Source: Microcoleus sp. AS-A8
Lineage (GTDB): Bacteria; Cyanobacteriota; Cyanobacteriia; Cyanobacteriales; Coleofasciculaceae
Direction of reading: 5' to 3'
Assembly (NCBI GenBank): GCA_039962225.1
Contig: JAMPKV010000002.1
Span: 496,001-560,000, forward strand
Length of the DNA: 64,000 nt
Part shown: positions 1 to 64,000 of the stretch, piece after piece
How the letters are laid out: each line of letters opens with the position of its first letter
How positions within the stretch are numbered: the stretch's first letter is position 1
Made by a program: the position numbers and the translations under genes
The notes under the pieces: model-generated
What the model was told of the DNA's origin: nothing
The model's input: only the letters and a program-made list of their open reading frames with translations
Databases searched by the model: none

Positions 1-2
1 GC

Positions 3-1055
3 GAGCGCAAGCAGGCAGAAGAGGCTTTGCGCGAAAGTGAACAACAGTTCCGTCAAATCTTCCAAGATGCTTCCATTGGTATGGCTCTCATCGACTTCCA
101 GAGCCATCAATTTATTCAGGTGAACCCCGCCTGGTGTCGGTTACTGGGATATTCTGCATCAGAAATCGTATCTCTCACGTTTGACCAAATCACCCATCCC
201 GATGATTTGCCGCAAGATTTGCACGACTTGGAGCAACGTGATCCTGGTAAGATCGACAGCTACCGCCTAGAAAAGCGCTATTTCAAGAAGAATGGTGAAC
301 TCATGTGGGGGAATCTTACAGTGACAGTTCTCACAGAGCAAGAGGGTTTGCCCAGGTTTACCCTAGCCATGATTGAAGATATTACGGAACGTAAGCAGAC
401 AGAAGAGGTAATTCAAGCTTCCCTGCTGGAAAAAGAAACCCTGCTCAAAGAGATTCACCACCGCGTCAAAAATAACTTACAGATTATCTCCAGCCTACTC
501 CGCTTGCAATCAAGGCAAATTCAAGACCAGTGGACTCTCGAATTGTTCAAAGAGAGCCAGAACCGAGTGCAGGCCATGGCGCTGATTCATGAGAAGCTTT
601 ATCAATCTTCTAACTTAGCTCAAATTGACTTCCAGGAATACATTACAACCCTAGTTGAGCATTTATGTCGTTCTTACGACATTCATCAACCCGCTATCAC
701 GATTAAAATTAATGTGGAGCCAGTTCCACTCCCTATTGATACAGCGATACCTTGTGGTTTGATTATTAATGAACTGGTTAGTAACTCTCTCAAGTACGCC
801 TTTCCTGGGAATCAAGGGGGTGAAATTTGTCTTAAGCTTCAGTTCGGAGCGTCGTCATGCAATGCGCCAGTAGACACAGAGCAGTTTATCCTTACCGTCA
901 GGGATAATGGCATCGGTTTGCCAGAAAACTTAGACTTTCGCAACACTAGCTCCCTTGGTTTACAGTTGGTGTGTCGATTGGCTAAGCAGATAAGAGGTAG
1001 CCTAGAACTCAACCGCCGTCAGGGAACTGAATTTAATCTCGTATTTGCCTCATGA
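3..1055 (+). CDS. PAS-domain sensor histidine kinase (HisKA_2 type), 5' partial
   Basis: C-terminal part of a sensor kinase whose start lies left of the window: the frame is open from the first bases and reads ERKQAEEALRESE before any start codon, the usual linker after a preceding PAS domain. What remains is one PAS/PAC domain (about residues 10-130, ending MIEDITERK), then a HisKA_2 dimerisation/phosphoacceptor segment with EIHHRVKNNLQ, and a HATPase domain with an N box (INELVSNSLKYAF) and a G box (DNGIGLP). It should autophosphorylate on the His of HHRVKNN. The signal and the partner regulator cannot be seen. The hybrid kinase at 1466 lies 410 bp downstream and could belong to the same pathway; this is inference from position only. 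Confidence 0.9.
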   Translation, partial: ERKQAEEALRESEQQFRQIFQDASIGMALIDFQSHQFIQVNPAWCRLLGYSASEIVSLTFDQITHPDDLPQDLHDLEQRDPGKIDSYRLEKRYFKKNGELMWGNLTVTVLTEQEGLPRFTLAMIEDITERKQTEEVIQASLLEKETLLKEIHHRVKNNLQIISSLLRLQSRQIQDQWTLELFKESQNRVQAMALIHEKLYQSSNLAQIDFQEYITTLVEHLCRSYDIHQPAITIKINVEPVPLPIDTAIPCGLIINELVSNSLKYAFPGNQGGEICLKLQFGASSCNAPVDTEQFILTVRDNGIGLPENLDFRNTSSLGLQLVCRLAKQIRGSLELNRRQGTEFNLVFAS

Positions 1056-1465
1056 ATGAAATGGGTCACTAACATCCCCCCCATGGCATAAATTGAGACT
1101 TTTCCGACTTCTTATTCCGGGAAATCAATATTAAGATATACTTAATATTTCCGTCGCTTGGTGGTTGAGAGTTTGTCAATCTTCCCACTCCTGCATTCAA
1201 AAATTAAGTGAAGAACAACCTTCTAACAGGAGTTTGCTAACGACAGGCTACCCAGCCTCCGACAGTAATAGATAATCGATGAAACGTGAGCAGGCGGGTT
1301 CGTTTATCCCTTCAGCATTGAGCGTTCAACATTTAATGTTAAACGTTCAACGTTCAGCATTTACCTAGAGAACCCCAAGCCGATGACTAATAACTAATGA
1401 CCAATGACCCGCCAATCTTATTTGGCAGACAGAAATAGAAACGGTATAACTGCCTTTTATTAATT
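1056..1465. other. 410-bp intergenic region with palindromes and short degenerate repeats
   Basis: No gene is visible. It holds a strong inverted repeat at 1127-1149 (AATATTAAG, 5-nt loop, CTTAATATT), and at 1318-1365 a low-complexity run of GTTCAAC/GTTCAGC-like heptamers that includes the palindrome AACATTTAATGTT. At 1380-1412 there are tandem TAATGAC/CAATGAC words. These resemble the short tandem repeats common between cyanobacterial genes. The promoter of the downstream hybrid kinase should lie here but no convincing -35/-10 pair was found. Confidence 0.6.
1127..1149. promoter_or_regulatory. AT-rich 9-bp inverted repeat (possible operator or hairpin)
   Basis: AATATTAAG and CTTAATATT form perfect 9-bp arms around an ATATA loop. 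Outer GGAAAT/ATTTCC extends the arms with one bulge. It lies between two kinase genes. It lacks a GC-rich stem followed by a T-run, so it does not look like a standard intrinsic terminator; a protein-binding palindrome is possible but unproven. Confidence 0.35.
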
Positions 1466-2566
1466 ATGTCCAAAGCTAAAATCCTGGTAGTGGAAGACGA
1501 AGAAATCGTTGCATTCGATATCGAGAACACCCTCAAAGACTTGGATTACGAAGTTCCAGCTGTGGTTGCCTCAAAAGAAGAAGCGATCGTCTTCGCGGCT
1601 GCACTTGTGCCAGATTTAGTTCTGATGGATATCATGCTTCAAGGTAGCATGGATGGGATCGAAGCCGCTCAAGAAATTCGGAATCGTTTTAATATTCCTG
1701 TGGTCTATTTGACAGCCTACGCCGATAGCCATACACTTCAACGAGCCAAGCTCACCGAACCGTTTGGTTACGTACTCAAGCCGTTTGAAGAAAAAGAATT
1801 ACAGACGACCATTGAAATTGCGCTGGGTCGTCATAAAGCGGAAGAAAGCATACGTCAGGCATTAGAAAAAGAAAAGGAGATTAGCGAACTGAAATCCCAA
1901 TTTATCTCCATTGCTTCCCATGAATTCCGCACACCATTGGCAACCATCAACTCTTCCAACGATCTCTTGCAGCGTTATTGCCGGGATGCGATGGATGGGA
2001 AAAAAAGCAAACATTTTCATCAAATTCAAACTTCAGTCGCTCAGATGACCCAATTATTGGATGATGTATTAGTTATTGGTAAAGCTGATGCCGGAAAATT
2101 GGAATTTGAGCCAGCTCCCCTTAATTTACTAGAATTTTGTCGCCGCTTAATTGAAGAGTTGCAGCTTAATGCTGGCAGGCAGCATACAATTTGTTTCACC
2201 ATGCATGGAGAATGTACCCATGTCTGTATGGATGAGAACCTGCTGCGGCGAATCTTAACTAATCTGATCTCAAATGCGATTAAGTACTCTCCTCAAGGAG
2301 GAGAAGTGCTTTTTCAACTTGCCTGTAAAGATAAAATAGTGACCTTTGATATTCACGATCAGGGTATTGGTATTCCTGTAGACAGCCAACGAGAACTGTT
2401 TACGCCGTTTTACCGAGCTGCCAACGCAAGTAAAATCAAAGGGACAGGGCTAGGACTCTCGATTGTCAAACGATGTGTAGACTTACATCACGGTCAGATT
2501 TCTGTAAAAAGTGAGGTTGGCTTGGGCACAACCTTTAGGGTTACTCTGCCACGAGTGAGTGGTTAG
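1466..2566 (+). CDS. Response-regulator/histidine-kinase hybrid
   Basis: A 366-residue soluble protein with an N-terminal receiver domain (residues 4-120; acidic pocket VVEDEE, phosphoacceptor D55 in LVLMDIML, conserved K105 in LKPFEE). A coiled coil (EESIRQALEKEKEISELKS) leads into HisKA (H152 in SHEFRTPL) and HATPase_c (N box LISNAIKYSPQGG, G1 DQGIGIP, G2 GTGLGLSI). The order REC-HisKA-HATPase means a kinase controlled by an upstream phosphorelay rather than by its own sensor domain. There is no transmembrane segment. The ATG start is followed directly by the canonical receiver beta-1 strand. It could receive phosphate from the PAS kinase upstream; that is inferred from adjacency. Confidence 0.92.
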   Translation: MSKAKILVVEDEEIVAFDIENTLKDLDYEVPAVVASKEEAIVFAAALVPDLVLMDIMLQGSMDGIEAAQEIRNRFNIPVVYLTAYADSHTLQRAKLTEPFGYVLKPFEEKELQTTIEIALGRHKAEESIRQALEKEKEISELKSQFISIASHEFRTPLATINSSNDLLQRYCRDAMDGKKSKHFHQIQTSVAQMTQLLDDVLVIGKADAGKLEFEPAPLNLLEFCRRLIEELQLNAGRQHTICFTMHGECTHVCMDENLLRRILTNLISNAIKYSPQGGEVLFQLACKDKIVTFDIHDQGIGIPVDSQRELFTPFYRAANASKIKGTGLGLSIVKRCVDLHHGQISVKSEVGLGTTFRVTLPRVSG

Positions 2567-2605
2567 TTAGGTAATGGGTAATGGACTCGTTGACCATAAA
2601 TTTTT

Positions 2606-2634
2606 GTAGGGGCACGATAATATCGTGCCCTTAC
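2606..2634. terminator. Inverted repeat GGGCACGATA/TATCGTGCCC between convergent genes
   Basis: Perfect 10-bp arms (2610-2619 and 2621-2630) sit between the 3' end of the kinase at 2566 and the 3' end of the SLH gene at 2662. The position between convergent genes fits a bidirectional transcription stop. The sequence also resembles dispersed GTAGGGGCACG-type palindromes of cyanobacteria, so it may be a repeat element that happens to serve as terminator. There is no long T-run on either strand. Confidence 0.45.
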
Positions 2635-2661
2635 CTATGCGGTATACCACTCAAAATCGCT

Positions 2662-4008
<1,347 letters not shown>

Positions 4009-4445
4009 TGTGTCTCTCGCTGCAAAATTAAATAAGCTTTTGTGTAATGGGAAAATTCTTTGTTCAAATTATTTGATGAATCTCATCCTCAAAAGTTTCC
4101 ACACTTGCTAGATGCCGTCGTTTTTATTCTTCTCTCTTAAGAACTGTTAAGGTTGAGAGATGAGTGGGAAACTGGCATAATGATTCTCCCGCCTCTGTGG
4201 CAATTGACCCTGTTTGCAGAATCAAACGATAGTTGAGAGGTCTAGTGGGAGCGTCGGAGTAAACATACCACATCCTGACCGTCTAGCATCCGATCAAGCT
4301 GGGCTGTTATTGTGACAATTTGAAGAATGTCCACTGCCCAGGGAAGGGCAAAGGCGGTTTTGGACGATATTGACCAAACTCCGGTGTGAAACTCTAACAA
4401 CCAGCACAACTTGACATACTGTCGCTATCACAGCTCGTCAGGATA
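4009..4445. other. 437-bp divergent intergenic region
   Basis: This lies between the divergently transcribed SLH gene and the membrane protein at 4446, so promoters for both should lie here. A TTGACA hexamer occurs at 4411-4416 but has no -10 hexamer at a normal distance. No ORF, tRNA or long repeat was recognised. Confidence 0.5.
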
Positions 4446-5246
4446 ATGCTATGTTTTCTATTGAGACTGACCCAAATGTACTACAACTTCATCGGTTTGA
4501 GTTTCGGACTTGGCGTTTTAGTTTTGTTGGCGTTTGGGGTGCTGCAAGGGTTGCATGTGCCTGCCGGTAGCTTTATAGATTGGGTAATTGCGATCGCGAT
4601 TTTCGAGTGGCTGCTGGTAATTGTCACTGTGCCGTGGAATATACACTTTGAGGCCAAAGCGGTTTTAGATGAGGCGGCGGCGTCGGCACAAAAAGAGATA
4701 AAGGTAGATGAGAAGCAAGTCGAGTATGCCAAGGTAGTCGCCAAGCGATCGCTCGTTGTTGCCATTACGCTGCATTTACTCTCAGCCGCCGGACTTTACA
4801 CCCTCGCCGCTACGGGTATCAGTGTAGTGGGTTATATCAGTTCTGGTGCCGCGTTACTCCTCACCGTTCTGCGTCCAGCGATACGAACCTATGAATATCT
4901 TGCCGCCCGCTTAGCGATGATTCGGCAAGAATTGACTTATCCCAGAGAAGATATTTGGGAACTACGAAACCGCTTCACGACGCTAGAAGAAACCGTCAAG
5001 CGCATCGAAGAGCAACTTGATCCAGAAGAACCTTACTCCTGGGTAGCCACAAATCAACATTTTCAGGGAGAGACTCGTAAAGAGTTAGCTCAGCTAGCGA
5101 CATCCATTGAACAGTTACGAGCAACCAACGAAGCTCAGCACGAGCGTCTTTCTAAAGAAGCCCAAAATGCGATCGCACAACTAACTACAGATGGACAATT
5201 TCTCGACCATGTTCGCGAAATTATCCGCTTTTTCAAGACAGCTTAG
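4446..5246 (+). CDS. Membrane protein with C-terminal coiled coil, unknown function
   Basis: Up to 266 residues. Four hydrophobic segments are visible: one after MYYNFIGLSF, one around FIDWVIAIAIFEWLLVIVTV, and two in the stretch from VVAITLHLLSAAG to GAALLLTVLRP. A charged cytoplasmic-type tail from about residue 155 is rich in heptad-like helices (LRNRFTTLEETVKRIEEQL, ELAQLATSIEQLRATNEAQ), predicting a coiled coil. No enzyme motif is seen. An ATG at 4476 (MYYNFIGL) starts directly before the first hydrophobic segment and may be the true start. It stands alone between a divergent and a convergent gene. I do not recognise the family. Confidence 0.7.
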   Translation: MLCFLLRLTQMYYNFIGLSFGLGVLVLLAFGVLQGLHVPAGSFIDWVIAIAIFEWLLVIVTVPWNIHFEAKAVLDEAAASAQKEIKVDEKQVEYAKVVAKRSLVVAITLHLLSAAGLYTLAATGISVVGYISSGAALLLTVLRPAIRTYEYLAARLAMIRQELTYPREDIWELRNRFTTLEETVKRIEEQLDPEEPYSWVATNQHFQGETRKELAQLATSIEQLRATNEAQHERLSKEAQNAIAQLTTDGQFLDHVREIIRFFKTA

Positions 5247-5332
5247 TCTGCATCATCAACAGGAAGCATCTCATCTGGGTAAATATGAGATGAACCAGGA
5301 GGGTTAGCGACTTTTACACCTGTGTTTCTCGC

Positions 5333-6688
5333 TCACAGCAAACCGGCTGACTCGTAGAGACGCTTAAGTACTGCCATAATGCGATCGCCATATTGCAAAT
5401 CCGCCGACCAACGTCCACTCAACTGACTGACTAAAGGCGCAATCCCACGCGGCACAAACCCAAATCGGGGAGTGATCGGTTCTTGTACCAACGGCTCTAA
5501 ACTGGCATAAGCTTTCAGGTGTTGCACATGGGCGCGAACACCGAGTCGGGCGCTAGGGAAGGTTGCCCCCTCCGTTCCTCCACCCACAGTTCCTAAATTG
5601 CCAAAGTTATTTTGACTGGCTTTGATCTCACCGCCAAAGCGGAGGTAGTTGGTTTCTACACACATTTGACTAAAGGCAATGTCATAGTTGACGCCCTCAA
5701 TCGTGGCCTCTTCTCGATACAGTTTGGGTATGTCGGGAAACTGAGTCAGAGCATTCTCATTGTTGGCTTTGAGAAACATCATCAACTGCACTTCCGAGGT
5801 ATTGCCATGCCCCATAATTCGGTCAATTTGACCGGGGCAGATGGCTAAAATCGATCGCAAAATTACAGTGCGTGTGGAATTATCCCAACTAACGGAGATG
5901 TGATAGTCCCGCAATTCAAGCGCTTTAACATACACTACACCCCGATATTGAACGCGCCGAACCTTCGGATCATTGGCTAAATTAATTCCCAGTCGATCCA
6001 CCAAGTCAACGGGGATATAAGCATTGGTGTTAATTAAGACACCCTGCTCAAGATAAGCCTGATTATTGATATTAATATTGATGGGCAGATAAGTCGGATT
6101 CGAGCCAGTCCCTGGCTGAGTCCCAGAAATCTCACGACTCCAAGCCGCCAGTCCATCGGCAATCCCCAGTGCCACATCACGGCGTCGAGTCTGTAATAAA
6201 GATCGATCATCTGGGTTACTGAGAAATCCAACCTCCAGCAAGGTTGAGGGGAGAGTCGTATCACGGCAGAAGGCAATCCGTCCGATACCCGTAGCCGTGT
6301 CAGGTTTTGCACCTCGGTTGGGCAGTTGAGGGAGGCGTCGCACTACAGCCAGGAGTAACATCTCTGCGTGTTTCTTGCGCTCGGTGTTATTGGCGATGTA
6401 AAAAGCCGTCGTTCCTCGGACATCGGGATTGGAAAAGGAATCAGCATGAATTTCCAGCGCCACATCGCCGGGACGAGTCCGAGCATTAATCCACTGGATG
6501 GTTTGACTGGCACTCAGGTCATCGGGGACAGAGAGGACTTCAAACCCTCGCGATCGCAACTCTGGCACCACTAAGTCACGCAGTAAAATCATCTCTTGGG
6601 CTTCATTCGTGCTGCCCACAATCGCCCCTACGTCGCGACCACCTTGTTCCATGCCACCGTGACCGGCAGAAATAAATATGCGTCCCAT
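5333..6688 (-). CDS. N-acetylmuramoyl-L-alanine amidase with C-terminal glucosaminidase domain
   Basis: A 451-residue predicted peptidoglycan hydrolase with two catalytic modules. Residues 1-190 are an Amidase_3 zinc amidase (ISAGHGG with the first ligand His, LEIHADSF with the second, and catalytic Glu in LLEVGFLSN). Residues 215-285 look like a copper-amine-oxidase-N/stalk-type domain (AYIPVDLVDRLG, YVKALELRDY). Residues 290-451 match the mannosyl-glycoprotein endo-beta-N-acetylglucosaminidase fold (FSQMCVETNYLRFGG, NNFGNLG, GVRAHVQHLKAY). Together these would cut both the peptide and the glycan part of murein. The ATG start is followed immediately by the first catalytic motif, so no signal peptide is seen; export must use another route or the protein acts after lysis. 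Confidence 0.85.
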   Translation of the reverse strand: MGRIFISAGHGGMEQGGRDVGAIVGSTNEAQEMILLRDLVVPELRSRGFEVLSVPDDLSASQTIQWINARTRPGDVALEIHADSFSNPDVRGTTAFYIANNTERKKHAEMLLLAVVRRLPQLPNRGAKPDTATGIGRIAFCRDTTLPSTLLEVGFLSNPDDRSLLQTRRRDVALGIADGLAAWSREISGTQPGTGSNPTYLPINININNQAYLEQGVLINTNAYIPVDLVDRLGINLANDPKVRRVQYRGVVYVKALELRDYHISVSWDNSTRTVILRSILAICPGQIDRIMGHGNTSEVQLMMFLKANNENALTQFPDIPKLYREEATIEGVNYDIAFSQMCVETNYLRFGGEIKASQNNFGNLGTVGGGTEGATFPSARLGVRAHVQHLKAYASLEPLVQEPITPRFGFVPRGIAPLVSQLSGRWSADLQYGDRIMAVLKRLYESAGLL

Positions 6689-6982
6689 CTTTTCGCTTTT
6701 TCCTCGGCGCTTTGCTTAGCACTCGCACTCACTCATTTAGGATACGGATTTCGATGGCTAACCGCTAGCCCTATTCCCGTTCATCCTCAAGCCATCTAAT
6801 TTGTGAACGGCATAAAAAATAATTTATATGCATAAGTTTATGCGTGTGAGATATAGGCTTTCGAGTAGATAATTGCGATTGTCCCAAGGGGGCAGCGCCA
6901 AGCGATCGCCTATTCGCTACCCTTCCGAGTAATCGCCCTTTAGGGCTGTCTCTAGCCAATCCCACCACCCTAATTGAGATTG

Positions 6983-7610
6983 ATGCATCTCCAGAAAATT
7001 GGTCTGTTGTTTCTCCCTGTGTTTGCCTTCAGTGTTTCAACATTGGTGGACAGCGTGTTGAGTGCTAGTTTTAGCGCCGACGGACAGCGAATTGTTACCG
7101 CATCTGTTGACAGAGTCGCTCTGGTATGGGATGTTTCGGGCAAGCTGTTAGCGAAACTCCAACAGCATGAGGGTGGTGTTAACAGTGTTAGGTTTAGCCC
7201 GGATGGCGAACGCATTGTTACCGCATCGAGTGACAGTACTGTGTGTGTCTGGGATTTGTCACGCAAGCTGGTAACTGAACTTCACGGACACCAAGGAGCA
7301 GTCATCAGTACCAGTTTTAGCCCCGATGGTAAGCTTATTCTCACCGCATCCAGTGACAAAACTGCCCGAGTGTGGGATACAAATGGCAGGCTATTAGTTC
7401 AACTACAGCATCAGAACGAAGTCACAAAGGCTAGTTTTAGTCCGGATGGCAAAAGGATTTTCACCGCATCGGCTGACGGAATTTTACCAAAATCTCCAGA
7501 AAAACCCTGATAAAGCCCAAGCCTTGCGACAAGCGATGCTGACTACCCTCAAACAACACCCCAACCCTAAAAACTGGGCGGCTTTTACTCTCATTGGTGA
7601 ATCTCATTAG
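6983..7610 (+). pseudogene. WD40-repeat fragment joined out of frame to a CHAT-domain C-terminus
   Basis: Residues from 6983 give four WD40 blades (for example FSADGQRIVTASVD, FSPDGERIVTASSDS, FSPDGKLILTASSDK with VWDTNGRLL). The fourth breaks off after FTASADG near 7470-7480. From 7470 another frame reads RLTEFYQNLQKNP then NWAAFTLIGE and stops at 7608-7610; this is the typical C-terminal end of a CHAT (caspase-like) protease domain. The junction lies in a short stretch readable in both frames. Neither half is complete: the beta-propeller has about four of seven blades and the CHAT catalytic His/Cys are absent. I infer a deletion that fused two ends of one gene or of neighbouring genes. An alternative TTG start lies at 6974. 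Confidence 0.75.
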
Positions 7611-7680
7611 TGTTGGCTTTCGCTTATAACTTATAGAGTTACGCTTAGAGTTACCCTGATCGACCTCACTCACCGACAAA

Positions 7681-9645
7681 GTGGAAATCCCCCGCCTGCA
7701 TCCCGACACCATTGACGACGTTAAACAACGGGCTGACATTTATGATGTTGTCTCGGATCATGTTGTCTTACGCAAGCGCGGAAAGGACTATGTTGGGTTA
7801 TGCCCCTTCCATGATGAGAAGACGCCCAGTTTCAGCGTCAGTCCCAGTAAGCAGATGTACTACTGTTTCGGCTGCAATGCGGGTGGGAATGCGGTTAAGT
7901 TCTTGATGGAAGTGGGGAAGCGTTCCTTTAGTGACGTTATCCTCGATTTGGCACGGCGCTATCAGGTACCCGTAAAAACCCTGGAACCCGAACAACGGGA
8001 GTCATTGCAGCGTCAGTTGTCACTGCGAGAGCAACTTTATGAGATTCTGGCGTTAGCCACCGCATTCTATCAACACGCTCTCCGGCAACCGCAAGGACAG
8101 GTGGCACTAGAGTATTTGAAATCTGAGCGGCGTCTTTCAGAGGAAACGATTCAGCAGTTTCAGCTAGGGTATGCACCCGGTGGTTGGGAAACCCTGTACA
8201 AGTACTTGGTGGAGCAAAAAGGCAAACCCGTACACCTGGTGGAACAAGCGGGATTAATTGCACCCCGCAAAGAGGATAGAGGTTATTATGACCGCTTTCG
8301 CGATCGCCTAATGATTCCCATCCACGACACGCAAGGGCGAATCATTGGTTTTGGGGGGAGAACCCTAAAAGATGAGCAACCGAAATATCTCAACTCCCCA
8401 GATACCCCCCTATTTGATAAAGGCAAAACCTTATTTGCTTTAGATAAAGCGCGTGATGCCATTAGTAAGCAAGACAAAGCCGTTGTTGTAGAAGGCTATT
8501 TTGATGCGATCGCACTTCATGCTGCTGGCATTACCCATGCCGTTGCCTCACTCGGTACCGCCCTGAGTCAACACCAAGTCAAGCTACTCCTACGTTACAC
8601 CGAATCCAAGCAGATTATCCTCAATTTTGATGCAGATAAAGCCGGAACACAGGCTTCTTTGCGTGCGATCGAGGAAATTGCCTCTTTAGTCTATAGCGGA
8701 CAAGTCCAACTCCGAGTCCTCAACTTGCCGGATGGCAAAGATGCGGATGAATTCCTCAAAGGACATCGCGACGCCGCCCAACAATACCAACAACAGCTCA
8801 ACACGGCCTCCCTCTGGATAGATTGGCAGATTGACCAACTTTTGATCAATCAAAACCTCAACCAAGCGGATCAGTTTCAGCAAGTGGCTCAAAGTATGGT
8901 GAAGTTACTCAACCAACTAGAGGATCTGAACAAGCGAACCTATTACATCAACCACTGTGCCCAAATCTTGAGCCAAGGGAAAACCAAGTTAGTACCCCTA
9001 TTTATCGAAAATTTGCAGGCTCAACTCAAGAAGCCAATCACAGCTTCCAGCCACAAATCATTCCCGCGATCGCCTAAAAAATCAGAAAAGAACACCGATG
9101 TCAACTTACGCGTCCTGGGAGAACAGACGCTTTTAGAACAAGCCGAAGCGTTACTCTTGCTCATCTACCTCCACCGCCCCGAATATCGGCAGACGATCAT
9201 CGACACCATAGAAGCACAAGATTTACTCTTCAGCCTCTCTCACCACCGATTTTTGTGGCAGCAAATCTTAGAACTGCAACCCCCCGTTCCATTATCCCCT
9301 CATGTTTCCGATCCCCTCCTTTCACGCTTGCAAGAACGCAGCATGGAATTCCCTGAACAGATGCGTCGCGTCGCACATCTATTTCATCTAGATGAGAAGA
9401 GACAAGAGGATATCGTCCGTACTCCTCTGTTAATTCAAGCTGCGACAGCCTGTATGGAGAAAGTCTCCTACGAACAACATCGGCGTTATTGCCTGGAGCA
9501 GTGGCGAAAACTTGACCCTGCAACTGATCTCCAACGCAGGGAATACTACTCTCAAGAATTCTATAAGGTAGACCAACGGATTAAGGAACTTGACCAGCTA
9601 CGTCAGTTCAACATCTCCGACATTATCAAAAACAGTCTCAATTAA
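7681..9645 (+). CDS. dnaG: DNA primase DnaG
   Basis: A 654-residue primase that makes RNA primers at the replication fork. The N-terminal CHC2 zinc ribbon has C41-x2-H44 and C62-x2-C65 (CPFHDEKTPSF, YYCFGC). The catalytic TOPRIM core follows (YDRFRDRLMIPIHD, GFGGRTL, VVVEGYFDAIALH, ILNFDADKAGTQA, LPDGKDADEFL), then a C-terminal helicase-binding region. The start is GTG at 7681 (MEIPRLHPDT), matching the usual N-terminus. Length is normal for cyanobacterial DnaG. It is convergent with the pentapeptide gene, only 13 bp apart. Confidence 0.97.
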   Translation: MEIPRLHPDTIDDVKQRADIYDVVSDHVVLRKRGKDYVGLCPFHDEKTPSFSVSPSKQMYYCFGCNAGGNAVKFLMEVGKRSFSDVILDLARRYQVPVKTLEPEQRESLQRQLSLREQLYEILALATAFYQHALRQPQGQVALEYLKSERRLSEETIQQFQLGYAPGGWETLYKYLVEQKGKPVHLVEQAGLIAPRKEDRGYYDRFRDRLMIPIHDTQGRIIGFGGRTLKDEQPKYLNSPDTPLFDKGKTLFALDKARDAISKQDKAVVVEGYFDAIALHAAGITHAVASLGTALSQHQVKLLLRYTESKQIILNFDADKAGTQASLRAIEEIASLVYSGQVQLRVLNLPDGKDADEFLKGHRDAAQQYQQQLNTASLWIDWQIDQLLINQNLNQADQFQQVAQSMVKLLNQLEDLNKRTYYINHCAQILSQGKTKLVPLFIENLQAQLKKPITASSHKSFPRSPKKSEKNTDVNLRVLGEQTLLEQAEALLLLIYLHRPEYRQTIIDTIEAQDLLFSLSHHRFLWQQILELQPPVPLSPHVSDPLLSRLQERSMEFPEQMRRVAHLFHLDEKRQEDIVRTPLLIQAATACMEKVSYEQHRRYCLEQWRKLDPATDLQRREYYSQEFYKVDQRIKELDQLRQFNISDIIKNSLN

Positions 9646-9658
9646 GCCGAAGCGAAGA

Positions 9659-10183
9659 CTAATCGCAGAACAAGGTATCGCGGGTGTTGCGTCCGGTTGT
9701 GGGGTTAGTGCCACTGGCAACGTTACACAGTTGTTTTTGCACATCCTGGCGGAACAAAACATCTGTAAAATCAGCCCCTTCAATCATTGCCCCATCAAAC
9801 TTAGTATTAAAAGCAAATGCTCCCTCAAGCACCGCATTCTTTAAACTCGCCCTAGTTAAACGAGCTGTGTCTAAGGTAGCATTGCGGAGATTCGCACCTT
9901 CAAAGTTGGCAGATTCCAGATTAGCGCTAAAGAAACTCACGCCCTCTAGATTGGAATTACTAAAGTTACTGCTGCGGAGATTGGCTTTAGTAAAGCTGGA
10001 ATCCGTCAGGTCACGGTCTGAGAAATCTTCACCAATTAAAATTTCTTTGTTGTAATCTAAGGCTAGAACAGGCGTCGCGCTCACTCCGAACATCCACGCA
10101 CCAGCAAGCAAGAACACCACTAGACTTAAAACAATAGCTGGGATAGGCAGACTTTGCCGACGAATCATACGGGTTTGAGCCAC
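9659..10183 (-). CDS. Pentapeptide-repeat protein, probably lumenal or periplasmic
   Basis: 174 residues. An N-terminal hydrophobic export segment ([19 protein letters not shown], ending TPVLA) is followed by pentapeptide repeats of the A(D/N)Lxx pattern ([31 protein letters not shown]), which fold into a right-handed beta-helix. The tail has two Cys (QLCNVASG and the terminal FCD) that could form a disulfide, as in thylakoid-lumen pentapeptide proteins. Biochemical role unknown. It is divergent from yraN. Confidence 0.85.
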
Positions 10184-10253
10184 TGAAAAACTTTAAGGGT
10201 TGGCGAACAATTTCTATGAACGACCACATTCATCTTACCAGCAAGGGACATCC

Positions 10254-10913
10254 GTGAGCTTGTGGACTGACCCCACCTCAACCCCTCCAAGCTCAACTCC
10301 TAATGTCGGGAAATTAGGAGAACAGCTCGTGGCGCAGTGGCTACAGACGCAAAATTGGCTAATTTTACATCACCGTTGGCGTTGCCGCTGGGGAGAAATC
10401 GATTTAATTGCCCAACACGCCGAGTGGGAAACTGGGGGAGACTTGGGACAGAAGCATTCCTTACCCAACCTTAAAACCCACCCCAAGCTTCATCTTCGCC
10501 CAACGAAGTCCCACGTCACTAACCCCGCCTCCTCATTGGCATTTGTCGAGGTCAAAACTCGTTCATCAGGAAACTGGGATGCGGATGGACGCTTGGCGAT
10601 TACACAACAAAAGCAAGCTAAACTTTGGCGGACAGCCCAACTGTTTCTGGCAGAACATCCGGATTTGGCACATCTTCCCTGTCGCTTTGATGTTGCCCTC
10701 GTCAGCTACCAGAGGATTTCCCAAGGTTCACGTCGCGTTAGCCAAACGTCTGTTTCACCGCATTCTGCCGATCCCTCTTCCTGGCCCGTAGCGATTGACA
10801 AAGGAAACGGCAGACAAGTTCCATCCATTCAGCTAGGTCAACCCCTTTTCACAGCAGGATATCGGCTAATCTTGCAAGACTATATTCCATCAGCTTTTGA
10901 GGGTCTCGACTAA
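10254..10913 (+). CDS. YraN/UPF0102 family nuclease-like protein with extra insertions
   Basis: A restriction-endonuclease-fold protein of unknown cellular role. Core motifs are GKLGEQLVAQWL, WRCRWGEIDLIAQH and FVEVKTRSSG (the E...D...ExK nuclease signature). Family members are usually about 120 residues; this one has about 219 from the GTG at 10254. The excess is a roughly 35-residue Pro/His/Lys-rich insertion between GEIDLIA and the FVEVKTR strand, and a second insertion before the C-terminal strand (GYRLILQDYI). The frame extends upstream to a TTG at 10200, but the GTG gives a more ordinary N-terminus. Confidence 0.8.
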   Translation: MSLWTDPTSTPPSSTPNVGKLGEQLVAQWLQTQNWLILHHRWRCRWGEIDLIAQHAEWETGGDLGQKHSLPNLKTHPKLHLRPTKSHVTNPASSLAFVEVKTRSSGNWDADGRLAITQQKQAKLWRTAQLFLAEHPDLAHLPCRFDVALVSYQRISQGSRRVSQTSVSPHSADPSSWPVAIDKGNGRQVPSIQLGQPLFTAGYRLILQDYIPSAFEGLD

Positions 10914-11024
10914 AAGAACAAACTCCGCAGATGACATTGATTCTGAATCAAAGAGTTCATCTACGTTTTATGGAAATGTTGTGAGAGAGCCATTGTATCG
11001 AATGCACGAAACTCAACCCTCAAA

Positions 11025-11414
11025 TTAGGCTAATGTTTCTGGGCAGTATCCTAACCCCATCGTGAATTGCTGACGAAAGGCTTCAATATCGCTCCGGTCA
11101 GGATTACCATGAGAAACAACAGCAACTTGATAGCGACGCATCACATCGATGGGCGACTGTCCTGTCTCCAAGCTCCAAAGAGCCATTTGTAGACGAATTT
11201 CAGGGTCGTAGGGAATCCCTAATTCGTTCATGAATGAGCGAAAATCTCCATGCTGGTGCGGAGTGAGGGGGCCGTTCATCTTAACCTTGATCACCCAGCC
11301 GTCAATCTGATGAATCACCGTCATAGATTGAATGGGTAGCTGGTGCATCGAGTTCAGATACTCAACCACTCGTAGTGTCAGGCTGGCGTTAGCCAAAAAG
11401 TAGAGGTAATCCAT
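11025..11414 (-). CDS. Conserved-looking hypothetical protein, 129 residues
   Basis: A small soluble alpha/beta protein starting MDYLYFLANASLTLRVVEYL, with no signal peptide, membrane segment or catalytic signature. Codon use and the AGGAGG-like sequence upstream (complement of CCAAGGAGGTC near 11430) support a real gene. I do not recognise a family. It is convergent with yraN, and queA starts downstream on the other strand. Confidence 0.65.
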   Translation of the reverse strand: MDYLYFLANASLTLRVVEYLNSMHQLPIQSMTVIHQIDGWVIKVKMNGPLTPHQHGDFRSFMNELGIPYDPEIRLQMALWSLETGQSPIDVMRRYQVAVVSHGNPDRSDIEAFRQQFTMGLGYCPETLA

Positions 11415-11596
11415 AGTGGTTCTTGGCTGAAAACTCCAAGGAGGTCTATACCTTTAATTGTGGCAAGAGCTAGATCAGACGGGTAGGGGCAATGCCCCCG
11501 ATGTGGGATAGGGGACTTTACCCATTTTTGTGTCTAGTTGAGGAATCTCCTCTCAGTAAAATAACGGTTGACAGAATTGTTCAAAACACTAAACCT

Positions 11597-12823
11597 ATGG
11601 ATGATGCTCAGTCTCAACCCTCTGATGTCTCTAGTGAGAGGGCGGCTTTTCTCAAGCGCGACACCGTCACTGACTTGCGGCTGAGCCAGAGTTGCCAGTT
11701 AGACGAATCGCTTTCTAGCTATGACTATGTACTGCCTCAGGAGAGGATTGCCCAAACTCCTCTCCCCCAAAGAGATGGTTCGCGCCTGTTAGTTGTAGAT
11801 TCGCCCACTCACCACACTCATGGCATTTTCCGCGATTTACCCAAGCTGTTACGCTCCGGTGATCTGTTAGTGCTAAATAATACCCGCGTCATACCGGCTC
11901 GACTCTATGGCTATAAATCGACAGGAGCACCCGTGGAGGTATTGCTCTTGGAAGAGCGACCGGATAACTGTTGGTTAGCACTTGTCAAACCGGGCAGGCG
12001 TCTCAAACCTGGGGCTAAGATTTTGTTTGAACCGCAGCTACAGGGAACACCATCCCCCACCACTCCCCCATTACCCAATGGGGGTACTCCCCCAGTCCCT
12101 CCTCTGAGTGCGACAGTTCTAGCCAGAGATGAGGCGACCAGTGGGCGTCTGTTGCAGTTTGATCTTCCCCCTGAGGAATCCTTGGCAGCGCTGCTGGTGC
12201 AATATGGACAGGTACCACTCCCCCCCTATATCACGGATACCCAAGCGTTACCGGAACAGTATCAAACTGTTTATGCACAAATTCCGGGTGCGATCGCAGC
12301 TCCCACGGCTGGGCTACACTTTACGCCAGAGTTACTCGAACAATGTCGGCAACAGGGTATCCGACAGGCATCGGTAACCCTACACGTCGGTATCGGCACG
12401 TTTCGCCCTGTGGAAGTGGAGGATATTACCCACCACGCCATGCATAGTGAGTGGTTAGAAGTCCCCCAGTCCACCGTAGAACTGATTCGGGCGACGAAAG
12501 CATCGGGGGGACGGGTGATTGCTGTCGGAACAACGGTGGTGAGAGCACTAGAAGGAGCGGCAGTGGGTGGGGAATTGCAGCCTTTTGCGGGTAAGACGGA
12601 GTTGTTCATTTATCCGGGATATCAGTGGCGCGTGGTGGATGGGTTGATTACCAATTTCCACTTACCCCGCTCTAGTTTGTTGATGTTAGTGAGTGCCTTG
12701 ATTGGGCGTCAGCGCTTGTTGGCGTTGTACCAAGAGGCGATCGCTCATGATTATCGCTTCTATTCCTTTGGGGATGCCATGCTAATTTTGCCAGACGCCA
12801 GAGAACGGAAAATGATATGCTAA
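11597..12823 (+). CDS. queA: S-adenosylmethionine:tRNA ribosyltransferase-isomerase
   Basis: QueA transfers and isomerises the ribosyl group of SAM onto 7-aminomethyl-deazaguanine in tRNA, giving epoxyqueuosine. Motifs: [95 protein letters not shown] at 11597 still leaves a 45-residue Ser-rich lead before the conserved LSSYDYVLP; the frame stays open to 11492, and TTG at 11675 would give a more typical length. An insertion rich in Pro/Thr/Gly at 12040-12110 carries a DNA palindrome. Confidence 0.95.
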
Positions 12824-12921
12824 TACCTTTCTTAGCCATACTGGCTTTGTATTGAAGCGATTAAAATCTGGGTAAACACTGATACTCAAAGCTAGTAGCC
12901 ACCGGGGACGGTTTTCTACCT

Positions 12922-14376
12922 ATGTTCAAATACTACAAACAGATCCCGTTGCTTGCCGCCACCCTGATCAGTTTCGGGTTGACAAGTGCCAGTCCTGCCT
13001 TCGCTCAGCGGATCGAAGGTTTGTACAGTGAAAATCTTGAGGCCGCTTCTTCCTTTCAAGTGGGATTAACGCTGTATAATCGCAGCGACTTTGAAGGGGC
13101 AGAACAGGCGTTGCGGAGAGCGCTGCAATTCGACCCTTTTATTCCCATGGCGCATTATTTGTTGGGAAATTCTCTGTTCCAGCAAGGTAAAACGGATCTG
13201 GCGACGGATCAATACCGCCGTGCCCTTGCTCTTGACCCAAATATGGCAGAGGCTTACTACAACCTAGGCTTGACCATGTATCGACAAGGGAACGTGGGCG
13301 AAGCCATTAGCCAGTATCAAAAAGCGCTTTCGATCAAACCGAATCTCCCCGAAGCTCGCTATAACATGGCTTTGGCGTTAGAGTCTCAAGGTCGAACCCA
13401 AGAGGCGCTCACCGAGTATAATCAAGCGATCGCACTCAACCCCAACAATGTAGGTGCGCCATATAATATGGGGTTGCTTTATGTCAGGCAAAATCAAATA
13501 GAACCCGCCATTACCGCATTCCAACAAGCGGTGGCGCTCAATCCTGACTTAATTGAAGGGCACTATCAATTGGGGATACTGCAAGCTCGACAAGGCCGGT
13601 GGAAGGAAGCTGAAGAGTCGTTGAGGACAGTCACCAAGTTAGACCCCAAATTCGCTCAGGCTCAGTACCAATTGGGTATGGTGTTGGCAGAGCGGGGGGA
13701 TTTTGAGGGGGCTGGCGATCGCTTTGCCTGGGTCACAGGTCTCGAACCCAATAATGTCGATGTCTATCGACGCCTAGGGGCAGCGCGGCTCAAAACGCGT
13801 CAGTACGATCAAGCTGTTACGGCTCTCCAGACCGCCGTGCGCCTCGAACCCAACGACGCTATGGCACGTTATAACTTGGGAGTCGGGCTACAGCAGCTCA
13901 AGCAATATCCAGAAGCGCTGGTGCAATACCAACAGGCGATTCTCCTCAACCCCAACATGCCCGATGCCTTTTTTAACTTGGGTGTCACGCTAGAACAGTC
14001 TCAACGGCGAGACGAAGCCATGTCGTTTTTGCTCCAAGCCAAGAGCCTATACTCCTACCAAGGCAATTTGCAGAAGGTAGACGAAATTGACCAGTACATG
14101 CAGAAGCTAGCGGCACAACCCAGCATCCCAGGGCTGATTCAGCCAGTCCAAGGCCCAACGATGGTTCCCCCAAGACCTTTGACACAGCCGCCGACGATGG
14201 CTCCACAACAGCCTAGTTCACCTCGCTTGACTCCTTTTACACCACCTCCTAGGGTGGCTCCACAACAGCCTAATTCACCTCGCCTGACTCCTTTAACACC
14301 ACCCCCTAGGGTGGCTCCACAACAGCCTAGTTCACCTCGCCTTATTCCGTTTAATCAGGAGCGGTTAAATCGGTAA
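12922..14376 (+). CDS. Secreted TPR-repeat protein with Pro-rich C-terminal repeats
   Basis: 484 residues. A signal peptide (ending SPAFA) is followed by about nine tetratricopeptide repeats from residue 45 to 385 (for example AEAYYNLGLTMYRQGNVGEAI, PEARYNMALALESQGRTQEAL), a scaffold for protein-protein binding, probably in the periplasm. From about residue 395 the tail is Pro/Gln-rich with three near-identical blocks based on APQQPSSPRLTPFTPPPRV. Partner unknown. Its last 12 bases overlap the 3' end of the convergent ktrA. Confidence 0.88.
   Translation: MFKYYKQIPLLAATLISFGLTSASPAFAQRIEGLYSENLEAASSFQVGLTLYNRSDFEGAEQALRRALQFDPFIPMAHYLLGNSLFQQGKTDLATDQYRRALALDPNMAEAYYNLGLTMYRQGNVGEAISQYQKALSIKPNLPEARYNMALALESQGRTQEALTEYNQAIALNPNNVGAPYNMGLLYVRQNQIEPAITAFQQAVALNPDLIEGHYQLGILQARQGRWKEAEESLRTVTKLDPKFAQAQYQLGMVLAERGDFEGAGDRFAWVTGLEPNNVDVYRRLGAARLKTRQYDQAVTALQTAVRLEPNDAMARYNLGVGLQQLKQYPEALVQYQQAILLNPNMPDAFFNLGVTLEQSQRRDEAMSFLLQAKSLYSYQGNLQKVDEIDQYMQKLAAQPSIPGLIQPVQGPTMVPPRPLTQPPTMAPQQPSSPRLTPFTPPPRVAPQQPNSPRLTPLTPPPRVAPQQPSSPRLIPFNQERLNR
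14190..14355 (+). repeat. Tandem repeats of about 60 bp in the 3' end of the TPR gene
   Basis: Three tandem copies of a roughly 60-bp unit beginning GTGGCTCCACAACAGCCTA (the first copy is slightly diverged) encode the Pro-rich tail blocks. The unit length is a multiple of three, so copies can be gained or lost in frame. Confidence 0.8.
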
Positions 14377-15060
14377 GCGGTCAATGTCTGCGTTCGAGCC
14401 AATGATCACCATCGCTAAACCCTTATGCAGGCGCTTGTTGGGGTCGGGGTTAATTTCAAATTGATCGTTCTGTCCAATCGCCAATAAATTCACGCCATAG
14501 CGGTTACGGAGTTCTAGTTCCGTGACCGTTTTGCCATGAAATTCTTCCGGCACCAACACTTCCACAATACTATTATTGGGATCGAGATCGAAGCGTTCTA
14601 GGATGGACGGTTTCGTCAACAATCTTGCCAAGGCACAACCTGCCTCATTTTCTGGGAAAACCACATGATCGGCTCCCACCCGCTGCAACAGTTTACCGTG
14701 AACTTCTGAAGAGGCTTTGGCAACCACATAAGGAACACCAGCTTCTTTGACATTCAGCGTCGTAACAATACTTTCTTGCAAATAGTTACCAATTGCAATA
14801 ATTACCGTATCAAATTCAAAAATCCCTGCTTCTTTCAGCGCCAGCGGTTCGGTAGAGTCCAACTGCACTGCATGAGCCACAATTTGGTCACTCAAGACTT
14901 GAGCCACACGTTTTTCATCAACATCTGTTCCTAGTACTTCATAGCCTAATTGGTGCAGAGAGCCACAAACAGCCCGACCAAAACGCCCTAATCCAATCAC
15001 GGCAAATTGTTTATTGTCTCGGCGTAGATTGCGAAAGAACCTGAAAGATGACAAATTCAC
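14365..15060 (-). CDS. ktrA: KtrA/TrkA-type potassium-transport regulatory subunit
   Basis: A 231-residue cytosolic RCK protein that forms a ring gating the membrane subunit KtrB. RCK_N Rossmann domain: FAVIGLGRFGRAVCGSLH, acidic ligand in GTDVDEKRV, then a TrkA_C domain (VLVPEEFHGKTVTELELRNR, DRLP). The start is the GTG at 15060 (VNLSSFRFFRNLRRDNKQFAV), which matches the usual N-terminus better than the upstream ATG at 15114. It follows ktrB on the same strand after 288 bp, so co-regulation is likely. Its 3' end overlaps the TPR gene by 12 bp. Confidence 0.92.
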   Translation of the reverse strand: MNLSSFRFFRNLRRDNKQFAVIGLGRFGRAVCGSLHQLGYEVLGTDVDEKRVAQVLSDQIVAHAVQLDSTEPLALKEAGIFEFDTVIIAIGNYLQESIVTTLNVKEAGVPYVVAKASSEVHGKLLQRVGADHVVFPENEAGCALARLLTKPSILERFDLDPNNSIVEVLVPEEFHGKTVTELELRNRYGVNLLAIGQNDQFEINPDPNKRLHKGLAMVIIGSNADIDRLPI

Positions 15061-15348
15061 ACGTTTTCCTTTTTTATCAAGGTGTAGCTGAGTCGAGGTG
15101 CCCACATCAAGCAACTGAAGTTGGCAATAATCATAAATTCCAGACTAGCAAGGAATGGGGGAGAGGGATGGAACGTTTTAATCTTCTGATACCAATTTTC
15201 ATGAACGCTGCAATTGAGTCCAATCTCCCCAAGTTCATCTTCTGAGTGTTAATTGATTAAGGGGCGAACCAGAAAGTTGCCAGGAATCTCAAGCCCCAAC
15301 AAATTAACCTTCTATCTTTCAACCTCCAATCATCCAGTTGCTTACAGA

Positions 15349-16683
15349 TTATCCCACAAGTAAATTCTCTTCGGGGAGGTGCACTCGACTGGGACGAGGG
15401 TCTCCCAAAAGTGCCGTCATCAGCAGTAAAACCCCCACCCGTCCGATGTACATGGTAGCAATCAAAACCAGCTTTGCGCCGACTGAGAGACCGGCAGTAA
15501 TACCTGTGGAAAGACCTACTGTGCAAAACGCTGATACAACTTCCAACAAGATACGGATAAAATCTACGTTTGGATCGGTGAGGGTAATTAATGCGGTTGA
15601 GATGATCACAGTTGTCGCTGAACCTAGTAAGACACCAACCGCTTTTAAAACGAGATTGATGGCTATCTGCCGTTCATAGAGCTGGACTTCCTCTTTTCCT
15701 TGTAAAATCGCCTTCGTGCAACTCGTCAAAACTCGTAATGTTGTGGTTTTAATTCCACCCGCTGTCCCACCGGGACTGCCTCCAATAAACATCAGTCCAA
15801 CTGTGAGAAATAAAGCGGCTGTCGTCATCTTGCTGTAATCAACAGAATTAAAGCCTGCTGTTCTGGGTGTGACAGCTTGAAACCACGCCGCCAGTAATTG
15901 GTCTTTAAAACTTAGATTACCCAAGGTGCCTGGATTATGGAATTCGGTCAAGAAAATGCCAATTGTCCCAATTATTAAAATAACCAAGGTCGTACTGGTA
16001 ACAACCTTGAAATTCAAGGAAAAGTTAATGCGTTTAGTTCTTTTCCCCAATCGATCGCGTATCCCTAAATATGTTTCAATAATCACCTGATAGCCAATAC
16101 CGCCAAAGATAATGAGTGACGTAATAACGAAGTTAACAGTGATGGAGGATTGATAGCCAATTAAATTATCCTTAAATAGGCTAAAACCAGCATTATTCCA
16201 AGCACTAACACTATGGAAAACTGACAACCAAAGCCCATAATCTAATCCATACTTTGGCGCAAATACGGGTAAGAGCAGAAAAATACCCGTAATTTCAAAA
16301 ATAAGGACAGTGGCAATGATAGAACGGATGAGTTGGGCGCTATCTTGGAGACCCGGTCGAGACAGTTCTTCTTGAATTCCCCTTTTATGCCTCAATTGAA
16401 ACCGATAACCCACGAGGAGGATGAGAAAGGTGGTTGTGGTCATGTAGCCCAGCCCCCCCAACTGAACCAGTATGAGGATAAAGAGCTGACCCCAGAAAGA
16501 AAAATGGGTGCCGGTATCGACAACAATATGACCCGTGACACAGACAGCAGAGGTCGTTGTGAACAGCGCAACTAGCGGATCGTTCCATGTCCCAGCGCTG
16601 GTAGAAATCGGTAGCATCAGGAAAAAGGTGCCTACGGTAATCACCGCAAGAAATCCGAGGCAGATGGTGCGCGAAATGGTCAT
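15349..16683 (-). CDS. ktrB: KtrB/TrkH-type potassium uptake channel subunit
   Basis: A 444-residue membrane protein of the Trk/Ktr/HKT superfamily with four pore-loop repeats: TTTSAVCVTGHIVVDTGTHF, SVSAWNNAGFSLF, TPRTAGFNSVDYSKM and VSAFCTVGLSTGIT. The Gly in each pore loop (for example VTG, NAG, TAG, TVG) forms the K+ filter. Start chosen at ATG 16683 (MTISRTICLGFLAVI), matching family N-termini; the upstream 23 codons are probably untranslated. Paired with ktrA downstream, this is a Na+-dependent K+ uptake system known from cyanobacteria to matter in hyperosmotic stress. It is divergent from the tocopherol methyltransferase. Confidence 0.93.
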   Translation of the reverse strand: MTISRTICLGFLAVITVGTFFLMLPISTSAGTWNDPLVALFTTTSAVCVTGHIVVDTGTHFSFWGQLFILILVQLGGLGYMTTTTFLILLVGYRFQLRHKRGIQEELSRPGLQDSAQLIRSIIATVLIFEITGIFLLLPVFAPKYGLDYGLWLSVFHSVSAWNNAGFSLFKDNLIGYQSSITVNFVITSLIIFGGIGYQVIIETYLGIRDRLGKRTKRINFSLNFKVVTSTTLVILIIGTIGIFLTEFHNPGTLGNLSFKDQLLAAWFQAVTPRTAGFNSVDYSKMTTAALFLTVGLMFIGGSPGGTAGGIKTTTLRVLTSCTKAILQGKEEVQLYERQIAINLVLKAVGVLLGSATTVIISTALITLTDPNVDFIRILLEVVSAFCTVGLSTGITAGLSVGAKLVLIATMYIGRVGVLLLMTALLGDPRPSRVHLPEENLLVG

Positions 16684-16836
16684 GGAGAGTTTGACTAAAA
16701 AATCATTGTTGCAGCTTACCTCTAAAAAAAGAACTTTAAAATACCAGGACAAGAAGAGACATCTGCCCTGTACTTTTGATGGAGCAGGAGTTTGTCTGCT
16801 AGGCTAATTCCGGTCTACCCATCAGCGCAGCAATCC

Positions 16837-17706
16837 ATGACTTCTACTCTCAAAAGCCAAATTCAACAATTTTATGACGCCTCTTCCGGTTTGTGGGAAC
16901 AAGTATGGGGCGAACACATGCACCACGGCTACTACGGCCCTACTGGCAAAGAGAAAAAAGAACGGCGTCAGGCACAAATTGACCTGATTGAGGAAATGCT
17001 CAACTGGGCACAGGTAAGTGACTTAAGGACAACCCCAGGACGTTGCCCACAAATTCTCGATGTCGGTTGTGGCATTGGCGGCAGTTCTCTTTACCTAGCA
17101 CAAAAGTTCAATGCTCAGGCTACAGGGATTACTTTAAGTCCAGTGCAAGCAAAAAGAGCAACCGCACGAGCACAGGAAGCGGGGTTAGGGACAGAGGTAC
17201 AGTTCCAAGTTGCCGATGCCCTAGATATGCCTTTCGCCGATCACTCGTTTGATTTGGTTTGGTCGATGGAAAGTGGCGAACACATGCCGGATAAAGAAAA
17301 ATTTCTCCAGGAGTGCTACCGGGTACTTAAACCAGGCGGAACCTTCCTGATGGCAACCTGGTGTCATCGCCCCATCACACCCGCAACGGGAGAGTTAACG
17401 GCAGATGAAAAGCAGCATTTAGAGGAAATATACCGAGTTTACTGCTTACCTTATGTCATTTCGCTGCCGGAGTATGAAGCGATCTCCCGTAGTCTCCCCC
17501 TGCAAAACATTCGCACGGCTGATTGGTCGGATGCAGTTGCACCCTTTTGGGATATCGTGATGAATTCAGCACTGGACCCTAAAGCGATTGTCGGCTTGAT
17601 CCAAAGCGGTTGGAGTACGATACAAGCCGCATTGTCCTTAGGATTGATGAGCCGAGGCTACCGAAGTGGGTTGATTCGGTTTGGGTTACTGTGTGGCACT
17701 AAGTAA
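16837..17706 (+). CDS. Gamma-tocopherol methyltransferase
   Basis: A 289-residue SAM-dependent methyltransferase expected to convert gamma- to alpha-tocopherol, the last step of vitamin E synthesis. Signature motifs: FYDASSGLWEQVWGEHMHHG, LDVGCGIGGSSLYLA (SAM site), SLVWSMESGEHMPDK-like segment at DLVWSMESGEHMPD, YRVLKPGG, ATWCHRPI, VYCLPYVISLPEYE and ADWSDAVAPFW. These match VTE4-type enzymes rather than generic class I methyltransferases. Start chosen at ATG 16837 (MTSTLKSQIQQFYDAS); an upstream ATG at 16792 would add 15 atypical residues. Confidence 0.88.
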   Translation: MTSTLKSQIQQFYDASSGLWEQVWGEHMHHGYYGPTGKEKKERRQAQIDLIEEMLNWAQVSDLRTTPGRCPQILDVGCGIGGSSLYLAQKFNAQATGITLSPVQAKRATARAQEAGLGTEVQFQVADALDMPFADHSFDLVWSMESGEHMPDKEKFLQECYRVLKPGGTFLMATWCHRPITPATGELTADEKQHLEEIYRVYCLPYVISLPEYEAISRSLPLQNIRTADWSDAVAPFWDIVMNSALDPKAIVGLIQSGWSTIQAALSLGLMSRGYRSGLIRFGLLCGTK

Positions 17707-17784
17707 TCCTATCGCTGACTGAGAAGGCCAGAAATTTCTTTATTTGCCTTCCCCCATCCTCGTATGAGCTCCGGTCCCTGATTT

Positions 17785-19083
17785 TCAGGAGTTTTTCTGG
17801 GCGATCGCCTGGAATTGTTCTGCCTCTAACAAAAGCGGATTAACATCATACCAGCGTCCTTGCTCGTCCTCATATTCCAAAACAAAGCGCGATCGCTGTA
17901 AGACTTCATCTGCTGCTTCTTGCGTCAAACGACGGTCTTTCGCTACGCGCACGAGCAACTCCCACTCGTGGTCATCGACGGCAACAACCAAGCTATCGCG
18001 ACTTTCTCGAATTACGGCTTCCACAGAAGTGCGCGATAAGGGTAGTTCTCCTTCTTCAAAACCTCTGTTGAGCATCTCTAGCAACGTCCCCACATTTCCG
18101 CCACTAATGCGGCACAGTCGGTCTAAGGTTTCTGGAGTATCAAAAATGTCTGTAATCCGCTTGAGGCGTTCTTCTGGCTGAAGTTTGGGAAAAGCTCGAA
18201 CCATGACCATCTGCCGCATGAGTTCCATCCCCTGTTCACAGTTACGACCATCCCGGTGCTGCACGGGAATCATGGGTAGTAGGATCGGGGTCACACCAAA
18301 GCGCTGCTGGAGAACAACATATTCCTCCGAGAAAACTAATCCCAGGGGAAATGTATAGATCATGTGGCAGTTAAGTTCGCGTAGCTGAGCTGCTTGCTCA
18401 ATAAATAGGTTTTCGTAGTGGTGGCATCCCCAGACGTTGCGGGGACTGTCTAAGCGGTCTAAGCCATCCACAATCACGACTAAGCCTTTTTTGCCCTGAC
18501 TTTGAAGCTGTTCGTTTGCAGGTGGCAACAATTTCTCGTTAATTGTTGCCACAAGGTTATAGTTACAGCTTGCCAAAATATGCCGTAGGTAGTTGCGAAG
18601 CTTGACATTGCTTTTCAGGGCAGAGATTAACTGATCGAGTCCTAAGGAGACGGGGGAAATTTCGGGTAACTCTGAGAGGGCACTGAGCAGATGAGTACAG
18701 AATTGTTCTGAGATATTGATCTTTGAGGCTTCCAAGCTTTGAATGATGCGCTGGGCGATCGCAATCATCAGAATGTCAATATCTAAATCGGCCAAATCCA
18801 CATCGTCCTTGGCATCGAAATAAACGACATGAAATGACTCCTGCTCTAGCTCTGTCTTGAGCTGAAGTAACTCTACCGTTTTGCCAGTACCGATGTATCC
18901 CGTAAACAACTGGCAAGTTGCCTTCTCCAACACGGTGCGTTGAATTGTTTCTTTCATCGCTCCCATGACTCTCAGACCCCGCACAGGTGAGTAATCGAGC
19001 TGATAGGGTTGATGATTATCACTATCACTCAATGTCTGACTAGGGTTACAGGCTTTGTAGAACCGATGGATATCTTGAGTCAT
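17785..19083 (-). CDS. AAA/ORC-like P-loop ATPase with winged-helix-like tail
   Basis: 432 residues. A Walker A GYIGTGKT (about residue 61-68) and a Walker B GLVVIVDGLDRL (about 223) mark an ATPase; sensor-like residues follow in HMIYTFPLGLVF, and the helical C-terminal part (LCRISGGNVGTLLEML, LLVRVAKDRRLTQEAADEVL) resembles the lid and winged-helix of Cdc6/Orc and STAND proteins. No effector domain (nuclease, protease, TIR) is attached. A role as an ATP-dependent regulator or DNA-associated switch is inference. It stands alone, 75 bp from the convergent methyltransferase gene. Confidence 0.75.
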   Translation of the reverse strand: MTQDIHRFYKACNPSQTLSDSDNHQPYQLDYSPVRGLRVMGAMKETIQRTVLEKATCQLFTGYIGTGKTVELLQLKTELEQESFHVVYFDAKDDVDLADLDIDILMIAIAQRIIQSLEASKINISEQFCTHLLSALSELPEISPVSLGLDQLISALKSNVKLRNYLRHILASCNYNLVATINEKLLPPANEQLQSQGKKGLVVIVDGLDRLDSPRNVWGCHHYENLFIEQAAQLRELNCHMIYTFPLGLVFSEEYVVLQQRFGVTPILLPMIPVQHRDGRNCEQGMELMRQMVMVRAFPKLQPEERLKRITDIFDTPETLDRLCRISGGNVGTLLEMLNRGFEEGELPLSRTSVEAVIRESRDSLVVAVDDHEWELLVRVAKDRRLTQEAADEVLQRSRFVLEYEDEQGRWYDVNPLLLEAEQFQAIAQKNS

Positions 19084-19453
19084 GGTTTAGTTTGAAGTCC
19101 AGGAAGGTAACAGGACGGTTCCCTTATACACGAGATCCTCGTCCTTTTCCGGTCAACTGGCTTTGCTAATTGCCAATTGAGGAGTTACTGCCTCTGCGGA
19201 AAGGTTTTTTCTGTTCTATTTTTAATACACAGTTTTGTCTTTTTGTCAAATTTTTTCGATAGGTTTACCCTGTAGCAAAATGTCCTTCGAGCTGATCGTA
19301 GACATTTTCAATTGACTAAATTTGTCTTGGGAAACCATTGGAATTTCAAATTCTAAAATTACCGACTTTCCTTGCTTCCAAGATGGCTCTATTTTATAGT
19401 GCAATTAATAGATTTACAGCATTATTAATACGTACTAACCAGGGGGTAGCGGC
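19084..19453. other. 370-bp AT-rich intergenic region upstream of the Mrp operon
   Basis: This lies between the ATPase gene start (minus) and the small ORF at 19454. It is AT-rich with T-runs around 19207-19258 and contains no recognised RNA or repeat. Promoters for the ATPase gene and the Mrp operon are expected here; I could not choose one. Confidence 0.5.
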
Positions 19454-19645
19454 ATGTCAGTCACAGCTATCAAGGACTCGTTCAGCCAACAAGGGCAAAA
19501 ATGGCATTACTGGAAAGTTCAAGAAGTTGCAAAAATCCTGGATAGCTATCGGGGAAAGGGTTTAACGATTGAAAAAATTGCTCATCCCCAGCGCCCCGGA
19601 GAAATCAAACTGCCTATCAGGAAGAGTTTATTTTTTCAAAAATAA
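19454..19645 (+). CDS. Small ORF, 63 residues, ahead of the Mrp operon
   Basis: ATG at 19454 has a plausible ribosome site AGGGGGT 7-8 bases upstream. The product begins MSVTAIKDSFSQQGQKWHYW and is basic, with no membrane segment. It ends 33 bp before the GTG of mrpC on the same strand and could be the first cistron of that operon. I do not recognise a family, so it may also be a chance frame. Confidence 0.35.
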   Translation: MSVTAIKDSFSQQGQKWHYWKVQEVAKILDSYRGKGLTIEKIAHPQRPGEIKLPIRKSLFFQK

Positions 19646-19678
19646 TTACAACCGACCTTTACCACACAGGCAATTCCC

Positions 19679-20014
19679 GTGTTAGAAGCATTCGTCTTCG
19701 CAACAATATTCTGCGGATTTCTCGGCATCATCCTTAAAAAGAACCTGGTTATGAAGATCATCTCTATGGATGTCATGAGTACGGGGGTTATTGCCTATTA
19801 CGTGCTGATTGCATCGCGAGATGGTTTATTCACGCCCATTATTTCAGACGCGGCAAATGGGGCTTACGCCGATCCGGTTCCTCAAGCGGTCATCTTGACA
19901 GGGATTGTGATTGGCTTTTCGATTCAGTGCTTAATGCTGGTCGGTGTCATGAAGTTGGCACGGGATAATCCCACCCTGGAAACCAACGAGATCGAGAAGA
20001 GCAATACCCCATGA
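19679..20014 (+). CDS. mrpC: Mrp Na+/H+ antiporter subunit C (NuoK-like)
   Basis: 111 residues, three transmembrane helices (LEAFVFATIFCGFLGIIL, KIISMDVMSTGVIAYYVLIA, AVILTGIVIGFSIQCLMLVG). It is homologous to NuoK/NdhE of complex I and is a membrane-embedded part of the multisubunit Mrp antiporter that exchanges cytosolic Na+ for external H+. The start is GTG at 19679. It is the first clear gene of a tightly coupled operon; its stop overlaps the mrpD start by 4 bp (ATGA). Confidence 0.9.
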   Translation: MLEAFVFATIFCGFLGIILKKNLVMKIISMDVMSTGVIAYYVLIASRDGLFTPIISDAANGAYADPVPQAVILTGIVIGFSIQCLMLVGVMKLARDNPTLETNEIEKSNTP

Positions 20015-21444
20015 ATACCATTACCCTTGCATGGATCGCACTACCGTTTTTCTTGGGGTTCACCATCTATCTGTTCCCCAAACTTGACAAAACCCTTGCA
20101 CTGTTTACAGCTTTTGCTTCGGCTGCATATGCGTTGCAGCTATTTGTCGAACAGTCGCCCCTGAAACTAGAGTTACTAGATCATTTCAGCGTCACATTAA
20201 TAGTCGATCAGTTAAGCGGCTACTTTATCTTGACCAATGCGCTGGTAACAGCCGCAGTCATCCTCTACTGTTGGCAAAGCGATAAGACGACTTTCTTTTA
20301 TGCACAAGCCATCATTTTGCATGGCAGCCTCAATGCCGCGTTCGCCTGTGCCGACTTTATCAGTTTATACGTGGCGTTAGAGGTGAGCGGGATTGCCGCA
20401 TTTCTCTTGATTACCTATACCCGCACCGATCGCTCGATTTGGGTTGGCTTGCGCTATCTGTTTATCAGCAACACGGCAATGCTGTTTTATCTGGTGGGTG
20501 CGGTGCTAGCCTATCAGACCAATCATTCGTTTAGTTTTGCAGCTTTGCGCGGGGCACCACCGGAGGCGCTTGCCCTTGTATTTCTGGGACTCTTGGTTAA
20601 GGGGGGAATCTTTGTATCGGGATTGTGGCTACCGTTGACCCACTCTGAATCGGAGACACCAGTATCGGCATTGCTGTCGGGAGTTGTGGTCAAAGCTGGA
20701 GTCTATCCGCTAGTGCGTTGTGCGCTAATGGTGGATGAACTCGATCCACTCATCCGGATTTTCGGAGTTGGGACAGCCCTGCTAGGCGTGTTCTATGCTG
20801 TCTTTGAAAAGGATGCCAAGCGGATGCTGGCGTTTCATACGGTTTCGCAGTTAGGCTTTATCCTCGCTGCCCCAGTCGTAGGTGGCTTTTATGCACTGAC
20901 TCACGGCTTGGTCAAATCGGCACTCTTCCTGATTGCGGGTGCTTTACCGAGCCGAAACTTCAAGGAACTGCAACACAAGCCGATCAATACAACCGTCTGG
21001 ATTGCTCTGGTCATCGCCAGCTTCTCGATCTCAGGCTTTCCCTTGTTGTCCGGCTTTGGGGCGAAGGTGTTGACGACGAAAAATTTACTGCCCTGGCAAG
21101 CGATCGCCATGAACGTTGCGGCTTTAGGAACAGCAATCTCGTTTGCCAAATTCATATTCTTGCCGCATAAACCGGACGGCGAGGATGTAGTAAAGCCTGG
21201 TTTCTGGCCAGCAGTGAGCCTGCTACTCGGTGGCTTGTTTGCGGCAAACGTTGTCTATTACGAGGCGTATAGCCTTGAGAATATCGTGAAACCACTGGCA
21301 ACCATAGGCATTGGTTGGTTGGCGTATCTGTTGATTTTCAAACGATCCGTACTCAAGCTGCCCCGTGTTATGGAGCAATTTGAGCATCTGATCGGTGGGA
21401 TGAGTCTCATGTTAATCCTGCTCTTTTGGATGGTGTTGCCATGA
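20011..21444 (+). CDS. mrpD: Mrp antiporter subunit D (NuoL/M/N-like)
   Basis: A 477-residue polytopic protein of the proton-translocating quinone-oxidoreductase family. Key charged residues are present: the Glu in YVALEVSGIAAF, the Lys in FLGLLVKGGIF, the segment HSESETPVSALLSGVVVKAG, and the Lys in THGLVKSALFLIAG. This is the ion-pumping module. Cyanobacterial Mrp operons known to me usually carry two such D-like genes in a row; only one is present here, followed directly by mrpE. It has 4-bp ATGA overlaps with mrpC and mrpE. Confidence 0.92.
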   Translation: MNTITLAWIALPFFLGFTIYLFPKLDKTLALFTAFASAAYALQLFVEQSPLKLELLDHFSVTLIVDQLSGYFILTNALVTAAVILYCWQSDKTTFFYAQAIILHGSLNAAFACADFISLYVALEVSGIAAFLLITYTRTDRSIWVGLRYLFISNTAMLFYLVGAVLAYQTNHSFSFAALRGAPPEALALVFLGLLVKGGIFVSGLWLPLTHSESETPVSALLSGVVVKAGVYPLVRCALMVDELDPLIRIFGVGTALLGVFYAVFEKDAKRMLAFHTVSQLGFILAAPVVGGFYALTHGLVKSALFLIAGALPSRNFKELQHKPINTTVWIALVIASFSISGFPLLSGFGAKVLTTKNLLPWQAIAMNVAALGTAISFAKFIFLPHKPDGEDVVKPGFWPAVSLLLGGLFAANVVYYEAYSLENIVKPLATIGIGWLAYLLIFKRSVLKLPRVMEQFEHLIGGMSLMLILLFWMVLP

Positions 21445-21830
21445 TTGGGTATTTGAATCTGATATTGCGACTGGCCATCTGGTTTTTGCTAACTGCTAAT
21501 CTGAGTCCGGCAAATATCATCATTGGTATCAGCATCGCACTCCTTTTACCGGGACGCCCCAAAGCCCCAGGACGATTGAAGGACTGGCTGCGGGCGCTGT
21601 GGGAAACGCTCGTGGCGATTCCGCAGGCATATAAGGAAGCCTTTGAAATGATCCTCCGTCCCCATAATTACGAAGAGGTGACGATGGAACGAGTCAAACC
21701 ACAACGGACACCGGGACTCATCTTCCTGGATATATTTCTGATCACCTTTACGCCCACAAGCATTGTCTTGAAGTACCACGAAAATGGCTGGTACGAAGTC
21801 CACTGGGTGCGACGGAGGAGAAAAGCATGA
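21441..21830 (+). CDS. mrpE: Mrp antiporter subunit E
   Basis: 129 residues. Two N-terminal helices (YLNLILRLAIWFLLTANL, NIIIGISIALLLPG) precede a cytosolic domain with the conserved tail ITFTPTSIVLKYHENGWYEVHWV. Start placed at ATG 21441, overlapping the mrpD stop by 4 bp (ATGA); a TTG at 21426 is possible but unneeded. MrpE stabilises assembly of the antiporter. Confidence 0.9.
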   Translation: MIGYLNLILRLAIWFLLTANLSPANIIIGISIALLLPGRPKAPGRLKDWLRALWETLVAIPQAYKEAFEMILRPHNYEEVTMERVKPQRTPGLIFLDIFLITFTPTSIVLKYHENGWYEVHWVRRRRKA

Positions 21831-22090
21831 ACTTGGCACTGAACTGGGCACTGGTTGCAATGATTCTAGCTATGCTCATACCCATGTACGAGGCTTGGCA
21901 GGATGATGATATTTGGCAAAAAATGTTGGCATTTGCCAGTGTCGCCACCAAGGCATCCATCATACTCCTGGTGGTATCGGTCTTACGGGATGATTGGATG
22001 CTCGGTGTTGTAGGAGTCATCATCCTGAGTGTGGGTAATGCCGGATTAATGTTGTTGGCACAAATTCTTAAACGCCTGAATGAAGTATGA
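21827..22090 (+). CDS. mrpF: Mrp antiporter subunit F
   Basis: 87 residues with three hydrophobic helices (LNWALVAMILAMLIPMYEA, MLAFASVATKASIILLVVSV, GVVGVIILSVGNAGLMLLA), the MrpF/PhaF pattern. It overlaps mrpE and mrpG by 4 bp each (ATGA), so it is translationally coupled. Confidence 0.9.
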   Translation: MNLALNWALVAMILAMLIPMYEAWQDDDIWQKMLAFASVATKASIILLVVSVLRDDWMLGVVGVIILSVGNAGLMLLAQILKRLNEV

Positions 22091-22368
22091 TCACCGCACT
22101 TAGTTACGCCTGCATCGGTATAGGAATTTTCTTCTGGTTTTGGGGAACCTTTCCCTTAATCGGCGATCGCTCGGTATTATACAAGCTGCATACTCTTTCG
22201 GTTGCAGATACGCTAGGGAGCATGCTCATCATGGTCGGACTGCTGCTTCCGAAAGTACCTAGCGAATGGCCGTTGCTCATCCTTGGCATTATCACCTTAG
22301 CAATCTGGAATACAGTGCTGGGGTATGTGTTGGCATACGGTGCCAGTAGTGGAGGGAATCAATCATGA
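22087..22368 (+). CDS. mrpG: Mrp antiporter subunit G
   Basis: 93 residues, three transmembrane helices, with the MnhG/PhaG signature FWFWGTFPLIGDRSVLYKLH and SVADTLGSMLIMVGLLL. It overlaps mrpF and the next gene by 4 bp. Part of the antiporter membrane arm. Confidence 0.9.
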   Translation: MITALSYACIGIGIFFWFWGTFPLIGDRSVLYKLHTLSVADTLGSMLIMVGLLLPKVPSEWPLLILGIITLAIWNTVLGYVLAYGASSGGNQS

Positions 22369-22952
22369 ATGATAGCTATATCTATGTCATAACCGCCCTG
22401 CTGCCGTTGTCCTCGCTAATGCTGTTACTTCAGACCAATCCTTACCATGCCCTGGTAATTCAGGGAATATCGGGAGCGGTGGCGACATTGGTATTTGCGG
22501 TTTTGGGGGCGGCGGATGTTGCTTTGACGCAAGCCTTGATGGGGACTCTGCTTGCGATTACTCTCTATGCGATCGCAGTGCGTTCATCGCTGGTGATGCG
22601 TCTGGGTGTACTCGAAGACGGAGCGATCGAGACAGATGACAAGTCCCCTTTAGGGCAACTGATGGATGAGTTACGAACAATTTTCGGCAAACACTATATG
22701 CGTCTTGAGGTAGTCCCGTACACGAATACACAGGCTTTGCACCGGGCGCTGATGGAGAAAGAAATCCATGCGACCTGTGCCAGACGAGAGTACGATAATC
22801 AAGACCTTGTAGCGAGTCAGGACGAACAGGAACCCTATCACACCATAACTAGGGTTCGACGCCTCTATGACATCATGCGAACCGAACTTTCGTCACCAGC
22901 GACAAGCCTAACCTATGTAAATGCACCAGACTCAGGGGAGGAACATAAATGA
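22365..22952 (+). CDS. mrpA: Short MrpA-type subunit (DUF4040 / MbhD-like)
   Basis: 195 residues. Three helices (YIYVITALLPLSSLMLLL, LVIQGISGAVATLVFAVL, ALTQALMGTLLAITLYAIAV) match the DUF4040 segment that in non-cyanobacterial Mrp systems is fused to the C-terminal part of the large MrpA. A soluble tail of about 100 residues follows. Cyanobacteria encode this part separately, placed just before mrpB, as here. The large antiporter half of MrpA is missing from the operon. It overlaps both neighbours by 4 bp. Confidence 0.82.
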   Translation: MNDSYIYVITALLPLSSLMLLLQTNPYHALVIQGISGAVATLVFAVLGAADVALTQALMGTLLAITLYAIAVRSSLVMRLGVLEDGAIETDDKSPLGQLMDELRTIFGKHYMRLEVVPYTNTQALHRALMEKEIHATCARREYDNQDLVASQDEQEPYHTITRVRRLYDIMRTELSSPATSLTYVNAPDSGEEHK

Positions 22953-23608
22953 AATGGGTTTACATTGCAGCGGGGATAGCGCTATTCGTCAAATTCCTCG
23001 TCATGCCCAATCCGACACCGGAGTTATCGTTCTCGATCGTCCAAACGCTTGTACAAGAGAGTGGAGTACCTAATGCAGTTACGGCTGTCATTCTCAGGAA
23101 TCGGCTGTATGACACGATCTTTGAAGTGGTGGTATTTACGATCGCGGTAATGGGTGCCCATTATCTGCTGGCGAACGAACGACCATTCTGCGCGATCTAT
23201 CAGTTCACCGATCAACCATCCATTATTATGGCGCGTCTGGGAGCGACCATTGCTGCGTTGGTGGGTATCGAACTGGCGATTCGGGGGCATCTAAGTCCCG
23301 GCGGTGGCTTTGCGGCTGGAGTGGCAGGTGGAACGGCGATCGGTCTTATTGCGATTACCTCATCAACGGAGTGGATGCAGGAAATCTACAAGCGCTGGAA
23401 CGCCGCTACATGGGAGAAGGTTTCGGTTCTTATTTTCATTGTCCTGTCGGTTATCACTCTAGCCGGATTTGAATTACCGCACGGAGAGTTGGGCGCACTT
23501 TTCAGCGGCGGGGTTATCCCCCTGCTCAACATCTTGGTTGCAGTAAAAGTCGCATTGGGTTCTTGGGCGGCTGTTTTGGTTTTTATTCATTATCGGGGAT
23601 TGTTGTGA
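22949..23608 (+). CDS. mrpB: Mrp antiporter subunit B
   Basis: A 219-residue membrane protein with the MnhB signature RGHLSPGGGFAAGVAGGTA and a C-terminal helix pair (GALFSGGVIPLLNILVAVKV). An N-terminal segment of about 85 residues with extra helices corresponds to the MbhE/MrpA-C-like extension seen in cyanobacterial MrpB. It is the last gene of the operon; the next gene is on the opposite strand. Confidence 0.88.
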   Translation: MKWVYIAAGIALFVKFLVMPNPTPELSFSIVQTLVQESGVPNAVTAVILRNRLYDTIFEVVVFTIAVMGAHYLLANERPFCAIYQFTDQPSIIMARLGATIAALVGIELAIRGHLSPGGGFAAGVAGGTAIGLIAITSSTEWMQEIYKRWNAATWEKVSVLIFIVLSVITLAGFELPHGELGALFSGGVIPLLNILVAVKVALGSWAAVLVFIHYRGLL

Positions 23609-23799
23609 GAGATGGAAAGCTAGCTCTGTTGATTCTGTTAACTATGTAGGTGAACCGCTTCGATAGTTAAGAAGTCATATTTCCCGATGGATTAGATAAA
23701 GCTGATCTAGCCGAATGCTTTTACTGCAATCCTTAATAAAATAATTAAGGTTCTATGTTGGGCACGAACATTGCAGTGCAGCAACTTGTTAGGTTGAGA

Positions 23800-24750
23800 T
23801 CAATGGAGTTTGCTGGAACAAGCAAGTGCTGTACAAAACAGGAAATCCACGAGTTCTTTCAACTTATACACATCCTGATGATTGAGTTCTCCTGGTTTAG
23901 CACCAGTTAGAAGGTGAGCTGCATATTGTCCACGTTTTCTAATCAGTTCATCTCCATGCACTTTCAAAATATCGAATGGAGGCGTGTTGCCATCGATAGT
24001 CTTACAATCAAGGCGATCAAATGCTCTACGAAGGTGAAAGCCTTTGAATTGACCGCGTTCTCTAAGAACTTTAACCATGACTATATACTCAAGACAACGG
24101 AAGAACGAGAGATACGCTTCGGATAAAAAATGGGAGAAACCGTTGGGGTGCAAAGGGTTAAACTCCATTGGGCTTAAGAGGAACATTTGACCACTCTCAT
24201 AGTTGTGGAGAAATGCCTCTGACCAAGACGAATTGAACATAGCTAGTGCTGTAATTGCAGCACAGAGGTTTCCTGCATCGATGCTACCCTGAGATTCAAC
24301 ATTAGGAAACTCATGTCCAAATTCTACTTTGCTTAAGTTTGGTTTACCCAAAATAGCTACATCAACGCCACCATGTAAAAAAGTTAGATGACGGCGAAGA
24401 ATGAGACAACGCGCTGAAGCTGCTAATCCAGCAAGTACAATTCGAGCTTGACTGTATCCCTTAGCTATGGCTGCTCCAATGTGATCCGTATTATCCGGAT
24501 TTTCTTGTCCTGCAATAGCTTTGCATCTGATGTCGAGTTCATATCTTATGGGTGGTTCGACAACCTTCAACCTTGCTAGGCGTTGTGCATCGTGGAATAC
24601 AGCAAGATCGTGATTTTCTAGCAAATCTCGTCCAAATAGGTCAAATTTTACAGAAACTGTGGCGATTGCCTGATAATCATACTCACCCACCTCAATTAAA
24701 CTATTTTTTATTTCATGCAGTCTCTTCAGCCCTTCATCACGGTTATACAT
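23800..24750 (-). CDS. Hypothetical protein, 316 residues, helical
   Basis: Soluble, mostly helical protein with no signal peptide or membrane segment. Notable stretches: GAAIAKGYSQARIVLAGLAASAR, FRCLEYIVMVKVLRERG and ELIRKRGQYAAHLL near the C-terminus. The last resembles the R-x4-6-H helix seen in some HEPN-type proteins, but the match is too weak to assign a function. Base composition is more AT-rich than its neighbours and it stands alone between two antiporter loci, which hints at acquisition by transfer (inference). Confidence 0.65.
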   Translation of the reverse strand: MYNRDEGLKRLHEIKNSLIEVGEYDYQAIATVSVKFDLFGRDLLENHDLAVFHDAQRLARLKVVEPPIRYELDIRCKAIAGQENPDNTDHIGAAIAKGYSQARIVLAGLAASARCLILRRHLTFLHGGVDVAILGKPNLSKVEFGHEFPNVESQGSIDAGNLCAAITALAMFNSSWSEAFLHNYESGQMFLLSPMEFNPLHPNGFSHFLSEAYLSFFRCLEYIVMVKVLRERGQFKGFHLRRAFDRLDCKTIDGNTPPFDILKVHGDELIRKRGQYAAHLLTGAKPGELNHQDVYKLKELVDFLFCTALACSSKLH

Positions 24751-25282
24751 TACTGTTTTTTTAATTACCTAAACTGCCTCAACTTTTCCTAGGCTAGACG
24801 ATCACTTTATCCAAAAAATTAATAACCTATCGATTTAGATAGTGGTTGACGGATGCTTGGTAGAGTTTTAGACAACGCGATCGCGATATTGGCGATGGCA
24901 TATTCTCCCTAGTTGTGATGCTCCTTTAGTGAAAAACCTCTTGAGGTCATCAGCGATTTACTCAATGATTTGAGGAGTGATCGGGGTATCGGCATTGTAG
25001 AAGCGAAACCCTTACGCGCTTCAAGAGTGGCAGCTTTAGCGATCGCCTTTGAAGTGGGTTGACCCAAAATCCTTTCCTTGCCTTTGTGAAATCAGGGCTT
25101 ATGCAGCACCTCGACAAGTAGGGTGGGCATTGCCCACCCTAGCCGCCTCATTGCAGGTTCGATGCATCGAGGCAACCTAATGCGTCAGAAAACTAGCTGG
25201 CGATCGCGTAGCGTGCCGTAAGCAATCGGTTGTCTCTAATATCAAATCAGGTTTAAATCGTTTTTACCACCACAACCTAACC
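24751..25282. other. 532-bp intergenic region with dispersed-repeat fragments
   Basis: No complete gene. An open frame at about 24941-25064 (starting LEVISDLLNDLRSD) has no start codon context and may be a gene relic. A perfect 11-bp inverted repeat lies at 25119-25141 (TAGGGTGGGCA/TGCCCACCCTA). At 25199-25225 there is a HIP1-containing word GCGATCGCGTAGCGTGCCG of a kind dispersed in cyanobacterial genomes. The promoter of the antiporter at 25283 should be at the right end. Confidence 0.6.
25119..25141. repeat. Perfect palindrome TAGGGTGGGCA/TGCCCACCCTA
   Basis: 11-bp arms around a single T. This is a REP-like palindromic word of a kind seen scattered in intergenic DNA of many bacteria. It does not lie at the 3' end of a gene, so a terminator role is unlikely. 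Confidence 0.6.
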
Positions 25283-26707
25283 ATGTTTTTGAACCATACA
25301 ATTACAGCTTTAAGTTCTGGGATGGCATCTCTGGTTGCTCCCATGCCCTTGTTGGCAACTGTCGAGGCGGAAAATTCACCGATTGTCCTGGCTGGAGTTC
25401 TGCTGAGTTTAGTAGTGATTTATCTCGCCAGTAAACTCGGCGCGGAACTAGCTAAACGATTTGATTTGCCACCCGTCCTGGGTGAACTGGTGGCAGGGGT
25501 AATTGTCGGGGTATCTGCTTTACACCTGATCATCTTTCCCGAAAGTGGACTTTCCGCCTCAGACTCAGCGGTTATGACCGTGCTGCAATGGATTAATCAT
25601 CTGTCTCCCGCAGCCCTCACGAGTGTATACGAGTCTCAGAGTGAAGTCATTTCAGTGCTGGCTGAATTGGGCGTGATTATTCTGCTGTTTGAAATTGGTC
25701 TGGAATCGGATCTCAGACAACTGAAAGAAGTGGGTACTCAAGCTGTGATCGTCGCCTGTGTGGGGGTGGCAGTTCCGTTTGCCGCGGGCACCGTTGGCTT
25801 AATGATGTTATTCCATGTTCCCGCAATTCCAGCAATTTTTGCGGGGGCTGCCTTGACGGCAACCAGTATCGGGATTACGTCCAAAGTGTTGTCTGAATTA
25901 GGACAGCTTAAATCCAAAGAAGGTCAAATCATTGTTGGTGCTGCGGTTATTGATGATGTACTGGGAATCATTGTCCTGGCTGTTGTCGCCAGTTTAGCCA
26001 AAACGGGTGAGATTGATGTTACCAATGTCATCTACCTGATTGTGAGTGCAACAGCGTTTCTGCTCGGTTCGATTCTGTTGGGTGGCATCTTCAACAAAAC
26101 CTTTGTTGCAGTTGTGGAGAAACTCAAAACCCGTGGCAACGTTGTCATGCCAGCATTTATCTTTGCCTTCTTCATGGCATTTCTGGGCAACGCAATTCAT
26201 CTAGAAGCGATTTTGGGTGCTTTTGCTGCTGGCTTGGTTCTGGATGAAACCGATGCCCGCAATGAGTTGGATGAACTGGTGAAGCCGATCGCCGATCTAC
26301 TGGTGCCCATTTTCTTTGTGACTGTAGGAGCACGGGCTGATCTGGGTGTGTTGAATCCGACGGTGCCTGAGAATCGTGCCGGACTTTTGATTGCCGGATT
26401 TTTGATGGTGGTTGCCATTCTCGGCAAGGTGGTGACGGGTTGGGCGGTGTTTGGTCAGCCCGGAATTAATCGACTTGCGATCGGGGTTGGCATGATTCCA
26501 CGGGGTGAAGTCGGGTTAGTGTTTGCCGGAATCGGTTCTGCGAGTGGGGTTCTGGATAAGCCGTTGGAGGTATCCATTATTATCATGGTGATTCTAACCA
26601 CATTTCTGGCACCGCCGTTTCTGCGGATCGCCTTTGGTGAGCCAGTGGAACCCCCAACCAAAGGAGAACCTTTGAGTGAGCAACCCATTGTAGTGGGTGA
26701 ATCTTAG
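25283..26707 (+). CDS. CPA2-family Na+(K+)/H+ antiporter, NhaS3-like
   Basis: A 474-residue polytopic transporter of the KefB/NapA (CPA2) family. The core carries the unwound-helix motifs LPPVLGELVAGVIVGVSAL, LAELGVIILLFEIGLESD, ALTATSIGITSKVL and the ion-binding Asp pair in VGAAVIDDVLGIIVLAV, plus GMIPRGEVGLVFAG. There are about 12 helices and no C-terminal TrkA domain. The sequence is close to what I know as NhaS3 of Synechocystis, a thylakoid antiporter; compartment here is inference. Its neighbours (Mrp operon, P-type ATPase relics) make this an ion-homeostasis region. Confidence 0.88.
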   Translation: MFLNHTITALSSGMASLVAPMPLLATVEAENSPIVLAGVLLSLVVIYLASKLGAELAKRFDLPPVLGELVAGVIVGVSALHLIIFPESGLSASDSAVMTVLQWINHLSPAALTSVYESQSEVISVLAELGVIILLFEIGLESDLRQLKEVGTQAVIVACVGVAVPFAAGTVGLMMLFHVPAIPAIFAGAALTATSIGITSKVLSELGQLKSKEGQIIVGAAVIDDVLGIIVLAVVASLAKTGEIDVTNVIYLIVSATAFLLGSILLGGIFNKTFVAVVEKLKTRGNVVMPAFIFAFFMAFLGNAIHLEAILGAFAAGLVLDETDARNELDELVKPIADLLVPIFFVTVGARADLGVLNPTVPENRAGLLIAGFLMVVAILGKVVTGWAVFGQPGINRLAIGVGMIPRGEVGLVFAGIGSASGVLDKPLEVSIIIMVILTTFLAPPFLRIAFGEPVEPPTKGEPLSEQPIVVGES

Positions 26708-26725
26708 CCTACGCCGTGAGGTTGC

Positions 26726-26772
26726 TGGGGGCGATCGATGTACCATGAACGCCACAGAATGCGATCGCCCCA
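26726..26772. other. Hairpin built from two HIP1 sites after the antiporter gene
   Basis: TGGGGGCGATCG (26726-26737) and GCGATCGCCCCA (26761-26772) can pair around a 23-nt loop, 19 bp after the antiporter stop. There is no T-run, so an intrinsic terminator is not shown; the structure may shield the mRNA 3' end or be incidental to HIP1 abundance. Confidence 0.4.
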
Positions 26773-26852
26773 CTATCAACCTCTCGCCTACTGCCTTACC
26801 AGTAATGTCACCTTTACTTCACCCTGAACACCAACAAAAAACTTGGTCTTAA

Positions 26853-26936
26853 CAGCAAACTCTTGCTCCTGGGGTTATTGCGGCAATCATCTTGCAAGTC
26901 ATTTTCTCGCACTCACCGTTTATCAACCAAAATTAA
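26853..26936 (+). pseudogene. Degraded copy of a P-type ATPase C-terminal helix segment
   Basis: One frame reads PGVIAAIILQVIFSHSPFINQN then a stop at 26934. It is a near repeat of GIIGAIILQIIFAHVPLINN encoded by the ORF just downstream. There is no start codon and a stop lies upstream, so it is a relic. Together the two segments suggest that a cation-transporting ATPase gene (or its C-terminus) was duplicated and eroded here. Confidence 0.6.
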
Positions 26937-26961
26937 CACCACCCGCTTGCCCAAATTTTAT

Positions 26962-27243
26962 ATGTTGAGTATCAGCCAGTTTATACCCAATCTCATTGCT
27001 AAGATGGACAGCACTATCGAAGAGAATGCTGATATTCCTGCCATCGGCTTTGGAATTATTGGAGCCATCATTTTGCAAATCATTTTTGCTCATGTGCCAC
27101 TCATCAATAACATTTTCTATACAGCTCCCTTAACCTTAAACCAGTGGCTAATTTGTTTGGTTGTAGGTTCACCGATGATTTTATGGGCTACCTGGGTCAA
27201 TCGCTTTGACCCTCCAAACTCAACTCCAGTGAGTAATAAATAG
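26962..27243 (+). CDS. Stand-alone P-type cation-ATPase C-terminal-like membrane protein
   Basis: 93 residues from ATG 26962 (MLSISQFIPNLI). The segment GFGIIGAIILQIIFAHVPLINNIF with TAPLTLNQWLICLVVGSPMI matches the last two helices of calcium/cation-transporting P-type ATPases (the pattern FGTAPLSLxQWLIC). No phosphorylation (DKTGT) or nucleotide domain is present. Either a remnant or a small membrane protein derived from an ATPase. The frame is open further upstream to 26863 but there overlaps the relic in another frame. A hairpin follows the stop. Confidence 0.6.
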   Translation: MLSISQFIPNLIAKMDSTIEENADIPAIGFGIIGAIILQIIFAHVPLINNIFYTAPLTLNQWLICLVVGSPMILWATWVNRFDPPNSTPVSNK

Positions 27244-27247
27244 TCAA

Positions 27248-27285
27248 AAAAAAGGGGCATACACAAGTAAGCCTCTTTTTTCTTA
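27248..27285 (+). terminator. Intrinsic terminator after the ATPase-like small gene
   Basis: AAAAAAAGGGGC and GCCTCTTTTTT pair (with one G-U) around a 12-nt loop and end in a T-run. It begins a few bases after the TAG of the preceding gene. The A-rich left arm could also stop transcription on the other strand, where the small gene at 27342-27515 ends. Confidence 0.65.
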
Positions 27286-27341
27286 ACCGTTTATCAACTA
27301 TGTTAATCTTTGGAATAACGTATTTTTAATAACTCATAATA

Positions 27342-27515
27342 TTAAACAAGAATTAGAGTTTTTGCCTGAGGGTGTTGGCTCAATACCATGACTTCTTGTC
27401 CGTAGATAAATTCGCTATAGTCAGCTAGGTTATCAAGTCCAATCAAATTGAGGATAATCTCAGCGGCTAACCAAACGGTCGTTTTAACAAATAATTTCTG
27501 CCATTGGGTTTTCAT
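27342..27515 (-). CDS. Small hydrophobic protein, 57 residues
   Basis: A short gene with a strong ribosome site (AGAGGTAGAGGTC upstream of ATG at 27515). The product starts MKTQWQKLFVKTTVWLAAEI and continues ILNLIGLDNLADYSEF; it has one amphipathic/hydrophobic helix and an acidic centre. From memory, near-identical small proteins of unknown function occur in other filamentous cyanobacteria (recollection, not a search). Translated context, length and Shine-Dalgarno all support a real gene. Confidence 0.65.
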   Translation of the reverse strand: MKTQWQKLFVKTTVWLAAEIILNLIGLDNLADYSEFIYGQEVMVLSQHPQAKTLILV

Positions 27516-27834
27516 TGACCTCTACCTCTTGGATAAAAACTGGAAACTCAGTGCTTTGCTTAGACTCTCTTACTTAAGAATCAGGTGATTCTTTGTGTTT
27601 TACGCAAACTTGGGAGCCTATCCGGGAAATTCCAAGGGTTTCGCTCAACAATACAGGTAGAAAGCAATCTGGACAAAAACAGCCTGCTTCAGTGGCTCAG
27701 GATGAGTCATTGGAACAGATGTTGAAAAATTAGAACGCACCACCTATGTCCCTACAAAGGCTGTGCCTCATTTTTCATAATTAGGTTAAAAATGAAGAGA
27801 TACTGCCGTTTTTGGCGCAAGCAATCACGAGAAT
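27516..27834. other. 319-bp intergenic region
   Basis: Divergent promoter region for the 57-residue protein and the DCC-family gene. A 40-50 codon open frame ends at 27733 (...QDESLEQMLKN) but its only start would be a TTG near 27588 without a ribosome site, so I do not call it. No repeat seen. Confidence 0.5.
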
Positions 27835-28251
27835 ATGAGATACCACGTTATTTACGACGGCAACTGTAATCTTTGCGTCACCCTGGTACAGGTACTCGAA
27901 AACCTGGATAAAGGACAGCTATTCGATTACATCTCGATGCAGGAGGAAGAAGCGCTGAAGAATTTGGGCGTGACGCCCCAAGATTGTGAAATGGGGATGA
28001 TTTTAATTGATACTGCCTCACCAGAACGTCGCTGGCAAGGCAGTGATGCGGCGGAGGAGATTGGGAATTTGTTACCAGCCGGCAATGTGTTTGTTTCGGC
28101 TTACCGAGCTCTGCCTGGGATGAAATGGATGGGCGATCGCGTTTATGAGCAAGTTCGCGATAATCGTTACAGTTGGTTTGGTAAGCGTTCTAGTACGTAT
28201 CAATCCGCTTATCCAGTGGGTTGCGCTGCTGCGTCTGATGCCCAGAGTTAG
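27835..28251 (+). CDS. DCC-family thiol-disulfide oxidoreductase (DUF393)
   Basis: 138 residues with the family-defining N-terminal YDGNCNLC motif (two Cys separated by two residues, thioredoxin-like) and the downstream WQGSDAAEEI and YRALPGMKWMGDRVYEQVRDNRYSWFG segments, which follow the DUF393 pattern. Predicted soluble. Substrate unknown. ATG at 27835 begins directly before the motif. Single gene. Confidence 0.85.
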   Translation: MRYHVIYDGNCNLCVTLVQVLENLDKGQLFDYISMQEEEALKNLGVTPQDCEMGMILIDTASPERRWQGSDAAEEIGNLLPAGNVFVSAYRALPGMKWMGDRVYEQVRDNRYSWFGKRSSTYQSAYPVGCAAASDAQS

Positions 28252-28338
28252 AGGCGAGGGAATGCTGCATTTAGCTTTATCGTCCTTCTAGGAAATATCC
28301 TCCGCAGGCATTAGTCCGTAACAGCCAACAGGGCTACT

Positions 28339-29007
28339 TTATAGGGTCAAGGGTTGTTCGTAACTTTCACCGAAGAAAACCTGATCAATCCCAAAGCGTC
28401 CACCATAGGACTTAAACGGTTCAGCCACATAGCCTAATGCTAAGAGACAGCAAACATCGACCTCCTCTGGAATTTGGAACGCTTCTTTCACCTGAGTACT
28501 GACAAACCCTTCCATGGGGCAACTATCTACACCATAACTCTTCGCCACAATCATTAAGTGAGCGACGGCTAACATCGTGTGGCGATTCGTCCAAGCTTCC
28601 ACATGTTCAAAACAGGGACGATTCTCAAATAACTGGGGAATGGATTGGCGCATGTACTCTGCATAACCCTCATTCACCGCCCCCGCCTCAGAACCCAGCT
28701 TAATCACAGATTCTATGTAGTCAGGTTCAGCGACACGCCTGTCGCCACAACAAATTAAAACCACAGGCGCTTCACCAACTTGTCGCTGATTGAAGGCACA
28801 AGCTTTGAGTCTCTCTTTATTTTCTGCCTCCCGTACTACCACAAAGCGCCAAGGCTGGAGGTTATAACCAGACGGTGCTCGGACACCCAGCCGCAGAATT
28901 TCTGCTAAAGCGGCGTCCGGAATGGGATCGCTGCGAAATGCTCGCGCCGCGCGACGCTGCTCAATGCTATCCTTTAAACCCATGCTGGGATGCATGTTAA
29001 TGGTCAT
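28339..29007 (-). CDS. Nitroreductase-family FMN oxidoreductase
   Basis: A 222-residue flavoprotein of the NfsA/FRP superfamily. Motifs: IEQRRAARAFRSDPIPDAALAEIL, RAPSGYNLQPWRFVVVRE (FMN-phosphate binding), AHLMIVAKSYGVDSCPMEGF and LLALGYVAEP. It would use NAD(P)H to reduce nitro- or quinone-type compounds; the true substrate is not predictable. On the minus strand beside a GntR regulator in the same orientation, which might control it (inference). Confidence 0.9.
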   Translation of the reverse strand: MTINMHPSMGLKDSIEQRRAARAFRSDPIPDAALAEILRLGVRAPSGYNLQPWRFVVVREAENKERLKACAFNQRQVGEAPVVLICCGDRRVAEPDYIESVIKLGSEAGAVNEGYAEYMRQSIPQLFENRPCFEHVEAWTNRHTMLAVAHLMIVAKSYGVDSCPMEGFVSTQVKEAFQIPEEVDVCCLLALGYVAEPFKSYGGRFGIDQVFFGESYEQPLTL

Positions 29008-29100
29008 TTTTTCTCCTCATTCCACAGTTAAGTTCGTCATATCACAAAACGGGTTGCCCAGCGCCAAAAGCGACTCGCAAAACCTTAACTTTTGTGTCAC

Positions 29101-30084
29101 TTAACCCAAACCCAATTCGCGTTTGAGCAAGTTAATCGACTTGCTGCCAATATAATTGTCACTGCAAATGAGTTCTGGGGGACGGATAATGTCTTCTCTA
29201 GCCGCTAAGATGGCGGCTTTGACGATTTGATAGCTGGCTTGGTCGCTCAGAATCGTTTGGGCACTACGAACTAAGGCATTCAGTTTATAGGTTTCGTTAA
29301 ACTGAGCTGTCATTAGGAGCAAATCTTCCCCACGCAGACTGTGGATAATCACTTCTACAACCCGTAGGATGCCGTCACTGATACTCACTACTCCCAAACA
29401 GCTATCTTTGGGGAGGCTTTGAATCAGCTTGATTTCCTTTCCATAATCGTAGATATCTACGGGAATAACACGAACAGATTTGGGAGCGGCGATCTCTTCG
29501 GCTTGTCGGATAAAATACCGACTGGTCACAACTGTACCAGAGTTGGTTTGATCCAACGCTAGGGCGAGTTCCTCCATGGGAACTAACTGCACAGGAATTC
29601 CCAGCGATTTTTCCAATTCCTGTACCATCAACTCCCCAGCACCCAAGTCTCGTGACTCAACGGTGACCAATACTCGCGCACTACAGCGCAATCGCCAATC
29701 GATTTCTGTGAGAAACAGTTCTCTGGCTTCACTGAGAGAGCAACCCTGTGCCAGCAGTTCATCAAGACTCTGCTGCACAATTTTGGAGGCATTAGGATAC
29801 TGATTGAGGATGGGAGACTGTCGCTGGGCACCCCCTTCATGACCTTGTGCCTTAACATAAATCCCTGATCCCGCTTGAGATTCTACCAGTCCTGTGTCTT
29901 CTAACTGCCGATACACCTTACTAATGGTGTTGCGGTGCAAACCGGTAATCATGGCTAATTGCCTGGTACTGGGCAAACGATGACCGGGGGGATATTGCCG
30001 AGAGGCGATCGCAAATTGTATTTGATCAAATAGCTGCTTTGAGGCAGGAATCTCACTATCTGGCTGAATATGATATTGAACCAT
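29101..30084 (-). CDS. GntR-family transcriptional regulator
   Basis: A 327-residue DNA-binding protein. Winged-helix GntR domain at residues 8-75 (KQLFDQIQFAIASRQYPPGHRLPSTRQLAMITGLHRNTISKVYRQLEDTGLVESQAGSGIYV read as separate motifs: PPGHRLPSTRQLA, HRNTISKVYRQLE). The C-terminal 230 residues are an effector domain of unclear ligand, not the aminotransferase of MocR types. Start placed at ATG 30084 (MVQYHIQPDSEIPASKQ), the typical N-terminus; an upstream in-frame ATG at 30120 would add 12 residues. Confidence 0.85.
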   Translation of the reverse strand: MVQYHIQPDSEIPASKQLFDQIQFAIASRQYPPGHRLPSTRQLAMITGLHRNTISKVYRQLEDTGLVESQAGSGIYVKAQGHEGGAQRQSPILNQYPNASKIVQQSLDELLAQGCSLSEARELFLTEIDWRLRCSARVLVTVESRDLGAGELMVQELEKSLGIPVQLVPMEELALALDQTNSGTVVTSRYFIRQAEEIAAPKSVRVIPVDIYDYGKEIKLIQSLPKDSCLGVVSISDGILRVVEVIIHSLRGEDLLLMTAQFNETYKLNALVRSAQTILSDQASYQIVKAAILAAREDIIRPPELICSDNYIGSKSINLLKRELGLG

Positions 30085-30732
30085 CACAATGTCTCCAAAG
30101 CCCTTGGTTAACCGAGGCAAGTTTTGCCATCGGCACCCTTAACACTAAAATTTTGTCCAGGTCTAGACTCTATCCAATCTATCCTTACTCAGCCCTGGAT
30201 ACCTAGAAAAACTCCTACTTCGGCACGATAAACACTTGATCGCAGCGTCGGTCTCATAGACAAAAGTTAAAAATAAGTGTGTGACTATATTAATAGTAGT
30301 CTTTTAGAGCTTAATGCCGCATTCCCTCCAGCGGAGATTCATCGGCCACAGACGAGCCTCTAGATTTTTCTCAAATGACTTGATTTAAAATTAAGGGATA
30401 TCGATTCTATCTTAATTTAGGACAGTCTGAAAAAGAATCGACTTTATCAGTTTTGTGCTTCATCTATTTTTTGCTCTGATTTTTTGATTAAAAACCTTAG
30501 ACTCGGTCGATTATTGCAGGACTAAATCTTTTTCCAAGAAACATAGATGTTATGAGAATATCTAAAAAAATAAAGATCAAAAGATAAAGTTCTATTGTAA
30601 TTTCGTTCAAGCATTGGGTAACTTAGAGTTAAAATTAAACAGAAGTTTTTGCATCGGTTAGAAAGCCGATAAGCCTTCGAGATTAGCTGCTCTGGATTTC
30701 ACAGCGCTCCTTTCCACGCGTTCAACTAAATC
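30085..30732. other. About 650-bp AT-rich intergenic region
   Basis: Divergent promoter region between the GntR gene and the dienelactone hydrolase. The centre (30380-30620) is strongly AT-rich with several A/T runs. No ORF with a start, tRNA, riboswitch or repeat was recognised. Length and composition could hold an unannotated sRNA or simply long 5' regions. Confidence 0.5.
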
Positions 30733-31491
30733 ATGGCGAATAGAGAAATAAAAACAGATTCCGTTAAGATTGCGAATGGCTCTCTAGAAATTGAAGCTTA
30801 CCTGGCAATGCCAGCCGACACGGGGAATTTCCCAGGCGTTGTGGTGCTACAAGAAATTTTTGGAGTGAACGATCATATCCGAGAGGTCACTCGACGGATA
30901 GCCCAAGAAGGCTATGTCGCGATCGCACCTGCACTCTATCAACGCCAAGCTCCCGGTTTTGAAACGGGTTACACAGACAAAGACATTCAAATTGGCAGAA
31001 AATATAAGGAGCAAACCACAGCAGAAGAACTCAAAAGCGATATTCAAGCAACCATCAATTACCTGATCAGCCAGACACCAGCCAAACCCAACTCTATTGG
31101 CTGTATCGGCTTTTGTTTTGGAGGGCATGTTGCCTATCTAGCGGCGACCCTACCAGACATTCAAGCCACCGCGTCGTTCTATGGCGCAGGCATTACCACA
31201 ATGACTCCGGGTGGCGGTGAGCCAACCATCACTCAAACCAAAAATATCAGAGGAGGCACAATCTACCTCTTCTTTGGCATGAAAGACGCCAGCATTCCCT
31301 TGGAACAGGTTGCTCAGATCGAACAGGCACTGAACAAGCACCAAGTGATACACCGTATCTTTCGTTACCAGGAAGCCGATCACGGATTCTTCTGTGACCA
31401 ACGCGCTAGCTACAATGAGGCAGCAGCCGCTGATGCTTGGGGGCAAGTGAAGCAGTTTTTTAAGCAGGAACTGGCCTTGGCATCGGCTTGA
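30733..31491 (+). CDS. Dienelactone hydrolase family alpha/beta hydrolase
   Basis: 252 residues. Catalytic nucleophile Cys in GCIGFCFGGHVAYL, Glu in VVLQEIFGVNDHIR, His in ADHGFFCDQRASYN; the Cys-Asp-His set and the QEIFGVN motif are diagnostic of DLH. Cytosolic; substrate in cyanobacteria unknown (detoxification of esters is a guess). Single gene, ending 65 bp before rps1b. Confidence 0.92.
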   Translation: MANREIKTDSVKIANGSLEIEAYLAMPADTGNFPGVVVLQEIFGVNDHIREVTRRIAQEGYVAIAPALYQRQAPGFETGYTDKDIQIGRKYKEQTTAEELKSDIQATINYLISQTPAKPNSIGCIGFCFGGHVAYLAATLPDIQATASFYGAGITTMTPGGGEPTITQTKNIRGGTIYLFFGMKDASIPLEQVAQIEQALNKHQVIHRIFRYQEADHGFFCDQRASYNEAAAADAWGQVKQFFKQELALASA

Positions 31492-31556
31492 AGCTGCACC
31501 CCTCATCGACTCACTCTCGACCGTAATTCACTACTTTTTTTAAGCGATTAATTGAC

Positions 31557-32465
31557 ATGAAATCAGAACCAGCACGTTCTAAAGCTAGCAAAGTGTCTTT
31601 CTCCATGGACGATTTTGCCAAAGCCTTGGAACAACACGACTACGGGTTTAAAAAGGGACAGGTAGTGCGTGGCAAGGTGTACAACTACGAAACGGATGGT
31701 GCGTATGTTGACATCGGCGGCAAGTCTTTGGCCTATGTTCCCATCAACGAGGTTTCTGTGAAATCCTCAGGGGATTGGTCAGAAGTGCTGCCTTTACACG
31801 AAGAACTCGATTTTCTCATTATTGGAGAACAGGACGCCGATGGTCAGGTGACGCTTTCGCGGCGTCAGCTAGAAGTGAAGCGGCTTTGGGATGAGTTGGC
31901 AGAGGTACAGGAAGACGGGAAATCATTCCAAGTGCGCGTTACCGGGGTGAATAAGGGTGGCGTTACGGTCGATATGCGCGGGTTGCGGGGGTTTATTCCG
32001 CGATCGCACTTGAGTGAGCGAGAGGACTTAGATTCATTGATTGGTCAAACCCTCACCGCTACCATCTTAGAAGCCGATCGCGAACGCAACAAGTTGGTCG
32101 TTTCCCAGCGCCAAGCCACTCGTTCTGCTGGTTTTAGTCAGCTAGAATTGGGGCAATTGGTGGAAGGCAAAATTACTTCCATTAAGCCTTTCGGTTTGTT
32201 TGTCGATTTTGAAGGCATCACAGGTTTGCTGCACATTAAGCAAGTGAGCCAAACCTTTATTGAATCTCTCCCAGCCGTATTCCAAATCGGTCAGATCATT
32301 AAAGCGATGATTATTGACCTCGATGAAGGGAAAGGCCGTATTTCTTTGTCTACTAGGGTGTTAGAAAATTATGCTGGAGAAATGTTGGAGAAAATGGCTG
32401 ATGTGATGGATAGTGCTGAAGCGCGTGCAGAACGGGCTAAGCCAAAAATCATGCAGCAGCAGTGA
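31557..32465 (+). CDS. 30S ribosomal protein S1, short cyanobacterial Rps1b type
   Basis: 302 residues with three S1 RNA-binding motifs: about 33-103 (GQVVRGKVYNYETDGAYVDI), 120-188 (FQVRVTGVNKGGVTVDMRG) and 200-270 (GQLVEGKITSIKPFGLFVDF). The short form with three motifs matches the second S1 paralogue (Rps1b) of cyanobacteria, which binds mRNA. The TGA stop (32463-32465) coincides with the terminal bases of an IS605-group element, so the last residues (IMQQQ) abut a transposon. Confidence 0.9.
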   Translation: MKSEPARSKASKVSFSMDDFAKALEQHDYGFKKGQVVRGKVYNYETDGAYVDIGGKSLAYVPINEVSVKSSGDWSEVLPLHEELDFLIIGEQDADGQVTLSRRQLEVKRLWDELAEVQEDGKSFQVRVTGVNKGGVTVDMRGLRGFIPRSHLSEREDLDSLIGQTLTATILEADRERNKLVVSQRQATRSAGFSQLELGQLVEGKITSIKPFGLFVDFEGITGLLHIKQVSQTFIESLPAVFQIGQIIKAMIIDLDEGKGRISLSTRVLENYAGEMLEKMADVMDSAEARAERAKPKIMQQQ

Positions 32466-33780
32466 CACTCCTCTGCCTCTTAGGCGCGAGGATTCTTGGC
32501 TCAACCAGTCGATTTGCTTATTGATGTCACCACCAATGAGTAGAGATCGGTCTGTCCCCAAGCGTTGATTCCGGCGTGCCCCGCCGTACTTAAATCAATT
32601 CCTGCCTGCCTTAAAGCTTTGGCTAGGATGTTCAATGCTGCGTTGTGGTCGCGGTCTAGCACCGTGCCACAACGGCAAGCATGAGTCCTCACTGAAAGCG
32701 ACTTTTTGACTGTATTGCCGCAAGCTGAACAGTTCTGGGAAGTGTATTGAGGAGTAACAGCAACCACTATTTTTCCATACACTTTCCCTAGATACTGCAA
32801 CCATTGAGAAAACTGCGACCAAGCGGCATCACTGATGCTTTTGGCAAGATGCGGGTTCTTCACCATGTTCCTCACCTGAAGGTCTTCATAGGCAATAAAA
32901 TCGCTAGATTTCACTACGCACAATGCCGTCTTAATGGCAAAGTCTTTACGCTGCCTACTGACCTTGAGGTGTTTTCTTGCCAGCCGATTAATGGCTTTCC
33001 TGCGGTTGGCTGACCCCTTTTTCTTGCTAGAAACTCGCCGTTGCGCTATGCGCAATCCTTTCTCACTTTTTCGGAGATGGCGGGGATTGGGAACGGTGGT
33101 TCCAGTGCTATCGGTCAAGAAGTGGTCTAAACCAAGATCTATACCAATAGCTTTACCCGTAGGAAGGGCTTCCTCTACTCGTTCCACATTGATGCAGAAC
33201 TGAGCGTAGTAGCCATCGGCTCTACGAATTACCCGTACCCGCTTAATCTCATCCGGCGCATAGAAGTGTAAATCGCGAGAGCCAACTAATTTAAAAGAGC
33301 CAGCAGCAAAGCCATCTGTAAAAGCTAGATGTCTTTTATCAGAAGAAAGCTTCCAGCCTGAAGTTTTGTACTCGACAGTTCGAGAAAACTTCTTGAACTG
33401 TGGGTATCCTTTCTTTCCTGGTTTTTTAGCTTTGCAATTAGCAAAGAAATGTTGGATAGCAATCAGGGCACGTTCTGCCGAAGCTTGACGCGCCATTGAG
33501 TTAAGTTTTCCTGCCCATTCAAACTCTTTGGCTAGTACAGCACATTGTTTGTAGAGGTCAGACAGCTTAACGCCTTGATTTTCCATCCAGTACTTGAGCG
33601 CCTTGTTTCGGATGAACTGAGCGGTGCGGATCATGTTGTCAATGACCCGATACTGCTGCGGCTTACCTTTTAACTTAAACTCAAGTACAATCATGAGCAT
33701 ATCCTACCATGTTTATGGCTACATATTGCTATAAACCAAGAAAAACTGTCCTAGAAGGACGCGGAGCTTCAGTGAGCAGC
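32463..33780 (-). mobile_element. IS605/IS1341-group element (tnpB only)
   Basis: The right end (minus-strand orientation) reads GAATCCTCGCGCCTAAGAGG followed by CAGAGGAGTGTCA, the foldback end typical of this group, and stops at the rps1b TGA (32463). The left end is placed near 33780, beyond a small hairpin TCCTAGAAGGA (33749-33759) and the word CGGAGCTTCAGTGAG. There is no tnpA, so the copy cannot transpose without help. There are no inverted terminal repeats or target duplication, as expected for the group. The left boundary is uncertain by about 20 bp. Confidence 0.65.
32501..33700 (-). CDS. tnpB: TnpB RNA-guided endonuclease (IS605 OrfB)
   Basis: 399 residues and apparently intact. The RuvC active site is complete: D188 (GIDLGLDHF), E272 (IAYEDLQVRNM) and D351 (LDRDHNAALNIL). 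A zinc finger is present at C324-x2-C327 and C342-x-C344. The N-terminal part holds OrfB helix-turn-helix features (MIRTAQFIRNKALKYWME). TnpB proteins use an omega RNA encoded over the 3' end of their own gene and the element right end to cut DNA matching the flank. Here that RNA would read out toward rps1b. It may preserve the element by recutting empty sites. Confidence 0.93.
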   Translation of the reverse strand: MLMIVLEFKLKGKPQQYRVIDNMIRTAQFIRNKALKYWMENQGVKLSDLYKQCAVLAKEFEWAGKLNSMARQASAERALIAIQHFFANCKAKKPGKKGYPQFKKFSRTVEYKTSGWKLSSDKRHLAFTDGFAAGSFKLVGSRDLHFYAPDEIKRVRVIRRADGYYAQFCINVERVEEALPTGKAIGIDLGLDHFLTDSTGTTVPNPRHLRKSEKGLRIAQRRVSSKKKGSANRRKAINRLARKHLKVSRQRKDFAIKTALCVVKSSDFIAYEDLQVRNMVKNPHLAKSISDAAWSQFSQWLQYLGKVYGKIVVAVTPQYTSQNCSACGNTVKKSLSVRTHACRCGTVLDRDHNAALNILAKALRQAGIDLSTAGHAGINAWGQTDLYSLVVTSISKSTG

Positions 33781-33811
33781 TTTAAACCCATTAATTTTGG
33801 TAAAAATACTC

Positions 33812-34519
33812 ATGACTCAAGCAGACGGATCGAGCCGCACTCTCGGCGTGGACATTGGCGGCAGTGGTGTCAAGGTGATGGTATTAGATGAAGCGGGTAA
33901 TCCCCTGACGGAACGCAGCCGTGTGGAAACGCCCCAACCCCCCAAACCCGATGCTGTAATTGATGCGATCGCTCAGTTAGCGGCAGGACAAGGTGAATTT
34001 GATCGAGTGTCAGTGGGATTTCCAGGGGTTGTAAGTTGCGGTATCACAAGAACAGCGGTAAACTTAGACCCCGATTGGATGGGCTTCGATCTTGCCACAG
34101 CTCTTTCTGAGCGTTTGGGAAAGCCCGTGCGGGTGGCGAATGATGCCGATGTGCAAGGAATGGCGGCTATTGTCGGTAAAGGAGTGGAAATGGTGATCAC
34201 CCTAGGTACGGGGTTTGGTTCTGCCCTATTTGTAGATGGGAAACTGGTGCCCAATTTGGAAATGGGACATCATCCGTTCCGCAAAGGGGAAACCTATGAG
34301 CAGCAGTTGGGACGTGCAGCGTTGGATGCAGTGGGTCAGAAAAAATGGAATACTCGCTTAGAAAAGGCGATCGCATGTCTGGATCATCTGTTTAATTACG
34401 ATTACCTCTACATCGGCGGCGGTGAAGCCAAGAAAATCACCATCGAGCTACCTCCCAATGTGAAAATTGTGCCCAATGTCAATGGTTTGTTGGGTGGGAT
34501 TGTGTTGTGGCGGGATTAG
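33812..34519 (+). CDS. ROK-family polyphosphate/ATP glucokinase-like kinase
   Basis: 235 residues. ATP/phosphate motif LGVDIGGSGVKVMVL, sugar-binding VGFPGVV and ANDADVQGMA (catalytic Asp), LGTGFGSALFVDG, and the GHHPFRKGETYEQQLG segment with LYIGGGEAKKI at the C-terminus. Length and motif order match the polyphosphate glucokinase (PpgK) branch, giving glucose-6-phosphate. Start placed at ATG 33812 (MTQADGSSRTLG); a TTG at 33797 is in frame upstream. It lies just past the left end of the TnpB element, which may have changed its upstream region. Confidence 0.85.
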   Translation: MTQADGSSRTLGVDIGGSGVKVMVLDEAGNPLTERSRVETPQPPKPDAVIDAIAQLAAGQGEFDRVSVGFPGVVSCGITRTAVNLDPDWMGFDLATALSERLGKPVRVANDADVQGMAAIVGKGVEMVITLGTGFGSALFVDGKLVPNLEMGHHPFRKGETYEQQLGRAALDAVGQKKWNTRLEKAIACLDHLFNYDYLYIGGGEAKKITIELPPNVKIVPNVNGLLGGIVLWRD

Positions 34520-34524
34520 AAAAG

Positions 34525-34653
34525 TTGCATGGTTGTTGGGGAGTTGGGGAGCGGGGGAGCTGAGGAGACAAATACTGGATTTGGCAAGGGGGGCTATCAA
34601 TGCCGATTTGGGATGAGATGAAATTGAGAAGTATCCCTTTCCAGAGAGGAATT
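34525..34653. repeat. Degenerate fragment of the ATACCAAATCC repeat family
   Basis: 34590-34613 (GGGGGCTATCAATGCCGATTTGGGAT region) matches, with a few differences, the right terminal repeat of the element at 48933-49067 (AGGGGGTTATCAAGGCGGATTTGGTAT region, both read by position). The left partner is not clear. The preceding GTTGGGGAGTTGGGGAGC is low-complexity sequence common between cyanobacterial genes. Confidence 0.45.
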
Positions 34654-36177
34654 TTACGCCGATGCCTCAATTTGTCTTACAGCCGTGAGCGCTGAGTAAC
34701 TCACCCCAGCTGTCCCTTCCCCTGGATGGGTCGAATCGCCCACCAACCACAGATGATTAATCGGTGTTCGTGTGGCAAAGCCAAAGGGGCCAAAAGTTGG
34801 TATGCGTTGCCCAATGCCGCCCACGATTCCTTGGTCGCGACCGGTGTAGAAGGCAAACGTGCGGGGAGTTGCCACTTCTTGGTGGATGATGGTTTCGGGT
34901 TTTAAGTAAAAATACTGGGCAAGCTGGGCGATCGCATCTTCTGTATACTTTTGCTTAAGCTGGTCATACTCCTGTTTCGTCCCCTGCCACCACCTCGCCG
35001 CCTCGGTAAAAGAAGAGGCAATAATTGTCGCTTTGCCCTGTGGTGCGCGACCATCTCCGGGATGACTCACTGAAACGAATAGAGAGTTATTCTCCCCAAT
35101 TGGGCCACAGTAATCGTAAAGAAACTGAAGATGGGGCGGACAACCCAGGGGAATTGCACTTTGGTCAACGCCCAAATAAATCACAAAAGCACCCGATGCT
35201 GGAGGTAACTTATCCACTCGCTGTTTGTACCCCTGAGGGGCTTGTTCTGCGAGTAACTTCACCAAATTTTGGGCAGTGACGTTGGCAACCACTTCATCCG
35301 CCGGTTCTGTCCATACTTCCCCTGTTTTTTGATTGCGAATTCTCACACAAGTCGCTTTACCACCGGACACTTCAATGTGTTCAACCGTGTGGCGCATCAG
35401 CAGTTTACCCCCCCATTTTTCCAGCGCTTCGACTAAGCGATCGCTCAACACCTGCATACTGCCCTTAAGATGAAATAGCCCCTGCGGTTCGCTTGAAACA
35501 CCCAGCGCGGTCGCCGCATAAAGTAGGGCGGTTTCATCCGCATTAACTTGGGAATAAAGCTTCAGTTGCAAATCGAGAAACGTCCTCAGACGCTGATTTT
35601 CATAGAGTCCGTATCCCTGCAGTGCATCCCCGACTGTGGTGAAAGTAAAGGGCAAGGTAATCAAGGTATCTGGACGCACGGCTGACGATAACTGCCACAA
35701 GTCCCACAAATTCCGGGGAGGCAATACAGGGTCACGGGATTGAAACTTCCAGCTCGCCTCGAACAACTTGGTCATCAATTGCCAGAAGGGTTCACTGCCG
35801 GGAAACTGTCGCTGTCGTTCAGCTTTCCATTTTTCTGGGTCGCGCCAGACGTTAATCGGTTCGGTTTCACCGGGAAGAAACACCGCACAAGCCGGATCAC
35901 AAGGCGTTGCGGCGGGTAGGTCAATTTCTAACTCATCAAAAATTCGCTGGTGAATGCCACCCGGTTCTAAACCCGCCACCTGAGTCGCACCCACATCAAA
36001 CGTAAATCCCCGACGTTTGAAGGTAGAAGCACACCCTCCTGGCACAAACGCTTGGTCGAGGACTAAAACTTGATAACCCCGACGAGCCAGTAAGGCTCCA
36101 GCCGTTAAACCCCCGATTCCAGCACCAACGACAACAACACGGCGAAACTTGCTATTGTCTGCCTGACTCCTTGGCAT
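34654..36177 (-). CDS. crtD: Carotenoid C-3',4' desaturase CrtD-like
   Basis: A 507-residue FAD-dependent carotenoid desaturase/isomerase family protein. Rossmann motif VVVVGAGIGGLTAGALLARRGY, GGCASTFKRRGFTFDVGATQVAGLEPGG, and the C-terminal FAD motif WLVGDSTHPGEGTAGVSYS. Sequence details such as ATPCDPACAVFLPGE and LPPRNLWDLWQL match proteins I know as cyanobacterial CrtD, which introduces the 3',4' double bond of myxol glycosides. CrtH-type prolycopene isomerase is the main alternative. Membrane-associated; single gene. Confidence 0.82.
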   Translation of the reverse strand: MPRSQADNSKFRRVVVVGAGIGGLTAGALLARRGYQVLVLDQAFVPGGCASTFKRRGFTFDVGATQVAGLEPGGIHQRIFDELEIDLPAATPCDPACAVFLPGETEPINVWRDPEKWKAERQRQFPGSEPFWQLMTKLFEASWKFQSRDPVLPPRNLWDLWQLSSAVRPDTLITLPFTFTTVGDALQGYGLYENQRLRTFLDLQLKLYSQVNADETALLYAATALGVSSEPQGLFHLKGSMQVLSDRLVEALEKWGGKLLMRHTVEHIEVSGGKATCVRIRNQKTGEVWTEPADEVVANVTAQNLVKLLAEQAPQGYKQRVDKLPPASGAFVIYLGVDQSAIPLGCPPHLQFLYDYCGPIGENNSLFVSVSHPGDGRAPQGKATIIASSFTEAARWWQGTKQEYDQLKQKYTEDAIAQLAQYFYLKPETIIHQEVATPRTFAFYTGRDQGIVGGIGQRIPTFGPFGFATRTPINHLWLVGDSTHPGEGTAGVSYSALTAVRQIEASA

Positions 36178-36318
36178 AGCAAAATTTTATATTTCTTAAT
36201 ATTAATTATCATAACTTGATTTTAGAATGCGCTTGTGGAGGGCTAGGGCGAAGCGCTGACAGAGCCGACCGTTGCAAACTACTAAGATAGAGAGGAATGG
36301 CAAAAACGCGAAGTACCG

Positions 36319-37623
36319 ATGACCTCAACGCTGCTCAAAACTCCCCCGCTCAACGCCCCGACCATCAAGCAACTGCCCAATGGTCTAACTATCGTGGCAG
36401 AGCGGATGCCTGTCGAAGCCGTTAACTTGAATGTTTGGATTAATGTGGGTTCGGCTGTAGAACCCGACAACATCAACGGCATGGCTCATTTTTTAGAGCA
36501 CATGATTTTTAAGGGAACGCCACGCCTGAAAAGTGGTGAGTTTGAGCGGCTGATTGAAGAGCGGGGTGCGGTGACCAATGCCGCCACCAGCCAAGATTAC
36601 ACTCACTATTACATCACCACAGCCCCAAAAGATTTTGCCCAACTTGCCCCCTTGCAACTGGATGTGGTGCTTAACCCCAGCATTCCCGATGATGCTTTTG
36701 AGCGGGAGCGACTGGTGGTTTTAGAAGAAATCCGCCGCTCCGATGATAATCCAGGGCGTCGTATGTTTCGACGGGCGATTGAGACAACGTTTGAACAACT
36801 GCCTTATCGGCGACAGGTGTTAGGGCCAGCATCGGTGATTGAGCAGTTGAAGCCTCAGCAGATGCGTGACTTTCATGCTCAATGGTATCAACCGAAGTCG
36901 ATGACGGCAGTCGCCGTGGGGAATTTGCCGGTTGAGGAGTTGATCGAGATTGTTGCAGAGGGTTTCAATCACACACAGAGCAACTCAAGCAACAGCTCTT
37001 TACCTGAACCGTTTTTACAGCATCCCAACGCTTTCCAGCCTGAACCTGCGTTTCAAGAGATTGTCCGCCGAGAGTATACCGATGAAAGCTTACAGCAAGC
37101 TCGTCTCGTCATGATTTGGCGGGTGCCGGGGATGTTGCAATTGGAGCAAACTTATGCATTGGATGTCTTGGCGGCTATCTTAGGGCAGGGACGCATGTCA
37201 CGACTGGTGAGGGATTTGCGTGAAGAGCGGAAATTGGTGACCCATATTGGGGTGAGTAATATGACGCAGCGGCTTCAGGGCGTGTTCTATATTTCCGCAC
37301 ACTTACCCGAAGAAAATTTAGCGGAAGTGGAAGCTGCGATCGCGCAACATATCCACCGCTTTCAAACGGAATTGGTAGCAGAAGCGGATATCGCTCGTAT
37401 CCGTCGGCAAGTGGCTAATCGGTTTATTTTTGGCAATGAAAAACCGAGCGATCGCACCAGTTTATATGGCTACTATCAGTGCCAAATTGGAGATTTAGAA
37501 CCAGCGCTGAACTACCCGACTCGCATTCAATCGGTCAATTCTTTGGATATTCAATCGGCGGCACAACAGTATCTCTCCGCTGAGGCTTACGGTATCGTGA
37601 GTATAAAACCGACCAAGATTTGA
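36319..37623 (+). CDS. M16-family zinc peptidase (processing-peptidase-like)
   Basis: A 434-residue single-unit M16 peptidase. The inverted zinc motif HFLEHMIFKGT with the distal Glu in ERLVVLEEIRRSDD makes it the catalytically active type. The C-terminal half carries the R/Y pair region (RFIFGNEKPSDRTSLYGYY). Cytosolic or periplasmic peptide degradation is likely; no signal peptide is seen. Substrate unknown. Confidence 0.9.
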   Translation: MTSTLLKTPPLNAPTIKQLPNGLTIVAERMPVEAVNLNVWINVGSAVEPDNINGMAHFLEHMIFKGTPRLKSGEFERLIEERGAVTNAATSQDYTHYYITTAPKDFAQLAPLQLDVVLNPSIPDDAFERERLVVLEEIRRSDDNPGRRMFRRAIETTFEQLPYRRQVLGPASVIEQLKPQQMRDFHAQWYQPKSMTAVAVGNLPVEELIEIVAEGFNHTQSNSSNSSLPEPFLQHPNAFQPEPAFQEIVRREYTDESLQQARLVMIWRVPGMLQLEQTYALDVLAAILGQGRMSRLVRDLREERKLVTHIGVSNMTQRLQGVFYISAHLPEENLAEVEAAIAQHIHRFQTELVAEADIARIRRQVANRFIFGNEKPSDRTSLYGYYQCQIGDLEPALNYPTRIQSVNSLDIQSAAQQYLSAEAYGIVSIKPTKI

Positions 37624-37743
37624 GATGAAGGGAGTTGCTAAGAGCGGGTTGAAGTTGGCAATGATTCAACTTCAAAATGAGTAAATTAGCTTAATTTACT
37701 GTGAAAATCTAAAGTCCAAAATTCCAAATCCCAAATTCTAGTG

Positions 37744-38691
37744 ATGTGGACAGAAATTGCGACGCATATCAGCCAAATCACTGGCAAGACATTTGACATT
37801 AAGAACCGTCGGTCTGTCAGTGGTGGCTGTATTAATCAGGGTTATGCTGTCAGCAGCGAGACGGATACTTATTTTGTGAAGCTCAACCGGGCGTCTCAGG
37901 TGGAAATGTTTGAGGCAGAGGTGCTGGGTTTAAAGCAGATGCTGGAAACTCAAACGATTCGGGTGCCAAAACCGATTGGCGTTGGTACCGCCGCTGATTC
38001 TGCTTACATTGTGATGGAATGGCTGGAATTTGGGGGGAGTGGTAAGACCCCAGATTGGGAAGAGATGGGGCGAAAACTAGCCCAAATGCATCAGGCGAAA
38101 CCTCCTCAACCTAACCCAGAGTTGAACGTTGGCAAGTTGTTAGCGAAGCGGGGCGAAAGCTCAGTTGAAAGTTCAAATAATCAACCTTCCACCTTCTTTG
38201 GTTGGAACTTGAACAACACCATTGGTTCAACACCCCAAATTAATACTTGGACATCTCATTGGGCGGCTTTTTTTGCTGAACATCGGTTAGGCTATCAGTT
38301 CAAGCTGGCGCAACGTCGTGGGGGGCAATTTCCTCAGCAAGAGCGATTATTAGCGTTGGTTCCACGTTTGCTGGAACATCAGCCTCAACCGTCTTTGGTG
38401 CATGGTGATTTGTGGGGCGGGAATGCGGCTATTACGAAGTTGGGAGAACCGGTGATTTTAGATCCAGCGACGTATGTGGGCGATCGCGAAGTAGATATCG
38501 CCATGACGGAACTGTTCGGCGGCTTTCCGGCTGCCTTTTATCGCGGCTATAACCAAGTTTGGCCGTTGGATGACGGTTACACACAGCGAAAAACTCTCTA
38601 CAACCTCTACCACATCCTCAATCACTTCAATCTTTTTGGCGGTGGTTATAGTTCCCAAGCGAACCGGATGATTGAACAAATTCTCGGTTAA
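37744..38691 (+). CDS. Fructosamine/ketosamine kinase family protein
   Basis: 315 residues from ATG 37744 (MWTEIATHISQIT); a GTG directly in front at 37741 is equivalent. Kinase-like fold of the APH family: RSVSGGCINQGYAV nucleotide loop, YFVKLNR lysine, EAEVLGLKQM, VHGDLWGGNAA catalytic loop and VILDPATYVGDREVDIAMTELFGG. It would phosphorylate fructosamines on glycated proteins so that the adduct is released. Single gene followed by a hairpin. Confidence 0.9.
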   Translation: MWTEIATHISQITGKTFDIKNRRSVSGGCINQGYAVSSETDTYFVKLNRASQVEMFEAEVLGLKQMLETQTIRVPKPIGVGTAADSAYIVMEWLEFGGSGKTPDWEEMGRKLAQMHQAKPPQPNPELNVGKLLAKRGESSVESSNNQPSTFFGWNLNNTIGSTPQINTWTSHWAAFFAEHRLGYQFKLAQRRGGQFPQQERLLALVPRLLEHQPQPSLVHGDLWGGNAAITKLGEPVILDPATYVGDREVDIAMTELFGGFPAAFYRGYNQVWPLDDGYTQRKTLYNLYHILNHFNLFGGGYSSQANRMIEQILG

Positions 38692-38717
38692 GTAGGCTAA
38701 GGGGGCTAATATTATAT

Positions 38718-38741
38718 AACCCAGGCCCTAGGGTCTGGGTT
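38718..38741 (+). terminator. Inverted repeat AACCCAG/CTGGGTT
   Basis: A 7-bp stem with an inner CCCTAGGG palindrome, 27 bp after the fructosamine kinase stop. The right arm ends in TTT only, so termination is probable but weak. Confidence 0.5.
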
Positions 38742-38753
38742 TGATGTTTATAG

Positions 38754-38799
38754 GCTGGTCAGAAGTCTGCAAAGGACTTTTTAAAAAGGACTGACCAGC
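38754..38799. repeat. Foldback sequence GCTGGTCAG/CTGACCAGC
   Basis: 9-bp perfect arms enclose a further palindrome CTTTTTAAAAAG, giving a long stem with one bulge. It directly follows the terminator-like repeat, and two structures in tandem suggest a strong transcription barrier or a small foldback element. Confidence 0.6.
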
Positions 38800-38930
38800 G
38801 GTTTTAAAAACAGCTTTGAATTGCGCTACGAACAAGGTACTTATCCTCGTCGATTCCTAAGATAACCAACTCAGGTGAAATTTTCGGGTAGGATAGCTCA
38901 ACTTAACAAATTGCAACAAATGAAGCAAAA

Positions 38931-39150
38931 GGCAGAAGGCAGAGGGCAGAAGGCAAAAGGCAGAGGGCAGAGGGCAGAGGGCAGAGGGCAGAGGGCAGAG
39001 GGCAGAGGGCAGAGGGTAGAAGGCAGAGGGCAGAGGGCAGAGGGCAGAGGGCAGAGGGCAGAGGGTAGAAGGCAGAGGGCAGAGGGCAGAGGGCAGAGGG
39101 TAGAAGGCAGAGGGCAGAGGGCAGAGGGCAGAGGGTAGAAGGCAGAGGGC
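38931..39150. repeat. Heptanucleotide tandem array (GGCAGAG, about 31 units)
   Basis: Units of GGCAGAG with variants GGTAGAA, GGCAGAA and GGCAAAA keep exact 7-bp phase. The variant GGTAGAA recurs at 39015, 39064, 39099 and 39134, that is at spacings of 49, 35 and 35 bp, so the array grew by copying blocks of five or seven units. This is the STRR type of repeat of filamentous cyanobacteria. It gives long open frames on both strands that are not genes. Confidence 0.95.
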
Positions 39151-39347
39151 AAACGACTTCGGATGCGATGCATCTCGGACAAATCCAGTGAGGGCAAGGA
39201 TTTTTGTATGGGCGTGACTTCCCGAAGAAGCGATCGCGCCAAAAAATTTTGAGCCGCTTGTTCCCCGATTGGATTTTTTGGGAACTCTACTTTTGAGGCT
39301 GCATTGAGCCGTCACCCAGAAAATCTTACTAAAGGAAGTAAGCCTAA

Positions 39348-41534
39348 ATGCCTGTGAATGAAATTGATCAGGGTCGCAAGTTTATTACAACTATGCCCAT
39401 AGGGGATAGTGGAGAAGCAGGGGAGCAGAAGGTGTGGGATGCTCTAAAAAATGCTTTTTCAGATCGCAATTGTATTGGCTATTGGCGTTATCCAATTTTC
39501 TCGAAAGTCGGAGAGATTCGGAAAGAGCCAGACATTCTTCTGGTGGATCGGGAACACAGTTTAATTGTGATTGAAGTCAAATCAATCACCATTGACCAAA
39601 TTGTTGCAATTGACGGTCATCTGTGGCAGCTGCAAAATTTTGATACCCGTGAAGCTAACCCCTATCAACAAGCTGAATGTCAGCTAAGAGCGTTGGTTGC
39701 GTATTGCGATCGCGAACCAGCCATCTGGCGCAAAGTCATGGGACGAGCAATGGTTGCATTGCCTCTGATTACCCAAGAACAATGGCAGCAAAGAGGTTTT
39801 GACCAACTCCCCAGTTGTCCTCCGATTATCTTCCAAGATCAATTAGGCAAGGCTGGATTTTTAGAACGAATTCAACAAACTGCACCAATTGTTCCGGGAG
39901 AAGACTTGGATGACGAACAGTGGAAGTTGCTCAAGGCAGTGATTAGCGGCGCACCCGTTTTGCGTCGTTCTCCTCGTACCCTTGTCTCTACTAACGGTAA
40001 AATGCGTGGAAGCGTTGTGGCAGCTTATTCTCAACATCTCTTTGATTTGGACTTGCAGCAGGAACATATTGGCAAAGAAATTCCTCCAGGTTTTCAACGA
40101 TTGCGAGGTGTGGCGGGTTCGGGCAAAACAATCCTGCTATGTCAAAAAGCGGCTCATATGCACTTAAAGCATCCAGAGTGGGATATTGCTTTGGTATTTT
40201 TCAGCCGCACACTTTACGACACAATCATTGGATTGTTGGATCGATGGTTGCGTCGTTTTAGTAATGGTGAAATTGGCTATGACCAAACAGAGAATCACAA
40301 GCTGCGAGTGCTTCATGCTTGGGGTGCGAAGGAGCAACCTGGTTTTTATGGAACAATTTGCCAGTCCCATGGCGTTCGGGCGAAAACAGCAGGAGAAACC
40401 AGGGAGAGGCAGCCCAATCGAGGATTGGCAGACCTGTGTAAGCGACTGTCTGAAGAAATGGAAATTGAACCGATATTTGATGCCATTCTCATTGATGAAG
40501 GGCAAGATTTAGTATCTGAGGATGACTTGAAGTATCAGGACAAACAAGCGATTTATTGGTTAGCTTATCAAGCTTTACGACCGATCGACTCAGAACAACC
40601 CGAACAACGTCGTTTAATTTGGGCTTATGATGAAGCGCAAAGCTTGGACACCCTGAAGATTCCGACAACCAAGGAATTGTTTGGTGAAAAGTTGAGCGGG
40701 TTATTAACTCAGGGAACGCAATACAACGGTGGGATTAAAAAATCTGAGGTGATGCGTCGCTGCTACCGCACCCCTGGCCCAATTCTCACAGCCGCTCATG
40801 CGATTGGGATGGGTTTGCTCCGTCCAGAGGGAATGCTGGCAGGAATTACAGACAAGAAAGAGTGGGACAGGATCGGCTATGAAGTTGTGAAGGGGAAATT
40901 TATTTCGGGTCAACAAATTACTCTGCACCGTCCTCCGGAAAACTCTCCCAATCCGGTTTCAGAACTTTGGGGCGAACCCATCATAGAGTTTGAAACCTAT
41001 GGTTCTCGTCAGGAAGAATTGACGGCTTTAGCTCAGAAGATTGAGCATAACTTGTATCATGATGACCTCAAGCCCAGTCGTGAGATTTTAGTGATTGTTT
41101 TAGGCTCTCTTTCTGAAGCCAGGGAATTAGAAGATAAGGTGGCTAGTTGCTTGATGGAACAAGGCATTGATATCTATATTCCCACAGCTTTAGAAGTGAA
41201 TGAACTCAATCCCCAATGGCCTCATCATGACCCAGATTGTTTTTGGATGGAGGGAGGAGTAACGGTGTCTCGCGTCCCCCGTGCGAAGGGGAATGAAGCG
41301 GATATGGTTTATGTCGTCGGCTTCGATCATGTTGCTCGGAATGAGTCGGATGTGAGCCTTCGTAACCAGCTATTTGTGGCATTAACCAGGACACGAGGCT
41401 GGGTGAATCTCAGTGGAGTTGGCAGCTACCCCATGTATGAGGAAATGCGGAGGGCGATCGCCAGTGGAGATACGTTCAGGTTTACCTATAAGCGTCCCTT
41501 GAAGCGAGATATTGGGGAGGGAGATGAGGGGTAA
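39348..41534 (+). CDS. NERD-domain nuclease/UvrD-like helicase
   Basis: 728 residues. The N-terminal NERD domain (about 20-150) has a nuclease-type core: [25 protein letters not shown]. The helicase part has Walker [17 protein letters not shown] (about 250), Walker [13 protein letters not shown] (about 380), [20 protein letters not shown]-like motif IV, and C-terminal [17 protein letters not shown] with [12 protein letters not shown] (motifs V and VI). A DNA helicase-nuclease for repair or phage defence is the likely class. No other defence gene is nearby, so the role is open. It follows the heptamer array. Confidence 0.88.
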
Positions 41535-41796
41535 TATTTACATTTAATTTGGAATTTTTTTGTAGGTGCAAATCTTATGTCATTGGTTGCCATTTAACCT
41601 GAGCAAGCACAGATTTGTGAAGAGCAGGCGGCATTTCCTCGGTGCCGCTTGCGCTTATAGGAGTTATCCAACTGTAGGTTTTAACCCACTTTCTGCACTT
41701 TGTTGATATAATTCTCTATCTAATAACTTCTATCCCGTGATACCTATTCTCCTACGATTTTCTTCATTCCCTAAGGTGCTGACAGCATAATAGCTA

Positions 41797-42855
41797 TTAC
41801 TGGATGAGGGTTCCAAACTCTCCCCAGCTTTCCAACGGTTCGGTCGATTTAACCAAGTTCATCCCTGCGGCGGCAAATCGCCGGAACGCTTCATCGGCTT
41901 GTTCGCTATAGTCTACTATCCCTGGAACTACAACGGGTGAGGTGCAATCTTCTAGCAGGTATACCTTTTTGGCAAGACTGGCATCTTGCTGCTGAATTTC
42001 TGTGAGTAAATCGGCAATTGTCCAAGCCACACAGTGACTCTTCGCTTGCCCTGCAATAATCACCGCATCAAACTCCAGCAAATACTGAATTAAGCTTGTA
42101 TTTTTGTGGGCAATTGGGCTTCCACTCATATCTGCTATCACTTCAGGACGCAGGATGGAATAGTTTTCAGTTAAAGGATTGTTGCCTTTAATTTCAAATC
42201 GCGTTTGACTATTTCGGGCGATGCAATGGAAAAATATGGCCTCCTCCACAGCAGAAACCAAAGCGTGACCAATCCCGCCTAGCATGGAATGATAAGGCCA
42301 TACCGTCAACGGGTATTTCCCCGCATCACTGAGTTGCTTGACGTAGTGTAGGGCGTGTGATTGGAGTCTGGAGTAGTTTCCGTGAGTGAGGCTATCAGCA
42401 ATGGCTGGGTTGACTTTCCAAATACCTTGCTGGATATCTTCCGGGGTGATGAGAGTGGCAGCCGGTGTCGGGTGTTCTCCAGCTTCGTTAATCCAAAATA
42501 TAGGATGGAAGATTTGCATGGCTGTGTGAGTGTCCATCGTCGGGGCGATCGCACTTATTACCCCCAAATGGCGGTAAATAAACTCACACAACCGTACATT
42601 ATCTTCTACTGCTCCTATCCCGGATTGTCCACCAACGAACAGTTCAAAGTCGGGCAGGCAAAAGGTGTTTTGAACATCGATTAGCAACAAACAAATGCGG
42701 GTTTTGTCCTCAGCCGTCGGTTGGATATTGTACTGGTTCGCCCAATTCCTTGCTTGTGCGACTCTCTCCTGATAGGGAACTCGCCAAACTTCCCCCACTT
42801 TGGCGGCGTCGAAGTGGGTGGGAAGTGGCAGTGGGTTGATGGTTTGAGTACTCAT
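41797..42855 (-). CDS. Isochorismatase-like cysteine hydrolase
   Basis: 352 residues, longer than the usual 180-220. The catalytic set is visible: Asp60 in [10 protein letters not shown], Lys/Trp region [12 protein letters not shown], and nucleophile Cys in [16 protein letters not shown]. Extra length lies in the middle ([18 protein letters not shown] and the following 60 residues). It may cleave an amide such as nicotinamide or a related compound; the substrate is not predictable. Divergent from the MpaB-like gene with 82 bp between starts. Confidence 0.85.
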
Positions 42856-42937
42856 GGTTGAGCTCCTTTTGGGACTACTAGCTGAAAACAGCCTTGTGCT
42901 TCATAGTGTAGTTAATCTGTTTACGAAGCAATCAATC

Positions 42938-43795
42938 ATGGGTCGCTATGATATTTTGCACCGGATTCAACAGCTAGACCCGGTGCAAGACCATTGTGAG
43001 ATTTATCATTTGATGAGTGGCTATGAGTTCCCTTGGGAGATAATGCGATCGCTCGAAGTTGCCCTGATGAGAACATTCTGCGTTCCCAGCATCTCCGCAC
43101 TGCTCGATAAAACAGGCGAATTCAAACTTCGTCCCCAAAAACGCTACGACGACACAGGATTGCTTACCGCCGAAATCGTTAAATGGGGTTACGAGAGCGA
43201 ACGAGGTACCCAAGCCATCGAGCGGATGAATGCCATTCACGGACGATTCAAGATTTCCAATGAAGATTTCCTCTACGTACTTTCCACCTTTATTTACGAA
43301 CCCATCCGTTGGAATGCTCGTTTTGGTTGGCGTTCCATGTGTGAGCAAGAACGTCTGGCGTCTTTCTATTTCTGGCGGGAAGTGGGCAAACGGATGCACA
43401 TCCAAGATATCCCAGAAACTTATCAGGAGTTAGAACGCTACAATCTTGACTACGAGCGAGAACATTTCCGTTATTCAGAACCCAATCGCCGGATTGGAGA
43501 AGCCACTCGTGACCTTTTCTTGAGTTGGTTTCCCCGTATCCTGCAACCTGCGATCGAGCCTGCTATTTATGCCCTGCTCGATGATGCGATTATCGAAGCC
43601 TGTGGGTTGCCTCAAGCACCAAAAATACTGCGCTCAGGGGTTGCCATCAGCCTAAAATGGCGGGGTCGAATATTGCATCTGTTTCCACCTCGGAAACAGC
43701 CAGACTTCTTTACAGACTCACCCGTGCGGAGCTATCCCAGTGGCTACGAGATATCTAAGTTAGGCTCTGCTAAATCTCCAAACCAACAATCGTAA
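42938..43795 (+). CDS. MpaB/latex-oxygenase-like DUF2236 family protein
   Basis: 285 residues from ATG 42938 (MGRYDILHRIQQLDP). Features of the DUF2236/rubber-oxygenase superfamily: LEVALMRTFCVPSISALL, RYDDTGLLTAEIVKWG, NAIHGRFKISNEDFLYVLSTFIYEPIRW (His that binds haem in the family) and WREVGKRMHI. In fungi MpaB is an oxygenase; activity here is inferred. The upstream extension to 42854 overlaps the divergent gene and is not needed. Its last 26 bp overlap the convergent MuiA-like gene. Confidence 0.8.
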   Translation: MGRYDILHRIQQLDPVQDHCEIYHLMSGYEFPWEIMRSLEVALMRTFCVPSISALLDKTGEFKLRPQKRYDDTGLLTAEIVKWGYESERGTQAIERMNAIHGRFKISNEDFLYVLSTFIYEPIRWNARFGWRSMCEQERLASFYFWREVGKRMHIQDIPETYQELERYNLDYEREHFRYSEPNRRIGEATRDLFLSWFPRILQPAIEPAIYALLDDAIIEACGLPQAPKILRSGVAISLKWRGRILHLFPPRKQPDFFTDSPVRSYPSGYEISKLGSAKSPNQQS

Positions 43796-45380
43796 ATTCG
43801 GGCGGATGTTCGATCGCAAACTGATAGTACAACTCTTGCCCAGACAGAGGCGGCAACGTGAGCGACCATTCCACCATACCCATCTCACCCACCTCAATCT
43901 CCGGATTGGAGAGCGTCAGACGGACTTTCACTTGCTCGTGACGACTGACGGGCAACTGTTCTGTGAGTTTCAGCTTCACTTCACACTCCCGGAAGTTTGT
44001 AATCACCAGTCGATAAGCATAGGTACGATGGCGTTGGTTGCCCATCAACTTCGGGTCTACTTGACGTTCAACCAAATCGCGTTGAATCACGATTCCTTCA
44101 TCACTCCCTAAGTTGAGCTTGAATTCTTGTCCGGGAGCAATGTTATCGAGTTGTGTTGTTCCGACAAAGGTCTGATCCAAGAAGATATTCACTTTGCCCG
44201 CTAGCAGCATCACTCCAGCCTGGAGATTGGTAATCGTGGCCTGGAGATAAGCCAAAGGGGAGACGCGAGCCAGAGCCATATACTCGGCACGGCAAGGGAA
44301 ATCTTCATTCAAAATCGTCGTTTTATGAGGAACGCCATCACTAGGGATATAACTAGTGCTGTTGATCCGATAAGTAATACTCCCTCCTGGTTTGGAGGCA
44401 TCTGGGGCTGCTGTTTGGGTAAAACCATACTCAAATCCAGACTTCATCATCGCTTCCGTTGAAGGTGTCGTCCCAGCAAACGGCATGGTAGCCGCTAGAG
44501 TCCGAGATGGCAGGCTGGCGGGTTCTGAGAGGGTGGGTGTTCTGAACTGATTGGGCTGTTGGACATCGATATACCAGGGGGTGAGCTTGGCAGGTAGAGT
44601 GCCGATTCCTGGCTTGGCGGTAGATAGAGTGAGCGCTACACCCCGCCAATCTTCACCCGTACTTTGTTTAATTTCCGCGAGGTAACTGATATTGATTTTT
44701 TCATGGCTTGAACCCAAGCGCATGTCATAAAGGGGTGTCCAGCTTGCTTTATAGACGATGTAGGATATCTCTAGCTCCAATTCTCCTACTGCCGAGGGTT
44801 CGACCGTGATCATTAGATTGAAACTTTCTGGAGGCTGGGTGCCTGACAACTGTTGAAGCTGCTGCCGCAGAGATTGCAACTTCGAGTCTAGCTGTTTTTG
44901 TTCTTTTTCCAGTTGGGCGATCGCATCAGAGAAGTCATTGTACTGCTGCCCGACAAAATCCATTAATTCCCGGATTTGATTCAGGTTCATCTGTTCCGGG
45001 TCTTGGAACTTCGTTAAGCGCTCCAAGTACTGACTACTCAAACTTTTGACAAAGTTGCGTTGCAGATTGAGCAGTGTCAGCCCATCTTGCACGGGGCGCT
45101 TTTGCTCCTCAATTTGCCCAATTTCTTGATTGAGCTGTGCAATTTTCTGTGCCACTTCCTCCGTCGCACAGGTGCGTTCGGTTCGGACTCCCAACAAGCG
45201 CACCCTTAAGGCACCGCTATTCCTCACCCGTATTGACTCACTCAAGAGCGTTACTGGCAGTTGGGTAATCACCAGTTCATGCTCGTCGCCAGTGAGCTGC
45301 ACGACTCCTCGGCGAGTCACCAGCGCTTGGTTACTGTACACTGTAATGTCACAGATTCGGGTGTCTACCGTTTTATTCAT
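43770..45380 (-). CDS. MuiA-family mucoidy-inhibitor-like protein (DUF4139)
   Basis: 536 residues. An N-terminal DUF4140 domain (ITVYSNQALVTRRGVVQL), a long coiled coil (about 85-180) and a C-terminal DUF4139 beta domain (SYIVYKASWTPLYDMRL, STGEDWRGVALTLSTAKP, ITNFRECEVKLKLTEQLPVS). No signal peptide is seen. Function is unknown beyond the family name, which stems from an effect on mucoid colonies. It lies upstream of metF in gene order on the same strand with about 175 bp between. Confidence 0.85.
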   Translation of the reverse strand: MNKTVDTRICDITVYSNQALVTRRGVVQLTGDEHELVITQLPVTLLSESIRVRNSGALRVRLLGVRTERTCATEEVAQKIAQLNQEIGQIEEQKRPVQDGLTLLNLQRNFVKSLSSQYLERLTKFQDPEQMNLNQIRELMDFVGQQYNDFSDAIAQLEKEQKQLDSKLQSLRQQLQQLSGTQPPESFNLMITVEPSAVGELELEISYIVYKASWTPLYDMRLGSSHEKINISYLAEIKQSTGEDWRGVALTLSTAKPGIGTLPAKLTPWYIDVQQPNQFRTPTLSEPASLPSRTLAATMPFAGTTPSTEAMMKSGFEYGFTQTAAPDASKPGGSITYRINSTSYIPSDGVPHKTTILNEDFPCRAEYMALARVSPLAYLQATITNLQAGVMLLAGKVNIFLDQTFVGTTQLDNIAPGQEFKLNLGSDEGIVIQRDLVERQVDPKLMGNQRHRTYAYRLVITNFRECEVKLKLTEQLPVSRHEQVKVRLTLSNPEIEVGEMGMVEWSLTLPPLSGQELYYQFAIEHPPEFTIVGLEI

Positions 45381-45554
45381 CAGTCCTTTTTTCTTCGCCC
45401 TTAGTCATTCGTTCTAAATTGTTCGTCCAAAGAAAAGTTGAACGTTTGCCAGCACAGCAAGTTATCAGGTTGATACGTTCTAACCTGCCAGCTTTAACCT
45501 TCAAGCTTCAACCTTTAAGCTTCAACCCTTTAACCAATGACCCATTCGGTTTAC
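45381..45554. repeat. Intergenic degenerate heptamers (AACCTTC/AAGCTTC)
   Basis: At about 45494-45545 the sequence runs through 7-bp words AACCTTC, AAGCTTC, AACCTTT, AAGCTTC, AACCCTT, TAACCAA with constant phase, a decayed heptamer array. It separates the metF 3' end from the MuiA-like gene start. Confidence 0.65.
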
Positions 45555-46538
45555 TTAGCTTTTCAGGGGTTGAACTCCAGCTAAATCGAGAATTTTGGGA
45601 ATCAAATCTTCCCGCTTGATCGCCATCATATGAACACCCTGACAAAGTTGCCGCGCGAGCTGGACTTGCTCGGCAGCAATTTTCACTCCTTCCTGTAAGG
45701 GTTCATCCGCCTCTCCCAATCGGTCAATGATGGTTTGGGGAATGTGAACACCTGGGACGTATTTATTGATAAATTGGGCATTTTTAGCCGATTTGAGCAG
45801 AAATATCCCCGCTAAAATTGGCTTATTGGTGCCAGCAGCAATCTCGTTCATAAACTTTTCCAGACGCTCAAAATCACTAATTAATTGGCTCTGGAAAAAC
45901 TGTGCACCCGCTTCTAGTTTACGCTCAAATCGACTTTGTAATCCAGACCAACTTTTTAGCTGCGGGTCAACGGCAGCACCTGTAAATAAATCCGTAACAC
46001 CATCTGTTAGAGGCTTATCATTGGCATCGAAACCACTATTGAGCTTGCCAATTAGCTTCAATAAACGCACGGACTCTACATCAAAGACCCCCTTCGCATC
46101 GGGATGGTCCCCAGCTTTGAGGGGGTCACCCGTGAGAGCCAGGATATTGCGAATCCCCAGAGCATGAGCCCCCATGAGGTCAGCTTGGAGGGCGAGACGG
46201 TTGCGATCGCGACAGGCCATCTGACAAATCGGCTCAATTCCATGCTGCAACAAAATGACGGAGGCGGCGACAGAACTCATCCTGAGTACAGCCCGACTGC
46301 CATCGGTAATATTAACGGCGTGAACCCTACCCTTGAGGGCTTGAGCCATTTTAATCATATGAGATGGGTCACCACCTTTGGGGGGTGCCACCTCGGCGGT
46401 AATTAAAAATTCACCGGATTGAGCCGCCGTCCGAAACTGGTTTTGAGTAGAGACAGGACTGTGTGAGTTGCTCTCAAGAAGCATCGCCTCTATGTCCGTC
46501 CGAACTGTGGTCTGTTGAAGGGAATCGCTCATCATCAA
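45555..46538 (-). CDS. Methylenetetrahydrofolate reductase (MetF-like)
   Basis: 327 residues, a TIM-barrel flavoprotein that reduces 5,10-methylene-THF to 5-methyl-THF for methionine synthesis. Motifs: FLITAEVAPPKGGD, HAVNITDGSRAVLRM, CRDRNRLALQADLMGAHALGIRNILALTGDP read in parts, and FFQSQLISDFERLEKFM. Within the normal size range of bacterial MetF. The first 40 residues are Ser/Thr/Gln-rich before the barrel, so an internal start is possible. Confidence 0.88.
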   Translation of the reverse strand: MMMSDSLQQTTVRTDIEAMLLESNSHSPVSTQNQFRTAAQSGEFLITAEVAPPKGGDPSHMIKMAQALKGRVHAVNITDGSRAVLRMSSVAASVILLQHGIEPICQMACRDRNRLALQADLMGAHALGIRNILALTGDPLKAGDHPDAKGVFDVESVRLLKLIGKLNSGFDANDKPLTDGVTDLFTGAAVDPQLKSWSGLQSRFERKLEAGAQFFQSQLISDFERLEKFMNEIAAGTNKPILAGIFLLKSAKNAQFINKYVPGVHIPQTIIDRLGEADEPLQEGVKIAAEQVQLARQLCQGVHMMAIKREDLIPKILDLAGVQPLKS

Positions 46539-46729
46539 TTGCGCTTACTTACGAGTATCACCTGTATCCGAATCCTGCCCAATCTGCCCAAGGGATGAAT
46601 GACAAGAAGCCACTATTTAGAGATGGAATTTTGCTGAAGTAGACTGCAAAAACGGTATCGCTGAATGTCGCACTCAACCCCAATCCGACATGAGTTCTCA
46701 CTCACTATCTACGATGGGATTAGTATCTG

Positions 46730-47740
46730 TCAAAGCGGCATTGAATAGCCCATAGCGGCCTTCACCCTTAATAAGGTCGCATTGGCGATCGCTTCGGCTT
46801 TCTCTCTCCCTTCTCGCAACACAGACTCCAGATATCCCTGATCATCCATCACGGCTTGATACTTTTGTTGAATGGGTTCAAGCGCGGCAACGGTCGCCTC
46901 CGTCAGTAACGGTTTGAACTGACCCCAACCCATATCTTGACATTCTGCTGCTACTTCTTCTTTCGTTTTCTGTGCAAGCAGCATATATAGACTCAGCAAA
47001 TTATTACACTCCGGACGTTCTGGATTGTCAAATTCTAGACCTTTAATCGGGTCAGTTTTACACCGTTTAATTTTCTTGGTGATTTCGTCTGGGGAATCGA
47101 GCAAATTAATTCGACTCAAGTCCGAAGGGTCTGACTTAGACATTTTCTTTGTGCCATCCGCCAGACTCATCACCCGTGCCCCTTCCTTACGAATCAGGGG
47201 ATCGGGTAGCTTCAGGATGGGTTTTTCTGGACTGCCAAATTGGTGGTTGATCCGGTTAACAATATCGCGTGTTAGTTCGAGGTGCTGCTTCTGGTCTTCC
47301 CCCACTGGGACTTTATCGGGATCGTAGAGTAAAATATCTGCTGCCATGAGTACGGGATAGTCCATTAAGCCAGTATTGACATTTTCCCCTTGTCTAACTG
47401 CTTTTTCCTTAAACTGGATCATGTCTGTTAGCCAGTTGATAGGTGTAATGCAGTTAAACAGCCAAGTTAGTTCACTATGGGCGGGGATATGGGATTGCAC
47501 AAAAATTGTGGAGTCGTTTAAATCAAGACCACAAGCCAGATAGAGAGCCACGAGATTGTAGGTATTAGATGCCAGTGTGGCAGGCTCGTAGGGTGCGGTA
47601 ATCGCATGTAAATCGGCTACAAAAAGAAAATTTTCGTACTGGCTTTGACCTTCCACCCAATTGCGAATTGCTCCTAAATAGTTACCCAGATGAAGGTTGC
47701 CAGTTGGTTGAACCCCAGAGAGAACGCGCTGCTTACCCAT
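46730..47740 (-). CDS. trpS: Tryptophanyl-tRNA synthetase
   Basis: 336 residues, a class I aminoacyl-tRNA synthetase. HIGH-like motif PTGNLHLGNYLGA near the N-terminus, KMSKS motif KKMSKSDPSD, and the Trp-pocket segments DLHAITAPY and YPVLMAADILLYDPDKVPVGEDQKQHLE in parts. Length matches the bacterial enzyme. Divergent from psb28. Confidence 0.97.
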   Translation of the reverse strand: MGKQRVLSGVQPTGNLHLGNYLGAIRNWVEGQSQYENFLFVADLHAITAPYEPATLASNTYNLVALYLACGLDLNDSTIFVQSHIPAHSELTWLFNCITPINWLTDMIQFKEKAVRQGENVNTGLMDYPVLMAADILLYDPDKVPVGEDQKQHLELTRDIVNRINHQFGSPEKPILKLPDPLIRKEGARVMSLADGTKKMSKSDPSDLSRINLLDSPDEITKKIKRCKTDPIKGLEFDNPERPECNNLLSLYMLLAQKTKEEVAAECQDMGWGQFKPLLTEATVAALEPIQQKYQAVMDDQGYLESVLREGREKAEAIANATLLRVKAAMGYSMPL

Positions 47741-47928
47741 TGATTTCGGTTAAATACTCGTACAGAAACAACTTGAAAAATACTACAAGCGTTCTTAGTG
47801 TGTAACAGTTCTATCAATTTTGCCACTCCGGGAGTCTTAATGGGTTACAGTTCACGATTTCGCTTAAGTTCAGTCGGCTCGGTAAGATAATGAGAGAAAT
47901 TACCTCGCATATTTGATTGGACTCAGTC

Positions 47929-48267
47929 ATGGCTCAAATTCAGTTTTCTAGAGGGATTGACGAAGAAGTTATTCCTGACGTGCGTCTAACCCGTTCTCGT
48001 GACGGTAGTAATGGGACTGCCACATTTATTTTTGAAAATCCCAAAGCTCTCGACAGCAATAGTACAGAAGAAATCACTGGGATGTATTTGATTGATGAAG
48101 AGGGTGAGATTGTCACGAGAGAGGTTAAGGGCAAATTTGTCAATGGTCAGCCAACTGCATTAGAAGCCTTTGTTCTAATCAAATCCCCAGACGAGTGGGA
48201 TCGTTTCATGCGTTTTATGGAACGATATGCCCAAGAGCATGATCTTGGATTTACTCAGGCAAAATAA
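47929..48267 (+). CDS. psb28: Photosystem II assembly protein Psb28
   Basis: 112 residues from ATG 47929 ([20 protein letters not shown]). The conserved core ([54 protein letters not shown]) is diagnostic of Psb28, a stromal-side protein that binds CP47-containing assembly intermediates of photosystem II. The in-frame TTG at 47917 gives no better context. Monocistronic in appearance; it is the clearest sign that the organism is photosynthetic. Confidence 0.96.
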
Positions 48268-48422
48268 ATAGAGCCTTCCTTCAGGTACACTTTTGTGGCG
48301 ACCTGAAGGATTGCTGTTTTCATACACAGTTGCCGTCAAACGTAGTACTTTATTTTTCCCTCATCTCCCCATCTTCCCATCCAAGTGATCTACTATCTTT
48401 GAACGCCACTGGGTATCAGTCT

Positions 48423-48926
48423 ATGGCTCAACAACCTCACCCCGATTCCGCCCCAATCACAGTGAATTGTGCTGTGATTACGGTTAGTGATACGCGATCG
48501 CCCGAAACGGATAAAAGTGGTCAGCTAATTCAACAATTACTCTTGGATGCGGGTCACTCTATTAGTTTTTATGCGATTCTCAAGGATGAACCTCAAGAAA
48601 TTCAGTCCCAGTTGAAGGCGCTGGGAGAACACACAGACGTGGAGGCGGTGATTTTTAATGGGGGTACTGGTATTGCACCGCGTGATACCACTTATGATGC
48701 TTTGGAGAAATTACTGGAAAAGACGTTGCCTGGATTTGGGGAAGTGTTTCGGTTCTTAAGTTACCAGGAAATTGGCTCACGCGCGATCGCTTCACGCGCC
48801 ATTGCAGGAGTTTATCAAACTCAGCTTATCTTCTCCATTCCTGGCTCAACGGGTGCTGTTAAACTTGCCCTGCAACAGCTCATTTTGCCAGAACTCATGC
48901 ATCTAGTCCGTCAACTGAAGTTGTGA
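48423..48926 (+). CDS. moaB: Molybdenum cofactor biosynthesis protein MoaB-like
   Basis: 167 residues from ATG 48423 (MAQQPHPDSAPITVNCAV). MogA/MoaB fold motifs: AVITVSDTRSPETDKSG, VIFNGGTGIAPRDTTYDAL, GFGEVFRFLSYQEIGSRAIASRA in parts, and FSIPGSTGAVKLAL. These proteins adenylylate molybdopterin before Mo insertion, or are MoaB-type with uncertain role. The frame extends to 48330 but the first 31 codons are low-complexity and probably not translated. Followed within 7 bp by a MITE-like element. Confidence 0.9.
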   Translation: MAQQPHPDSAPITVNCAVITVSDTRSPETDKSGQLIQQLLLDAGHSISFYAILKDEPQEIQSQLKALGEHTDVEAVIFNGGTGIAPRDTTYDALEKLLEKTLPGFGEVFRFLSYQEIGSRAIASRAIAGVYQTQLIFSIPGSTGAVKLALQQLILPELMHLVRQLKL

Positions 48927-48932
48927 TGGGTA

Positions 48933-49067
48933 ATACCAAATCCGGGTTAAATACCCCTTTTTTAGTGGAGACAAGGCAGAAGGCAAAGGGCAAACCGGAG
49001 CTTTAGTGAGGACAGGAGAAAGAAAAGACTTCAAGCAAAAAGGGGGTTATCAAGGCGGATTTGGTAT
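48933..49067. mobile_element. MITE-like element with 30-bp terminal inverted repeats
   Basis: The ends ATACCAAATCCG (48933) and CGGATTTGGTAT (49056-49067) are perfect inverses; the match continues inward with few differences for about 30 bp (through CCCCTTTTTT and AAAAAGGGGG). TA dinucleotides at both ends fit insertion at TA, as for IS630/Tc1-type elements. No coding capacity. Inside are a few heptamers (AGGCAGAAGGCAAAGGGC) and the word CGGAGCTTTAGTGAG, also present at the left end of the TnpB element. Confidence 0.75.
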
Positions 49068-49107
49068 AAATGTTGATTTTTTCTTGGTCTCGGCATCTTA
49101 TTTTTTA

Positions 49108-49147
49108 ACGCAGAGATCGCAGAGCGCAGCGCGGAGTGACGCAGAGG
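49108..49147. repeat. ACGCAGAG-type dispersed repeat
   Basis: TTAACGCAGAGATCGCAGAG then CGCAGCGCGGAGTGACGCAGAGG: a variant of the ACGCAGAG-nnGCAGAG repeat family scattered in many bacterial intergenic regions. Non-coding. Confidence 0.6.
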
Positions 49148-49201
49148 TTTTGGAGGAATCGGTTGGTTCGTTCCCATGGATCTGGATCATGATAGCTCTG
49201 G

Positions 49202-49795
49202 CTAACGTGGAGTACTTTGCATCAACATCTGGGGTTCAACGGCTTCGACATGGGGCATCGCTTCTAGTTGAGAAATTCCCTTCAGGGCTTCTAGCAAGCT
49301 GCCGGATTGAGTACGCAGCCAAGCGGCATTTGGGGCGTAGGAGAGGCTCTGAGCGACTTCGTAGCCTGCATTTTGGATTACCTCGTGCTGTGTGTCCACT
49401 TCCACTCCTTCCGCAAAGCGGATGAAAACCAATCCCGTGGGAACGGCGAAGGAACCACCGGGTTGTAGTGTATAAATTGGCCCTAGGGTGCCTGTCGTGG
49501 ATTCCAACTGAAGATCATTTTCGGGTTCATCCGGTTCGCCAGGAAAAACAGCGATCGCACCCTCATTCAGTTGTAAAATCGCTCCGGGAGCTGCTGTGTC
49601 CGGTTGCTTGTAGTGTACAGCGTAGTACCCCGATTGACGGCTGTATATGACAGCAGACTGATGGGTACCAGAGCGAATTTGCTGGGGATACTCGGAAAAG
49701 GAGTTTTTCTGGAATCTCACTTCTGCCATCACAGGGGGAGTGTGAATCTGCAAGGGTTCTGCTACCAGAAATACCTCAATTGGCCAATAAATCAT
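49202..49795 (-). CDS. Stand-alone protease-propeptide-like protein
   Basis: 197 residues. The C-terminal half (GLVFIRFAEGVEVDTQHEVI, SLSYAPNAAWLRTQSGS, HVEAVEPQML) parallels the propeptide of the divergent subtilase at 50022 (FFVKFDDEAPSSACQEIL, ELGYARNAYFVSAPENTG, SVEFCHPELV) in order, spacing and key residues. The N-terminal half also resembles the protease lead (VRF near the start, then IYTLQPGGSFAVPTG against VVYTENFFV). No catalytic domain is present. I infer an inhibitor or folding helper of that protease. Alternative start at ATG 49729 (MAEVRFQKNSF). Confidence 0.8.
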   Translation of the reverse strand: MIYWPIEVFLVAEPLQIHTPPVMAEVRFQKNSFSEYPQQIRSGTHQSAVIYSRQSGYYAVHYKQPDTAAPGAILQLNEGAIAVFPGEPDEPENDLQLESTTGTLGPIYTLQPGGSFAVPTGLVFIRFAEGVEVDTQHEVIQNAGYEVAQSLSYAPNAAWLRTQSGSLLEALKGISQLEAMPHVEAVEPQMLMQSTPR

Positions 49796-50021
49796 CTTCC
49801 TTAAGTGGTATCTATCTCTTCGGGAAACACGGCTTCAAGACTTGTATCAACTGACAGATAGAGGAGTTGGGTACGGTTCACATGAATCCATTATGAATGA
49901 CCCACTTTGTATTTTTGATTGAGCGATTTGTAGCGGCTCCTCGTCTAATTGCTGCATCCGTAAACTTTAGTTTCACCTATTAGGCACAAGAGTTCACGAC
50001 CTTTATCCCAGGAGTTGAGTT

Positions 50022-52022
50022 ATGGTTACAGTCCGCTATGGCGGTAGAAACGGTGAACCGTATGAACTAACAATTAGTAATGAACACATTGTAGTTCGCA
50101 CGGAAAACCGCAGTATTCTTACCGAAACAAGACCTTATGAAGTCACGCCCGTGTCACCCGAAGCCCGCAACATTCTCGATCAGTTCGAGTTAGAAACCCG
50201 GTTTCGTGCAGCGGGTGTAGAAATCTTGCGCGCTAAAGATCCCCGTGAGAGCAGTGCTTTGGGTGACAGTGCACGAGCCATTCTTAACCAAGAGCCTGAA
50301 ATCCAATTTGCTGGGCGTGTTTTGGTTGATCCACAGTCGATGAAACCGGTCGTTTATACCGAAAACTTCTTTGTTAAGTTCGATGATGAAGCGCCGTCTA
50401 GTGCCTGTCAAGAAATCTTAGAACGATACGGTTTAACGATTAAGCGTGAACTTGGGTATGCACGAAACGCTTACTTTGTGAGCGCACCAGAGAATACAGG
50501 TTTAGCTATTTTTGACATCGCTTCTCGGCTTCTTTCCGAGGAATCTGTGGAATTTTGCCATCCTGAATTAGTGCGTGAGATTAGCAAACGTCAGGCTTTC
50601 CCCCAACAGTGGCACCTGAAGCCAACGACCATTAATGGTCAGGCCATCAATGCCGATGCCAACGTTGAGGCGGCTTGGCCGTTAAGCAATGGCACAGGCA
50701 CAATTATTGCGGTTATTGACGACGGGATGGATCTCGATCATGAGGAGTTCCGCACCTCTGGCAAGATCGTTGCACCTCGCGATGTGACCCGTCAAACGAA
50801 CGAGCCAAGACCAGGGAACCGGGATAACCATGGTACTGCCTGTGCTGGTGTGGCTTGTGCTAACGGTAATGTTGGGGCATCGGGTGTCGCACCGGGGGCA
50901 CGGCTGATGCCGATTCGTTTGGCTTCCGGACTGGGTTCCCAGGCAGAAGCGGATGCCTTTGTTTGGGCGGCTCAAAATGGTGCGGATGTGATCTCCTGTA
51001 GCTGGGGACCGCCAGATGGCGTTTGGTACAACCCCAACGATCCTGTGCATAACCAAGTCGTGCCTCTGCCTGACTCCACGCGATTGGCTATGGACTTTGC
51101 CATTAACCAGGGACGTAACGCCAAGGGATGTGTGATTTTGTTTGCGGCGGGGAATGGGAATGAAAGTGTGGATAATGACGGTTACGCCAGCTACGAAAAA
51201 GTGATCGCGGTAGCCGCTTGTAATGATTCGAGCGTGAAAAGCGCTTATAGCGACTTCGGCAATGCTGTTTGGTGTGCCTTTCCTAGCAATGACGGCAGAC
51301 CCTCAAAAACCCCTGGAATTTGGACGACGGATCGTTCGGGTCGGGTGGGCTACAATCCGGGGAATGCCAATCAGGGTGACGCGGCTGGTAACTATACCAA
51401 CAGTTTTGGGGGAACCTCTAGCGCCTGTCCGGGTGCGGCGGGTATCGCGGCTTTGATCATTGCCCGCAACCCGAATTTACGTTGGGATCAGGTGCGGGAC
51501 ATCATTAAACAATCCTGCGATCGCATCGATCAACAGGGAGGGAATTACGATGCTAGTGGTCGCAGTCCCTTCTATGGCTACGGTAGAATAAATGCTCGCA
51601 AAGCGGTTGAATTGGCCTTGCCAGAGCAAGAGTCTCCTGTTTCCATCTTCACGGCGGTGCAGGATGTACCGATTCAGGACTTGGAGACATCTACATTGAC
51701 TTTAGCGATCGCCAATCCAGAGCTAATCAAGTCTATTAAAGTTTCTGTGGATATTGAGCATACTTATATTGGCGACTTGGTCGTTACCCTTAAAGCTCCT
51801 GTGGAAATGGGTGTAGACCCGATGCTTTTGCACAATCGCGAGGGGGCAGCCACTGGGAACATCAAGAAAACCTACGACGAGGTAAATGCACCGGGATTAG
51901 CGGTCTGTAAGGGCAAAAGCCCCCAAGGAACTTGGACGCTTGAAGTGGCTGATAAAGCCCAGCGTGATATCGGCAAGATGCGTAGCTTTACCCTGGAACT
52001 CGGATTTGAGCAGTTGTCTTAA
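50022..52022 (+). CDS. PrcA-like calcium-dependent subtilase with P domain
   Basis: A 666-residue S8 serine protease. Propeptide-like N-terminus (1-190), subtilase domain (about 215-530) with D233 (AVIDDGMDLDH), H270 (DNHGTACAGVA), N378 (FAAGNGN) and S466 (GGTSSACPGAAG), then a C-terminal P/homoB domain (about 545-665; SVDIEHTYIGDLVVTL, PQGTWTLEVADKA) as in kexins. Length and layout match PrcA, the Ca2+-dependent protease of Anabaena, which is made as a proform that needs its propeptide to fold. No clear signal peptide. Divergent from the propeptide-like gene with 226 bp between. Confidence 0.88.
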   Translation: MVTVRYGGRNGEPYELTISNEHIVVRTENRSILTETRPYEVTPVSPEARNILDQFELETRFRAAGVEILRAKDPRESSALGDSARAILNQEPEIQFAGRVLVDPQSMKPVVYTENFFVKFDDEAPSSACQEILERYGLTIKRELGYARNAYFVSAPENTGLAIFDIASRLLSEESVEFCHPELVREISKRQAFPQQWHLKPTTINGQAINADANVEAAWPLSNGTGTIIAVIDDGMDLDHEEFRTSGKIVAPRDVTRQTNEPRPGNRDNHGTACAGVACANGNVGASGVAPGARLMPIRLASGLGSQAEADAFVWAAQNGADVISCSWGPPDGVWYNPNDPVHNQVVPLPDSTRLAMDFAINQGRNAKGCVILFAAGNGNESVDNDGYASYEKVIAVAACNDSSVKSAYSDFGNAVWCAFPSNDGRPSKTPGIWTTDRSGRVGYNPGNANQGDAAGNYTNSFGGTSSACPGAAGIAALIIARNPNLRWDQVRDIIKQSCDRIDQQGGNYDASGRSPFYGYGRINARKAVELALPEQESPVSIFTAVQDVPIQDLETSTLTLAIANPELIKSIKVSVDIEHTYIGDLVVTLKAPVEMGVDPMLLHNREGAATGNIKKTYDEVNAPGLAVCKGKSPQGTWTLEVADKAQRDIGKMRSFTLELGFEQLS

Positions 52023-52154
52023 TTGACATCCCGTTAAACAGCGACGGGGGAGTAGACGATCAGGAAAACGGGAGATGGGGAAAAGGTTGATTGTTGATTT
52101 CGGGATGAGAATATAGAACGTTGAACGTTTCTCCTTCTCCCCCTCCTGCTCACG

Positions 52155-53471
52155 TTACCGAATACTGAGCGGCTTAGGCTGTTGACCTAAACCGGGTCGG
52201 GAGGCATTCATGGTTAAAGTTGCGATCGCCTGTTTGTATTGAGGGTCTTCCTGGGTCGCCCGTAAGGTTGGATTAGACTCCAGTTGCTTTTCTTGTGCCT
52301 CTGTCAATTCCAGTTTGACATCGGGTTCAATCCCCTTGTGGTTAATATCTTCGCCATTGGGTGGGAAGTAATGCTGAATCGTCACCGCTAAGCCGGAACC
52401 ATCCGATAGAGAATGAACCGACTGCACTACCGCTTTCCCAAAGGTTTTGCTGCCGATCACACTCGCCCGCTTATTGTCCTTGAGTGCACCCGCCAGAATC
52501 TCACTGGCACTGGCGGAGTTGCCATCCACGAGTACAACTAAAGGCGACTTCGTTAGAGCCGTGTTATTAGCGGAAAACTTCTGATCCCCACCCTTGCGGT
52601 CTACCGTGCGGACGATTAAGCCGCTATCTAGCCACATGCGGGCAATTTCCACACTGGCGTTGAGTAACCCCCCTGGATTTCCCCGCAGGTCTAACACGTA
52701 GCCACCCACTTTCTGCTTTTCCAAGTTCTGAATCGCCTTCTGCATTTGTTCCGGAGCATGGGCACTAAATTCATTTAAGCTGATATAGCCAATCCGCTTC
52801 TGACCTTCCTGCTTGAGGGTGTGATGAACGGCTGGGAGTTCAATTTGAGCACGGCTCAGCTTAACATCAAATGGCTGCTTTCCCTTGCGGGAAATTCGCA
52901 ATGTGACGGATGTGCCCACTTCTCCCCGAATCATGGATGAAGCTTCTTCCAGAGTCATGCCTTTGGTTGATTTGCCATTAATGGCGACGATGCCGTCTCC
53001 CGGTTGCAGCTTTGCCTTTGCCGCTGGAGAATTTTCAATGGGTGTGACGATTTGCAAAGCCTTCGTTTTCTCGTCAAGTTCGAGGCGAATCCCTACCCCA
53101 GAAAGCTCACCGGAGGTTTGGCTTGTGAGCGCTTGGAATTGTTCGGGGTCCATGAAACGGGTGTAGGGGTCTCCTATCGGCTTGAGAGCAGCCCGAATGG
53201 CCTCGTAGGCTTGTTCTTTGGATGTGTAGTTTTTGCTCAGGAGCTGTTGCCGTGTGGCTAGCCAATCCACGTTATTGAAGCTGTTATCCACATATTCCTG
53301 GTTAACGATTTGCCAAACCTCATCAACTAGGTTTTTGGGGCTATCCTGAAGTGCGGCAAAGACAGAGCGACCCCCCATGGGTACGATGAGAGACAAAGCG
53401 GCGGTTGTTGCGATCGCTCCAGAGAAGAAGACGCCTTTGAGCCAAGGGAAATGTTTTGGGTGCTGATTCAT
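52155..53471 (-). CDS. C-terminal processing peptidase (Ctp, S41)
   Basis: 438 residues. N-terminal membrane/signal segment (GVFFSGAIATTAALSLIVPM), a PDZ domain (about 95-180; GVGIRLELDEKTKALQIV, LQPGDGIVAINGKSTKGM) and the S41 catalytic domain with Ser in VDGNSASASEILAGAL and Lys in GSKTFGKAVVQ. This family includes CtpA, which matures D1 protein of photosystem II, and the paralogues CtpB/CtpC; I cannot tell which one this is. Periplasm or thylakoid lumen. Convergent with the subtilase. Confidence 0.92.
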   Translation of the reverse strand: MNQHPKHFPWLKGVFFSGAIATTAALSLIVPMGGRSVFAALQDSPKNLVDEVWQIVNQEYVDNSFNNVDWLATRQQLLSKNYTSKEQAYEAIRAALKPIGDPYTRFMDPEQFQALTSQTSGELSGVGIRLELDEKTKALQIVTPIENSPAAKAKLQPGDGIVAINGKSTKGMTLEEASSMIRGEVGTSVTLRISRKGKQPFDVKLSRAQIELPAVHHTLKQEGQKRIGYISLNEFSAHAPEQMQKAIQNLEKQKVGGYVLDLRGNPGGLLNASVEIARMWLDSGLIVRTVDRKGGDQKFSANNTALTKSPLVVLVDGNSASASEILAGALKDNKRASVIGSKTFGKAVVQSVHSLSDGSGLAVTIQHYFPPNGEDINHKGIEPDVKLELTEAQEKQLESNPTLRATQEDPQYKQAIATLTMNASRPGLGQQPKPLSIR

Positions 53472-53746
53472 GGAGTATGGCTAAAACGAGGTTGGCGTTA
53501 GATGGTTATCCGTTATTGTAAAGCGGCCTGTTGAAGAGAGACCCTGGGTCTAAAGTCTAAACTCAGCTTACGCTAGAGAGCGATCGTACTACTGATAGGG
53601 GAGATATCGGTTTAGGGCTAATATACTCAAGTTGAATTGCCAAGCTAGATAAATTTTGTGCCAGTTTGCTCAGTGTCCTGCTGATACAGTGAGACTCATG
53701 ATGAGCGCTGATGGCTTGAGCCAAGTCCGAGCATGGGTCATAAAAC

Positions 53747-54451
53747 ATGAGAGGTACACTCATTCCACGCAACTGGGTTAGTTTTAAAAATTGGTTTCGA
53801 TCTAGGGGGCGACGTTTCCTAAGCACTAGTCTACTGATTTTGGGTATCCTCCTGGGTAGCTGGCTGCTGATTAACACTGTGAGATTGCAAGCGGTGGCGT
53901 CGGAACCTGTCGATGTGTTTTTCGTCCTGGGAGGTGGGATTGATCGAGAGATCTACGTCGCCCAGTTAGCCAAACAGCATCCAGAAGTCCGAGTTTTGAT
54001 CTCTCAAGGCTCGGAAGACCCCTGCATCTTGCTGATTTTTCAACGAGAACAGGCACCTATCCGCCAAGTTTGGTTAGAAAAGTGTGCCAATTCTACCTTT
54101 GATAACTTCTACTTTAATCTCCCAATTCTCAAACAGTGGGGTATTCGTAAAATTAAGTTAATTACTTCTAGCAGCCATTTACCGCGAGCGAAGTGGATGG
54201 CACAGATTCTGTTGGGCGCTCATGGGATTTGGGTCGAGACAGATCTTGCCTCACACAAGGGCACACCCGGAAATCGAGAATCTGTTCTGAAGGCGGGTTT
54301 GGATATCAGCCGTTGTCTGGTTTGGGCGGTGTTGAGTCAGGTTGTCCAGCCGAGATGCTTGAAATTAGTGCCACTTTCTGCTGTGGATTTGGCCGCTTGG
54401 CGTAACTCCGATTTTCGATGTGAGCGTCAAGAGGAGTTGAAGCTTGAGTAG
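53747..54451 (+). CDS. YdcF/ElyC-like DUF218 envelope protein
   Basis: 234 residues. One N-terminal membrane anchor (FLSTSLLILGILLGSWLLIN), then a DUF218 Rossmann-like domain (VDVFFVLGGGIDREIYVAQL, VLISQGSED, NSTFDNFYFNLPILKQW, KLITSSSHLPRAKWMAQIL). The family is tied to envelope and murein precursor homeostasis in other bacteria (SanA/ElyC). The C-terminal 50 residues are less conserved in appearance. It precedes the DsbA-like gene on the same strand by 74 bp and may be cotranscribed. Confidence 0.85.
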   Translation: MRGTLIPRNWVSFKNWFRSRGRRFLSTSLLILGILLGSWLLINTVRLQAVASEPVDVFFVLGGGIDREIYVAQLAKQHPEVRVLISQGSEDPCILLIFQREQAPIRQVWLEKCANSTFDNFYFNLPILKQWGIRKIKLITSSSHLPRAKWMAQILLGAHGIWVETDLASHKGTPGNRESVLKAGLDISRCLVWAVLSQVVQPRCLKLVPLSAVDLAAWRNSDFRCERQEELKLE

Positions 54452-54525
54452 ATTCCAGTCCAAACCCGTTCGTGATCAAATCTGGCAAGTAAAGTGGTTG
54501 ATGTTAGCCATTTACAGGGTACTTT

Positions 54526-55356
54526 ATGTATCGATCACAATTGTTGAAAAATACCTTCATCCGTTTCCGACGCTTAGCGAAGACAACATTAAAACTAACA
54601 GGGTTGTTGCTACTGTTGAGCCTGACACTCCTAACCCCATCACTCCCTGCACAAGCCGCCACCCAAGTTAGTCCTCTGGTTGAAGAACAAGTCTTGCAGG
54701 TGCTCCGCAATCACCCTGAACAAATCTTGCAGCTCATCCGCGAACACCCAGAAGTCATTGTGCAATCTGTTCAAGCCTACCAGCAGCAACAACAATCACA
54801 ACTGCAACAGATACGGCAGGCTTTCGTGCAAGCACTACAAACTAATCCTAAAGTTGTGATTCGCGACTCTCCCACCACGGGCACAACTGATTTAAAAGCC
54901 GTGCTATTAGAATTCTCAGACTTTCAATGTCCCTACTGTGCACAGGCTCATAAAATCATCCAACAGTTTATGAGCAAACATGCGGATGAAGTTACCTTAG
55001 TCTACAAACATTTCCCTCTCACTCCCATTCACCCCGAAGCCATGCCTGCGGCTAAAGCCGCTTGGGCGGCATTTCAGCAAGGTAAATTTTGGGAGTACGA
55101 GGATGCTCTATTTTCCCAGCAAGACAAGTTGGGCAACTCGTTGTATCTGGCGACTGCCAAAAGCCTAAATCTGGATTTGGAGAAGTTTGAGCAAGATCAA
55201 GCCAATGCCGATAGGGCGATTGAGGAGGATCTTCAGTTAGCTCAGACGTTGGGACTTTCAGGCACTCCCTTCTTTGTACTCAATGGCGAAGCCTTTTCCG
55301 GTGACGTGAAGTTATCGGATTTAGAGAAGGCTTTGGCTGGTGCAAACCCGTCTTAA
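54526..55356 (+). CDS. DsbA-family thiol oxidoreductase
   Basis: 276 residues. A signal peptide (hydrophobic core LLLLLSLTLL, cleavage near PAQA) is followed by a helical, Gln-rich spacer (LVEEQVLQVLRNHPEQIL, QAYQQQQQSQLQQ) and a thioredoxin/DsbA domain with active site C135-P-Y-C138 (FSDFQCPYCAQA) and cis-Pro loop LSGTPFFVLNG. It would introduce or shuffle disulfides in exported proteins. ATG at 54526 lies inside a spurious upstream frame. Convergent with recJ, 19 bp apart. Confidence 0.92.
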   Translation: MYRSQLLKNTFIRFRRLAKTTLKLTGLLLLLSLTLLTPSLPAQAATQVSPLVEEQVLQVLRNHPEQILQLIREHPEVIVQSVQAYQQQQQSQLQQIRQAFVQALQTNPKVVIRDSPTTGTTDLKAVLLEFSDFQCPYCAQAHKIIQQFMSKHADEVTLVYKHFPLTPIHPEAMPAAKAAWAAFQQGKFWEYEDALFSQQDKLGNSLYLATAKSLNLDLEKFEQDQANADRAIEEDLQLAQTLGLSGTPFFVLNGEAFSGDVKLSDLEKALAGANPS

Positions 55357-55375
55357 AACTAGATTCCCAACTTTG

Positions 55376-57880
55376 TCATGCAAACAGCCGCTCGGTAATT
55401 TGCCACGCTTGGGATTGAAGGGTAGATAGGGGCACTTGATAGAAATACTGACGCAGAAACTGTTCTTCTTCAACAGCGGCTAGAAATTTTTGGATGGCTT
55501 CATTAACAGCAGAGTCAGTTACTTCTAGCGAGGGTTGTCCGCTAATGGCGATCGCCCAATCTTTGTGTTTGACATTAAAACCAATTTGTGATATTAAATC
55601 CAGTCCCAAATGGAGAATGCGATCGCTCAAATCCAGCTTTTCTTGCAATTGCACCAAAGTCGCCGTTTGTCCCGTGCGGCAGAGGAATTTGGCAATTCCC
55701 ACGAGTTGTTTCCAGATTTCAGCCGGTGATAGTTGGCTGGGAGGTGGATAAGCCAGCGCTAATTTTCGATTCGATGCGATCGCACGGCGAAACCAGATTT
55801 GCAGTTCGTCCCAACTGGTGGGACACTCGCTAACCGTGAGGGGAGCAATCGATTTGGGATTGGGATTTTTCCCCATCTCCTCATGCCTCTCCTCACTCAG
55901 TCTTGCTGCGCTATCAGTAAAGCTTTGGCTTTCCATCTCCTCATCTACACCGCGCCAGTCTAAAATCCAATCTAATCGGGTGGGAATACTAAACGAGGAT
56001 AGATCCACCCGTGAACGCACCGCCAGTAATCGCACTTCGGGGCGTTTTTTGTAATTGTTGTAATCTAGTTCAACAATCGCATCGCATCTTCCTTTAGGGA
56101 CTTCATCTCTGTAGTGTCCCCACCAGATCCCAGGGAATCCGCTATGGCAAGAGTTGTCCCAAATTTCAAATTCAGTTTTAATGAATTGTACTTTTCGTCC
56201 TTTAAAGTCTTGGGTATTGTAGTTTCTAACTTCCTCAAACCAACAGTTTTGAATCAGCAGTTTCGGCACAGGATTTCCCATGCCACAGGGTTCGAGTAGT
56301 TTAAGTTCATAAAATAATTCTTTGCCCAACTCGGCTATGGTTACAATCAGGTCAGCTTCGAGTACGGGAGTGAGCGAGGCACCTGTAGTCGATACTTGTT
56401 GCCGTAACTGTTGGTTAATCGCTTCAGTAAACAGGGGCAGATTTTCAACTAAGAGACTCAATCCTGCGGCAAACGGATGACCACCAAAGCGATGCAGCAG
56501 GTGTTCTTGGGACTTCACCAACTGATAAAGGTCAATATTATTCACAGAACGCGCAGAACCCCTGGCAAATTTTGGAGGATCGGGTTGTGATTGAGACTGG
56601 ATTATTGTCGCTTCCTGCGCCTTATTTTCTAATTTATAATCAACATCATTTTCTGTACTTAACAAAATAGTAGGGCGTCCATATTGCTGAGCAATTTGCC
56701 CTGCAACTAAGCCGAGAACACCAGCAGGCCATTGAGAGTCTTCAAGGACAATGACACTCGTGGTTGAAAGGTCAATTTGCTCAAGTTTGGCTTTCACTTG
56801 CTGGGTTACATCTTTTTGCAAAGACTTACGGCGAGTATTGGCTAATTCTGTTTCGGTTGCCAGTTGTTCGCAGCGCTTTTCATCCGTACTGGTGAGTAAT
56901 TCCACACAGAAAGATGCATCGCCTTGAATGCGGCTAACGGCGTTAATTCGGGGGCCTAGTCCGAAGGAAATATCGGTGGGGCGATCGCCATTTCTCTGGC
57001 ATAATTCCAATAAGCGAGCCACACCGGGACGTGTGATTTTGGATTTTTGGGTTTGGGTTTTGGATTGTTGTTGCAGGCGTCTAATTCCGAGTTGTGCCAG
57101 GTAGCGACAATCTCCACTGAGTTGGACTAAATCAGCAATTAATCCAATGGCTACCAAATCTAACAAGTTTTCTAACGGTTGTTGGGGAACATCGGGTAAG
57201 GTTTGATAAAGGGCTTCTATTAACTTGTAGGCAACCGCAACACCGGAAAGATGGAACAGGGGATGGTCGGGGGAAAAATAGCGGGGGTTGATAATCGCCT
57301 TGACAGGTGGACGCTGTGCTGGGAGGGTGTGATGGTCGGTCACAATCACATCAATTCCTAGGGTTTGAGCATAGTCAATTTCCCTTAGATTGGTGCTACC
57401 CGTATCGCAGGTTACGATTAATCGACAACCCTGTTTTTGCAACGCATCAATACCCTGATGATTCAGACCATGAGATTCTGTGAGGCGATTGGGAATATAG
57501 TAAATGAGCTGCCACTCTTGCGGTAAAAACTGTCCTAAGCCTTCCCAGAGAACGGCGGTTGAAGTAATGCCATCGGCGTCAAAGTCTCCCCAAATTGCCA
57601 CCATTTCACCGGTTCGGCAAGCTTGTTGCAAGCGTTCCACCGCCCAGTGCATTTCTTGCCCAAATTCAAAGGGATTCGCGGGTTGGTAAAAATCTGGATT
57701 TAAGAAACCGGGCAGTGCAAGAGCATCACGGATGCCCCGTTTCCATAAAAGTTGGGCCGCATGATGCCCATCTCTATCGCTTGGAACTTGAGCGAGCACA
57801 TGGGGTTTGATGGCATCTAGGAACCATTGGGGGATTTCAGACGGTGGCGAGACTTGCCATTGCAGTTGGGGTTCAGGCAT
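55376..57880 (-). CDS. recJ: Single-stranded-DNA-specific exonuclease RecJ
   Basis: An 834-residue DHH-family 5'-3' exonuclease of recombinational repair. Motifs: IWGDFDADGITSTAVL (motif I), LIVTCDTGS, VIVTDHHTLP (DHH), and HRFGGHPFAAGLSLL of the DHHA1 domain. A cyanobacterial C-terminal extension of about 200 residues follows. Three low-complexity in-frame insertions are visible: SKTQTQKSK (57037-57067), KAQEATIIQSQSQPDPPK, and a charged stretch around EEMESQSFTDSAARLSEE (55860-55945). Confidence 0.94.
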   Translation of the reverse strand: MPEPQLQWQVSPPSEIPQWFLDAIKPHVLAQVPSDRDGHHAAQLLWKRGIRDALALPGFLNPDFYQPANPFEFGQEMHWAVERLQQACRTGEMVAIWGDFDADGITSTAVLWEGLGQFLPQEWQLIYYIPNRLTESHGLNHQGIDALQKQGCRLIVTCDTGSTNLREIDYAQTLGIDVIVTDHHTLPAQRPPVKAIINPRYFSPDHPLFHLSGVAVAYKLIEALYQTLPDVPQQPLENLLDLVAIGLIADLVQLSGDCRYLAQLGIRRLQQQSKTQTQKSKITRPGVARLLELCQRNGDRPTDISFGLGPRINAVSRIQGDASFCVELLTSTDEKRCEQLATETELANTRRKSLQKDVTQQVKAKLEQIDLSTTSVIVLEDSQWPAGVLGLVAGQIAQQYGRPTILLSTENDVDYKLENKAQEATIIQSQSQPDPPKFARGSARSVNNIDLYQLVKSQEHLLHRFGGHPFAAGLSLLVENLPLFTEAINQQLRQQVSTTGASLTPVLEADLIVTIAELGKELFYELKLLEPCGMGNPVPKLLIQNCWFEEVRNYNTQDFKGRKVQFIKTEFEIWDNSCHSGFPGIWWGHYRDEVPKGRCDAIVELDYNNYKKRPEVRLLAVRSRVDLSSFSIPTRLDWILDWRGVDEEMESQSFTDSAARLSEERHEEMGKNPNPKSIAPLTVSECPTSWDELQIWFRRAIASNRKLALAYPPPSQLSPAEIWKQLVGIAKFLCRTGQTATLVQLQEKLDLSDRILHLGLDLISQIGFNVKHKDWAIAISGQPSLEVTDSAVNEAIQKFLAAVEEEQFLRQYFYQVPLSTLQSQAWQITERLFA

Positions 57881-58089
57881 GAGATTTGTCAGTGGCGATA
57901 AGCCTAAGAGTCTGCGGCACTAACGCAGGACAGGGTATTTCCCTACAATTTCTGTATTTTATGTATTTTTTGAGCTGACTTGCGAATAGGCAAGCCGAGG
58001 AGGAGACGAAGGTTGAGAGCCGAATTCAGTGACTGCCCTGACGCAACTGATGATTGAACGTTTCACTTTTTCCTTGAGCTTCTGAAATT

Positions 58090-58177
58090 TATCCGGACGC
58101 CGTGAGCAAGATATGGGATTAAGCAGTAGATGCACCCTGATGACCGCCCTCAGCAACTCGCTGAGGGTTTTTTATTG
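58090..58177 (+). repeat. Roughly 90-nt repeated element with intrinsic terminator, copy A
   Basis: Shares a block of over 25 identical bases (58127-58154, beginning TAGATGCACCCTGATGACC) with copies at 58964 and 62775, followed by the same hairpin. Its upstream part (TCCGGA ... GGGATTAA) is a diverged version of the segment in the other copies. No plus-strand gene ends upstream, so the terminator must serve a non-coding transcript if it is active. Confidence 0.85.
58147..58173 (+). terminator. Intrinsic terminator of element copy A
   Basis: CCCTCAGC (58147-58154), loop AACTC, GCTGAGGG (58160-58167), then six T. A perfect 8-bp GC-rich stem plus T-run on the + strand only. Confidence 0.85.
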
Positions 58178-58200
58178 GAAGGCGATCGCACACAACACAT

Positions 58201-58286
58201 TAGACCTGTTGAAAAAGTTGAATCAACCCCCGTTATAAAGGGGAGACCTGGGAAGAAGTGATTCAAGGATTTTTGCCAGAAGTCTA
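58201..58286. mobile_element. 86-bp MITE-like foldback element
   Basis: The left end TAGACCTGTTGAAAAAG with TTGAATC is matched by the inverse of the right end (TAGACTTCTGGCAAAAATCC with TTGAATC when reverse-complemented); about 19 of 25 positions agree. The centre has CCCC/GGGG arms. TA at both outer ends fits a TA target. Parts of its right end plus flank recur at 60711 and 61069. Confidence 0.6.
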
Positions 58287-58386
58287 TTAGCCAAGCCGAT
58301 TGCACCCCCAACCAAGTCGAGAGTATTCCGCCGATACCTCTAGTTGTTACTCTAGAGGAGTTGATCATGTCCAAAGGACAGTAAAA

Positions 58387-58815
58387 ATGGTACAAGCCAA
58401 ATCGGGTGACACTGTCAAAATTCACTATACGGGCAAACTAGACGATGGCACCGTGTTTGATTCCTCCGTCAACCGTGAACCGTTAGAATTCACACTTAAT
58501 CAGGGACAAGTCATCCCCGGCTTCGAGGAAGCGGTGATGGGAATGGCTCCTGGAGAATCAAAAACTCAAAAAATTCCTGTGGATCAAGCCTATGGCCCTT
58601 ATCGAGAAGAAATGGTGATCCAGGTCAACAGAGAACAACTGCCGCCAGACTTGGAACCGGAAGTCGGTCAGCAATTACAAGTCCAACAGCCGAATGGGCA
58701 AGCTGTTCCAGTTTTTATTACAGAGGTTTCTGATGGCAAGGTAACCTTAGATGCCAATCATCCTCTGGCTGGCGAGAACCTAACGTTTGATATTCAGTTG
58801 GTTGAAATCATCTAA
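58387..58815 (+). CDS. FKBP-type peptidyl-prolyl isomerase, SlyD-like
   Basis: 142 residues from ATG 58387 (MVQAKSGDTVKIHYTGKLDD). FKBP core GTVFDSSVNREPLEFTLNQG with VIPGFEEAVMGMAPGE, then the IF (insert-in-flap) domain typical of SlyD (YGPYREEMVIQVNREQLPP) and the returning strand NHPLAGENLTFDIQLVEI. It acts as a folding chaperone and proline isomerase in the cytosol. The His-rich metal tail of E. coli SlyD is absent. The in-frame extension to 58300 is not needed. Confidence 0.92.
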   Translation: MVQAKSGDTVKIHYTGKLDDGTVFDSSVNREPLEFTLNQGQVIPGFEEAVMGMAPGESKTQKIPVDQAYGPYREEMVIQVNREQLPPDLEPEVGQQLQVQQPNGQAVPVFITEVSDGKVTLDANHPLAGENLTFDIQLVEII

Positions 58816-58963
58816 ATTCTGAGAGTATACCGACTCAATCCGCCGAAATTGGCAAACTATATGAACTCCATGTGATATCTTCGCTGGTGTAGCAGCAATT
58901 TCTAATCGTCAGGGACTTTGGCTAATCCCCCTGGCCTTTTTAGCGGGTGAGGGGATTTCTTGA

Positions 58964-59056
58964 ATTTTTCCGGATACCTTCAGATTCATGTCGGATTAAA
59001 AAACAGTAGATGCACCCTGATGACCGCCCTCAGCCCCCCCGCTGAGGGTTTTTTTT
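58964..59056 (+). repeat. Roughly 90-nt repeated element with intrinsic terminator, copy B
   Basis: Shows the upstream module TTTTTCCGGATACC then CATGTCGGATTAA (shared with copy C) and the block GTAGATGCACCCTGATGACC. It lies between the 3' end of the FKBP gene (58815) and the 3' end of the cyclase gene on the other strand (59071). Confidence 0.9.
59027..59056 (+). terminator. Intrinsic terminator of element copy B
   Basis: CCCTCAGC, six-C loop, GCTGAGGG, then eight T. Same stem as copy A with a different loop. Confidence 0.88.
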
Positions 59057-59070
59057 GGGCAAATACTGTC

Positions 59071-60678
59071 TCAACGCCTCTTCGTCTGATAAACCTGTAT
59101 CGCTCGGTCAATTCCCTTGAAACGGTGTTCTCCCATCTCCTCTAAACCCTGATGATGCGACAGCATTTGATAGGTTGCTTCACTCAAGACGCATTCACCA
59201 GGGGGACAGATGCCTTCCATGCGGGAAGCTAGATTGATTGTGGCTCCTAATGCCGTATAGTCTACCCGTTGAGAACTGCCGACATCACCAACTACGGCCT
59301 TTCCACTATTAATCGCAATTCGTAATTGCAGAGGTTCGCGCAAGACCTGATTGGCATTCAGATTCTCTAAACGAGTTAGCATTCCTTGGGCGGCGGCAAC
59401 AGCCCGGTCGGCATGGTCTTTTTGAGGTTCAGGAGCGCCAAAAAACGCCATGATGCAATCACCAATATACTTATCCAAAGTCCCGCCGAGGGCGAAAACT
59501 TCTTGCAACATTTCCTCAAACAAACCATTGAGTAATTGGGCAATTTCTGTGGGGCTTAACCGTTCTGAGAGCGCCGTAAAGCCCACAATATCTGCAAAAA
59601 GAATACTGATTTCACTCTCTTGGGGAGATAAACGACCGTCTGGTAATGCACCTACTGATATCAACTGTTGCACGACAGCTGGAGAGTGATATCGCTCTAA
59701 TCTTTGCCGAATCATTTCTTCACTTCTGAGCTTTTGTTGCAAGAGCCAACGTTGCACACTAGAGGCTACGAGGTTCGCTAAAGTTGAAAAAAAACTGAGG
59801 TCTTCTTCTCCTTCTTCTGCCCAATGGATTGAAGAAAAATGGGCATCGGCATACAGAACACCGACCACCTTATTTTCATCCCAGAGGGGAACAGCCATGG
59901 CGCTACCAATGTTTTTGAGTAAGATACTCTGTTGCCCCTCAAAACGTTGATCGACTTGGGCATCCGCCGTTTGAATCGCCACTTTTTCTGTAAATGCTTT
60001 TTGACAGATAGTTTGGCTAATCCAACTGCCATCAGGAGACAAATTCTTCTGGTGGGAGACATTTCGGGTTGCAGCATTGAGCAATTCAAGTTGCCCTTCA
60101 CCACTCACATCAATTAACAACGCTAATCGATCAATACTCTTCAGGTAACGAAAAACGACCTCCTGTACCTGAAAGAATATTGCTTCTATCGATTCAGCCG
60201 CACTCAGACTCTTAGCTATCTCCACCAAGTCTTTGAGGCGGGCAATCGTCTTGTCTTTGTTGCTGATATCATCACGGTCAGCACTCGCTTGTATCCAATG
60301 CTGTTGCAGTTCTTTGACATTGTGAAGGATGGTGGCTCCTTTTGCTGAGGGGGGTTCCTGTGTTGTATTCGCTGGAGGCGGCTCGACCAAAATAACCACA
60401 AGCCTAATATCTCCCAGCCAAATTACATCGCCGTCCTTGATCTTTTCCGGCGAAGTCACAGGGCGTTGATTCATGAGTGTCCCATTTTTACTCCCCATAT
60501 CCTCAATCGTCCACACCCCGGAGGCCGTTTTTAACAAGCGGGCATGGTATCGAGAAATTCCCTCGAAAGGCAAGTTTAAGTTACATTCGGGCAATCGACC
60601 GATCGTAAATTCCTCCCGATTCACCGACACCGTTTTTTCCGTATTTTCCCGTTTTAGGCGCAGTTTAAGTTCAGCCAT
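59071..60678 (-). CDS. FHA-GAF class III adenylate cyclase
   Basis: 535 residues, soluble. FHA domain (1-90; FTIGRLPECNLNLPFEGISRYHARLL in parts, SKNGTLMNQRPV) binds phosphothreonine; GAF domain (about 155-305); catalytic class III domain (about 345-525) with metal Asp residues in LFADIVGFTALSERL and YIGDCIMAFFGAP, the adenine-selecting Lys in LDKYIGD and Asp in VDYTALG, and transition-state Asn/Arg in INLASRME. Complete set, so active cAMP synthesis is expected. The FHA domain and the nearby Ser/Thr kinase make phosphorylation control plausible (inference). Confidence 0.93.
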   Translation of the reverse strand: MAELKLRLKRENTEKTVSVNREEFTIGRLPECNLNLPFEGISRYHARLLKTASGVWTIEDMGSKNGTLMNQRPVTSPEKIKDGDVIWLGDIRLVVILVEPPPANTTQEPPSAKGATILHNVKELQQHWIQASADRDDISNKDKTIARLKDLVEIAKSLSAAESIEAIFFQVQEVVFRYLKSIDRLALLIDVSGEGQLELLNAATRNVSHQKNLSPDGSWISQTICQKAFTEKVAIQTADAQVDQRFEGQQSILLKNIGSAMAVPLWDENKVVGVLYADAHFSSIHWAEEGEEDLSFFSTLANLVASSVQRWLLQQKLRSEEMIRQRLERYHSPAVVQQLISVGALPDGRLSPQESEISILFADIVGFTALSERLSPTEIAQLLNGLFEEMLQEVFALGGTLDKYIGDCIMAFFGAPEPQKDHADRAVAAAQGMLTRLENLNANQVLREPLQLRIAINSGKAVVGDVGSSQRVDYTALGATINLASRMEGICPPGECVLSEATYQMLSHHQGLEEMGEHRFKGIDRAIQVYQTKRR

Positions 60679-61113
60679 GACTTCGATACCTTATGAAGCG
60701 AACAAGGTCTGCCAGAAATTTATTAGGCAAGGGGCTTCTCGTTGGGTCAAACTTCACCTCACCGCAAGGTTATGGCATTGCCCTGATGGCCCAAGGGACG
60801 CTACCCTGAAAGGGTAATCGCTCCCCTGTCAATCTACAAGTCAGGGTCGGCCTGATCAGGGAATCGTTTGGGTGTTAAGCGATCGCGCCCATAAAATTGC
60901 ACTTGGCGCAGGGGCATCTTTCCCATTCCAAAAAAGTTTCAAAAATAGGCTCATACCAAACTGAATGTTTGTCAGCTTCAAACTTGCGCGGGTGTCGAGT
61001 TGCTGTACATCCGAGGTTCATCCACACATATGTTTACAAAAATCCGGAAACACGGTTTCTGGCTTGAAAAGTCTATTAGGCTAACGGTTTACTGCGGGGG
61101 AGCGAGCAATACC
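60679..61113. other. 435-bp divergent region between cyclase and kinase
   Basis: Promoter region for both signalling genes. It holds two words resembling the foldback element end, 60711-60731 (GCCAGAAATTTATTAGGCAAG, 18 of 21 bases equal to 58275-58295) and 61069-61085 (AAGTCTATTAGGCTAAC), and a HIP1 site at 60881. The kinase frame is open through the right part (61000-61113) but I treat it as leader. Confidence 0.65.
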
Positions 61114-62754
61114 ATGATAGGCGCATTACTAGACCAGCGTTACCAGGTGGTTCGAGTTCTAGGCCAAGGCGGATTTGGTCATACTTACATCGCCGAAGAC
61201 ACTCGCCGACCGGGCAATCCCACTTGTGTGGTCAAACATCTCAAACCCGCTTCTCGCGACCCCGAATTTTTGCAAATTGCTAGACGCCTATTTACTCGCG
61301 AAGCCGAAACTCTGGAAAAGTTGGGCAATCATGACCAGATTCCTAGACTTTTAGCTTACTTTGAGGAAAACCAAGAGTTTTACCTAGTCGAAGAATTTAT
61401 CGACGGACATCCGCTCAATGTGGAACTGGAACCTGGTCAGCCGTGGAACGAAAGCCAGGTGATTCAACTGCTGCAAGAAGTCTTACATATCCTAGATTTT
61501 GTCCACACTAACGGTGTGATCCATCGCGACCTCAAACCTGAGAATTTAATCCGTCGCAAGCACGATAACAAAGTCGTTTTAGTGGACTTTGGTGCCGTTA
61601 AGCAAGTGCAGATGCAATCGATCGTTGCCCAAGAACTGGTCAAAGAGACGGTTGCCATTGGTACTCCAGGTTACATGCCCAGCGAACAGGGACAAGGCAG
61701 ACCTCGTACTAGTAGTGATCTTTATGCTCTGGGCATGATTGGTATCCAAGCCCTAACCGGCATGAATCCCACCCAATTTGGAGAAGACCCGGATACGGGA
61801 GAAATCATCTGGCAGCAACAGGCTCAAGTCAGCGAGGCGTTGGCGGCTGTCCTGGGTAAGATGGTACGCCATTACTTCAAATACCGCTACCAGTCAGCAA
61901 CCGAGGCATTGCAAGCGCTGGAGCCACTCGCCAATCCCAACGCAGCAAAGGCTTTTGCGGCGATCGCGAGTCAGAGAGTCCGTTACTACCTCAGAGATGG
62001 CTATCAGTCTGCCTCTAAGGTGCTGCAAACGATTCAGAATATATCTGCTCTGAAGACGCGACAGGCGATCGCCTCACTGAAGTCTTTGCCCTCAGGTCAA
62101 GCCGCTTTGCCATCGAGCAATTTGATGGAGGAAACGGCAACCGTTCCTCGGAACAATCCTTCGCGATCGCCAATGGGTGCGGGTTCTTTTTCTGGAATCC
62201 CTAACAAATTGCCCCTAATCCTGGGAACAAGTGCCGCTACTCTAGTCGTTGCCGCCGGTATTTTTTCGATGGTTCGTCCACCCTCACCCTCTGCGGTGAC
62301 AACGGCGAATAAAACGAACGCCATACCTGACCCTAATAAATCGAACGTCACACCTGAACCTGAGAAATCTGACTCAAAATCTGAACCTGAGAAATCTGAC
62401 TCAAAATCTGAACCTGAGAAATCTGACTCAAAACCTGAACCTGAGAAATCTGACTCAAAACCTGAACCTGAGAAATCTGACTCAAAATCTGAACCTGAGA
62501 AAGTGCAAGACCCAAATGGTTGTACTTTCACGATGAGAAGATCATCAAATGTACGAGAATCACCCAGAAGTAAAAAAACCGGGGAAGTTATCAAATCAGG
62601 AACCCCAATCACTGTTACTGGAAAAGAACAAAATGGCTATATAGAGATTAGCTCTCCGACCCCCGGTTGGGTTTATAAGAATCGTACTAAAAAAACTTGC
62701 CCTAAACCCAAGAAAGCTGATGCCAACAAGAGTGAGCGATCAGAAAGTCCCTAA
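61114..62754 (+). CDS. Membrane Ser/Thr protein kinase with SH3b domain
   Basis: 546 residues from ATG 61114 (MIGALLDQRYQVVRVLGQGG). Hanks-type kinase (10-270): glycine loop GQGGFGHTY, Lys in CVVKHLKP, HRDLKPENL catalytic loop, VDFGAVKQV, GTPGYMPSEQ. A single membrane helix (LPLILGTSAATLVVAAGIF) is followed by about six copies of EPEKSD(S)K and an SH3b domain (RRSSNVRESPRSKKTG, GWVYKN). The SH3b part is predicted to bind peptidoglycan outside the cell. Start chosen because it gives the canonical kinase N-terminus; the frame continues to 61000. Confidence 0.92.
   Translation: MIGALLDQRYQVVRVLGQGGFGHTYIAEDTRRPGNPTCVVKHLKPASRDPEFLQIARRLFTREAETLEKLGNHDQIPRLLAYFEENQEFYLVEEFIDGHPLNVELEPGQPWNESQVIQLLQEVLHILDFVHTNGVIHRDLKPENLIRRKHDNKVVLVDFGAVKQVQMQSIVAQELVKETVAIGTPGYMPSEQGQGRPRTSSDLYALGMIGIQALTGMNPTQFGEDPDTGEIIWQQQAQVSEALAAVLGKMVRHYFKYRYQSATEALQALEPLANPNAAKAFAAIASQRVRYYLRDGYQSASKVLQTIQNISALKTRQAIASLKSLPSGQAALPSSNLMEETATVPRNNPSRSPMGAGSFSGIPNKLPLILGTSAATLVVAAGIFSMVRPPSPSAVTTANKTNAIPDPNKSNVTPEPEKSDSKSEPEKSDSKSEPEKSDSKPEPEKSDSKPEPEKSDSKSEPEKVQDPNGCTFTMRRSSNVRESPRSKKTGEVIKSGTPITVTGKEQNGYIEISSPTPGWVYKNRTKKTCPKPKKADANKSERSESP
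62352..62500 (+). repeat. 24-bp tandem repeat in the kinase gene
   Basis: About six copies of CCTGAGAAATCTGACTCAAA plus a short joint encode the EPEKSDSK linker. Units are nearly identical, so recent expansion is likely; steps of 24 bp keep the frame. Confidence 0.9.
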
Positions 62755-62774
62755 ATAATTTTCGGACAATTTCA

Positions 62775-62866
62775 ATTTTTCCGGATACCAGGAGATCCAT
62801 GTCGGATTAATAAATATTAGATGCACCCTGATGACCACCCTCAGCAATCCGCTGAGGTTTTTTTTT
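62775..62866 (+). repeat. Roughly 90-nt repeated element with intrinsic terminator, copy C
   Basis: TTTTTCCGGATACC, CATGTCGGATTAA and the block TAGATGCACCCTGATGACC match copy B with few changes. It lies between the kinase 3' end (62754) and the 3' end of the Fe-S protein gene (62882). Confidence 0.9.
62839..62866 (+). terminator. Intrinsic terminator of element copy C
   Basis: CCTCAGC, loop AATCC, GCTGAGG, then nine T. One base pair shorter than in copies A and B. Confidence 0.88.
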
Positions 62867-62881
62867 GTTCTATGTCATCAC

Positions 62882-64000
62882 TTAGTAACCGACAATAATT
62901 GCCCAAAGACAGACGCCGAGAATAACAGATGCCAGATGTTGCGCTAAGAGCGATCGCATCGGCTGACAAGCAACTTTTTGCGTTAGAAACATCGTCAAAA
63001 GTACACCAAAAATCAGCGTCACCCCCTGCAAAAAGGCGATCACAGCCGGATGAGCCACAAACACAGGCAACCCTTCACCACTCAAGCCAAATGTCGCCAA
63101 CGTCACGGGCAACAGCCGTCCACCTTCACTTAAACCCAAGCGCAAATAGTGAGCTAAGTTACCAGCGAGGACTAAGGGTAAGTATCCATAGGCTAGCTCT
63201 ACAAACGGTTTAGGTTTGGGATTGGGTATGGGGGATTTTAGAGCTTGAATGAGTCGGTAAAATAACTGCTCCCCCCCATAGGCAATTAACGGGATAGTGG
63301 CGGGAATGGCTAACACAGCCAGCGATAAACCAAAATGTTGCCAAAAATCCTGCAAATTTAGGGACAACCCTAATTCTGCCTGTATCTCCGGTAATCGATG
63401 CAGAAATATGCCACCGAGCAACAATAGGAGTAGCGCCACCTCATAAGCGCGGGGATTATGAGTTGTCCAAAGCTCAATTCCTGGAGGGCGCAAATTGACC
63501 TCAACGGAGCGATGAGGACAAGCTTTGAGGCAAGTCATACACAACACACAGTCCCGGTTCTCTTCCAATTGAGCTGGGTGAGAATACAATGGACAACCCG
63601 CCGTTTCCAACCCTTCACCTTTTTGGGGGCCGCCTTTGTAACATTGATAGGTCGTACATTCCGCCGAACAAGTCCCTTGCTGTGCTCGTAGTTCCGTCAT
63701 TGATAACTTAGCAAATAAACCATTCATTCCCCCAATAGGACAGAGATACCGACACCAAAATCGACGCTCGAATATGGCAGAAAAAATCATCGCCCCAGCC
63801 GTAATTAGCAGGAGCAAGCAAGCCGAGAGGTAAGCCGTATTTTCTAAATTCCAAAGTTCTTCCCACAAAAAAATTAAGGTGAACAGGCCAAACAAAAACC
63901 AGCCTCCCCACTTTTCAGCGGCTTCTCTAGGCCAACGTTTTAACTGACGAGGCCATAACCTGAGGGAAAGTTTCTGGGTCACTTCTCCATAAATCATGAA
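62882..64000 (-). CDS. Polytopic 4Fe-4S membrane protein (NapH/CcoG-like), 5' partial
   Basis: At least 371 residues; the frame stays open to the last base of the window, so the N-terminus is probably missing. Membrane helices (WFLFGLFTLIFLWEELW, LSACLLLLITAGAMIFSAIF) are followed by a polyferredoxin signature: FWCRYLCPIGGMNGLF, CSAECTTYQCYKGG and a CxxCxxC...C cluster CVLCMTCLKACPHRSVEV. The C-terminal half has about five more helices. The type transfers electrons through the membrane to a periplasmic reductase or maturase; partner unknown. A start at ATG 63997 is formally possible. Confidence 0.8.
   Translation of the reverse strand, partial: FMIYGEVTQKLSLRLWPRQLKRWPREAAEKWGGWFLFGLFTLIFLWEELWNLENTAYLSACLLLLITAGAMIFSAIFERRFWCRYLCPIGGMNGLFAKLSMTELRAQQGTCSAECTTYQCYKGGPQKGEGLETAGCPLYSHPAQLEENRDCVLCMTCLKACPHRSVEVNLRPPGIELWTTHNPRAYEVALLLLLLGGIFLHRLPEIQAELGLSLNLQDFWQHFGLSLAVLAIPATIPLIAYGGEQLFYRLIQALKSPIPNPKPKPFVELAYGYLPLVLAGNLAHYLRLGLSEGGRLLPVTLATFGLSGEGLPVFVAHPAVIAFLQGVTLIFGVLLTMFLTQKVACQPMRSLLAQHLASVILGVCLWAIIVGY

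Follow-up and report, generated by a model that had tools for sequence, protein, structure and literature searches.

NsiR1 is a cyanobacterial small RNA whose study has so far centred on how nitrogen-fixing cells are made. In Nostoc it is described as HetR-dependent, as existing in two versions with differing effect, and as a repressor of hetF and of the hetP-like gene alr3234; its promoter motif is DIF1, TCCGGA at the −35 position (PMC9045159). In hetR, patS and patX, DIF1 is described as depending more directly on HetZ than on HetR (PMC7377430). The HetR site of hetP is GAGGGGTCTAACCCCTC, with a published requirement for GGGnnnnnCCC (PMC4192349), and a further motif, DIF2, is named in PMC10287535. 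HetR is reported to be older than heterocysts and to be accompanied by PatX (PMC7761841), and the role of both proteins in filaments that lack heterocysts has been called a mystery (PMC11298460); the same work includes hetR deletions in Leptolyngbya BL0902, a non-heterocystous filament. An NsiR1-like RNA is also described in Limnospira, a filamentous genus without heterocysts or nitrogen fixation (PMC8400943), so finding such RNAs beyond heterocyst formers is by itself no novelty.

The window (the whole stretch of 64,000 nucleotides that was analysed) contains three copies, A, B and C, of a short element. We assign a probability of about 85% to the reading that these are NsiR1 small RNAs of the HetR circuit, three of about 29 such genes in the host genome, each with its own DIF1 promoter and terminator and with a 5′ segment that acts by base pairing. 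The features are as follows.

58092–58097, + strand: promoter motif TCCGGA (DIF1) of copy A, starting 34 bases before the conserved block
58126–58173, + strand: copy A, NsiR1 RNA gene (predicted start); RF02399, 45.2 bits, cut-off 39
58146–58173, + strand: terminator hairpin (9 bp) and T-run of copy A; −17.1 kcal/mol, z −3.8
58387–58815, + strand: gene for an FKBP-type peptidyl-prolyl isomerase, between A and B; PF00254 (scanned from the second codon); a neighbour outside the RNA genes, its ATG start picked by eye
58969–58974, + strand: promoter motif TCCGGA (DIF1) of copy B, starting 37 bases before the conserved block
59006–59056, + strand: copy B, NsiR1 RNA gene (predicted start); RF02399, 45.4 bits
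59026–59056, + strand: terminator hairpin (9 bp) and T-run of copy B; −17.0 kcal/mol, z −4.2
62780–62785, + strand: promoter motif TCCGGA (DIF1) of copy C, 26 bases 3′ of the stop codon of a kinase gene
62817–62866, + strand: copy C, NsiR1 RNA gene (predicted start); RF02399, 36.1 bits, E 1.6e-4, full length
62839–62866, + strand: terminator hairpin (7 bp) and T-run of copy C; −12.2 kcal/mol, z −3.2

All three copies have the same layout, in which TCCGGA precedes the block GTAGATGCACCCTGATGACC (TTAG in C) and a T-run closes the GC-rich hairpin that follows. Within the window the 19-base core TAGATGCACCCTGATGACC is present at exactly three sites (58127, 59007 and 62818, all on the + strand) in a search that tolerated up to three mismatches, and 0 times in 100 shuffles, which bears out the three same-orientation copies of the preliminary description. 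The terminator hairpins that it had proposed are predicted for each copy, and a comparison of the copies confirms that the loops vary while the stem is kept. DIF1 is exact in A, B and C and starts 34–37 bases before the conserved block (37 in C); with 14 occurrences of TCCGGA in the window, about 0.002 would be expected by chance per span of 8 positions. An upstream module had been attributed to B and C. It is present there, within a repeat of 97 bases at 86% identity that covers both promoter and RNA, but it is not limited to those two copies: GGATTAA follows TCCGGA in A as well, in a diverged version of the module with a spacing three bases shorter than in B and C.

The element had not been recognized as any known cyanobacterial RNA, and this proved wrong, as it matches NsiR1 (RF02399). 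Copies A and B score above the curated cut-off for the family, and copy C, the most diverged of the three, falls just under it; we class C with A and B because of the promoter and RNA that it has in common with B. A match to a known terminator or to the end of an insertion sequence had been named as a possible outcome; the match found is instead to a known small RNA.

The predicted fold leaves an unpaired 5′ stretch of 20 bases in A and B and of 22 in C. This segment reads GUAGAUGCACCCUGAU in A and B, with UUAG in C, and is followed by the terminator hairpin, so that each copy has the features of a short RNA of this family. Across the 16 DIF1-type copies in the host genome (see below), bases 2 to 14 are identical bar one position of one copy, and the hairpin arms vary yet still fold. 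A constant unpaired 5′ segment joined to a variable hairpin that continues to fold is the design of a small RNA that acts by base pairing and brings its own terminator, and not that of a mere terminator. The hairpin also forms in the one palindrome-type RNA that was folded (L229), but is no more stable than in shuffled sequences (z −1.1, equalled by 34 of 200 shuffles). A search of the host genome for the complement of the 14-base seed, with one mismatch, gave no convincing mRNA target: it returned the RNA genes plus a single extra site, L250, which is within the two or three sites estimated by chance, and the reversed control returned 0.

Further copies are present throughout the host genome. 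RF02399 matches it at 23 sites with E 0.001 or better, of which 15 score above the cut-off, and a seed-only pattern with one mismatch finds 30 sites, against 0 for the reversed pattern. Near-matches included, 29 of the 30 combine a hairpin with a promoter box and count as RNA genes; the thirtieth is L250, which has neither. This seed-only search is the unbiased test of promoter class. Sixteen of the 29 genes are DIF1-type (11 with exact TCCGGA, 5 with one change) and 13 are palindrome-type, in which GGGGTnnnACCCC takes the position of DIF1 (9 exact, 4 with one or two changes); counting exact boxes only, 20 of the 30 seed sites are classified. The exact palindrome occurs 0 times in the window. 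Most copies are single and dispersed, and their nearest open reading frames, read by eye, are of many kinds. The preliminary description had remarked on signalling and folding genes near A, B and C; they are there, and carry little weight. We saw a single array, of four copies 132 bases apart, between gatB and argJ. The start of hetF is 124 bases away from one copy (C1:264530), which is oriented away from the gene. The tandem array found upstream of hetF in Nostoc is absent from the host, and we read that array as a trait of Nostocales layouts and not of the NsiR1 RNA itself.

The host encodes one HetR (565.9 bits against a curated cut-off of 489) and a HetF that matches NF045509 over nearly its full length, with a score of 923.8 bits that is under the model cut-off of 1200; a tentative PatX candidate lies next to hetR. 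No nifH was found above the cut-off in the host genome, the best match reaching 217 bits against 394; in this search sub-threshold matches appeared in 14 of 14 control genomes, 3 of which pass. As the assembly is given as 100% complete, a lack of nitrogenase is likely, although not proven.

The palindrome GGGGTnnnACCCC conforms to GGGnnnnnCCC, and its resemblance to the published site makes it a candidate HetR site in the NsiR1 promoters. Among 123 distinct palindrome promoters from cyanobacterial records, 121 have a clear −10 box, and the gap from palindrome to −10 box is 13 to 15 bases in 90 of the 121 (15 in 61) and 7 to 12 in 28. With a gap of mostly 13 to 15 bases, the palindrome stands mostly in place of a −35 box. 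HetR bound there could activate the promoter or equally repress it, and the palindrome and DIF2 could be the same thing. A census of loci gave 158 with DIF1, 161 with the palindrome and 66 with neither (61 of these being near-matches under loose limits and 5 having none), and is biased because most loci were fetched with those same patterns.

Across a phylum sample of 386 genomes, NsiR1 keeps close company with HetR. NsiR1 is above the cut-off in 80 genomes and HetR in 80; both are found in 78 and neither in 304. Two genomes have NsiR1 without a HetR match (G229 and G308), and the two with HetR only (G058 and G083) have weak NsiR1 matches. This co-occurrence is not independent of phylogeny, and its Fisher value is inflated by relatedness. 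Weak RF02399 matches in 15 of 95 genomes (best E 1e-5 to 1e-3) were excluded from the count because a control genome scores at that level: E. coli, 1 of 14 controls, matches below the cut-off. From their E-values we take these 15 to be the complete set of genomes below the cut-off, 80 being reported above it. The DIF1 pattern occurs in 78 of the 386 genomes, with 4 control hits; its match in G086, which has no NsiR1 or HetR match, is probably due to chance. The palindrome pattern occurs in 41 genomes, with 0 in the control, and 39 of these also have the DIF1 pattern (the exceptions are G229 and G135). Within the family of the host, the exact seed was found in 20 of 20 genomes searched, with 3 to 39 copies each and 0 in the control.

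Further cyanobacterial records contain the palindrome pattern in at least 114 stretches, all with cyanobacterial titles. The carriers include the heterocyst formers Anabaena, Dolichospermum, Scytonema and Calothrix, as well as Leptolyngbya, Phormidium, Moorena, Oscillatoria and Coleofasciculus, which are genera not known to form heterocysts. Among the matches listed for these 114 stretches, 132 of 133 palindrome copies run on with CTGAT, which is absent from the pattern, 131 of 133 have a terminator-like hairpin, and 55 of 133 (on 47 of the 114 stretches) lie within 900 bases after gatB.

We compared the genes flanking the host copies with 202 fetched loci, which are not independent cases because some places came from two collections. 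Of the 63 loci among the 202 that have a gatB match, 61 have an NsiR1 copy no more than 900 bases past the gene (57 palindrome-type); for argJ, matched in 29, a copy lies within 900 bases before the gene in 28 (27 palindrome-type). The gene hetF was matched in 20 loci (21 with a shorter query), with a copy before it on the other strand in 20 of 20 and an exact DIF1 in 19. Matches to lgt and to a cobM-like gene (our label for a tetrapyrrole methylase) number 10 each, with a DIF1 copy close by on the other strand in 10 of 10. The conserved places therefore differ by class, hetF and cobM/lgt having DIF1 copies and gatB/argJ palindrome copies. Copies A, B and C have no counterparts among the 202 loci, and in the one congener searched (G386) all three are in place, with box, seed and stem. 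The simplest view of A, B and C is therefore that they arose as lineage-specific duplicates of a promoter-plus-RNA unit.

These comparisons bear on three other explanations, all of which we rejected. A terminator-bearing mobile or selfish repeat that became dispersed across the genome, one of the options of the preliminary description, would suit the scatter of the copies, their varying number between relatives and the flanks, extending past the RNA, that some palindrome-type copies have in common. It is nonetheless very unlikely, given that three positions are conserved across families, that the congener keeps A, B and C, that the copies have promoter boxes of their own and a near-constant 5′ block, and that the distribution tracks HetR; around A, B and C, 0 of five neighbouring genes scanned encode a transposase, and a search with exact seeds of 9 detected no inverted repeats 12 bases or longer.

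Even less credible is a role for copy A as the leader or attenuator of the FKBP gene. That gene starts 213 bases past the end of copy A, on the same strand, and the arrangement is kept in the congener, but B and C are each followed by a gene on the opposite strand, seven other FKBP stretches (L271–L277, some cut by contig ends) contain no NsiR1 element, and in G391 (L270) the element is 3′ of the FKBP gene.

Least probable of all are ordinary gene terminators that are coincidentally alike: copy C lies about 65 bases past the kinase gene on the same strand and could end it, and RF02399 has its weak match in E. coli, but the strand of A carries no gene that ends upstream of it (recJ lies on the − strand, with its start at 57880), as the preliminary description had pointed out, the unpaired 5′ segment rather than the hairpin is the most conserved part, and the promoter box is at a fixed spacing.

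A small RNA family, as had been proposed, is supported over gene terminators. What the sequence supplies for NsiR1 genes of the HetR circuit is the family match, the promoter spacing, the unpaired 5′ segment, the terminator hairpin and conservation in one congener. Each copy would yield a short RNA of about 50–60 nt from its own DIF1 promoter, ending at its own intrinsic terminator; the hairpin of copy C may have a second role as the end of the kinase transcript. By analogy with Nostoc, the DIF1 promoters would fire via HetZ, downstream of HetR, and the 5′ segment would pair with mRNAs near their starts and block translation. Where a GGGGTnnnACCCC-type palindrome lies at −35, as in 13 copies, HetR would drive the gene directly if the palindrome is a HetR site, and a single RNA family would then receive input from two branches of the HetR circuit. 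Position and sequence point to parts of that circuit in the host, namely HetR, HetF with its divergent NsiR1 copy, and the DIF1 motifs, and the layout at hetF is compatible with repression of hetF by NsiR1. As no nifH exceeds the cut-off, the circuit probably leads not to heterocysts but to a different HetR-dependent condition of the filament.

Some 29 copies in a genome without a detectable nitrogenase gene suggest that NsiR1 belongs to an older and wider control circuit of filamentous cyanobacteria. We tentatively propose, at somewhat less than even odds, that NsiR1 is an output of HetR that almost always accompanies it in filamentous cyanobacteria and predates heterocysts, that it takes separate inputs through the palindrome, bound directly by HetR, and through DIF1, and that the 29 copies, tuned to both, report and execute a HetR-dependent cell state in a host that lacks nitrogenase. 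If the link to HetR is true, NsiR1 would offer an easy readout, by Northern blot or promoter-GFP, of the timing and cellular location of HetR activity in heterocyst-less filaments, given its presence with HetR in 78 of 386 genomes and the candidate direct HetR site in one class of its promoters. Palindrome and DIF1 promoters on the same RNA would form a natural pair for separating the direct HetR and HetZ branches, and NsiR1 would join PatX as a further companion of HetR.

A full-text literature search (titles, abstracts and passages) found no description of the HetR-palindrome class of NsiR1, of the gatB/argJ place or of the co-occurrence with HetR. Within the reach of such searches, which is short of proof, the split into two promoter classes, the gatB/argJ location and the almost constant association with HetR have no earlier description. 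The host resembles Limnospira indica PCC 8005, whose RNA162 is NsiR1-like, and goes beyond what the relevant passages on that RNA contain, which describe one 57-nt RNA without promoter classes or a survey of copies (PMC8400943). The host palindrome GGGGTnnnACCCC is close to the hetP site GAGGGGTCTAACCCCTC, both fitting GGGnnnnnCCC, and differs from it in being a putative site, recognized from sequence, that occupies the −35 region in promoters of a small RNA. Nostoc (Anabaena) sp. PCC 7120 is a heterocyst former with 12 tandem copies upstream of hetF, whereas the host has one copy at hetF and most others dispersed, no nifH above the cut-off, and a second set of copies in which a HetR-type palindrome replaces DIF1. 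In both, NsiR1 matches the same family, is about 60 nt long and exists in several diverged copies, with DIF1 promoters and one copy divergent from hetF.

The palindrome-type copies of the small RNA NsiR1 at loci L241, L243, L245, L246 and L254 of the Microcoleus sp. AS-A8 genome have sequence in common that extends past the RNA itself. A helix-turn-helix ORF (XRE-like, as judged by eye) occurs 140–144 bases downstream of the copies at L245 and L246, a layout that would fit a duplication of the RNA together with this ORF.

We also found the NsiR1 seed, its conserved unpaired 5′ segment, without a terminator or promoter box at L250 (G000:C11:37242, in the same genome); a gene on the opposite strand has its start 45 bases beyond this site. 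It is a possible target site, though the number expected by chance covers such a site.

Within the window, an EPEKSDSK tandem repeat (62360-62500) lies in the linker of this gene:

61000-62754, protein kinase gene

Among the sampled cyanobacterial genomes, exceptions to the joint occurrence of HetR and NsiR1 are G229 and G308, in which NsiR1 is present and a HetR match is absent, and G058 and G083, which have HetR and only weak NsiR1 matches. These could be either true losses or gaps in assembly.

Upstream of hetR in Microcoleus sp. AS-A8, a 75-residue ORF (L050:872-1099, G000:C11) lies in the expected place of PatX. An NCBIfam search with this ORF returned zero matches and it lacks the RG(S/T)GR motif; its N-terminal start is signal-peptide-like by eye, and upstream there is TTTTTCCTGA, which is DIF1 with one change.
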